This document shows positions 1 to 37,793 of a stretch of 37,793 nt of DNA, one piece after another. Position 1 is the stretch's first letter. Every line of letters starts with the position of its first letter. Where the stretch lies: assembly GCA_013335405.1 (NCBI GenBank), contig JAAXVR010000027.1:1-37793 (forward strand), written 5' to 3'. Source of the stretch: Chlorobiaceae bacterium (lineage in GTDB: Bacteria > Bacteroidota > Chlorobiia > Chlorobiales > Chlorobiaceae). The notes under the pieces were generated by a model that was not told the origin of the DNA, ran no database searches, and saw only the letters and a program-made list of their open reading frames with translations. The position numbers and the translations under genes were made by a program.

Positions 1-474
1 GCGAAATTTTACCGCGTATCGGGCGGCAGCACGCAGCACAAGGGAGTGGTTCCCGATATAGCGATGCCGTCGATGATCGACACGACGACCATAGGCGAGG
101 ACACCTATGCCAGCAGTCTCCCCTGGACAACGGTAAGTCCTTCATTTTTCAAGCCGACAGGGGAAGTCAGTCCCGCGCTGATCGCGGAACTGCAGAAAAA
201 ATCCGCCGTACATTCCGCAGGGAATCCGCTTTACCAGTCCTACCTGCGCGATCTTGGCCTTCTTGACCAGATTCGCAGAAAGAAAACCGTTTCGCTGCAG
301 GAGTCCTCTTTCAAATCGGAATCGGAATCCATCAAACAGATAGAGAAGCAGTGGGTTCGGGAACCTGATCAGAAAAAGGATTCCAGCAAGGACGTCATCC
401 TGAACGAAGCAACCTCAATCGTATCCGATCTTGCGATTGTCAGTTCAGCTCAGCATCAGAGCATAAGGCCCTGA
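1..474 (+). CDS. prc: Tail-specific (C-terminal processing) protease, C-terminal fragment
   Basis: The reading frame is open from base 1, so the gene begins upstream of the window and only about the last 157 residues are seen. The start reads KFYRVSGGSTQHKGVVPDI, which matches the segment after the S41 catalytic core in Prc/Tsp proteases, where the substrate-binding strand precedes 'GV.PDI'. The remainder resembles the helical C-terminal domain of Prc (DUF3340-like), rich in Lys, Glu and Ser. Family knowledge: Prc is a periplasmic Ser/Lys protease that trims C-terminal tails of envelope proteins. The catalytic Ser/Lys pair and the PDZ domain would lie outside the window, so activity cannot be judged. 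It converges on argH with a short gap holding a GC-rich hairpin. Confidence 0.82.
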   Translation, partial: AKFYRVSGGSTQHKGVVPDIAMPSMIDTTTIGEDTYASSLPWTTVSPSFFKPTGEVSPALIAELQKKSAVHSAGNPLYQSYLRDLGLLDQIRRKKTVSLQESSFKSESESIKQIEKQWVREPDQKKDSSKDVILNEATSIVSDLAIVSSAQHQSIRP

Positions 475-500
475 AAAGACCGTACGGCTGTCTCGGAAGC

Positions 501-518
501 AAAACCGGGGCAGCCCCG
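501..518. terminator. Short GC hairpin between convergent prc and argH
   Basis: CGGGG (506-510) and CCCCG (514-518) form a 5-bp stem with a 3-nt loop. Read on the minus strand it is followed by a 4-T run (501-504), so it could terminate argH transcription just after the stop codon. The stem is short and the T-run weak, so this is a tentative call. Confidence 0.4.
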
Positions 519-1901
519 TTACAGCGCTTTCCCGGCTTCTGCTATCTGCGCCGCCACCGACCTGAACGAACAGCTTCCATGGGTTTTTTTCGAATTGACG
601 CTGGCATCTGGTTTGAGGGAATCGTAGATGTCACCCTCGATCGCTTCCGAAAACTCCCTGAATTTCTCGAGAGGAATATTCGGCAGCGTGATGGCATTCG
701 TTATGCTCCAGGTAACGATTTTACCGGTTATGCGGTGTGCGTCCCTGAACGGCACATGCCTGCGGACAAGATATTCCGCTATTTCCGTGGCCAGGCTCAG
801 ATCCTCCGCGGTCAGCTTTGCGAGGCGATCTTCCTTCAGCGCCGTATTTTCGAGCATTTTCGCGAAAATCTTGACGCAGTCAATCGTTGTTTCGGCACTG
901 TCAAAAAGCGGGGGCTTGTCTTCCTGCATATCCCTGTTATAGGAAAGAGGAAGTCCTTTCATGATCGTCAGGATCGTCATGAGGTTTCCGTAGACCCTGC
1001 CTGTTTTGCCGCGGACAAGTTCGGCGATGTCTGCATTCTTTTTCTGAGGCATGAGGGAAGAGCCTGTCGCGAAAGCATCGCTTATTTCAAGATAACCGAA
1101 CTCGTAGGAGCTCCAGAGGATCACGTCTTCTGAAAAACGCGAAAGGTGCATCATTATTGTCGCGCATGCCGATATGAATTCGATGATGATATCCCTGTCG
1201 CTGACCGCATCGATGCTGTTCGGGAAAATTGCCCCGAACCCGAGGAGCTCAGCTGTTCTTGAAGGATTGAGCGGAAGCGTGCTTCCCGCAAATGCGGCTG
1301 CTCCGAGCGGAGAAATGTCAACCCGTTTCATGAGGTCACGCAGTCTCCCTCTGTCCCGATCGAACATATTGAAATACGCAAGGTAGTAGTGGCCTGCGGA
1401 AATCGGCTGAGCCCTCTGAAGGTGTGTATAGCCGAATATTATGGTTTCCCGGTAGGTTTCCGCCTTTTCGAGAAGAACCTTCATCAAGCCGCCAAGAACT
1501 TCTTCCAGGGAATTTATCCTGCCGCGCATGTAAAGGCGTGTATCGGTCGCCACCTGATCGTTGCGGCTTCTGCCTGAATGCAGTTTTCCCGCAGCAATGC
1601 CGATTTTTTCCTTCAGCCTGTTTTCAATGACCGTATGGATGTCTTCGTCTTCCCACTGGGGCACGAGAGAGCCTTCGGCAAGTTCCACCTCTATCTCGCG
1701 AAGCCCGGCAACAATCGAATCAGCTTCTTCGCGACTGACGATCTTTTCTTCGGCAAGCATCGTCACATGTGCAATGGAACCGCGGATATCTTCCCGGAAC
1801 AGTTTTCTGTCGACATGGACCGAAGATGAAAACTTCAGGGCATCCCGGTCGAAAGGAAGCGAAAAACGGCTCTGCCAGAGTAATTCCTTGTTTTTGCTCA
1901 T
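519..1901 (-). CDS. argH: Argininosuccinate lyase
   Basis: This enzyme cleaves argininosuccinate to arginine and fumarate, the last step of arginine synthesis, in the cytoplasm as a homotetramer. The protein carries the fumarase/aspartase superfamily signature [10 protein letters not shown] in the C-terminal half and [16 protein letters not shown] in the N-terminal half, as in ArgH. From the ATG at 1901 it has 460 residues, usual for the family, and starts [14 protein letters not shown]. The frame remains open to a TTG at 1913, adding four residues; I prefer the ATG because family members start near it. No clear Shine-Dalgarno sequence is visible. It is the last gene of the arginine cluster, 140 bp downstream of argG, with a perfect 11-bp hairpin in the gap. 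Confidence 0.97.
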
Positions 1902-1990
1902 AACGGGTTTCAAATGTTGAAAGAGTGAAACTGCCGGAAGATAATAAAAAAGCGGGGAAAATGTGACCTGCAGGGAAGGGGGGGACAGGA

Positions 1991-2019
1991 AACGCGCAGG
2001 CTTTCTGTGCCTGCGCGTT
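1991..2019 (-). other. Perfect 11-bp hairpin in the argG-argH gap
   Basis: AACGCGCAGGC (1991-2001) and its exact complement (2009-2019) enclose a 7-nt loop. On the minus strand the hairpin lies just after the argG stop and is followed by TCC rather than a T-run. It is therefore not a classic intrinsic terminator; mRNA stabilisation or processing between argG and argH is possible. Confidence 0.6.
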
Positions 2020-2041
2020 GGTCTCCGTGCGAAAAAGCGGG

Positions 2042-3244
2042 TTATCTGCCGGAATGGATCTGGCTGAAGGTTTTCAGCCCGAGACCATAGATATGAATGA
2101 AGCCGGCAGCAGCCTTGTGATTGAACGTGTCGGCTTCGGTATAGGTGGCCAGCTCCTCGTTGTAGAGCGAGTAGGGCGAGGTCCTGCCGAGCAGGGTGAC
2201 GTTTCCCTTGTAGAGTTTGAGCCGAAGCAGCCCGGTGACAGGTTTCTGCGTTTCATCGACGAATGCATCAAGCGCCTTGCGCATCGGGGAAAACCATGTG
2301 CCGTTGTAGATGATGTTGGCATAGTCCTGGCTGATGTTCTTCTTGTACTGGAAGACACTTTTCTCCAGCGTGAGTCTTTCGAGCTCGCGATGGGCAAAAT
2401 GCAGGATGGTTGCTGCCGGGGCTTCGTAGATTTCGCGCGATTTTATGCCGACGACACGGTTCTCTATCATGTCGAGCCTGCCGACTCCGTTTGCTGCACC
2501 GATATCGTTCAGACGGATGATGAGGTCGAGACCGCTCATTTTCTGTCCGTCGAGCGAAACAGGTATTCCTTCATGGAATTCCAGCTCGACAACGGTCGGA
2601 GCATCCGGGGCTTTTTCGGGAGAAATCGTGATCTGGTATGCGTCTTCGGGTGGTGATACCATCGGATCCTCGAGCACGCCGCACTCGATGCTTATACCCC
2701 AGATGTTCTCGTCGATTGAATAAGGGCTTTTCTTCGTGGCGGAAACAGGGATGTTGTGTTCGAGGGCGTAGGCGATCTCTGCTTCACGCGAAGTGAACTC
2801 CCATTCACGAAGCGGAGCGAGCACCTTCAGGTGCGGCGCAAGTGAGGCGAACGTGACTTCGAAACGGACCTGGTCGTTTCCTTTGCCTGTGCATCCGTGT
2901 GCAAGCATGGTGCAGTCTTCTTCGAGTGCCGCGTCGACAAGAGCCTTTGCGAGCAGGGGACGTCCGAGCGCGGTAGCGAGCGGATAGACATCCTCGTAAA
3001 GAGCTCCCGCTTTCAGGGCACGCCAGATATACTCTTCGACAAACTGCTCGCGGAGGTCGACAAACCGGAATTTCGATGCGCCGGTGGAGAGAGCCTTCGA
3101 TTCGAGATTTTCGATCTCTTTCTGCTGGCCGAGGTTGCCGGTAATGGCTACGATTTCAGCGTCATACTTGTCTTTAAGCCATTTGATCATGACGGAGGTG
3201 TCGAGACCGCCGGAATAGGCCAGTGCTATTTTTTCCTTGCTCAT
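2042..3244 (-). CDS. argG: Argininosuccinate synthase
   Basis: This enzyme joins citrulline and aspartate using ATP to give argininosuccinate, the penultimate step of arginine synthesis. The ATP-pyrophosphatase P-loop AYSGGLDTS is at residues 9-17, and [13 protein letters not shown], typical of ArgG, follows around residue 115. From the ATG at 3244 the protein has 400 residues, normal for the bacterial type. An upstream extension of 35 codons is open but gives non-conserved sequence running through the leader region, so I reject it. The 204-bp gap upstream, towards argR, holds a terminator-like hairpin, which suggests that argGH can be transcribed separately from argCJBFR. Confidence 0.97.
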
Positions 3245-3353
3245 GCGTTCTTGTGAATTATCTGTTATGTAAAAAATCCTTGCTGCAGGAGCCCCGTCGT
3301 CCCGGTTGCCGGAAAAAGGCTGTGCAAAGGCTTGCATATCTTGAAGCAAAGAT

Positions 3354-3377
3354 AAAAAAAACCGGGAATTTCCCCGG
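3354..3377 (-). terminator. Intrinsic terminator between argR and argG
   Basis: On the minus strand CCGGG and CCCGG (within 3362-3377) form a short GC stem, extendable by a G-T and an A-T pair. It is followed immediately by eight T residues (3354-3361). This fits a Rho-independent terminator or attenuator after argR and upstream of the argG leader. The stem is short, so partial read-through is likely. Confidence 0.6.
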
Positions 3378-3448
3378 ACGGAGCGGGTGATTTTGCATTG
3401 CCGCCATTTCTGTCCCGTACGTCATAGTGTAAAAAAGAGACTTCCTTG

Positions 3449-3895
3449 TCAGTTCTTGGAAACGTTCTTGTGGATATGGGCGATCACGGCCTCGATACTC
3501 TGGATGGATGCCGGAATGACAAGAACGGTATCGTCACCGGCGATAGTGCCGAGAATGAGCGGGCTTTTGAGCTGGTCGAGATAGGATCCGACTCCATGGG
3601 CCCTGCCCGGCAGGGTTTTGATGATCACGGCAGTTTCATTGGAGGTTACGGCAAGCACCTCGACGCCGACAAGTCCCTTGATGATCCTGCCTGCATGTTC
3701 ATCCGGAAAGACAAGCCGGTACCCTCCTGCGGTTCTGGCCCGGATGATGCCGAGTTCAGCGCAGTCGCGGGAAAGGGTTGCCTGGGCCACAATCATCCCG
3801 GAGCTCCTCAGAAGAGTGAGCAGATCATGCTGGTTTCCGACGCTGTTCTGCTGGAGTATCTCCCTGATCTTGAGCTGTCTTGCATTCTTGTTCAT
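3449..3895 (-). CDS. argR: Arginine repressor
   Basis: ArgR is the hexameric arginine-responsive DNA-binding regulator of arginine genes. The 148-residue protein has the expected two-part layout. An N-terminal winged helix-turn-helix (about residues 1-70) includes VAQATLSRDCAELGI, matching the ArgR recognition helix. A C-terminal oligomerisation and arginine-binding domain includes GTIAGDDTVLVI, with the GD-D segment that contacts arginine. The gene sits inside the operon it presumably controls, 13 bp after argF, which allows autoregulation. A near-consensus ARG box occurs upstream of argC. Confidence 0.95.
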   Translation of the reverse strand: MNKNARQLKIREILQQNSVGNQHDLLTLLRSSGMIVAQATLSRDCAELGIIRARTAGGYRLVFPDEHAGRIIKGLVGVEVLAVTSNETAVIIKTLPGRAHGVGSYLDQLKSPLILGTIAGDDTVLVIPASIQSIEAVIAHIHKNVSKN

Positions 3896-3908
3896 CGATA
3901 CGATCCTC

Positions 3909-4925
3909 TCAGGCTTTTATTTTCCTCGCGGCATTAAGCAGCCTGTGGGTCAGATGGAACTTCCTGTACTCCTCATGGTTGAGCAGTTTGACCAGGAGCG
4001 CTTTCTGGACATGCAGGCGATTTTCCGCCTGATCGATGATAATGGAACGGGGTCCGTCCATGACTTCTCCGGTTATCTCCTGTCCCCGATGAGCCGGCAT
4101 GCAGTGCATGACCACTGAGGTCGGTTTTGACAGAGCCAGAAGTGAGCTGTTGACCTGAAAAGGCGAGAAAATCCGCAGACGCTCTTCCATTTCATCCTCC
4201 TGACCCATGCTTGTCCATACATCGGTATAAAGCACGTCGGCACCTTTTACGGCGACTTCGGGATCATGGAGCACTTCAATACGGCTGATTCCCTTTGCTT
4301 TTGCAGTTTCGAGCAGTCCCATATCAGGCGTATACCCTTCAGGGCAGGCGAGCACGAAATGAATCGGAAGGAGGCCGGCAAGCTCGATCCACGAATTCGC
4401 GACGTTGTTGCCGTCACCGATGAACACGACCTTTATCCCTTCATGCCACAGATTGTTTTCATAAAGCGTGAACGCATCGGCAAGCACCTGGCAGGGATGC
4501 GACAGGTCGGTGAGCGCATTGATGACCGGGATGGTGGAATGTTCTGCAAGTCCTTCGATAATCTCGTGTTCGTGAACCCTGGCAACAATGGCGTCGTTAT
4601 AACGGGAAAGAAGCCGCGCAATATCCTCTACCGCTTCTCGTGAGCCCAGGCCGATGGACTTTCCGTCAAGATTGATGGCATACCCTCCAAGTTCATGTAT
4701 TCCGAGCTCGAAAGACACCCTCGTACGTAACGAGGGTTTACTGAAAATCATCGCCACCGTTTTGTCTCGCAGGGGTCGGAATGGTTCTGTCGAAAGGTTT
4801 TCCTTGCGTTTGCTCTTGACGAACAGCGAAAAATCGAACAGCTCGATGACCTTTGCGGCGTCGAGTGCCGAAAAGCCAAGAAAATCACGCTTTCCTGCTG
4901 TATTCTTTTTTTTTGCGTCTTCCAT
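3909..4925 (-). CDS. argF: Ornithine carbamoyltransferase
   Basis: This enzyme converts ornithine and carbamoyl phosphate to citrulline. The carbamoyl-phosphate loop appears as SKPSLRTR (residues 62-69; family STRTR), followed by DLSHPCQVLADAFT with the HPCQ motif. The ornithine-side motif HCMPAHRG is near the C-terminus. The length, 338 residues, is slightly above the usual 305-335 because of a Lys-rich N-terminus (MEDAKKKNTAGKRD). It begins 5 bp after argB stops and ends 13 bp before argR starts, consistent with one transcript. Confidence 0.97.
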   Translation of the reverse strand: MEDAKKKNTAGKRDFLGFSALDAAKVIELFDFSLFVKSKRKENLSTEPFRPLRDKTVAMIFSKPSLRTRVSFELGIHELGGYAINLDGKSIGLGSREAVEDIARLLSRYNDAIVARVHEHEIIEGLAEHSTIPVINALTDLSHPCQVLADAFTLYENNLWHEGIKVVFIGDGNNVANSWIELAGLLPIHFVLACPEGYTPDMGLLETAKAKGISRIEVLHDPEVAVKGADVLYTDVWTSMGQEDEMEERLRIFSPFQVNSSLLALSKPTSVVMHCMPAHRGQEITGEVMDGPRSIIIDQAENRLHVQKALLVKLLNHEEYRKFHLTHRLLNAARKIKA

Positions 4926-4930
4926 TATTT

Positions 4931-5845
4931 TCAGTTGTTTAAAAAGTGATCGCAGTCCTCTTCCGAGATGAACTGTGTTCCGACACCATCGTGGGTGAAT
5001 ATTTCAAGAAGCAGCGAATGAGTCGCTTTCCCATCGATGAGATGGACCTTGCCGACTCCGCTGTCGAGCGTTTTGAATGCTGAGATCACCTTCGGAATCA
5101 TACCGCCGGATATGATGCCCTGCTCGATATAATCTGCCGCCTCTGCCTTGCAGATCGTCCTGAGGATCCTTTCACCAACATGAATACCTTCAACATCGCT
5201 GACGTAAATCAGTTTTTCGGCTTTCAGGGCAATGGCGATACTGCTTGCGGCATCGTCCGCATTGATATTGTAGATGTTACCGTCCTCATCGAATCCGATT
5301 GGCGCTATGACAGGGATCAGGCCTGCATCGCAGAGAAGATCGATATAGGCGGTGTTGATTTGTTCCACATCACCGACAAGTCCAAGCTTCTCGGCGTTGG
5401 GGGAGGGCAGAGCCCTGATGGTGTCGGCATCGAGACCCGTCACCCCGACGGCTTTCCCGCCATGCTCGCTGATAAGCTGAACGATGTCCTGGTTCACTTT
5501 GCCGGCGAGTGTCATCTGGACTACGTTGATCATCTCTGCGTCTGTAACCCTCTTTCCGTGAACGAAACGTGATGCCAGCCCGAGCTTTTCGGCTGTTTTC
5601 GTAATCGCGTCGCCACCACCGTGCACCAGTACGACCTTGATGCCGACTTTGCGGAGCAGCGTCACGTTCTGGGCGAACGTGTTCTTGAGACAATGCTCCT
5701 TCATGGCGGAACCACCATATTTGATGACGAAAGTTTTGCTCTCGAATTTGCGGATATAGGGGAGTGCCTCGATAAGCACCTGCCCGATAGCTGCCGGAGG
5801 GGCTGGCCTTGCCGGCTTCGGGTCACAGCCCGGAAAATGTTCCAT
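4931..5845 (-). CDS. argB: Acetylglutamate kinase, arginine-sensitive type
   Basis: This enzyme phosphorylates N-acetylglutamate, normally the controlled step of arginine synthesis. It has the amino-acid-kinase fold motifs VIKYGGSAM (about residues 40-48) and [10 protein letters not shown]. Residues about 20-35 read [15 protein letters not shown], resembling the N-terminal helix that links dimers into hexamers in arginine-inhibited enzymes of the Pseudomonas/Thermotoga type. From this I infer feedback inhibition by arginine, in addition to repression through argR. The length is 304 residues. The gene lies 39 bp after argJ and 5 bp before argF. Confidence 0.96.
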
Positions 5846-5884
5846 TGAGTGAATAACGCATTTAAATTGTTTTCGACGATATCA

Positions 5885-7168
5885 TCAGCTCCTGTAGCTG
5901 CCATTTATTTCAACATACTCCTTGCTCAGGTCGCAGGTCCAAATCGTGGCTCTGCCCGGCCCATTTCCCAATCTCAGGGTAATGTCATACGCTTTTTCAG
6001 ACATGATTGCGGCCGCTTCTTCCTCGGAAAAATCAGCGATGAAAGAAGGTTTGAGAATGCAGAGACCATTGAAATGCAGTTCGAGTTCTTCCTGGTTGAA
6101 CACAGCGCCGGATCGTCCGGCAGCGGCGATAATCCTTCCCCAGTTGGCATCCTCCCCATGGATCGCGGTCTTGACAAGGCTGGACTGCGCGATTGTTCTT
6201 GCCGCAAGTTCGGCATCCCTCTGACTGGCGGCCCCTTCGACCGTAATTCCGACAAGTTTTGTCGCTCCTTCGCCGTCTATGACGATAAGTTTTGCAAGAA
6301 ATGTCGCAAGTGCTTCCAGTGCATCGCAGAAAAGTACGAAATCCTCGCTTTCCGGAAGTATTTCCAGACCGAAACCGCTCGCCATCACCAACGCCATGTC
6401 GTTGGTGCTTGTATCGCCATCAACGGTTATGGCGTTGAAACTGTTGCGGTTTGCGTGTTCAAGGGCCCGCTTCAGGAGATCGGAGGAAATTTTCGCATCG
6501 GTCGTCATGAATGCGAGCATTGTCGCCATATCGGGCGATATCATACCTGAGCCTTTTGCAATACCGCTAAGCCTGCATTTACCAGCCGAGAGCTCGACGT
6601 CGAGCGTGAAAAACTTCGGGAAGGTATCGGTTGTCATGATAGCCCCGGCTGCATCGAGGCATGATTCCCGCTGCAGGACGAGGGGAAGGGAAGAAATGCC
6701 CCCGATGACCTTTTCCATGGGAAGCAGTTGCCCGATAACACCTGTGGAGGCAACGACGACCTCATCCGGTTTCAGTCCGAAATCGGATGCGACGGCCTCG
6801 GCCATTGCCCGCGCATCGTTCATGCCTTTTTCGCCCGTCGCAGCATTTGCGTTACCGCTGTTGCAAACGACGGCACGCATCCTGCCTGACGTTTTTTCGA
6901 GATGATTCCTTGAAACGATCACCGGGGCGGCGCAACAGAGATTGGTTGTAAAAACTGCAGCTGTGCTCGCAGGAACGTCGCCGAGAAGGATCATAAGGTC
7001 ATTACGGCCATACCGGATTGATGCGTCAACCGCACCGGAAGAAAAACCTGCCGGCCAGAACCCCTCCTCGCCGTTCGCTTCCGGGGGCATCGGTGTAACC
7101 GTATTCGGCCAAGAGGTGGCAGCGGAAAGCTCTCGGATCACTTTGAGCCCTTTTTCAAAACTTTCCAA
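5885..7168 (-). CDS. argJ: Glutamate N-acetyltransferase ArgJ
   Basis: ArgJ transfers the acetyl group from N-acetylornithine to glutamate, making the acetyl cycle; many homologues also use acetyl-CoA. The autocatalytic cleavage site is visible as KGSGMISPDMATMLAF, with Thr216 as the expected N-terminal nucleophile of the beta chain. NSGNANA (about 103-109) and STGVIGQ (141-147) are further family motifs. The length is 427 residues. Whether it is mono- or bifunctional cannot be read from the sequence; no argA or argE is present in the window. It lies 20 bp downstream of argC. Confidence 0.97.
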   Translation of the reverse strand: MESFEKGLKVIRELSAATSWPNTVTPMPPEANGEEGFWPAGFSSGAVDASIRYGRNDLMILLGDVPASTAAVFTTNLCCAAPVIVSRNHLEKTSGRMRAVVCNSGNANAATGEKGMNDARAMAEAVASDFGLKPDEVVVASTGVIGQLLPMEKVIGGISSLPLVLQRESCLDAAGAIMTTDTFPKFFTLDVELSAGKCRLSGIAKGSGMISPDMATMLAFMTTDAKISSDLLKRALEHANRNSFNAITVDGDTSTNDMALVMASGFGLEILPESEDFVLFCDALEALATFLAKLIVIDGEGATKLVGITVEGAASQRDAELAARTIAQSSLVKTAIHGEDANWGRIIAAAGRSGAVFNQEELELHFNGLCILKPSFIADFSEEEAAAIMSEKAYDITLRLGNGPGRATIWTCDLSKEYVEINGSYRS

Positions 7169-7188
7169 AACAGTGAATTTTTATGATG

Positions 7189-8223
7189 TTAGTAAAGAAG
7201 TCCGGTCGTTTCATCTTTGCCGAGCATGATATTCATGTTCTGGACGGCCTGCCCGGCCGCTCCTTTAAGGAGATTGTCGATCGCGCTGACGATGACGAGC
7301 GAACCGGAATCGGATATGCTGGCGATAGTGATGTCGCAGTAATTCGTATTTGCCACATGTCTTATTTCCGTCATGGATTGACGAATACGGACGAACGGAG
7401 CTTCCCGGTAGAACTCCTTGTACCGGTTCAGTATAAACTCGTTTCCGGCGGGAGATTCAAGCTGGACGTTGATAATGCTGTAAATTCCTCTCACCAGGGG
7501 TCCGATCATCGGAGTGAAAATGAATGCAAACGAAGGGGCGGAGGCGGAGGTTCCGAGCGCCTGCAGGATCTCCGGAGTATGCTGATGGCAACCGACCTTG
7601 TATGCTCTCAAATTTCCACTCATTTCCGAAAAAGAAAGTTCGGTACTGCTGCTTCTTCCGGCACCGGATATGCCGGAAACCGCAGTGCAGTTGACCAGCA
7701 GAGGTTTCAGCGATGGTTCCGTTCCGAGGAATAACGGCGCAACGGCAAGGATGATACTTGTCGCAAAGCATCCGGGATTGCTGACAGCCTTGCTCCTGAT
7801 GATTTCGTCGCGGAAAAGTTCAGGCATCCCGTAAGTCATAACGGCATCCGGATCCTTTCCTTTTTTATAGTATTTTTCATGCTCGGCAGTGTTCCTGATT
7901 CGGAAATCGCCCGACAGGTCTATGACCATTTTTCCTGCCGCAAGAAGCGGGGGAACGAGCCTGAGCGCTTCGCCATGGGGAAGTGCGAGAAAATAGATGT
8001 CGCTGTCGCACTCTCCGTTGTACTGCCGATAACTCTTCTCAATACCCAAGGCGGGATAAAGTTCCGAAACTGACCTGCCGGTCTGAGAAAACGCATAAAG
8101 CTCCCGAAGCTCGATATCCGGATGGTGACAGAGCAGTTTCGTCAGTTCCGCGCCGGAATATCCCGATGCTCCGATAATGGATGCTGTATGCTTTTTGCCC
8201 GTTTCCGACAACAATGCAGCCAT
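7189..8223 (-). CDS. argC: N-acetyl-gamma-glutamyl-phosphate reductase
   Basis: ArgC reduces N-acetylglutamyl phosphate to the semialdehyde with NADPH. The Rossmann nucleotide-binding motif GASGYSG is at residues 18-24, and the catalytic cysteine lies in SNPGCFAT (Cys152). The length is 344 residues, normal for the family. It is the first gene of the arginine cluster. The 271-bp gap upstream, shared with a divergent operon, contains a near-perfect ARG box about 107 bp before the start codon. Confidence 0.97.
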
Positions 8224-8329
8224 GATGGTTATTACCCCTGTTTTCTTGCCCCGGAAACGTCATGAATCGGATCGAAGGACGGTGAAGCCCGGCCCCGAAG
8301 CAAAAGTTTTATTCGCGCCTTCAATGCGC

Positions 8330-8347
8330 AATGAATAAATATCCAAT
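8330..8347 (-). promoter_or_regulatory. Putative ARG box (ArgR operator) upstream of argC
   Basis: The 18-mer AATGAATAAATATCCAAT matches the enterobacterial/Bacillus-type ARG box consensus WNTGAATWWWWATTCANW at 17 of 18 positions; the single mismatch is C for T in the right half. It lies in the divergent gap between argC (minus) and the lipoprotein gene (plus), in an AT-rich stretch where an argC promoter is expected. I do not see an obvious adjacent second box. Confidence 0.65.
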
Positions 8348-8494
8348 AAAGCGCAAATATGACGTTTTTCCGGATGATTTTCAAAGATTGGTATATTTTT
8401 TTTCACTCTTTTGTCATATCATCTGATTTTATTGCCAACATCTTTTTTTTCTGCATTTTAGCCCTGTTCTCAGGTATCTTTCGCCCAACTCCGG

Positions 8495-9415
8495 ATGTCA
8501 ATGCGTATCGCAATGAATAACCATGCATTTTTGATAAAAGCTTTTCACGACGCAAGATGGCTGGTTTTTGCTTTTATTCTGCTCTTCCTTTCCGGCTGTT
8601 TCAAGCACCCCGGAAGGGAAACCGCACGAAGCGGAAAGATGGTTTTCGCGGTTGACAACCCGCTTTCAGAAATTGCAGGAATTGAGGCCATGATGTTCAG
8701 GAATTATTATCCGGACGCCGAAATAGAAATACTTCCTACCGCACCCGTGAAAACCCTTGGCCGCATTTTCGATAAAAGCGCCAGAGCCGCCCTGATCAGC
8801 GGAGATTTCGACTCGGTGGAAGATTCTCTTTTCAGCGCCATGAAAAGGAAGATGCGCAAGGAGCCGGTAGCCCTTGACGCTATTGTATGCGTCACAGGAA
8901 AAGGAAACGGCGTTGACGGTCTTTCCGTGAAAGATATTGTTGCGATGTATTACAACGGCGGCGGAAAAGGGAAACAAAACTATCTGCTCAAGGATGATTA
9001 TCGGCTTGTTTCTGTTCTTTCCGTTATGGCAGGCAGGAAGAAAAAGGATATTCGTGCGTGGTCGTGCAGCGACGTCGACGAACTGCTGAAACGCATTGCT
9101 TCTGCAGACCAGGCTTACGGACTTCTTTTCAGATCTTCGCTCGATGCCGCTCGCGATGCCGGTATTGAGATGAAAAACATAAAAATACTTCCCGTTTCGG
9201 ATAACGGACCCGATACCTCTGCCTACTTACCGGAGCGCGATGCCATATTTGAAAACCGTTATCCTCTCGTCACAACGGTTTACTATGTATATTACCCCGG
9301 CGACGCGCTTGCCGCAGGATTCGGTTCCTGGATAAGCGGTTCAGGACAGAAAGCGTTTGAAAGGAGTTCCTTTGTGCCTTACAGGCTTACTCAACGGACA
9401 ATAATTCTGAAATAA
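8495..9415 (+). CDS. PstS-like phosphate-binding lipoprotein
   Basis: The 306-residue protein has a hydrophobic signal segment ending in lipobox LSGC (Cys35), so it should be a lipoprotein facing the periplasm. The mature part resembles PstS/PBP-like-2 substrate-binding proteins: an N-terminal beta strand, an internal SVKDIVAMYYNGG ('..i..Ifl.G' segment) and a C-terminal GSWISGSGQKAFERSSFVPY typical of the end of PstS domains. No PstCAB genes are nearby, so it may act as a sensor rather than a transport component. ATGs at 8501 and 8513 are alternative starts with no strong Shine-Dalgarno to decide. It begins a run of four plus-strand genes and ends 17 bp before a diguanylate cyclase gene. The ligand is not established. 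Confidence 0.7.
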   Translation: MSMRIAMNNHAFLIKAFHDARWLVFAFILLFLSGCFKHPGRETARSGKMVFAVDNPLSEIAGIEAMMFRNYYPDAEIEILPTAPVKTLGRIFDKSARAALISGDFDSVEDSLFSAMKRKMRKEPVALDAIVCVTGKGNGVDGLSVKDIVAMYYNGGGKGKQNYLLKDDYRLVSVLSVMAGRKKKDIRAWSCSDVDELLKRIASADQAYGLLFRSSLDAARDAGIEMKNIKILPVSDNGPDTSAYLPERDAIFENRYPLVTTVYYVYYPGDALAAGFGSWISGSGQKAFERSSFVPYRLTQRTIILK

Positions 9416-9432
9416 CAGGACGTTATAAAAGC

Positions 9433-10713
9433 ATGGGGCAGGGCAGGAACAGGAAAAACAGTCCGATAAAGACCATCATCGTTACGGGTACGGCGGGATT
9501 TCTTATTGTCATCGCCGGCACGGCCGGGTTTCTTCTTATTCAGTCAAAGATGCTTGAAAAAGTTGAAGCCATGCAACAATGCTACCTTGACCTCGTCGAT
9601 TTCAGAGGAAAGCTCAATGAGTTCGATCTGTGCAGGAAGGCTGACGAAAAAAACGGACGAGACACCCTGGAATTGACCGCAAAGGAAAACCATCAACCGG
9701 CAATGCTGCGATTCATGGAAGGGAAACTGGCCCTGGAGTTGAAAAAAGCCGGCATTGCGCCTCTGCCCCCCCTGATCGTGAACAAGGAGGGAAACCTTGT
9801 CCCCTTGACAGGCGAGAATTTCGAAACATTCAGGGCGGCTTTGCAGAACTCGATCGAAACGGCAAGAAGCAAATCGGCGGAAACGACCGCCGGGCTTGTC
9901 ACTGTCAACCAGTATTTTCTTTTTTTTATTCTTGCACTGCTTCTTGCCCTGAGCCTTACGGCAGGATGGCAGCTGCACCTCAATTACAGGCAGACCCTCA
10001 TCCCCCTTGCTCAGCTTGCCGAACAGATGAAGCTTCTGAACCGTAACATACCGGAAAGTATACACGATACAGCCGAAGAGATAAAAAAAGAACTTGCCGA
10101 AGCATCGCGGTCAAGTGACATAACCCAGATTACCGAATCCATCATGGATTTTTTTGCGGAGATCGAGGCAAAAAACAAAAAACTCGATGAAATAAATATT
10201 CGCGATGAAAAAACGAACCTGTTCAATTACCGCCATTTCAAGGAACATCTCATCACGGAAATAGAACGGGCAAAACTGACCGGCAGCAAGGTTTCGCTGG
10301 CAATGATCGATATCGATCATTTCAAGCTTTACAATGACAAAAACGGACACATAGCGGGAGACCTGGTATTGAAGCATATGGCTGACCTTATCGCATCCCA
10401 GTGTCGCACTTCGGATATCCCCGCAAGGTTCGGCGGGGAAGAGTTTGCCCTCCTTTTTCCAAAAACGGATTCGGAGACTGCAAGTGAAATTGCCGAACGC
10501 CTTCGCAGGGTCATAGGAGCCGAGCCCTTTGAAAACGAAGAAGACCAGCCCGCCGGCCAGCTTACGGTCAGCGCCGGAATCGCAACGTTTCCGTATGATG
10601 CTTCAGAATGGCATTCTCTTGTCAACAATGCCGACAGGGCACTCTATGCCGCCAAATCGTCAGGCCGCAATACCGTTGTGGCCTTTGCATCCATGAACCG
10701 TGAGATCGGTTGA
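9433..10713 (+). CDS. Membrane diguanylate cyclase (GGDEF domain)
   Basis: The 426-residue protein has two membrane segments (about 14-37 and 160-180) bracketing a periplasmic domain of about 120 residues. A short linker and a GGDEF domain (about 257-420) follow. The active site reads GGEEF (334-338), a functional variant, and RTSD (325-328) lies five residues before it, as in the inhibitory I-site. The metal-binding segment MIDIDHFKLYND and the HIAGD-LVLKHMA segment are conserved. It should make cyclic di-GMP and be product-inhibited. The periplasmic part does not match a sensor domain I recognise. The preceding gene encodes a phosphate-binding-like lipoprotein that could deliver the signal; this pairing is an inference from gene order. 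Confidence 0.93.
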   Translation: MGQGRNRKNSPIKTIIVTGTAGFLIVIAGTAGFLLIQSKMLEKVEAMQQCYLDLVDFRGKLNEFDLCRKADEKNGRDTLELTAKENHQPAMLRFMEGKLALELKKAGIAPLPPLIVNKEGNLVPLTGENFETFRAALQNSIETARSKSAETTAGLVTVNQYFLFFILALLLALSLTAGWQLHLNYRQTLIPLAQLAEQMKLLNRNIPESIHDTAEEIKKELAEASRSSDITQITESIMDFFAEIEAKNKKLDEINIRDEKTNLFNYRHFKEHLITEIERAKLTGSKVSLAMIDIDHFKLYNDKNGHIAGDLVLKHMADLIASQCRTSDIPARFGGEEFALLFPKTDSETASEIAERLRRVIGAEPFENEEDQPAGQLTVSAGIATFPYDASEWHSLVNNADRALYAAKSSGRNTVVAFASMNREIG

Positions 10714-10719
10714 AGGCTC

Positions 10720-11985
10720 ATGAAAACAGAATTGTATATTGCCAGGCGTTTTGCATTCCGGCAGCGCTCTTCATCCAAACCCACGTTCATCGTTCTTGCC
10801 TCCATCATCGGAATCGCGGTCGGAACAGCAGCACTTATCCTGACACTCTCCATCGTCAAGGGTTTTGCGGACAGCGTCGAACGTAAACTGATAAGCTTCA
10901 CTTCCCATCTCCAGGTACGGCAGCCTGACGAACAGCTGTTCCAGGAGAGCCGTTACGTAATTTCGAAGATAAAAGCCGACAGGAATGTCAGGGACGCCTA
11001 TCCTTTTATTGAAAAAAGTTTCGTTATGCGCAGCCGCATGCCTGATGGGGATTACCGCAGCAAACCGGTAATCCTGAGAGGTATGGGAGAACTTCAGCGC
11101 ACGTCATTTCTCTCGAAATTTCTCGTAGGCGGAAAAACGGTTGCGGAAACAGGCGGAAAGGAAATATCTCTTTTTGCAGGCAAAACACTTGCCGACAACC
11201 TCGGACTCGGAGTGGGAAACAAAGTCCTTCTTGTGGGCCTGGATAACAGTTCGGAGGGAGCAAGGATCGTATCTGGCAATCGGAGTATCATTGACCTTCT
11301 CTCTTCGCTCGATCTGGAAATCGGTACCGTCAGAGGGATTTACGAAACAGGCCTGCAGGAGGGATTTGACGAAACAGTCGTCTTCTGTGATCTCGGTACC
11401 CTGCAGAAACGTTTCAGCCCCATGGCGATCAGCGGTTACGATGCTGACGTGAAGGATATCACGAAACTGCCGGCAACCGTAAAACGACTCTCCGACATAC
11501 TCGGATATCCTTTTTATGCCTACACTGTTTTTGAAAGGTATGCCAATCTGTTCGAATGGCTCAAGCTCCAGAAAAATATCATGCCGCTCCTGATCGTAAC
11601 GATAACGATCGTCGCCGTTTTCAATATCATATCGACACTGCTTGTGCTTATCCTGGAAAAAACAAGAGAGATCGGCATGTTGTGCGCACTCGGACTCGAA
11701 CCTGGTAAAATCAGCAGGATTTTCATGGCCCAGGCGTTCCTGATTTCGTTGGCAGGTATTGCGGCCGGCAACCTTCTCGCCCTGTTCCTCACGCTTTTTG
11801 AACAGCGCGTCCACCTCATCAGGCTACCGGAAAAAAGCTATTTTATAAAATACGTTGCCCTGTTGCTCGACCCGGCAGATTATGCCATTGTTTCATGTTC
11901 CGTCATGGCACTTACCCTGCTTTTCGCATTCATACCAGCCAGGATAGCATCTTCCCTGAAACCGGGAACCGCTCTCGGAACCTGA
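10720..11985 (+). CDS. LolC/LolE-family ABC permease (first of pair)
   Basis: The 421-residue membrane protein begins with a cytoplasmic [15 protein letters not shown], then a membrane segment (about 22-46), a large periplasmic MacB-PCD-like domain, and an FtsX-type C-terminal region with three membrane segments (about 285-305, 330-350 and 375-400). [21 protein letters not shown] is the typical FtsX coupling region. Family knowledge: LolCE with ATPase LolD releases lipoproteins from the inner membrane for transfer to the outer membrane. No lolD is seen next to it. A GAAGG Shine-Dalgarno at 10712-10716, overlapping the stop of the cyclase gene, supports this start and translational coupling. 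Confidence 0.85.
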
Positions 11986-11996
11986 AACGATATTCC

Positions 11997-13247
11997 ATGA
12001 AAACCGGATTATGGATAGCGAGGCGATTCAGCTTTGCACGAAAACGATTCAGGATCATCAATGTCATATCCGCGATAAGCCTTGCCGGAATCGTCACGGG
12101 TGTTTCCACGCTTCTTGTCGTCATGAGCGTGCTGAACGGTTTCCAGAAACTGGCGCGCGACCTTTTCACAACGATTGAAAGCCCTGTCCAGATTGTTCCG
12201 TTCGGGAAAAAAGGAATATTCCTTCCGGATACTCTGCTTCACGCGATTCGATCGATGGATGTTGTCGGTGAAGCCGAGCCCTATGCAGAAGGAGAAGCCG
12301 TTCTGGCTGCCGGGGACAAAAGCGAACTGGTCATGGTCAAAGGCATCACCGATCAGTCCCACAGGAAGCTCGTGAAGGATATCCGGGCATCGGACCCGTT
12401 ATTTCAGGGCGAGACTCTTTCTGCCGGGCAGCAATTGGCCTTGAGAACAAACCTCTCCCCCCTGAAGCCGGTAAAAATTTTCAGTCCCGAACTCATATCG
12501 CTCGGCCTTGAATCTCTTTCAGATCCTTACTTGCTGCCGGCGCTGGAAATCCCGCAAAGCTCCATATCGTCGGTCTTCTCAGTACAGCGGATGTTCGACG
12601 ATCGTTATCTGCTTACCTCGGATATGTTCGCGCAGAAAATCCTGCTGTTCGAAAGAGGGGAGTATTCCGGTATCGATATCTGGCCGGAAAAGGGAATATC
12701 GAATCGCAGGCTTGAACAGCGAATCCGTGCATGGCTGGCCGTGAGTCCGATGAAGAATACCTTCAGGGTGAGAACCCTCGAAGACAAATACAGAGCCATT
12801 TTTACGGTCATGCAGCTTGAAAAATGGGTGAGCTTCAGCGTGCTGATGCTCATCGTTCTGGTAGCGGCATTGAGCCTTACCGGATCCCTGGCCATGACCG
12901 CTATCGATAAACAACGCGAGTTGTTTTACCTGCGATGCCTCGGGCTGGAAAAACCGCAGTTCATGGCGATTTTCATTATCCAGGGCGGGATGACCGGCAT
13001 AGCCGGCACGGCAGCCGGCTCTGTTATCGCATGGGGAATCTGCAGGCTCCAGGAACTCTACGGTCTCGTCCAGTTGCCCTCGAAAAACGCATTTCTTATA
13101 TCGTCATACCCTGTAAGCATGCATGCCGGTGATTTTATCACCGTCGGCGTTACGGCCGTCTTGCTCTGCATTGCTGTAAGCCTCTATCCGGCGAGAAAAG
13201 CGGCTCTTATTGCCACAAGCCGTTCGCTTGACGTGAAAACCAACTGA
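11997..13247 (+). CDS. LolC/LolE-family ABC permease (second of pair)
   Basis: The 416-residue protein has the same architecture as its upstream neighbour: N-terminus [15 protein letters not shown], a membrane segment (about 22-46), a periplasmic domain, then three membrane segments and the FtsX-like region [20 protein letters not shown]. The frame stays open 34 codons upstream into the previous gene, but the ATG at 11997 gives the N-terminus shared with the paralogue, so I use it. The two genes are 11 bp apart and look like an ancient duplication that would form a heterodimeric permease. The ATPase must be encoded elsewhere. It ends the four-gene run and converges on a GNAT gene. Confidence 0.85.
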
Positions 13248-13280
13248 AAATGATCTCCTTTCGGGAATGCCTTGTTCAGT

Positions 13281-13733
13281 TCATTCGAGTTGTTTTCTGA
13301 ATACAATCATATCTGATTTTACAAATCCCTTCGATGCATAGACTCTGTGAGCCGCAACGTTATCCGTATCAGTAAGAAGGGTGATACGGCCGAAACCCGC
13401 ATCGATGGCATATTCGATTGCGGAATCGATGAGAAGGGAGCCGATACCCCTCTTTCTCCATGCCGGCGATACGATCAAGTCTTCGAGAATTGCGACCTTC
13501 TGTCCAAGAAAGGTGCTGATCGTGAAGAGCAGCATAACCATGCCCTGAACTTTCCCTTCTATTTCACAGACAATAATCATTCCGGTTTCAGGATTGTCAA
13601 GGACCAGCGATATTCCTTCTGTCTGCCTCTTCGGATCGGCGGTAAACTCCCGCTCCTGGTTGAAGAGAATGCCGAGAAGTTCCGTACAGGCCGGCAGATC
13701 GGAAGACAATGCTTTTCTTGTTATGGGCGCCAT
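13281..13733 (-). CDS. GNAT-family N-acetyltransferase
   Basis: The 150-residue protein covers a complete GNAT fold. Motif A reads LIVSPAWRKRGIGSLLI, with the R-x-x-G-x-G/A acetyl-CoA pyrophosphate loop (RKRGIG). Motif B is represented by NVAAHRVYASKGF near the C-terminus. The acetyl acceptor cannot be told from the sequence. It is a single minus-strand gene between the LolC-like gene (convergent, 33-bp gap) and the Gdt1-like gene (divergent, 207-bp gap). Confidence 0.85.
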   Translation of the reverse strand: MAPITRKALSSDLPACTELLGILFNQEREFTADPKRQTEGISLVLDNPETGMIIVCEIEGKVQGMVMLLFTISTFLGQKVAILEDLIVSPAWRKRGIGSLLIDSAIEYAIDAGFGRITLLTDTDNVAAHRVYASKGFVKSDMIVFRKQLE

Positions 13734-13940
13734 CGCTGCTGATTATTGTGGTTATTCAGGAAATGCCATTCGTATGGTCAGGGATGATAACACTTACGGT
13801 TCATGGCAGACGTTTTTTTTTGCTTATACGCACATCTTCGCCTATACTTGTGATGCTTTTCAAGCATCGGGACCCCGGACTCATCGAAGAATTTGATAGT
13901 GTTCCGGTATCTGAAAAAAATAATTGATATCCTTTTTTTC

Positions 13941-14594
13941 ATGGATGCATTCTGGCTTTCGCTGGCCATGATTTTTCTTGCCGAACTTGGCGATAAAACC
14001 CAGCTCGTTGCCCTCACGCTTGCAACCTGTTACAATACCGGGGTTGTCTTGTGGGGAATTTTCTGGGCGACGCTTGCCGTACATGTTTTTTCGGCTGGTA
14101 TCGGATGGTTCATCGGTGGCAGACTGCCGCTTGAATGGATAAATTTCGTGGCCGGGATCGCTTTTGTCGCTTTCGGGTTCTGGACCCTGAGAGGAGACAG
14201 GATCGATGATGAGGAGGAAAGCTGCAAAACAACGATTCATCCGTTCTGGATTGTTTTTTCGACGTTTTTCATGGCTGAGCTCGGCGACAAGACCATGCTC
14301 TCCACCGTCACGCTTGCTTCGACGAAACCGTTCCTGCCGGTATGGCTTGGCTCGACACTGGGGATGGTACTTTCAGACGGGCTGGCAATCATCCTGGGAA
14401 AAATGCTTCATGCGAAACTGCCGGAAAAATCGATAAAAATCGGTGCTTCGATTATCTTTTTCATTTTCGGTGCTTACAGCATGTATGAAGGCGGAGCATC
14501 CTTCGGAACAGGAATATGGATCGCCGCCGCATTATTGATAGCAGTCACCGGTTATTTTTTCCTCCGCGGAGCGCATTCCCTGTCGAAGCGGTAG
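13941..14594 (+). CDS. Gdt1/TMEM165 (UPF0016) family cation transporter
   Basis: The 217-residue integral membrane protein contains the family-defining E-x-G-D-K-T/S motif twice (ELGDKT at 15-20 and 113-118), one per pseudo-symmetric half, with a short acidic linker between halves ([11 protein letters not shown]). Family knowledge: these proteins export Mn2+ or Ca2+ from the cytosol; bacterial relatives include manganese exporters. The ATG at 13941 puts the first motif at the expected distance from the N-terminus, so the 16-codon upstream extension is rejected. The stop lies 11 bp from the convergent ATPase gene. I looked for a manganese riboswitch upstream and did not find one. Confidence 0.9.
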
Positions 14595-14605
14595 TCCATC
14601 GCCGT

Positions 14606-17218
14606 TCAGGATTTTGCCGCACCCGTTTCGTATGCCGGAACGATAAAAGTACTTTCACCGGCATTTCCTGCATAGGATATCCGCCAGAAAGGAAGCCATG
14701 CAAGCGCAACGAAATTGACGCTGATATCGCTTTTTCTCGGAGCGATCTCTTCGGTACCGGTACCTTCCTCCAGCCTTTCCCATTGCCGCGATATCTCTTC
14801 AGCTGACTCTTTCATTTCGGCGCTGCACCTCTCGATCTCCTCATTGATGTTCAGGAGCGATTCATGCGATTCCTCGACATCCTCCCGGGCATTTGCCGTC
14901 ATCCGCCTATTACCGATAGCGCTGCTGACAGCCCTCGAGCTTTTCCTCCCGAGAAACAGCCCGAGAACAGTTTCCCCGATGCCGACGAGTTCCCGGGTTT
15001 TCCGGCTCCGGTGCTCGGCTTCGTCCCTGGCCAACTCCCTCTCTTCGCGTTCGGCGCGGTCCCGCAACTTGTCGATACGTGGTTTGAATTTCTTCTCGAG
15101 TGCATCGATTTCATCATCTCTTTTTTCTCTTGCAGCCTGATGAAGGCGTATCCGAAAATCCCTTTCATCTTCTTCCGGAAGCTGGAATAGATCGAGTTCC
15201 TTATGAAAAGCAACCTTGCGACGAGAGTTGTAGTAGAGCCAGTCAGCAAGCCCGTTTCCGAATTCCGAAAGTTTTTTTGGGTTGTTTGCCTGTTCCGGTA
15301 CAGATGCGAAAATCGTTATGCAACCGTTATCAGGAGATTCCGGAGAGTTCATAAGATGGTTATTGTTTGTAAAAAGCCTTTCGGCTGCGTTCCAGTCCGG
15401 TTTCGAAAGAGTGGCGGTAAATGACTGAAAAACCATCAGGAAATCCTCCTGCTCGTTGACTTGCAGCTTCCGGTCTGAAAACATGACCGATGCAGCCCCA
15501 AGAACCGATGGCTGATAAACGAGCCTGGTTTCGAAAATACGGGTCGCCACACCTTTCTGCCGTGCCAGTTCCTGCTCTGCTCTGTCTGACAATACGGAAA
15601 CACGAAGAAACACCTGTTTCATGCCGGGATCGAGAACCGGCGGTAATTCGCTGAAACCTGTCGGAAGAGCTTGTGTACCGGAAACCTGCGATGTCCCGGG
15701 TTCAACGTCTTTCACTCGTTGTCCGCTGAAGGGTTCAGTGTCGGCGGGTACAGATGCATGAGCATGCGGAGATGATTCTTTGGAAAAGTTCTTTTTTCGG
15801 CCTTTCATGAGCTGCTGTATCTGAGGCCTGGTCATTGGTCCGGAAAGATAGCTCATAGCCCAGCGTGTCTGGAAAATTACCGGCCGATCCTCATGGACGT
15901 TATGCATCAGAAAAACCCTGTTGCCGAGCTGGCTTATGAGACTGTCGTAATCGATATCGCCGCTTCCCCCGGCTTCCGCAATCGCGCTTTTCAATCCTTC
16001 GAGTACGCGCATTTTGTCGCGTTCGGCCTGCAGTTTTCCGATAAACCATGTACCTGTGTTCGTCAGGCCTTTATAATCGAGATCGACCGGGTTCTGGGTG
16101 ACCAGAACGCATCCCACTCCGAAAGCTCGTGCCTGTTTGAGAAGGGTGAGCAGAGGCCTTTTTGATGACGGCTCGGCAACAGGGGGAAGAAAGCCGAATA
16201 CCTCATCGAAATAAAGCAGTGCGCGGAGGCTCGATGTTCCTGACTGGGCCCTCACCCATGTCAGGAGGTTTTCAAGCAGGAGGGTGACAAAAAACATCCT
16301 TTCCGTGTCGCTCAGATGGGCAAGATAACAGATGCTCACCCTGGGCTTGCCTTCAGGCGTGTACAGCAGCATGGAAATATCCAGTGGATCTCCGGAAAGC
16401 CAGCTTTGGAATGAAGGTGAGGCAAGGATCGTGTTGAATGAAATGGCGAGCTCGAAACGCTCCTTCTCCGGGAAAAAGGTATCGATATCGAACACGCCTA
16501 TCTGGCGCATCGGGGGTTTCTGTACCGACATGATAAGCGAAGAGAGATCAAGGTCATGTCCTTCTTTCCAGAAATGTTCAAAAATACCAGAAAGAAGTAT
16601 CGCTTCACGACTTCTCACGGGATCAGCATCGAGACCCGCGAGTCCGAGCAGGGCAGTAACGGTTCCGGAGATTCGTTCGCGGACAGTCTCGGCATGTTCT
16701 TCAAAATTCAGCCCTGCAGGTGCTTTGAGGCTGCCGAGGATACTCAGGGGTACTCCGGATTCCGATCCGGGGGTATATATGGTATAATCGGCAGATTCCT
16801 TGAGCTTCCTTAACCGGTCAGGTCCCATACCCCAGTCAGCGAGCCCGTTTTTCCATAATTCGGCTGTAGCAGAGGCAAATTCATCCGCCGTTTTTCCTTT
16901 TCGTTCAGCATCATCCTCGTTGATCCATGGCCGGAAATCTTCGGCATTCAGATCGGGAAACTGAAGGAGCATATTGGTCATGTCGCCTTTCGGATCAATA
17001 AGCAGTACCGGAATCCTGTCCAGTACCGCTTCTTCGAGAAGGCCTATACAGAGACCGGTCTTGCCGCTGCCTGTCATCCCTACACAAACGGCATGCGTGG
17101 TGAGGTCCCTCGCGTCGTAATAAAGAGCTTTATCTGTACGGGCACCTTTGGCAGGATCATACTCCGCACCGAGATAGAATGAACCGAGTTTTTCTTCGGG
17201 TGGCTGCATGGATTCCAT
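14606..17218 (-). CDS. HerA/DUF87-like ATPase with coiled-coil C-terminal region
   Basis: The 870-residue soluble protein has an N-terminal P-loop GMTGSGKT (48-55) followed by LLIDPKGDM, as in the HerA/FtsK/VirB4 class that uses 'DPKGD' after strand 2. A Walker B-like LLYFDEVFGFLPP lies in the middle, followed by a sensor-type LVTQNPVDLDYKG. The C-terminal third is highly charged and predicted coiled coil (KKFKPRIDKLRDRAEREERE and on), ending in a small beta-rich tail. This is the 'ATP-binding protein' type with a bipolar-helicase-like core; no nurA, mre11 or other repair gene adjoins it. The ATG at 17218 (MESMQPPEEK) gives a sensible N-terminus; the 49-codon upstream extension is Cys-rich and unlikely. 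The cellular role is unknown. Confidence 0.75.
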   Translation of the reverse strand: MESMQPPEEKLGSFYLGAEYDPAKGARTDKALYYDARDLTTHAVCVGMTGSGKTGLCIGLLEEAVLDRIPVLLIDPKGDMTNMLLQFPDLNAEDFRPWINEDDAERKGKTADEFASATAELWKNGLADWGMGPDRLRKLKESADYTIYTPGSESGVPLSILGSLKAPAGLNFEEHAETVRERISGTVTALLGLAGLDADPVRSREAILLSGIFEHFWKEGHDLDLSSLIMSVQKPPMRQIGVFDIDTFFPEKERFELAISFNTILASPSFQSWLSGDPLDISMLLYTPEGKPRVSICYLAHLSDTERMFFVTLLLENLLTWVRAQSGTSSLRALLYFDEVFGFLPPVAEPSSKRPLLTLLKQARAFGVGCVLVTQNPVDLDYKGLTNTGTWFIGKLQAERDKMRVLEGLKSAIAEAGGSGDIDYDSLISQLGNRVFLMHNVHEDRPVIFQTRWAMSYLSGPMTRPQIQQLMKGRKKNFSKESSPHAHASVPADTEPFSGQRVKDVEPGTSQVSGTQALPTGFSELPPVLDPGMKQVFLRVSVLSDRAEQELARQKGVATRIFETRLVYQPSVLGAASVMFSDRKLQVNEQEDFLMVFQSFTATLSKPDWNAAERLFTNNNHLMNSPESPDNGCITIFASVPEQANNPKKLSEFGNGLADWLYYNSRRKVAFHKELDLFQLPEEDERDFRIRLHQAAREKRDDEIDALEKKFKPRIDKLRDRAEREERELARDEAEHRSRKTRELVGIGETVLGLFLGRKSSRAVSSAIGNRRMTANAREDVEESHESLLNINEEIERCSAEMKESAEEISRQWERLEEGTGTEEIAPRKSDISVNFVALAWLPFWRISYAGNAGESTFIVPAYETGAAKS

Positions 17219-17853
17219 TTTTTCGTTGAACTGGAATAGTGAACCGGAATGCTGAAAACAGATAGGTAAAATATACAAACTATCTTCATCCGGGCATTTC
17301 GAGCATGAAAATTGAGTATGATTGTAACAATCCTTAATTATTAAAATCCTGGTAAACCCGCACAAAATATTATATAGCTTTAGCGGCTTTTATGAAGGCT
17401 AAATCGTTCTGTTATTAACATATAAGCAGAAAATAAGTCTAAATCGCATTCGGATAACACAGTTACCGTCAGAAATTTTGTGTCTTGAATTTAAAATAGT
17501 TTCTTATCTTAAAAGTGGAAGATTATCTATAAGAGGCTCCCAACTGAACCCCATTCAGTCTCTTGGATATGAAATTTTTATATACATACTTGTATAAGGT
17601 GCAGCCTTTCTGTTCTGCACGTTTCCTTTCATACACAAAGCTTTGCCAAATTGAGGCTTTGAGAGATTCCTGTACCCGGACAAACCTTTTATTTACAGCC
17701 CATTCTCTTTTCCCCGGAAAGATTTCCGGGCATTTTCCCCTCAATTTCATTTGTAAAGTCGTGGAGGCGGCTATCATTGCCGGTTACATGCCTGGCATTT
17801 GTGCGGCTGATTATTCGCAGAACTATGTTTTAAAAGAATTTAAATCTACGACA
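17219..17853. other. 635-bp AT-rich gap with two hairpins
   Basis: This gap lies between the divergent ATPase gene (minus) and the exported-protein gene (plus). I see no convincing gene in it; an open frame from 17563 runs into the downstream gene but shows no conserved features. Two stem-loops stand out. One is ACTGAA/TTCAGT (17543-17559), extended by AAGAG/CTCTT (17531-17564) around a bulge. The other is CCCGGAAA/TTTCCGGG (17713-17730). Both could belong to a long leader RNA of the downstream gene. Promoters for both genes must lie here but I cannot place them. Confidence 0.5.
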
Positions 17854-18414
17854 ATGAAACAAATATCTGAAAACAGGCAGAAAATAACTGCCGGCTTGTC
17901 ATTCACATTTTTCATGCTGATGATATTCTCGGCGATCAGTTTCATTACTGTGAATGTATCTGCGACACCAACAGTGCGCATTATCGAGCAGAACCTTCCT
18001 TCTGGAGGACACATTAAAAGCTTTGTTTATACTCCCTACGAAAAAGCCTGCTATGATGAGGCATTCCAGGCTGACGTAGAGGGGGAGTCACAGGCGGTCA
18101 AGGCAGCACGTATTTCTTCTGTTCCGAAAGGGGGGATCGTGACAATCAATTTCGAGACCAGAAAGACAAATATCGTCGAAACGGAATCGTGGGTCTACGT
18201 TGTCACCGATGATTCCGGAAAAGAATTGTACCGCAGGCGTGGACTTCCATCAATCGCATCTCCCGGCGGCAGGGATGGCCTGTATAATTTTGATGCCCTT
18301 CTTATTCCTGTGAAGCTCCCTGAATCGTTCCGTATCAACATCATTTCGCGGAGCCAGAATGCTCAGAATGTTTATCAGATTTCGAACGGTCGTTCGGCTA
18401 TGGCAAGTCTGTGA
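17854..18414 (+). CDS. Small exported protein of unknown function
   Basis: The predicted product is 186 residues. A Lys/Arg-containing N-terminus is followed by a hydrophobic stretch (about 14-36) ending in VSATPTV, which looks like a signal peptide cleaved near residues 36-38. The mature part is beta-rich and soluble, with phrases such as GGIVTINFETRKTNIVETESWVYV and LYNFDALLIPVKLPESFRI that suggest a compact sandwich fold. I do not recognise the family. The ATG at 17854 is chosen because it places a standard signal peptide at the N-terminus; the frame is open further upstream. A 24-bp perfect hairpin follows the stop. Confidence 0.65.
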   Translation: MKQISENRQKITAGLSFTFFMLMIFSAISFITVNVSATPTVRIIEQNLPSGGHIKSFVYTPYEKACYDEAFQADVEGESQAVKAARISSVPKGGIVTINFETRKTNIVETESWVYVVTDDSGKELYRRRGLPSIASPGGRDGLYNFDALLIPVKLPESFRINIISRSQNAQNVYQISNGRSAMASL

Positions 18415-18435
18415 AGATGGAGATTCTTTCTTTGT

Positions 18436-18492
18436 AATTTCACCATGAGAAAAGCCCCGCTTGCGATTCGGGGCTTTTCTCATGGTGAAATT
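18436..18492. terminator. 24-bp perfect hairpin, bidirectional terminator
   Basis: The left arm (18436-18459) is exactly complementary to the right arm (18469-18492) around a 9-nt loop. The core is AAAAGCCCC/GGGGCTTTT, so each strand has a GC stem followed by a T-containing arm. It sits between the convergent exported-protein gene and lgt, 15 bp beyond the lgt stop, and should terminate both. The perfect stem is unusually long for an ordinary terminator. Confidence 0.88.
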
Positions 18493-18506
18493 CAGATAAC
18501 AGGAAA

Positions 18507-19361
18507 TCACCTGGCGTTTGTTCGAGAGGAGAGCTGCCTCGAAAATAAAAAAACAGCAATACCCGCAATCATCATGATGAAACAAAGTACCTGTCCCATG
18601 GAGAAATCAAGAAGTACAAAACCCAACTGAGGGTCCGGTTCCCTGAAATACTCGATGAAAAATCGGAAAAAACCATACAGGAAAAGATAGATCGCTGAAA
18701 GAAATCCCGCAAAAGGGGATTTTTTTCTCAACAACCACAAGAGCAGAAAGAGGACAACTCCCTCGAATAATGCTTCATAGAGTTGTGACGGATGTCGAAG
18801 CTCATGGGTTGGTGCCATGGGAAAATACATTCCTGCAAAAGATGCAGTAACCCTCCCGTAAAGCTCTCCGTTGATGAAATTGCCGAGACGTCCGAACGTA
18901 TAGCCGAGAGGAACCGCCGGAATGAAGAGATCGAATGTCTCGAAAAAACCCTTTTTCCGGGAACGTGCATAAGCCCAGAGCGCAATCACCGTTCCTAATA
19001 TTCCCCCGTGATAGGACATTCCTGTAATACCGGCAAGCCTGCAGCCGCCGGCAGAAGAAATCCAGGGAAGAAGCGTGCCGACGGGATCCAGCAGAAAGTC
19101 CTGCATCCCGTAAAACACTATATAGCCGATCCTTCCGCCAAGAACGACCCCTGCCATCGCCCAGGTCAATGCATCAGAAACATAAACATTATCGAAAGAA
19201 AGTTTTTCCGTTCTCAGTCGGTAACGTGACAGAAGATATACTACAGTGAAAGCGATGATATACATCATGCCGTACCAGCGCACCGGGAAATTTCCTATAA
19301 AAAATATTACAGGGTTCATCTGGGAGGGCAGGTTCTGCCACCAGAGCAGAAAATTATTCAT
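18507..19361 (-). CDS. lgt: Prolipoprotein diacylglyceryl transferase
   Basis: Lgt transfers diacylglycerol from phosphatidylglycerol to the lipobox cysteine of prolipoproteins in the inner membrane. The 284-residue protein has about seven membrane segments and the family signature GRLGNFINGELYGR. It also has GGRIGYIVFYG with the essential Arg, and MSYHGGILG with the catalytic His. FRFFIEYFREPD occurs in the C-terminal part, as in other Lgt proteins. It would act on the lipoproteins encoded in this window at 8495 and 28010. It is a single minus-strand gene, divergent from aclB across 147 bp. Confidence 0.96.
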   Translation of the reverse strand: MNNFLLWWQNLPSQMNPVIFFIGNFPVRWYGMMYIIAFTVVYLLSRYRLRTEKLSFDNVYVSDALTWAMAGVVLGGRIGYIVFYGMQDFLLDPVGTLLPWISSAGGCRLAGITGMSYHGGILGTVIALWAYARSRKKGFFETFDLFIPAVPLGYTFGRLGNFINGELYGRVTASFAGMYFPMAPTHELRHPSQLYEALFEGVVLFLLLWLLRKKSPFAGFLSAIYLFLYGFFRFFIEYFREPDPQLGFVLLDFSMGQVLCFIMMIAGIAVFLFSRQLSSRTNAR

Positions 19362-19508
19362 AAATGGATGTTTTTTCGTTTTTTTCGACTGTCAAACAAG
19401 ATAGGACTATTGGATTAAATAAAAATATAGCTAACTTGATTCTTTGCGCGTCTTTCCATTTGCGTCTTTCTTTTCTTATACCCATTAACATAATAACCCG
19501 TATAGAGT

Positions 19509-20705
19509 ATGGCAAAGATACTTGAAGGGCCTGCCATGAAGTTATTCAACAAATGGGGCATTCCTGTGCCTAATTATGTTGTCATCATGGACCCGAACCG
19601 CCTCGAACAGCTTGGTGAAGCTAATAAATGGCTGAGAGAATCAAAACTTGTCGTCAAGGCCCATGAGGCTATCGGCGGCAGATACAAGCTCGGCCTCGTC
19701 AAGCTCGGGCTCAACCTCGAAGGAGCGCTCGCAGCCGCAAAAGAGATGATCGGACACACCATCGGCACCTCTGTCGTGCGTCAGGTCATTGTTGCGGAGA
19801 TGCTTGATCACGACGAGGAATATTATGTATCCATAGCCGGTAACCGTGACGGTGCCGAGATCCTCTTTTCGAACAAAGGCGGCGTCGATATCGAAGACAA
19901 CTGGGATAGTGTCAAACGCATGTTTATCCCTATCGATGAAAACCCGACCATCGAACGGCTTACCGATCTGGCTCTTGAAGCGGGATTTACCCCTGAAATC
20001 GCCGAACGTGTCGGCAAAATCGCATCCAGGCTCATACTCTGCTTCGATAACGAAGATGCTCAGTCCATCGAGATCAATCCGCTCGTCATCAGGAAAAGCG
20101 ACATGCGCTTCGCTGCACTCGATGCCGTTATGAATATCGATTGGGATGCCCGTTTCCGTCATGCAGACTGGGACTTCAAACCCGTCTCCGAAATAGGCCG
20201 TTCCTACACAGAAGCGGAGCAGCAGATCATGGATATCGATGCCCGAATCAAAGGGTCCGTAAAGTTTGTGGAAGTGCCCGGAGGCGATGTCGCTCTTCTT
20301 ACCGCAGGCGGCGGAGCGTCTGTCTTCTACTCGGACGCTGTCGTGGCAAGGGGCGGTACGATCGCCAACTATGCCGAATACTCGGGTGATCCTCCCGACT
20401 GGGCTGTCGAAGCGCTCACAGAAACGATCTGCATGCTGCCCAATATCAGGCACATCATTGTCGGCGGCGCCATAGCCAATTTCACCGACGTGAAAGCGAC
20501 GTTCAACGGTATTATCAATGGATTCCGCGAAAGCAAATCCAGAGGATACCTCGAAAACGTGAAAATCTGGGTAAGACGTGGAGGACCTAACGAAGCACAG
20601 GGCCTCGCCATGATGAAAAAGCTTCAGGAAGAAGGTTTCGATATCCATGTCTATGACCGCAGCATGCCGATGACAGACATTGTCGACCTTGCAATGAATG
20701 CATAA
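19509..20705 (+). CDS. aclB: ATP-citrate lyase, small subunit
   Basis: The 398-residue protein is homologous to succinyl-CoA synthetase beta chains. It has an ATP-grasp-type N-terminal half (VVKAHEAIGGRYKLGLVKLG), the metal/acid segment SIEINPLV near residue 190, and a C-terminal flavodoxin-like half with LLTAGGGASVFYSDAVVARG. Together with AclA it forms the ATP-citrate lyase that splits citrate to acetyl-CoA and oxaloacetate, the diagnostic step of the reductive TCA cycle in green sulfur bacteria. The order aclB-aclA and the subunit sizes match those of Chlorobium. The gap to aclA is 61 bp. There is no clear Shine-Dalgarno before the ATG. Confidence 0.96.
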   Translation: MAKILEGPAMKLFNKWGIPVPNYVVIMDPNRLEQLGEANKWLRESKLVVKAHEAIGGRYKLGLVKLGLNLEGALAAAKEMIGHTIGTSVVRQVIVAEMLDHDEEYYVSIAGNRDGAEILFSNKGGVDIEDNWDSVKRMFIPIDENPTIERLTDLALEAGFTPEIAERVGKIASRLILCFDNEDAQSIEINPLVIRKSDMRFAALDAVMNIDWDARFRHADWDFKPVSEIGRSYTEAEQQIMDIDARIKGSVKFVEVPGGDVALLTAGGGASVFYSDAVVARGGTIANYAEYSGDPPDWAVEALTETICMLPNIRHIIVGGAIANFTDVKATFNGIINGFRESKSRGYLENVKIWVRRGGPNEAQGLAMMKKLQEEGFDIHVYDRSMPMTDIVDLAMNA

Positions 20706-20766
20706 AAAGCCTCATTGCTTCATAATCCAACAGAGATATTACCAAACTTTTTAAACCGAAATAATC

Positions 20767-22599
20767 GTGAGCATTCTAGCAAATAAAGAAACACGAGCGG
20801 TCATCATTGGAGGTGCTGCCGGTTTGAATGCGGCAAGACGGATGGCCCAGTTCGACTTTCTCATCAATAAGCCGCTGACCGTACAGGCCTTTGTGTATCC
20901 CCCTGAAGAAGGACAGCAGAAGGAAATTTATCGCGGTGGAGAACTGAACAACGTCCATGTTTACGCTTCACTCGACAAAGCGATCGAGGAAAACCCGCAG
21001 ATCAACACAGCATTGATTTATATCGGTGCATCGAGAGCTTACCAGTCGGCAAAGGAAGCCCTTGAAACGAAAGGGATCAAACTTGTTTCGATGATTACCG
21101 AAGGCGTCCCTGAAAAGGATGCAAAACGCCTCTGCAAGATAGCACAACAGAACGGCAAGTTATTCAACGGACCGTCCTCTATCGGCATCATGTCTGCAGG
21201 GGAGTGCCGCCTTGGCGTTATCGGCGGCGAATACAAAAACCTGAAACTCTGCAACCTCTACCGTTCAGGATCGTTCGGCGTCATTACCAAATCAGGAGGT
21301 CTTTCGAACGAAACCATGTGGCTCTGCGCACAGAACGGCGACGGGATCACATCCGCAGTGGCAATCGGCGGCGATGCCTATCCCGGTACCGATTTCGTCA
21401 CGTACCTTCAGATGTTCGAAAATGATCCTGAAACAAAAGCTGTCGTCATTGTGGGCGAAGTCGGGGGAACACTGGAAGAAGAGGCTGCGGAGTGGCTGAA
21501 AGAGCAAAAGCGCAGGATCAGGGTGATTGCTGCAATCGGCGGAACCTGCCAGGAAGTGCTTCCACAGGGTATGAAATTCGGTCATGCCGGCGCCAAGGAA
21601 GGCAAGAAAGGCCTTGGTTCCGCCCGCTCGAAAATCAATGCCCTTCGTGAAGCGGGGGCGATCGTTCCTGACACTTTCGGCGGGTTGAGCAAGGCAATCA
21701 AGCAGGTCTACCAGGAACTCATTTCGACAGGCGTCATCAAGCCCGAGGCTGAAATAGACGAAAAACTGCTTCCGACACTGCCGCCAAGCGTACAGGAAGT
21801 CATGAAGCAGGGAGAGGTCATTGTCGAACCGCTCATCCGTACGACCATTTCCGACGACCGCGGCGAAGAACCTCGCTATGTCGGATATGCCGCTTCAGAG
21901 CTCTGCGAGGAAGGGTACGGCATCGAGGATGTCATTGGCCTGCTCTGGAACAAGAAGCTGCCGACAAGGGAAGAGTCCGAGATCATCAAACGAATCATCA
22001 TGATCTCCGCTGATCACGGTCCTGCCGTTTCCGGTGCTTTCGGCGCCATTATCGGTGCCTGTGCGGGTATCGACCTGCCACAGGCCGTTTCTGCAGGTAT
22101 GACCATGATCGGTCCAAGGTTTGGCGGTGCGGTTACCAATGCAGGCAAGTACTTCAAATTCGGCGTCAAGGAATATCCGAACGACATCGCCGGGTTCCTT
22201 TCATGGATGAAGCAGAATGTCGGCCCGGTACCAGGTATAGGCCACAGAGTCAAGAGCGTTAAAAATCCCGACAAGAGGGTCAAGTACCTGGTAGAATACG
22301 TCAAAAACCATACATCGCTTCATACCCCATGCCTCGATTATGCTCTTGAAGTAGAAAAGATCACCACCGCCAAAAAGGATAACCTTATCCTCAATGTCGA
22401 CGGTACCATCGGCTGTATTCTCGTCGATCTCGATTTCCCGGAATACTCACTGAACGGTTTCTTTGTCCTGGCTCGCACTATCGGCATGATCGGACACTGG
22501 ATCGACCAGAACAACCAGAACGCAAGGCTTATCAGGCTCTACGATTACCTGATAAACTACGCGGTGAAGGAGGAACGTCCGGTACCGGAAAAGAAGTAA
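20767..22599 (+). CDS. aclA: ATP-citrate lyase, large subunit
   Basis: The 610-residue protein starts with GTG. The N-terminal part resembles succinyl-CoA synthetase alpha, with a CoA-binding Rossmann region and the phosphorylated histidine in KFGHAGAKEGKKG (His273). The C-terminal part is a citrate-synthase-like domain with SADHGPAVSGAFGAIIG, PGIGHRVKSVKNPDKRVKY and NVDGTIGCILVDL, which supply the citryl-CoA lyase site. The enzyme runs CO2 fixation by the reductive TCA cycle in the cytoplasm. The gene is followed at once by a strong intrinsic terminator, so aclBA is a two-gene operon. Confidence 0.97.
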   Translation: MSILANKETRAVIIGGAAGLNAARRMAQFDFLINKPLTVQAFVYPPEEGQQKEIYRGGELNNVHVYASLDKAIEENPQINTALIYIGASRAYQSAKEALETKGIKLVSMITEGVPEKDAKRLCKIAQQNGKLFNGPSSIGIMSAGECRLGVIGGEYKNLKLCNLYRSGSFGVITKSGGLSNETMWLCAQNGDGITSAVAIGGDAYPGTDFVTYLQMFENDPETKAVVIVGEVGGTLEEEAAEWLKEQKRRIRVIAAIGGTCQEVLPQGMKFGHAGAKEGKKGLGSARSKINALREAGAIVPDTFGGLSKAIKQVYQELISTGVIKPEAEIDEKLLPTLPPSVQEVMKQGEVIVEPLIRTTISDDRGEEPRYVGYAASELCEEGYGIEDVIGLLWNKKLPTREESEIIKRIIMISADHGPAVSGAFGAIIGACAGIDLPQAVSAGMTMIGPRFGGAVTNAGKYFKFGVKEYPNDIAGFLSWMKQNVGPVPGIGHRVKSVKNPDKRVKYLVEYVKNHTSLHTPCLDYALEVEKITTAKKDNLILNVDGTIGCILVDLDFPEYSLNGFFVLARTIGMIGHWIDQNNQNARLIRLYDYLINYAVKEERPVPEKK

Positions 22600-22646
22600 G
22601 AACAAAAAAAGAGCGGGAAGGCATTCTCCCCGCTCTTTTTTTGTTC
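22600..22646. terminator. Intrinsic terminator after aclA
   Basis: A perfect 18-bp stem (22600-22617 with 22629-22646), an 11-nt loop, and A-runs and T-runs in the arms (AAAAAAAGAGCGGG / CCCGCTCTTTTTTT) form a textbook Rho-independent terminator. Its left arm begins one base after the aclA stop. The same structure could act on transcripts of the convergent partition genes. Confidence 0.93.
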
Positions 22647-22661
22647 AGGGCTATTTTGTTG

Positions 22662-22677
22662 TATAATATATATTATG
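22662..22677. repeat. AT palindrome downstream of the partition genes
   Basis: ATAATATATATTAT (22663-22676) is a perfect 14-bp palindrome. It contains TATAATAT (22662-22669) facing ATATTATG (22670-22677), the same octamer found three times before parA. It is a possible binding site for the ribbon-helix-helix partner. AT-rich palindromes arise easily by chance, so confidence is modest. Confidence 0.45.
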
Positions 22678-22748
22678 TAAAGTAATGATGACAGGGTACA
22701 CGGATTTGCGCATGCATCCCGATGAAGTTGTTTTTATTTGTGTTTTCT

Positions 22749-23123
22749 TCAGCTCTGCGGTTTGTCCCTGAAAAGCCTGTCGTACTCATCGATCAGCGAA
22801 GCATCCTTCGTAACGCAATCGTCAACCAGCCTGTTGATCAGATCATTGATGCTCGTGCGGCGCATATAGGCCACTTTCATGAAATCGTTCATGAGACTTG
22901 GCCTGATAAGAAGATTGAGTCTTTTGCTCTTTGTCTCGTTTTCTTTTCTTCCTGACGCACCCTTCGGGCGATTACCGGATGTATTGTATTCCTCCCGGGA
23001 TTCATGCAATAATGACCTGTTTATTTCTGAAGAGCCCGTATATCCCTCATTGATTGGTTCATTGCTGCTTATGAAGGCTGCTGCCGGATGATCGACACTT
23101 CTGAAACTTTTTTTCTTCTGCAT
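22749..23123 (-). CDS. Small ribbon-helix-helix partition partner
   Basis: The 124-residue protein has a disordered, polar N-terminal half. It ends in KRLNLLIRPSLMNDFMKVAY plus SINDLINRLVDDC (about residues 68-103), which reads as a ribbon-helix-helix unit: a beta strand (RLNLLI), a first helix, a turn, and a second helix opening with the T-S-I-N-D type cap. Family knowledge: plasmid ParA proteins often pair with such small centromere-binding proteins (ParG/omega/CopG-like). It starts 12 bp after parA ends, so the two are co-transcribed. Its likely role is to bind the AT repeats near parA and stimulate the ATPase. The assignment as partition protein rests on this pairing. Confidence 0.7.
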   Translation of the reverse strand: MQKKKSFRSVDHPAAAFISSNEPINEGYTGSSEINRSLLHESREEYNTSGNRPKGASGRKENETKSKRLNLLIRPSLMNDFMKVAYMRRTSINDLINRLVDDCVTKDASLIDEYDRLFRDKPQS

Positions 23124-23135
23124 CCGATGTTCTTT

Positions 23136-23891
23136 CTAATGGTTTTCAAGATATTCCGCAACGAATTGGTCATAGTCCTTTGCCGGGTTGCTTTCCGGGG
23201 CATATCTCAGAAGCGGCATCTTGACTGCCTGTGCTTCCTTGACCGCAATACCCTCCCTGATCGCAGTCCTGTATAGTTTCGTGCCGAATTTCAGCGCAGT
23301 TTCTCCAATGACGTCTGCCATATCGCGGCTGAGGATTGCCCTGTTGCTGAAGCGTGTAAGGAGAATCCCCTCCACCAGGAGGCCGGGATTGCAGTAGTTC
23401 TTTACGACATCGATAGTGCCGAAAAGCTGGGTGATCCCCTGAATACTGTAAGTTTCCGCCTGGACCGGTATGATGACTCCGGATGCTGCCGTCAGGGCGT
23501 TGATGGTGAGAGTCCCGAGAGCCGGAGGCGTATCGATGACCATGAAATCATAGAGTTGACCAAGTTGCGCAAGGGCTTCCCTGATTCGGTACTCTTTTCC
23601 GGTCTGGGTCACTTCAAGATCAGTCCCCGACAATTGCGGGCTTGCCGGAATTATGTCACCATACCCTGTATGCTGAACAGCTTTTTTCACCGATACCCGG
23701 TTCGTTATCACATCGTAAGCTGAATATTTTCCCTCCGTTGCCTGCATGGTGGTCGAAAGGTTTCCCTGCGGATCGAGATCGATAAAAAGAACTTTTTTCC
23801 CGGCCTTCAGCAACCCCTGACCCAGTGCGTGTGCCGTGGTGCTCTTGCCCGTCCCGCCCTTCTGCAGTGCAATTGCTGTTATATGAGCCAT
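23136..23891 (-). CDS. parA: ParA-family partition ATPase
   Basis: The 251-residue protein has the deviant Walker A motif KGGTGKST (11-18), Walker A' FIDLDPQGNLST and Walker B VIDTPPALG, characteristic of the ParA/Soj/MinD group. There is no N-terminal DNA-binding domain, so it is of the short (type Ib or chromosomal Soj-like) class that relies on a small DNA-binding partner. The start at ATG 23891 (MAHITAIALQ) is standard for the family; the 20-codon upstream extension is rejected because it runs through the AT repeats. The absence of a ParB with a ParB/Spo0J nuclease-like domain argues against this being the main chromosomal system. Confidence 0.9.
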   Translation of the reverse strand: MAHITAIALQKGGTGKSTTAHALGQGLLKAGKKVLFIDLDPQGNLSTTMQATEGKYSAYDVITNRVSVKKAVQHTGYGDIIPASPQLSGTDLEVTQTGKEYRIREALAQLGQLYDFMVIDTPPALGTLTINALTAASGVIIPVQAETYSIQGITQLFGTIDVVKNYCNPGLLVEGILLTRFSNRAILSRDMADVIGETALKFGTKLYRTAIREGIAVKEAQAVKMPLLRYAPESNPAKDYDQFVAEYLENH

Positions 23892-23911
23892 TTGCCTGTG
23901 ATGTTTAGTAT

Positions 23912-23946
23912 ACATATTATACCGTAAACATATTATAAATATTATA
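23912..23946. repeat. Three ATATTATA repeats before parA
   Basis: ATATTATA occurs at 23914-23921, 23930-23937 and 23939-23946 (the first two extend to ACATATTATA). On the coding strand of parA these are TATAATAT units resembling -10 elements. The cluster lies 20-55 bp before the parA start, where an operator and centromere for a ribbon-helix-helix protein would be expected. The octamer recurs beyond the other end of the operon at 22662-22677. Confidence 0.55.
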
Positions 23947-24025
23947 CACACATAACATATGCATGGAGATTGCTGATTTTCACTGCTTACCCTGCATAAT
24001 CAGACAGAAATACCGTTGACAATAG

Positions 24026-24043
24026 GTCAGGATCATACCTGAC
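24026..24043. other. Small hairpin after the ABC-2 exporter operon
   Basis: GTCAGG (24026-24031) and CCTGAC (24038-24043) enclose a 6-nt loop. The hairpin lies about 50 bp beyond the stop of the last permease gene, in the gap before parA. No T-run follows on the minus strand, so it is only a possible terminator. Confidence 0.35.
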
Positions 24044-24094
24044 TACCGTGAAATATATGGATTATTTATACGTATAATCAATATAAAACACATC

Positions 24095-25222
24095 TCATCT
24101 GCTCACTTTTCTGTAACGATTCACCGCAAGAGCGAACATGACGGCCGAAGAGAGTGAAAGAATCCCGAGCTGGAAAGAAATATCATGCAACCCGGCACCT
24201 TTGAGCATTATCCTCCTCATGATATCGACAAAATGCCTGACAGGGTTGAACATGGTCATAACCTGTGCCCAGTGCGGCATGCTTTCGACCGGTGTGAAAA
24301 GACCGCTCATCAGGGTGAATATTACCATGAAGAACCATGCCACGAACATCGCCTGTTGCTGTGTTTCCGTGATTGTCGAAATGAGGAGACCCATACCGAG
24401 CACAAGAAAAAGATACAGCGATGCGACAAGATATACCAATGAGTAGCTGCCCAGCATAGGTACCATGAAGACAATGCGGGCTATAGCAAGACCAAGCGTA
24501 AGTTCCCCGATGCCGATGATCCAGAACGGGATCAGTTTGCCTGCGATGAATTCGTAACCTTTTACGGGGGATACGTTTATCTGTTCGACTGTGCCATTTT
24601 CCTTTTCCCTCACGACGTTCATGCCTGAAAGAAAGAGCCCTATCATGGTGACAAGAATCACAAGAATCCCGGGAACCATGTAATGTGAATACTCGAGTTC
24701 GGGATTGTACCAGGAAATAGGGAGCACTTTTATTTCAGGAATACCAGCGCTCCCGGAAGGCCGGGTTGATCTGAGCTCCTTCTGGAAATCGAGCACGATG
24801 TCGGCTGCATACCCCTGGATCACACCGGCAGAAAACCCGTCTTCCGCATTGATCACAAGTTGTACCGGTGCACTGCCTGCCGTCACGAGAGTGCGTTCGA
24901 ATCCTTCCGGAATGACAAGTACGATATCGGCCCTGCGTCGCATCAGCTCGTCCGTTGCTCTGCCGGCTGCGAATGACTGCCCTTTGAGCATGAAATAACC
25001 GGATCCCGTGAAATGCTCCGTGAGGAGCCGGGAGAGGGGTGAGCGGTCGAAATCCTGAAGGTGGAGAGGCACATGTTTAACGTCGAAGGTTGCCGCGTTT
25101 GAAAGAATGAGCAACTGCACGAAAGGCATGATGAAAATGATCGGCAGCATTCCCCTGTTTCTGAAGATCTGGAGGAACTCCTTCTGCAGAATGACCATGA
25201 TGACGCTTAACGATCTTTTCAT
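24095..25222 (-). CDS. ABC-2 type permease (YbhR-like)
   Basis: The 375-residue membrane protein has the ABC-2 layout: a cytoplasmic start MKRSLSVIMVILQKEFLQIFRNRG, one membrane segment (about 25-45), a large extracytoplasmic domain (about 50-180), then five or more membrane segments to the C-terminus. The segment NVVREKENGTVEQINVSPVK is the conserved coupling region before the second membrane helix. With its neighbours it forms the two-permease, two-ATPase, one-adaptor set known from E. coli YbhGFSR, a drug/cation-type exporter. It is last in the operon, 15 bp after the preceding permease. The substrate is unknown. Confidence 0.88.
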   Translation of the reverse strand: MKRSLSVIMVILQKEFLQIFRNRGMLPIIFIMPFVQLLILSNAATFDVKHVPLHLQDFDRSPLSRLLTEHFTGSGYFMLKGQSFAAGRATDELMRRRADIVLVIPEGFERTLVTAGSAPVQLVINAEDGFSAGVIQGYAADIVLDFQKELRSTRPSGSAGIPEIKVLPISWYNPELEYSHYMVPGILVILVTMIGLFLSGMNVVREKENGTVEQINVSPVKGYEFIAGKLIPFWIIGIGELTLGLAIARIVFMVPMLGSYSLVYLVASLYLFLVLGMGLLISTITETQQQAMFVAWFFMVIFTLMSGLFTPVESMPHWAQVMTMFNPVRHFVDIMRRIMLKGAGLHDISFQLGILSLSSAVMFALAVNRYRKVSR

Positions 25223-25237
25223 CTTTCCCGAAGGTTC

Positions 25238-26359
25238 TTATTGAAGTCTGACGCTGAATTTTCTGATACTTGCAGCGATAAAAACGCAGGTCATGACCAG
25301 AAGAACCAGTGTTTCCTGCCAGAGGCTGCTGAAATCCGCACCCTTGAGCATGATTGCCCTCACGATGACAAGGTACCATCTGGCAGGGATGACGTTGCTG
25401 ATGACCTGAAGCGGCAACGGCATGCTCGATATGGGGAAAATAAAGCCCGAAAGCAGAATGGTCGGCAGGAGAAGCCCGCCAAGCGAGATCATCATGGCTG
25501 CCTGCTGTGAGGAGGTTATGGTCGATATGAGAATACCGAGCGAAAGCGCAGTGATGATGAAGAGCAGCGATTCGAGGATGAGGAGGGTAAGGCTTCCGCG
25601 GCACGGGACCCCGAAAACGACGAAAGCGAGAGCGAGAACGGTCAGGGCATTGATGAAAGCGAGAAGCATATAAGGCACCACTTTGCCGATAATGATCTGG
25701 AATGGCCTGAGGGACGAGACAAGAAGAATTTCCATAGTACCGTTTTCCTTCTCCCTCGCGATACTGATCGATGTCATGAGGGCGGAAACGAGCATGAGAA
25801 TAAGAGCCATCAGTCCCGGAACAAAGAGGTATACGCTTTTCAGGGAAGGGTTGAACATCATCATCGGGACAGGAACGACACCGGCTACACCGCTATCCCC
25901 TTTTCTTTCTGAAAGATAATCACGGATCACGGACGCCGTATAGCCGTTGATGATTCGGGAAACATTTGGATCCGACCCGTCGGTGATTACCTGCAGCTCT
26001 CCTTTTCCTTCTCCTTCCAGCCTGGAGGCGAAATCCGGCTCGAAAACGATGGCTTCCTGAAGTTTACCGGAAGCGAATGCCTGTCCGATCTCATTCGGAG
26101 AGGTCAGGTTCATCGTTGTTTTGAAGATGCCGCCCGAACAAAGCTTGTCGACAATTCGACGAGTCTCGGTATCATGTGAAAAGTCACAGATTCCGAGCTT
26201 CACTTCACTGATTTCGTTACGGATGACGAAACCGAAAAGCAGGAGCTGAATCACCGGCATGCCGAAAAGGATAACCAGTGTCCTTCTGTCCCTGAAAATG
26301 TGATAGAACTCTTTGCGCACAAATCCGAGGAATCGTTTCATATCGCCGTTTTTCATCAT
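25238..26359 (-). CDS. ABC-2 type permease (YbhS-like)
   Basis: The 373-residue paralogue of the next gene has the same arrangement: MKRFLGFVRKEFYHIFRDRRT, a first membrane segment, an extracytoplasmic domain, SIAREKENGTMEILLVSSLRPFQ and a C-terminal membrane bundle. The start codon overlaps the stop of the ATPase gene in an ATGA arrangement (26356-26359), which indicates translational coupling. An internal ATG at codon 7 is also possible. It would pair with the other permease as a heterodimer. Confidence 0.88.
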   Translation of the reverse strand: MMKNGDMKRFLGFVRKEFYHIFRDRRTLVILFGMPVIQLLLFGFVIRNEISEVKLGICDFSHDTETRRIVDKLCSGGIFKTTMNLTSPNEIGQAFASGKLQEAIVFEPDFASRLEGEGKGELQVITDGSDPNVSRIINGYTASVIRDYLSERKGDSGVAGVVPVPMMMFNPSLKSVYLFVPGLMALILMLVSALMTSISIAREKENGTMEILLVSSLRPFQIIIGKVVPYMLLAFINALTVLALAFVVFGVPCRGSLTLLILESLLFIITALSLGILISTITSSQQAAMMISLGGLLLPTILLSGFIFPISSMPLPLQVISNVIPARWYLVIVRAIMLKGADFSSLWQETLVLLVMTCVFIAASIRKFSVRLQ

Positions 26360-27093
26360 GACGGCCTCGCAAGCCTGACAAAAAGGTCCTCGATGCTCGG
26401 TACTCCGAACTGGTTTTTCAGGTTGTCAGGTGTACCTATTGCCGCCATTCGACCGTCAACCATGATTGAAACCGTATCGCAGTATTCCGCCTCGTCCATG
26501 TAATGGGTTGTCACGAATACGGTAACCCCTTTATCTGCTGTTTCGTAGATCATTTCCCAGAAACGACGCCGGGTTACCGGATCTACTCCTCCTGTCGGTT
26601 CGTCGAGAAAAATCACGGAAGGTTCATGCATGAGAGCGACGGAAAATGCCAGCTTCTGCTTCCATCCGAGCGGCAGCGATGAAAGCCTTGAATCCGCGAC
26701 ATCGATAAGGTCGAGGGATGCAAGCAACTGCTCTCCTTTCTCTTTCACGACACTTTTTTCAAGCCCGTAAATCCCGCCCCAGAAGCGGATGTTTTCCCGG
26801 GGAGTAAGATCTTCGTAGAGGGAAAACCGTTGGCTCATATACCCGATATGCTGTTTAATCTTTTCCGGCCGGGTAGAGAGATCGAAACCGGCAACGGTAG
26901 CAGAGCCGGATGTCGGCGCCAGCAATCCGGTAAGCATTCTTATCGCAGTGGTTTTTCCTGCACCATTAGCCCCGAGAAATCCGAATATTTCACCTTTTTC
27001 AACACTGAAAGTAATGGCGTCGACAGCCGTAAAATCACCGAACTTCCTGGTGAGGTGTTCGGTACGGATCATCGCGATGGACATTTCAGACAT
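26356..27093 (-). CDS. ABC transporter ATPase (second of pair)
   Basis: The 245-residue nucleotide-binding protein has Walker A GANGAGKTT, a signature region with SSLPLGWKQKLAFSVAL (the usual LSGG is replaced by LPLG), Walker B VIFLDEPTGGVD, and H-loop TTHYMDEAEYCD with the His present. The signature is altered while the other motifs are intact. It corresponds to one half of E. coli YbhF, which is a fused double ATPase; here the halves are separate genes overlapping by 8 bp. Confidence 0.9.
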   Translation of the reverse strand: MSEMSIAMIRTEHLTRKFGDFTAVDAITFSVEKGEIFGFLGANGAGKTTAIRMLTGLLAPTSGSATVAGFDLSTRPEKIKQHIGYMSQRFSLYEDLTPRENIRFWGGIYGLEKSVVKEKGEQLLASLDLIDVADSRLSSLPLGWKQKLAFSVALMHEPSVIFLDEPTGGVDPVTRRRFWEMIYETADKGVTVFVTTHYMDEAEYCDTVSIMVDGRMAAIGTPDNLKNQFGVPSIEDLFVRLARPS

Positions 27094-28003
27094 TGTTTTC
27101 GATCAGCATCATGAAAGTATCCTCTATACAGGGTTCAATGCGTTCAACTGCAACATCGGTTACCCCCATTGAAACGAGTTTTGCCTGGATTTCAGAAGGA
27201 TCGGAATCCGGACGGCTTTCGGAATAATGTACCGTTCCGCCGAATGCGTGGACGGAGACGGCATGGGGAAATTTTCGCAGTTCCGTCATCAGGCGATGCT
27301 TGTTCTGCGCCTTGACTGAAAAAAGCGGGCGCCTGAACAGACGGGTAAAACCCGATGGTTTGTCGAGGCCGAGCAGACGGCCGTCCTGGAAAAAGGCGAT
27401 ACGCTCGCAGAGCGATGCTTCATCCATATATGGCGTGGAAACAAGAATGGTGATACCCTGCTCTTTCAGACGCTGCAATATTTGCCAGAATTCCCTCCTT
27501 GAAACGGCATCGACTCCTGTTGTCGGCTCATCGAGCACAAGAAGGTCCGGACGATGGACAAGCGCACAGGAAAGTGCCAGTTTCTGTTTCATTCCGCCGG
27601 AAAGTTGCCCGGCCTTCCTGTTGCGGAAAGGTACGAGATGCGAGTAAATGTCCCGGATTACATCATAATTCTCTTCGACATCGGCACCGAAGACCATCGC
27701 GAAAAAGTGCAGGTTTTCCTCTACGCTCAGATCCTGGTAGAGAGAGAACCGCCCGGGCATATAGCCGATCCTTCTGCGGATCTCACGATATTCCGTAACG
27801 GTATCGAAGCCAAGTACTTCCGCTCTGCCTTCATCGGGAATGAGAAGGGTACAGAGAATTCTGAAAAGAGTTGTTTTTCCCGCACCGTCTGCACCGATAC
27901 AGCCAAAGAGTTCTCCCCTTTCGACTTCAAGCCCGATTCCCCGGAGGGCCTGCACGGAACCGAACCGCTTTGACAGGGCCGATACCTTTACTGCTGCTCT
28001 CAT
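27086..28003 (-). CDS. ABC transporter ATPase (first of pair)
   Basis: The 305-residue protein has Walker A GADGAGKTT, a canonical signature LSGGMKQKLALS, Walker B LLVLDEPTTGVD and a C-terminal extension of about 80 residues typical of ABC-2 ATPases. The H-loop position reads LVSTPYMDEAS, where Pro replaces the histidine that normally contacts the gamma phosphate. Together with the altered signature of the partner, this suggests an asymmetric heterodimer with one competent site. It starts 6 bp after the adaptor gene ends. Confidence 0.9.
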   Translation of the reverse strand: MRAAVKVSALSKRFGSVQALRGIGLEVERGELFGCIGADGAGKTTLFRILCTLLIPDEGRAEVLGFDTVTEYREIRRRIGYMPGRFSLYQDLSVEENLHFFAMVFGADVEENYDVIRDIYSHLVPFRNRKAGQLSGGMKQKLALSCALVHRPDLLVLDEPTTGVDAVSRREFWQILQRLKEQGITILVSTPYMDEASLCERIAFFQDGRLLGLDKPSGFTRLFRRPLFSVKAQNKHRLMTELRKFPHAVSVHAFGGTVHYSESRPDSDPSEIQAKLVSMGVTDVAVERIEPCIEDTFMMLIENNV

Positions 28004-28009
28004 GATCGT

Positions 28010-28930
28010 TCAGTGTTTAAGGAAACGTATCTCACCCGGCATGCCGATTTTGAGAAAACCATCGTTGTTGTTCACAAGAACCTTAACCGCATAGACCATG
28101 GTGACCCGATCCTCTCGGGTCTGTATGATTTTAGGGGTGAACTCGGCCTTCGACGAGATCCAGGTGATTCTTCCACGGTATTTTTTCGATGCTGGCTTTT
28201 CACCGTCCACCAGAACATCCACCTCATCACCGAGGCGAACGGATGTGAGTTGCGAGCCGCTGAGATAAGCCCGCAGATACATCGATCCGAGATCGGCTAT
28301 TTTGTAGAGAGGTTTTCCGTACGATGTGATTTCCCCCGGTTCGATATAGGTTGCAAGGACTGTTCCATCGACAGGGTTCCTGACACTTGATTTCGTAATC
28401 TGGTCAGCAGCGAGGGCAATGCGTGCATCCATCGATCCCGCCTGTTCCCTGATTCCGGGATTTTTTGCCGCAATGGCTTCTTGCTGCCTGAGGATTACTT
28501 TTTCCTGATTTTCAAGGTCTTCGAGAACTTTTACGGCAACAGCTCCTTCCCCGACAAGCCGACGGTAACGACTGATGTCGCGATGAATGTTTATTTCCTG
28601 CTGTCGGTAAATGCCTTCCTGTGCTGCGACCTCCCCCCTGTTCTTCAGCAGTGACGCTTTTTCTTTTTCAAGCTGGATTTTTGTCAGGTGAAGCTGAAGG
28701 GTATCGACCTGCGCGACAGGAAAGCCTTTGGCGAGACGATCACCTTCCTGAACAGAAAACTGAAGCAGCTTGCCGGTCGTTTCTGAAGAAACGATAATTT
28801 CGGTTGACTCGAAGTTTCCATAACCGTCGGATTTTCCGTTATCCCCGCAGCCTGCGGAAAAAAGCAGGAAAAAGCAGGATATCAACGCACCACAAGCAGA
28901 AATAATCGATCTGTCCATAGTTTTGTACAT
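28010..28930 (-). CDS. HlyD-family membrane-fusion lipoprotein (YbhG-like)
   Basis: The 306-residue protein begins with a signal segment and lipobox FSAGC (about residue 28), so it is probably a lipoprotein rather than a membrane-anchored adaptor. STEIIVSSETTGKLLQFSVQEGD and SVRNPVDGTVLATYIEPGE are the two halves of the biotinyl-lipoyl-like domain. Between them lies a coiled-coil hairpin (about 80-170) that would reach a TolC-type outer-membrane channel. It is first of the five-gene exporter operon. It would export small molecules across both membranes with the ATPases and permeases. Confidence 0.88.
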   Translation of the reverse strand: MYKTMDRSIISACGALISCFFLLFSAGCGDNGKSDGYGNFESTEIIVSSETTGKLLQFSVQEGDRLAKGFPVAQVDTLQLHLTKIQLEKEKASLLKNRGEVAAQEGIYRQQEINIHRDISRYRRLVGEGAVAVKVLEDLENQEKVILRQQEAIAAKNPGIREQAGSMDARIALAADQITKSSVRNPVDGTVLATYIEPGEITSYGKPLYKIADLGSMYLRAYLSGSQLTSVRLGDEVDVLVDGEKPASKKYRGRITWISSKAEFTPKIIQTREDRVTMVYAVKVLVNNNDGFLKIGMPGEIRFLKH

Positions 28931-28983
28931 CAGGTTAGTGTTTCCATCCCGACAACTTCTTCAATATATGGTTTTCAATACCC

Positions 28984-29259
28984 CTAAGGAACATGCAACG
29001 TTTTGAAATAAAAGAGGTTGATATTTTCCTTCTCCTCATGGGCAGCATCAATCAGATACAGTAGAACCGATATGGCATACCGCAGGGTTCGGTGTTCAGC
29101 CGGTTTTTTCTCTGCTGCCCCTGTTCCAAAAATAAAGAAGGAATTCTCCGCAATTGCCTTGAGCAAATCTCCTTTTATATTCGAGGAATATGGGCTCTGC
29201 ATCTTCCGCGGTTCCGGAAGAAATACTTTCCCGGCAGAGCTCTTTAGGACCGGTTGCAT
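28984..29259 (-). CDS. Possible small hypothetical gene before the exporter operon
   Basis: This is the only notable open frame in the 361-bp gap between the adaptor gene and the glycosyltransferase gene. From an ATG at 29259 it encodes 91 residues with a plausible composition (SSNIKGDLLKAIAENSFFIF and a helical TLRYAISVLLYLIDAAHEEK). I recognise no family and see no Shine-Dalgarno; the frame is open further upstream to a TTG at 29319. It may be non-coding. The promoter of the exporter operon would overlap it or lie just downstream. Confidence 0.25.
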   Translation of the reverse strand: MQPVLKSSAGKVFLPEPRKMQSPYSSNIKGDLLKAIAENSFFIFGTGAAEKKPAEHRTLRYAISVLLYLIDAAHEEKENINLFYFKTLHVP

Positions 29260-29291
29260 AGTGCCATCACTGGTGTTTAACAAACATTTCA

Positions 29292-29969
29292 ATGAAAATA
29301 GAAATAATTTGCGCCACAAGGCTTCCGGAAATTGATTTCTGGGCAGGTTCAGCCCTGGGCATTTCCCTGAAAAGGCTTGCCTTTGACAAACGGATTCTGC
29401 CGTGTATCGCCTTCGGGAATCAGGATGGATTGCCGGTTGTCTACAATAAACGGATTCTGGCTTCGGATGACAATGCCATGCTGGTATTCATTCATGATGA
29501 TGTCTGGATCGACGATTATTTTTTTTACCAGCGCATCGAAGACGGATTACAGCATTTCGATATCGTCGGGGTGGCTGGCAATCGCCGGAGAGCAAGCCGG
29601 CAGCCTGCGTGGGCATTCATCGACATGCCGTCAGTCTGGGATGTGAACTCGAACCTGTCAGGTTCCGTTGCTCACGGCAAACAGCCTTTCGGCCGTGTTT
29701 CCCACTATGGGCCGGCTCCGTGCGAATGCGAACTGCTTGACGGCGTTTGTATTGCCGCAAAAAAATCCGTTCTGTCTGCGGCCGGATGCCTGTTCGACGA
29801 TCGTTTCGATTTCCATTTCTACGACATGGATTTCTGCAGGTCAGCCCGTGAAAAATCCTTAAGACTGGGAACTTGGCCTATAGCCCTGACCCATCAGAGC
29901 GGAGGAAATTTCGGCAGGGAGCATTGGATGGAAAGCTACAGGAATTATCTGGAAAAATGGGGTGAATAA
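29292..29969 (+). CDS. Family-2-like glycosyltransferase
   Basis: The 225-residue protein resembles the short 'glycosyltransferase-like' group (PF13712 type). It has a GT-A fold core with an acidic metal-binding segment FIHDDVWIDD (the DxD-like position) around residue 65. An acceptor-side LLDGVCIAAKKSVLSAAG follows, then FHFYDMDFCRSAREKSLRLG and a C-terminal THQSGGNFG. No membrane segment or signal peptide is present, so it should act in the cytoplasm. It converges on the type I secretion genes across a hairpin. That position suggests, but does not show, that it modifies the secreted protein or a surface polysaccharide. Confidence 0.78.
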   Translation: MKIEIICATRLPEIDFWAGSALGISLKRLAFDKRILPCIAFGNQDGLPVVYNKRILASDDNAMLVFIHDDVWIDDYFFYQRIEDGLQHFDIVGVAGNRRRASRQPAWAFIDMPSVWDVNSNLSGSVAHGKQPFGRVSHYGPAPCECELLDGVCIAAKKSVLSAAGCLFDDRFDFHFYDMDFCRSAREKSLRLGTWPIALTHQSGGNFGREHWMESYRNYLEKWGE

Positions 29970-29973
29970 AAAA

Positions 29974-30007
29974 AGACGTACAGTCTGCAGAAACCGACTG
30001 TACGTCT
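29974..30007. terminator. Hairpin between glycosyltransferase and HlyD genes
   Basis: AGACGTACAGTC (29974-29985) pairs perfectly with GACTGTACGTCT (29996-30007) around a 10-nt loop. On the minus strand the hairpin is followed by TTTT (29970-29973), so it should terminate the secretion operon. On the plus strand it is preceded by an A-run and followed by CAAAATC, so termination of the glycosyltransferase gene is less certain. Confidence 0.75.
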
Positions 30008-30043
30008 CAAAATCATACCTCCATCCGGTGTTCTTTCGGAAAG

Positions 30044-31036
30044 CTATTTCCTTATATGCGTCACCGCATCGAACTGCTGAGTGAAAAGATCGGTGAAGAT
30101 ACTCATGACCGTCCTTTTGCGAACCTTGATGTTCATGGTTACCGACATACCGGAAAGAAGATAGATCTTTTTCCCCCCCGCATCAAGAAACTGACGGTCG
30201 AGCCTAACCTTGATAGGAAAATGGTAATATTTGAGAACGTCATCCGGTGGAAGCACATCGGATCCAACCCATGTCACGACTCCCTTGATATCACCGAATT
30301 CCGCAAAGGGAAACGCATCGAGTTTTACATCCACCGGCAGGTTCTCGTAGACGAACCCGATATCCTGGTTCGATATAAACGCGCGGGCTGTAAGGTTCTC
30401 AAGAGGGACCACTTTCAGCATAACCTGTCCTGAAGTGACAACGGTTCCTTTTTTGACCTTGAGATCGAATACAATGCCGTCAACGGGAGCGGTTATCGAT
30501 TCGTAGCCGGTCGCCTGGCTGGTCATATACTCCTGCTTGTTGATCTGCTCGCTGAGATCGCTTATCTGTGCCTGCAGTTTCAGAACATCGAGTTTTTTCT
30601 GTTCAACTTCGAATTCCGATACAGAGGATGAACTCAGAAGCGCTCGCAGTTTGGAAAGCATGGATGATTCGGTGGCATGCTGCTGGCGTGCGTTCGAGAG
30701 AGCGATTTTCAGCGATTTCAGCTTGGATTCTTCACCAACGGAGAGAACAGGTACGAGGTCGAGCAGAACATCTCCCTTTTTTACACGTTGGCCATCCTCG
30801 ACATTAAGGCTGTTCACTTCCCCGTTGATGGCGGCCTGTATGTTTTTAACTTCACCCGTAGGTTCGAGTTTGCCGATTGCGGGAATCGTCACGTCGATTT
30901 CGGCAATGGATGCCCAGACGATGAATCCTGCGAATGCAAGGACAAGAACCCACATGATAGCCCGCTGTACAGCGATGGACTGGGTGAAGACCTCCCCCTG
31001 GCCGACAAGGGCGTTTTCAGAGTTTTTTTTCTTCAC
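30044..31036 (-). CDS. Type I secretion membrane-fusion protein (HlyD family)
   Basis: The 330-residue protein has a short cytoplasmic N-terminus, one membrane segment (about 26-46) and the HlyD layout. GEVNSLNVEDGQRVKKGDVLLDL is the first lipoyl half and SITAPVDGIVFDLKVKKGTVV the second; a coiled-coil hairpin (about 100-170) lies between, followed by a beta-barrel part. It bridges the inner-membrane ABC exporter to TolC. The GTG start overlaps the stop of the exporter gene (GTGA), so the pair is translationally coupled. The length is below that of HlyD (478 residues) because the coiled coil is short. Confidence 0.92.
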   Translation of the reverse strand: MKKKNSENALVGQGEVFTQSIAVQRAIMWVLVLAFAGFIVWASIAEIDVTIPAIGKLEPTGEVKNIQAAINGEVNSLNVEDGQRVKKGDVLLDLVPVLSVGEESKLKSLKIALSNARQQHATESSMLSKLRALLSSSSVSEFEVEQKKLDVLKLQAQISDLSEQINKQEYMTSQATGYESITAPVDGIVFDLKVKKGTVVTSGQVMLKVVPLENLTARAFISNQDIGFVYENLPVDVKLDAFPFAEFGDIKGVVTWVGSDVLPPDDVLKYYHFPIKVRLDRQFLDAGGKKIYLLSGMSVTMNIKVRKRTVMSIFTDLFTQQFDAVTHIRK

Positions 31037-34000
31037 TGACCGCTCTCCCCGAGAGGAATTGAAAAAGATTGTTTCTGGAACAATGAATAATAACGGCCTC
31101 TTTTTGCCATGAGTTCTTCATGAGTACCTGACTCGTCAATACTGCCGTCATGGAAACAGAGGATCATCGAAGCCCCTTTTATGGAATTGAGGCGATGGGT
31201 AATGAACAGAACCGTTTTTCCCCTGAAGGCACGGATCATGTTGGATGTCAGCCTGCTCTCGGTTTCAGGATCGAGAGCGCTTGTCGCCTCGTCGAGAATG
31301 ATCATGCCCGGATTCTGCAGGATGGTCCGTGCGATCGCTATCCTCTGGCGCTGTCCTCCGGAAAGCGATGATCCTTTCTCGCCGACCGGGGTACTGTACC
31401 CTGTAGGAAGAGCCATAATGAAATCGTGCGCTTCGGCAATCTTTGCAGCCCGGATGATATCCTCATCGCTTGCATCAGGATTTGTCAGTGCAATATTTTC
31501 CTTGACCGAGACGTTGAAAAGCATCGGATCCTGGGGAACAATACCGATCTGGCTCCTGAGAGAATTCATTTCCACCTTGCTGATATCGTAGCGGTCGATA
31601 AAAATCCGTCCCTCCTCGAGCGTATAAAGTCTCTGTATAAGTTTCGCAAACGTGCTCTTTCCGGAACCGCTTTCACCGACAATGCCGACAAACTTCCCTG
31701 CCGGAAGGGTAATGCTCACGTTTTTCAGCACCATCGGAGAATTTTCCCGGAAACGGAAGGAAACGTTCTCACAGTGGACCTCACCATTGATAAGCGGTAG
31801 CGGAATTTGCGAAAGCTGAGCCCTTCCGCCTTCCTGGGGAGAGTCGACAATATCGGAAAGCCTTTCGAGCGACATGCCGGTTTCCTGGAAATTCTGCCAG
31901 AGCTGTGCCAGACGCATTACCGGGCTTGTGATGTAGCCCGCTATGATACGGAACGCGATAAGCTGGCCCAGGGTCATTTCATGGTTGAGTACAAGGTATG
32001 CACCAGCCCAGATGACGATAAGTCCGGAAGCCTGGCTGAGGAAGGAGTTGGTGGAGTTGGCAAGTGTACCGGTGACAACAGGCTTGAATCCCTGCCTGAC
32101 ATATGCGGCATATTTATCCTGCCAGTTCCAGCGGGCACGCAACTCGATATTCTGGGACTTCACGGTCTGTATTCCTGAAAGCACCTCGATGAGATATGCG
32201 TTGGTTATTCCATGACGAACGGCTTTTTCCCTGAGCTGTGTTCTTATGACCGGAGACATGAGAAACGTTACCAGTCCGATCAGGGGAACCACGGATAGAG
32301 ACATCAGGGCCAGTTTCCAGCTGAAAGCGAAAAGAACGATGACATAGACTACCGAAAAGACCGCATCGAGCACAACGCCGAGAGCTGTACCGGTCAGGAA
32401 CTGCCTGATCCTTTCCAGTTCTCCGATACGCGAACTCAATTCACCGACAGGTCTTTTCTCAAAAAACCGCAGAGGAAGACGAAGAAGATGGTCGATGACC
32501 TCCGCTCCGAGAGCGACATCGATCCGATTGGTCGTATCGACGAAAAGATAGGTTCTGAGACTGTTCAAAACCGCCTGCAGTATGGCGATGATGACCATGA
32601 ACAGGCCGAGCACATGCAGGGTGGAATAACTGTTCCTGACGATGACCTGGTCGATGATGATCATGAAAAGCAAGGGATTGACAAGAGTCATGACCTGGGT
32701 GAAAAACGAAGCGATCATAACCTCGCCAAGCACAAGCCTGTATTTTTTAATCGAAGGAGCGAACCATCCGAAACCGAATTTTTTCTCCGGAGTATCTTCC
32801 CTGACTTCGAGAACAAGAGCTTCGCCCTTCTGCTCCCATCGTTTCCAGAACTCGGAAAGACGATACACTTTGACCCCCGAAGCATCAGGCGAAGCAAGTG
32901 CAACCTTTCCGTGCGATATCTGGAAAATGATCGCGAAGCTTTCATTCCATCGGATAAGCACGGGAGTTTTCAGTCTCGGAAAAGCATCCTCTTCGAAGCT
33001 GACAATCTGGGCTCTCATACCCATAACGACACCGACTCCCCCGCAATCCTGAAGGGAAATCTTGCCGTTCCTCGTAAGCTGATTGCCGATTATGCTCCTG
33101 ATGAGGTCTTTTTTTACAGGAACGTTCAGGTGCGTCCCCAGCATCTGGAAACACGCCAGCGTTTCTTCCACAACACCCTTGCCTTTATGGAATGGATAGC
33201 CTTTCGAGCGGATACGCCCATTATCGCGCTCTTCGCTGTAACTGAACTCTTTCCTGTGCTTTTTCGACTCTTTTTTACCCGCAGGAATCTCTTCGGCGGC
33301 TTTCTCCCCTCTGTTTCCCGGTTCCGGCTCAGAGTTCGGCGATTGCTCACCCGCTGCTTCCTTCATATACCGGAAGTCAAGTCCAACAAGCCGCAGGGAG
33401 AATGAGCCTCCGATCTCGGTTCCTGAAACGGAATATTCGCTGCCGGGTTTGTTGGCAGGGTCATTGCTTCTGCTGACAAACCAGGTGAGTTTTTTTGCAG
33501 GGATCTTTTTCGTGAAGCCGGTATCGACGATTTCAGCGGTGTTGAAAAGCTGTGTGGCCAGTTCCCTGATTCCGGAAAAGCCCATCTCCCTGAGCGTTCT
33601 CTCCCGGGCGGGATCGTCGGCGAAATGAAGGTCGAGAAGCGAACATATTTCAGCAGGATCGGTCACACTGACAACCTTGTCATAGAGCGATGGAATTTCG
33701 TTTACAATCGTATTGATCGAAGAAGAAGGTATCTCCAGGCAGAGAGTATCTTCCGATGCGGTGACGATTTCTGTGGGCTGACGCCGCATGAGCGTAACCC
33801 ATCCGAAGACATCGCCAGGACCGAGAAGCCGCAATGTCTGGACAGCACCGGTTTCACTGTCCTGCCAGAGTGTCCTGACCTTTCCGGAGCATAATACGTA
33901 AAATGCTTCCGGGACCGTTCCTTTGCTTATGACCGGCTTGCCAATGGAATACTGGACAATGGTGCAGGCCTTTGAAAGCATCGCTATCTTGTCCTGACCG

Positions 34001-34116
34001 AGACCTGCAAATAAAGGATTATCCGCAATGATTTTACGGATATCCGGAGAAGAGTGTTCGACAGTTTTCACGATAAGAGTCCGGTTATGACAGAAACGTG
34101 AGAAAACGCCTTGCAA
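31033..34116 (-). CDS. Type I secretion ABC exporter with CNB-like and C39-like N-terminal domains
   Basis: The 1027-residue protein is an inner-membrane exporter of the HlyB class with a long N-terminal extension. Residues about 30-135 form a cyclic-nucleotide-binding-like domain (FYVLCSGKVRTLWQ, LLGPGDVFGWVTLM). A charged linker (about 255-310) follows, then a peptidase C39-like domain (about 311-440) in which the catalytic Cys and His are not evident (GVVEETLACFQMLG; TPVLIRWNESFAIIF). Next come the membrane domain (about 460-755) and an ATPase with GESGSGKST, LSGGQRQRIAIAR, IILDEATSALD and FITHRL. The TTG at 34116 is the farthest start; GTG at 34071 is an alternative. It should export the adjacent RTX protein without cleaving a leader. 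Cyanobacterial HlyB-like proteins share the CNB/C39-like layout. Confidence 0.92.
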   Translation of the reverse strand: MQGVFSRFCHNRTLIVKTVEHSSPDIRKIIADNPLFAGLGQDKIAMLSKACTIVQYSIGKPVISKGTVPEAFYVLCSGKVRTLWQDSETGAVQTLRLLGPGDVFGWVTLMRRQPTEIVTASEDTLCLEIPSSSINTIVNEIPSLYDKVVSVTDPAEICSLLDLHFADDPARERTLREMGFSGIRELATQLFNTAEIVDTGFTKKIPAKKLTWFVSRSNDPANKPGSEYSVSGTEIGGSFSLRLVGLDFRYMKEAAGEQSPNSEPEPGNRGEKAAEEIPAGKKESKKHRKEFSYSEERDNGRIRSKGYPFHKGKGVVEETLACFQMLGTHLNVPVKKDLIRSIIGNQLTRNGKISLQDCGGVGVVMGMRAQIVSFEEDAFPRLKTPVLIRWNESFAIIFQISHGKVALASPDASGVKVYRLSEFWKRWEQKGEALVLEVREDTPEKKFGFGWFAPSIKKYRLVLGEVMIASFFTQVMTLVNPLLFMIIIDQVIVRNSYSTLHVLGLFMVIIAILQAVLNSLRTYLFVDTTNRIDVALGAEVIDHLLRLPLRFFEKRPVGELSSRIGELERIRQFLTGTALGVVLDAVFSVVYVIVLFAFSWKLALMSLSVVPLIGLVTFLMSPVIRTQLREKAVRHGITNAYLIEVLSGIQTVKSQNIELRARWNWQDKYAAYVRQGFKPVVTGTLANSTNSFLSQASGLIVIWAGAYLVLNHEMTLGQLIAFRIIAGYITSPVMRLAQLWQNFQETGMSLERLSDIVDSPQEGGRAQLSQIPLPLINGEVHCENVSFRFRENSPMVLKNVSITLPAGKFVGIVGESGSGKSTFAKLIQRLYTLEEGRIFIDRYDISKVEMNSLRSQIGIVPQDPMLFNVSVKENIALTNPDASDEDIIRAAKIAEAHDFIMALPTGYSTPVGEKGSSLSGGQRQRIAIARTILQNPGMIILDEATSALDPETESRLTSNMIRAFRGKTVLFITHRLNSIKGASMILCFHDGSIDESGTHEELMAKRGRYYSLFQKQSFSIPLGESGQ

Positions 34117-34179
34117 TAATTGTCAATGAAAAAAAATGAGGGGATTTGCAGACGCAACAAATATAAGGAAAAAAAAGGT

Positions 34180-34893
34180 TTAGTAAAAAAATGCCTGAAC
34201 CTCCCTGTTCACCCATTCATTGAACAGATGATTGATAATCTGCTTTCTCATGGTGTCGTCAAGATGTGCCGGATTTTTTTCCCTGAGCATGGTGATCACG
34301 CCATAACCGTCGATGACAATCGGTTGGTTCAGTACTCCTGGCCTGGCTTCAGAAAGGGTTTTTGCCAGTACGGGATTCAGCTGTTTCAGTTCAAGGGGGC
34401 CAAGCTTGCCGCCGCTCATCGATTCCCTGCCTTCTGAATACTTTGCGGCGACTGAGTCAAATGATTCTTCCCCCGATTCGATACGGAAATAGAGTTCCCT
34501 CAGAAGTTCATGGTTTTTGTTGCGGATCATGAAAAATGTCACCTTGTCAAGGTTTGCCTTCATTTTCAGAAATGCACTTTCAACCTGGGAAAGAAATGTC
34601 TCTTTTTTAAATCTTTCGAGAAGCAGGGGTCTGTTTACAAAAAACTCAACATCTTCATCGGCAGCACCTTCAAGAAGCAACTGCTCTTTTTTCTTGTCAA
34701 GGAAATCATGCTCAGCATCGATCTGCATGCGATAGAACTCCTTCACCTCTTGCTCTGTACAACTCATCGTCCGTAAAACCCTGTCGATGACTATTCCCTG
34801 CATCAGCTGAGGCCAGAGACTGTGTCCTGAAAGAAGCGGCAGTACTTCGTCGCTCTTCAGTTGCCTCTTTCCGATTGTGAATGCAGTTGACAT
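34180..34893 (-). CDS. Parvulin-like peptidyl-prolyl isomerase of the secretion locus
   Basis: The 237-residue protein has an N-terminal helical SurA/PrsA-like region and a parvulin domain (about 115-205) with FDSVAAKYSEGRESMSGGKLGPLEL and a later GYGVITMLREK. No signal peptide is present, so it is probably cytoplasmic, unlike SurA or PrsA. A Shine-Dalgarno AAGGAT lies 5-6 bases before the ATG. It lies directly upstream of the exporter gene, 63 bp away. I infer a chaperone role that keeps the large substrate unfolded before export; comparable proteins accompany cyanobacterial type I exporters. Catalytic activity is unproven. Confidence 0.78.
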   Translation of the reverse strand: MSTAFTIGKRQLKSDEVLPLLSGHSLWPQLMQGIVIDRVLRTMSCTEQEVKEFYRMQIDAEHDFLDKKKEQLLLEGAADEDVEFFVNRPLLLERFKKETFLSQVESAFLKMKANLDKVTFFMIRNKNHELLRELYFRIESGEESFDSVAAKYSEGRESMSGGKLGPLELKQLNPVLAKTLSEARPGVLNQPIVIDGYGVITMLREKNPAHLDDTMRKQIINHLFNEWVNREVQAFFY

Positions 34894-35250
34894 GGTGATC
34901 CTTTTCCTGAACAGTGTTTCTTTTCATTTCCGATTCTCACCATTTTTAATTGCAATTTTTATACCGGATTGAACATTATCACGCATTTTATTCTTAATCG
35001 GTTATATAACAATATTTTGGAGTCCATCCGGGACGACGTAGTATCTCGGTATCAGGAAATCGAATCGTTTCGCCCTGTGTTGATCTGATACATCTGTCTC
35101 TTTGGAAACATCTGCTTCATTCATCCCTGCCTGACTCACTCAGCTGACAAGTCATAAGGTGATTTTCGCGAATCTGCTGTTTCCGGTCATCGATTGCCGA
35201 TATGCAAAAAAAGAAGGATCGCAAGGAGATAAACATGGGAGGGGGGGCAT
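34894..35250. other. Gap between parvulin gene and tolC terminator
   Basis: This stretch has no convincing gene. The part next to the parvulin gene (34930-35030) is AT-rich, with several TATA-like words on the minus strand (GTATAAAAA, TTATATAACC), and probably carries the promoter of the parvulin-exporter-adaptor operon; I could not assign a unique -35/-10 pair. The rest shows nothing I can name. Confidence 0.4.
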
Positions 35251-35291
35251 AAAAAAACCTGCGAACGCATGAAACAGCAATCGCAGGTTTT
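35251..35291 (-). terminator. Intrinsic terminator after tolC
   Basis: Read on the minus strand, AAAACCTGCGA pairs with TCGCAGGTTTT (35281-35291 with 35254-35264) around a 16-nt loop, and a run of seven T residues ends the structure (35251-35257). It lies about 50 bp past the tolC stop codon. tolC therefore probably ends its own transcript before the parvulin gene. Confidence 0.82.
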
Positions 35292-35344
35292 CTGCATGAT
35301 CCGGGTGGCCCCAGACAGGGGTTTTACCGTTTACGAACGTATCA

Positions 35345-36748
35345 CTATCTCTCCGATTCAAGCGAAGGAGCCTCGACAGCCGGAACATCCCCTTCCCCAA
35401 CCCTTGGCATGGGAACATCGATATCCTTGAGACTCGGCATTTCTCCGCGAACGACACCCAGCGTGTTCAACAGCCTGCCCATGCCTGCCAGCGTCCTCGC
35501 ATTGGCTACCGTCAGGTCGAAAAAGCCGTTGTAATAAGCCCTCTGGGCCTGGTAGTACTCGTTTTCCGTATCGAGCAGGTCGAGAAGTGTCCGTTTTCCG
35601 ATATTGAACTGATCGCGATAAGAGACTCTGACATGATCGAGGTTTTTCCGATGCTGATTGAGGTAGCGGACCTGTTCTGCGATCATCCGCTTGTCGTTGA
35701 ATGCGATTGTCAGCGTCTGGCGCAAATCGACCGCGGCCTTGTCTTTCAGGGCAATGGCAGTGAACATTTTTTCACGGTACTGGTGAACAGCCGCGATATC
35801 TGAGCCGCCGTTGAGAATGTTGTAGGTCATGGCAACCTCGGCAACGGATTCAGACTGACTGCCGCTGATTCCCTGCATATCCCAGGAGCGGTCATGCCAG
35901 GCCTTGAAATCGATCCTTGGGTAAAATTTCGATTCCTGTACCTTGATGGCCTTCTGTGCAGCCTTGATATCCGAAAATTTTGCAAGCAGACCGGGATTAT
36001 GCTGGAACGCGTCACTGAGCGCTTCTTTTATCGTACCGGGGATTCCGTCATCAGGAAGAAGCACCGCCTGCATATTGTCATCGGGGAGTTCCCCGACATA
36101 ACGCTGATAACGAGCCATGACATCGTTCAGGTTGCTCAGTTCCGTCAGGTAATTGGACTGAGCAAGCGCGACACGGGCGCTGATCTGCTGAAGATCGACA
36201 CCGGCACCGACACCGGCACGGACCCTGTCGCTCACCTGGTTGTAGATTTCCTTGTGATAATCCAGATTCCGTTTGGCAAGATTCAGCATCTCACGGTAAC
36301 GAAGAACGTCGACATATGACCTGAAACTCTCCAGAGCTACATTTTCCATGGTATCCATGAACTCGAAATACCTCGACTGTCCGGAGTATTTCAGACGGCA
36401 TACCTGGTTACAGGTAAAAAAACCGTCGAACAGCATCTGGTTCAGCTCGATACGGACATCCCTGCGCCACATGTCCGTGTGAGGTATATCCCCACGGCGC
36501 CATTCCCTTCCGATACCTGCAGATATGTCGATTTTAGGATAGAATCCACCTTTAGCGACATTCTGCTCCTCGTAAACATCCCTGAAAGCATGAAAGCGAG
36601 CCCTGATTTCCGGGTTCGTGTTCACGGCTTTTTCCACCGCTTCCTTCGCCGTCCGGGAACCAGCCTCGGCTGCCTGCGGTGCCCCGATAAAAAGCAGCAT
36701 CATCGCAGCGGCAATGGACTTCAGATTTCTTTTCGTAGAGTTTTTCAT
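35345..36748 (-). CDS. TolC-family outer-membrane channel
   Basis: The 467-residue protein has a signal peptide (Lys/Arg start, hydrophobic AAAMMLLFIGAP, likely cleavage after AEA at about residue 29). Two TolC-type repeats follow, each of long helices and outer-membrane strands. Typical phrases are EKAVNTNPEIRARFHAF in the first half and FNIGKRTLLDLLDTENEYYQ, which precedes the last helix. ATG 36748 has AGGGA just upstream; the 30-codon extension to 36838 is rejected. It would form the exit duct for the RTX exporter and perhaps for the YbhGFSR-like exporter. The acidic Pro/Glu-rich tail after about residue 435 is unusually long. Confidence 0.92.
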   Translation of the reverse strand: MKNSTKRNLKSIAAAMMLLFIGAPQAAEAGSRTAKEAVEKAVNTNPEIRARFHAFRDVYEEQNVAKGGFYPKIDISAGIGREWRRGDIPHTDMWRRDVRIELNQMLFDGFFTCNQVCRLKYSGQSRYFEFMDTMENVALESFRSYVDVLRYREMLNLAKRNLDYHKEIYNQVSDRVRAGVGAGVDLQQISARVALAQSNYLTELSNLNDVMARYQRYVGELPDDNMQAVLLPDDGIPGTIKEALSDAFQHNPGLLAKFSDIKAAQKAIKVQESKFYPRIDFKAWHDRSWDMQGISGSQSESVAEVAMTYNILNGGSDIAAVHQYREKMFTAIALKDKAAVDLRQTLTIAFNDKRMIAEQVRYLNQHRKNLDHVRVSYRDQFNIGKRTLLDLLDTENEYYQAQRAYYNGFFDLTVANARTLAGMGRLLNTLGVVRGEMPSLKDIDVPMPRVGEGDVPAVEAPSLESER

Positions 36749-37127
36749 GATCCCTGATTTTGGGTGGTTCAACTGAAACGATGTCCGGGAAAGCACCCTT
36801 ATTTTACGATGAAATAAAAAGTTACAACGATATAACAACAGAATTCACGCATTCATCCAGATCAGTTCATCCCTCATAAAAAACCTTGATCCATTGTAAG
36901 CAATCGGTCCTCGATACCTTAACCTATAGTAAAAAAATACTTTCACTAATAAAAAGCTACAACTAATATGCCAAATATAGCGAAATATTGACGAAATTCC
37001 CATAAATGCATATACAAAATTTATTTACCGTACTTGAAATCGACAGATAATAAAGAAAATATATACCCATGGACAAGTGTCCGGCAAATCATGGAACACT
37101 GCTGTAGCATATGAGCACAACAATCGG
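36749..37127. other. AT-rich gap upstream of tolC
   Basis: This gap lies between the end of the RTX gene and tolC, both on the minus strand. It is AT-rich throughout and probably contains the tolC promoter and leader. I see no gene, no repeat array and no clear terminator for the RTX gene. A short imperfect GGACA/TGTCC hairpin at about 37072-37083 is too small to call. Confidence 0.45.
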
Positions 37128-37793
37128 TTATCCAAGTCCTGATCGATTGATGTTTGTTTCAATTTTTACGGTGTTTCCTCCGGAAGAATAAACTGCAAAT
37201 TCATGGCTGTTGCCGCCTATCGTTTCCGTTACCGTGACTGTTGAGGTTCCCCACCCGGTTCCGGCTACCGAATCGCTTTCCGTACCAAGGATATAGAGGA
37301 TGCTCCCGTTCGTCAGTCCGGGAATGTCCGATGGATCGAGATTGGTAATTGAATTGCCTGCTGTATCACTCGTCAGGTCGATAACTTCGATGTTGTTGAT
37401 TCTGCCGGTAAGGGTCGAACCGGAGAAATCAAGATCATCGCCATTCCTCAACAACAATGTATCATTGTTGGCCCCGCCGTCGATAGCATTCGCTAGCGTG
37501 TCGCCGCTGTCGTAGACGAGGGTATCGTCACCGGTGCCTCCGATGAGCGTATCACTGCCAGCCCCGCCATCGAGAATATCGTTCCCCGCTCCACCCGTCA
37601 GTGAATCGTTGCCGGCTCCTCCTGCAAGTGTGTCGTTCAGCCCTCCTCCGGTAAGTGTATCGTTGCCGGAGGTCCCGGTAAGATTGTATTGCAGTCTCGA
37701 CTCGAAATTGGTTTCAGTGACTGAAGCACCGAAATTGATCACGATATCTCCAGTATCAGTGTAATCACCATCGTTATTGAGATTGATCTGCCC
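37128..37793 (-). CDS. RTX-repeat type I secretion substrate, C-terminal part
   Basis: The frame is open to the right edge of the window, so the gene starts outside; about 221 C-terminal residues are seen. The visible part begins with an Asp/Asn-rich loop (NNDGDYTDTGD). Six nonapeptide RTX repeats of the GGxGxDxLx type follow, then another repeat-like segment (DGGANNDTLLLRNGDDLDFSG), INNIEVIDLTSD, and a last domain without repeats that should carry the C-terminal secretion signal. There are no Cys residues in the visible part, as expected of an exported Ca2+-binding protein. It is next to tolC and the exporter genes, making it the likely substrate. Total length and N-terminal domains (adhesin or enzyme) cannot be seen. 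Confidence 0.88.
   Translation of the reverse strand, partial: GQINLNNDGDYTDTGDIVINFGASVTETNFESRLQYNLTGTSGNDTLTGGGLNDTLAGGAGNDSLTGGAGNDILDGGAGSDTLIGGTGDDTLVYDSGDTLANAIDGGANNDTLLLRNGDDLDFSGSTLTGRINNIEVIDLTSDTAGNSITNLDPSDIPGLTNGSILYILGTESDSVAGTGWGTSTVTVTETIGGNSHEFAVYSSGGNTVKIETNINRSGLG
37515..37676 (-). repeat. Six 27-bp RTX repeats
   Basis: Six in-frame units of nine codons encode GTSGNDTLT, GGGLNDTLA, GGAGNDSLT, GGAGNDILD, GGAGSDTLI and GGTGDDTLV. These form a parallel beta roll that binds Ca2+. The DNA copies are diverged in third positions, so the array is not a recent slippage product. Confidence 0.9.

Follow-up and report, generated by a model that had tools for sequence, protein, structure and literature searches.

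The window analyzed here is a 37,793-bp stretch of a Chlorobiaceae genome, in which four genes follow one another on the plus strand with intergenic gaps of 17, 6 and 11 bp, as the original prediction had it. The first gene (8495..9415, 306 amino acids, with the start perhaps at Met7, position 8513) encodes a lipoprotein of the PstS fold (PBP_like_2), hereafter SBP, with a lipobox LSGC (Cys35) at 8588..8599. It is followed by a 426-residue diguanylate cyclase (DGC; 9433..10713) and by two FtsX/MacB_PCD permeases, a LolC-like one of 421 residues (10720..11985) and a LolE-like one of 416 residues counted from an internal ATG (11997..13247). The flanks, which lie outside the system, are argC (7189..8223, minus strand), a conserved divergent neighbor, and argJ upstream on the opposite strand, and a GNAT acetyltransferase gene (13281..13733, minus strand), a common convergent neighbor, and GDT1 downstream. 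Neither pstCAB nor lolD is found in this neighborhood, which the original prediction had also stated; a LolD-like ATPase gene stands alone beside proA on contig C62, its 279 bits falling under its own curated cut-off of 308.

Pfam assigns the SBP to PBP_like_2 (51.9 bits versus a cut-off of 27) and the cyclase to GGDEF (149 bits). Both permeases match FtsX and MacB_PCD, the MacB_PCD match of LolE being just under the cut-off of 27 at 26.6 bits. The top match of both in NCBIfam is lolCE, at 185.7 and 177.4 bits. Since these scores are below the curated cut-off of 362, we consider "LolCE-like" the safe name for the pair. The features of a LolCE-type system that we find are an FtsX domain with a MacB-like periplasmic core, a pair of permeases, and a LolD-like ATPase encoded elsewhere in the genome.

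The cyclase has two transmembrane helices flanking a periplasmic domain (about residues 37-163; 9541..9921), followed by a coiled linker and the GGDEF domain. The periplasmic domain, originally put at 120 residues, has roughly 125; it is predicted to be all-helical and evolves fast. An RxxD inhibitory site (R325-D328) precedes the GGEEF catalytic motif (residues 334-338) by five residues, and the two together span 10405..10446. In an alignment of 25 rows, the catalytic, feedback and metal/GTP residues GG(D/E)EF, R325, D328, D293, D295, N301, D302 and D310 are invariant, and because of this the enzyme should be active and subject to product inhibition. The AlphaFold model of the cyclase is mediocre (pLDDT 66).

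The SBP has the fold of PstS, a type II periplasmic binding protein. The top Foldseek match is 4jwo at 1.2e-10; by VIA, 4omb reaches a Z of 15.9 with an rmsd of 9.2 over 191, and a Z of 15.0 is obtained with an rmsd of 2.7 over 136. The AlphaFold model is of moderate quality (pLDDT 63) and its last 45 residues are unreliable. Two further PBP_like_2 proteins of the same genome are canonical PstS proteins with GSTTVGP, SGSGNG and RESNSGT. The SBP of the operon lacks all three phosphate motifs (GSTT, SGSG, SGT) and carries AVDNPLSEIAG, TAPVK and YLLKDDYRLVS in their place, and these stretches vary among its relatives. The most conserved part of the protein is the C-terminal YPLVTTVYYVYYPGD...GFGSW...GQKAFER...RTIILK segment. 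A Cys occupies the lipobox position in all Chlorobium SBPs inspected (a few miss the strict pattern, the Cys being visible by eye), whereas the 17 Chlorobaculum SBPs carry a transmembrane segment at the N terminus and lack the Cys; our genus groups g1 and g2 are taken to be Chlorobium and Chlorobaculum, respectively. As a transmembrane anchor replaces the lipobox in Chlorobaculum, the SBP is probably retained at the inner membrane, close to the cyclase.

An SBP match is present in 81 of the 86 Chlorobiaceae genomes, and the order argJ-argC / SBP-DGC-LolC-LolE / acetyltransferase recurs across the family. Over distinct family loci, the medians are 4 bp for the SBP-DGC gap, 4 bp for the DGC-LolC overlap and 13 bp for the LolC-LolE gap; in most Chlorobium the 4-bp overlap is that of the DGC stop and LolC start codons. 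The order within the family is by itself weak evidence, because the argJ/argC and acetyltransferase flanks are syntenic too and the order could simply be inherited. The sister families f3 and f4 are more telling: there, a contiguous SBP2-SBP1-DGC-LolC-LolE block lies between quite different flanking genes, with TonB just upstream of it in f4. The tandem SBP2-SBP1 pair occurs upstream of or near the cyclase in L112, L114, L115, L117, L118, L143 and L145, and SBP2 is longer at its N terminus by up to about 100 residues.

The arrangement is not rigid. Several Chlorobaculum have lolCE 0.3-5 kb away from the cyclase, yet SBP and DGC are still adjacent, and in L117 and L120 a gene that reads from its sequence as D-lactate-dehydrogenase-like follows the cyclase and precedes lolCE. 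In the Chloroherpeton-like genome G090, DGC-LolC-LolE is unbroken, with the SBP pair some 14-18 kb upstream of it; an SBP is 4 kb upstream in G151, and the operon genes are unlinked in G191. In one Chlorobium clade (L049, L052, L092, L093, L096, L097, L099 and L101), LolC follows SBP/cyclase and no lolE is found in the next 4-7 kb, so that LolE may be encoded elsewhere or LolC may act alone. Nevertheless, recurrence across the family and in other families of the order rules out a chance or strain-specific gene order. SBP-DGC-LolC-LolE is a real, old operon and, as far as the cyclase search in 394 genomes of the phylum reached, a trait of Chlorobiales.

The cyclase stands alone in most of these organisms. 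Exactly one GGDEF match is present in 58 of the 86 Chlorobiaceae genomes, and in 57 of them, including the genome studied here, it is the cyclase of this locus (the exception is G007). A second cyclase copy, about 50% identical, occurs apart from SBP/LolCE and beside other signaling genes in L121 (G033, 4537-5820) and L122 (G060, 270-1541). No EAL domain was found in any of the 86 genomes, and PilZ was found in one impure low-quality bin only. HD-GYP (HD_5) was not found in the 14 tested Chlorobium in which the cyclase of the locus is the only GGDEF protein (this genome included, and G040, a bin with two locus copies, being counted as single-GGDEF), but is present in all five tested Chlorobium with extra GGDEFs. 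No MshEN domain scored above the cut-off in this genome and 20 relatives. A search for the c-di-GMP-I riboswitch gave 0 matches in the 86 genomes, the control genomes being equally silent. Hence, by the domains found, most Chlorobiaceae appear to synthesize c-di-GMP without a known breakdown enzyme or receptor. A lone cyclase in such a family is unexpected and is a new point that goes beyond the original prediction. The literature that we searched, to which most subscription journals did not belong, contained no report of a c-di-GMP enzyme from green sulfur bacteria, nor of any link between a cyclase and LolCE.

How closely the SBP and the cyclase depend on each other can be judged from their evolution. 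On a species tree built from ArgC, ArgJ, LolC and LolE, Chlorobium has lost the cyclase on several occasions (6 changes by parsimony, the frameshifted G016 included), and 14 cyclase-less genomes keep the SBP, usually with LolC 2 bp behind. The rate of SBP evolution relative to the reference genes is unchanged in these 14 genomes (1.96 versus 1.94, Mann-Whitney p 0.84); its constraint has not relaxed, which weakens the idea that the SBP is a mere accessory of the cyclase. Conversely, G023 (a 66% complete bin) keeps DGC-LolC-LolE and is missing the SBP in place. The branch rates of the SBP do not covary with those of the cyclase's periplasmic domain (rho -0.07, p 0.58; 38 taxa, low power), whereas the control pairs do (LolC-LolE 0.50, the periplasmic and cytoplasmic cyclase halves 0.47, ArgC-ArgJ 0.62; 38 taxa). 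The test is noisy, as a few pairs with no expected link covary too (ArgC-GNAT 0.55, SBP-ArgJ 0.43). Because the SBP survives loss of the cyclase, G023 keeps a cyclase without the SBP, and their rates do not covary, the two proteins are not strictly interdependent. The original reading is supported in part: the operon is conserved, and a membrane-tethered, binding-protein-like SBP does adjoin an intact cyclase with a periplasmic domain, but an obligate SBP-cyclase sensor is unproven and is weakened by the constant SBP rate in the cyclase-less genomes, by the absent covariation, and by G023 and G090.

Several of these genomes deserve a description of their own. Most cyclase-less genomes carry other GGDEF proteins, which might have taken over in some of them, whereas the cyclase-less G079 (99% complete) has no GGDEF protein at all. 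In L011 (9657-11636) and L129 (3740-5719), where SBP and LolC no longer have the cyclase between them, a PAS/GAF-GGDEF gene of the same orientation lies some 185 bp downstream of LolE. In L081, from the single-contig Chlorobaculum genome G016, a six-G run within the GGDEF motif of the cyclase is frameshifted (reverse strand, near 4330-4340); this genome has no other GGDEF, and the frameshift is either a natural knock-out or a sequencing error. In L123 (G023), another gene (8939-10072) occupies the position of the SBP between argC and the cyclase.

The best explanation of these data, to which we give a probability of about 40%, is that the locus is an envelope-sensing operon in which the SBP tunes the cyclase. 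An ancestral Chlorobiales operon would combine the cell's single c-di-GMP synthase with an inner-membrane-tethered periplasmic protein of the PstS fold and the LolC/LolE permeases, presumably on one transcript. The SBP would act on the cyclase at its helical periplasmic domain, from protein to protein or by means of a ligand other than phosphate, and c-di-GMP would thereby report on the state of the envelope. The SBP would have at least one further envelope role that is independent of the cyclase, and LolCE would be co-expressed from the same transcript. Regulation of the cyclase by the SBP, much as in NspS-MbaA, would explain most simply in functional terms why the two are persistently adjacent and share a location; it is possible but unproven. 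In its favor are the tight adjacency of the two genes, the block kept despite changed flanks, the SBP and DGC staying together where lolCE has moved, the placement of both proteins at the periplasmic face of the inner membrane, the invariant catalytic residues, and the lack of any other GGDEF protein in 57 of the 86 genomes. The evolutionary tests, on the other hand, give this relation no support. The operon hints at a link between the envelope and signaling without proving one, and a coupling of LolCE to the c-di-GMP signal is speculation based on co-transcription only.

About as likely is that the genes are co-transcribed without any direct contact of their products. The SBP would then perform an envelope task derived from the PBP_like_2 proteins associated with TonB/ExbBD in other Bacteroidota, LolCE would export lipoproteins, and the cyclase would be an independent passenger with a stimulus of its own. 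Outside the order, the SBP family is indeed found in STAS-ExbB-ExbD-ExbD-TonB-SBP-TPR clusters (domain names read from the sequence, TonB being confirmed by Pfam for L114), and TonB still precedes the block in f4. The same explanation is favored by the repeated losses of the cyclase, which leave a constrained SBP 2 bp from LolC, and by the SBP and the cyclase having no common rate variation. It fits less well with an order that is kept across families and with an SBP and DGC that remain neighbors where lolCE has moved off.

Direct regulation of LolCE by the cyclase or by its product, which would put lipoprotein release under c-di-GMP control, is improbable. The stop/start codon overlap of DGC and LolC in most Chlorobium, the contiguous DGC-LolC-LolE of G090 with its distant SBPs, and a weak covariation of the cytoplasmic part of the cyclase with LolC (rho 0.36, p 0.004, uncorrected) speak for it. 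Against it are the displaced lolCE of several Chlorobaculum, the gene inserted between the cyclase and lolCE in L117 and L120, and the 14 genomes that have lolC without the cyclase; moreover, we know of no c-di-GMP-binding domain in LolC/E. Least probable is the sensor of phosphate or another anion originally suggested, in which phosphate bound by the lipoprotein would switch the cyclase: the PstS-like fold and the Pfam family agree with it, but we reject phosphate sensing by the SBP, as it has lost the phosphate motifs that both PstS paralogues of this genome retain, its relatives vary in this region and pstCAB is not nearby.

A bolder reading is that most Chlorobiaceae possess a minimal system of one cyclase and no known phosphodiesterase or receptor, run by a phosphate-blind protein of the PstS fold and wired to lipoprotein release. 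We regard this as unlikely; if true, a c-di-GMP receptor still awaits discovery, and an envelope machine like LolCDE might be that receptor. Provided that the enzyme works, c-di-GMP in most green sulfur bacteria comes from a single source, which makes them a clean one-gene setting for finding a new c-di-GMP receptor and for asking which envelope cue drives the signal.

Parts of the operon resemble known systems. The LolC/LolE-like permease pair and the LolD-like ATPase encoded elsewhere in the genome are shared with the LolCDE transporter, from which the locus differs in scores that fall under the curated lolCE cut-off and in an operon common to a cyclase. With PstS, the SBP shares its fold and the Pfam family PBP_like_2; unlike PstS, it has lost the phosphate motifs, has no linked PstCAB and is membrane-anchored beside a cyclase.

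The nearest relatives of the SBP outside the order belong to the Bacteroidota ExbB-ExbD-ExbD-TonB-PBP_like_2-TPR clusters, where the protein goes with TonB/ExbBD and a TPR protein and not with a cyclase and LolCE. In Riemerella anatipestifer, the tonB2 operon has downstream of it a gene for the substrate-binding protein of a phosphate ABC transporter (PMC4446302). Also of note is that the Bacteroidota proteins of such clusters that we inspected (L130-L142 and L147-L149) miss most of the PstS phosphate motifs. From these sequences their annotation as "phosphate-binding" appears doubtful, and a large group of Bacteroidota proteins so annotated may not bind phosphate.

NspS is a polyamine-binding, PotD-like protein. 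Control of a c-di-GMP enzyme by a periplasmic binding protein has a precedent in NspS-MbaA, which occurs in Vibrio cholerae and in Sinorhizobium (PMC8967002, PMC9993111). The Chlorobiaceae enzyme is GGDEF only, in a family where no EAL was found, whereas MbaA combines GGDEF and EAL; furthermore, the SBP is PstS-like and anchored by a lipid or a transmembrane segment, and the operon includes LolCE. What the two systems have in common is that a periplasmic binding protein is encoded next to a c-di-GMP enzyme of the membrane that has a domain in the periplasm.
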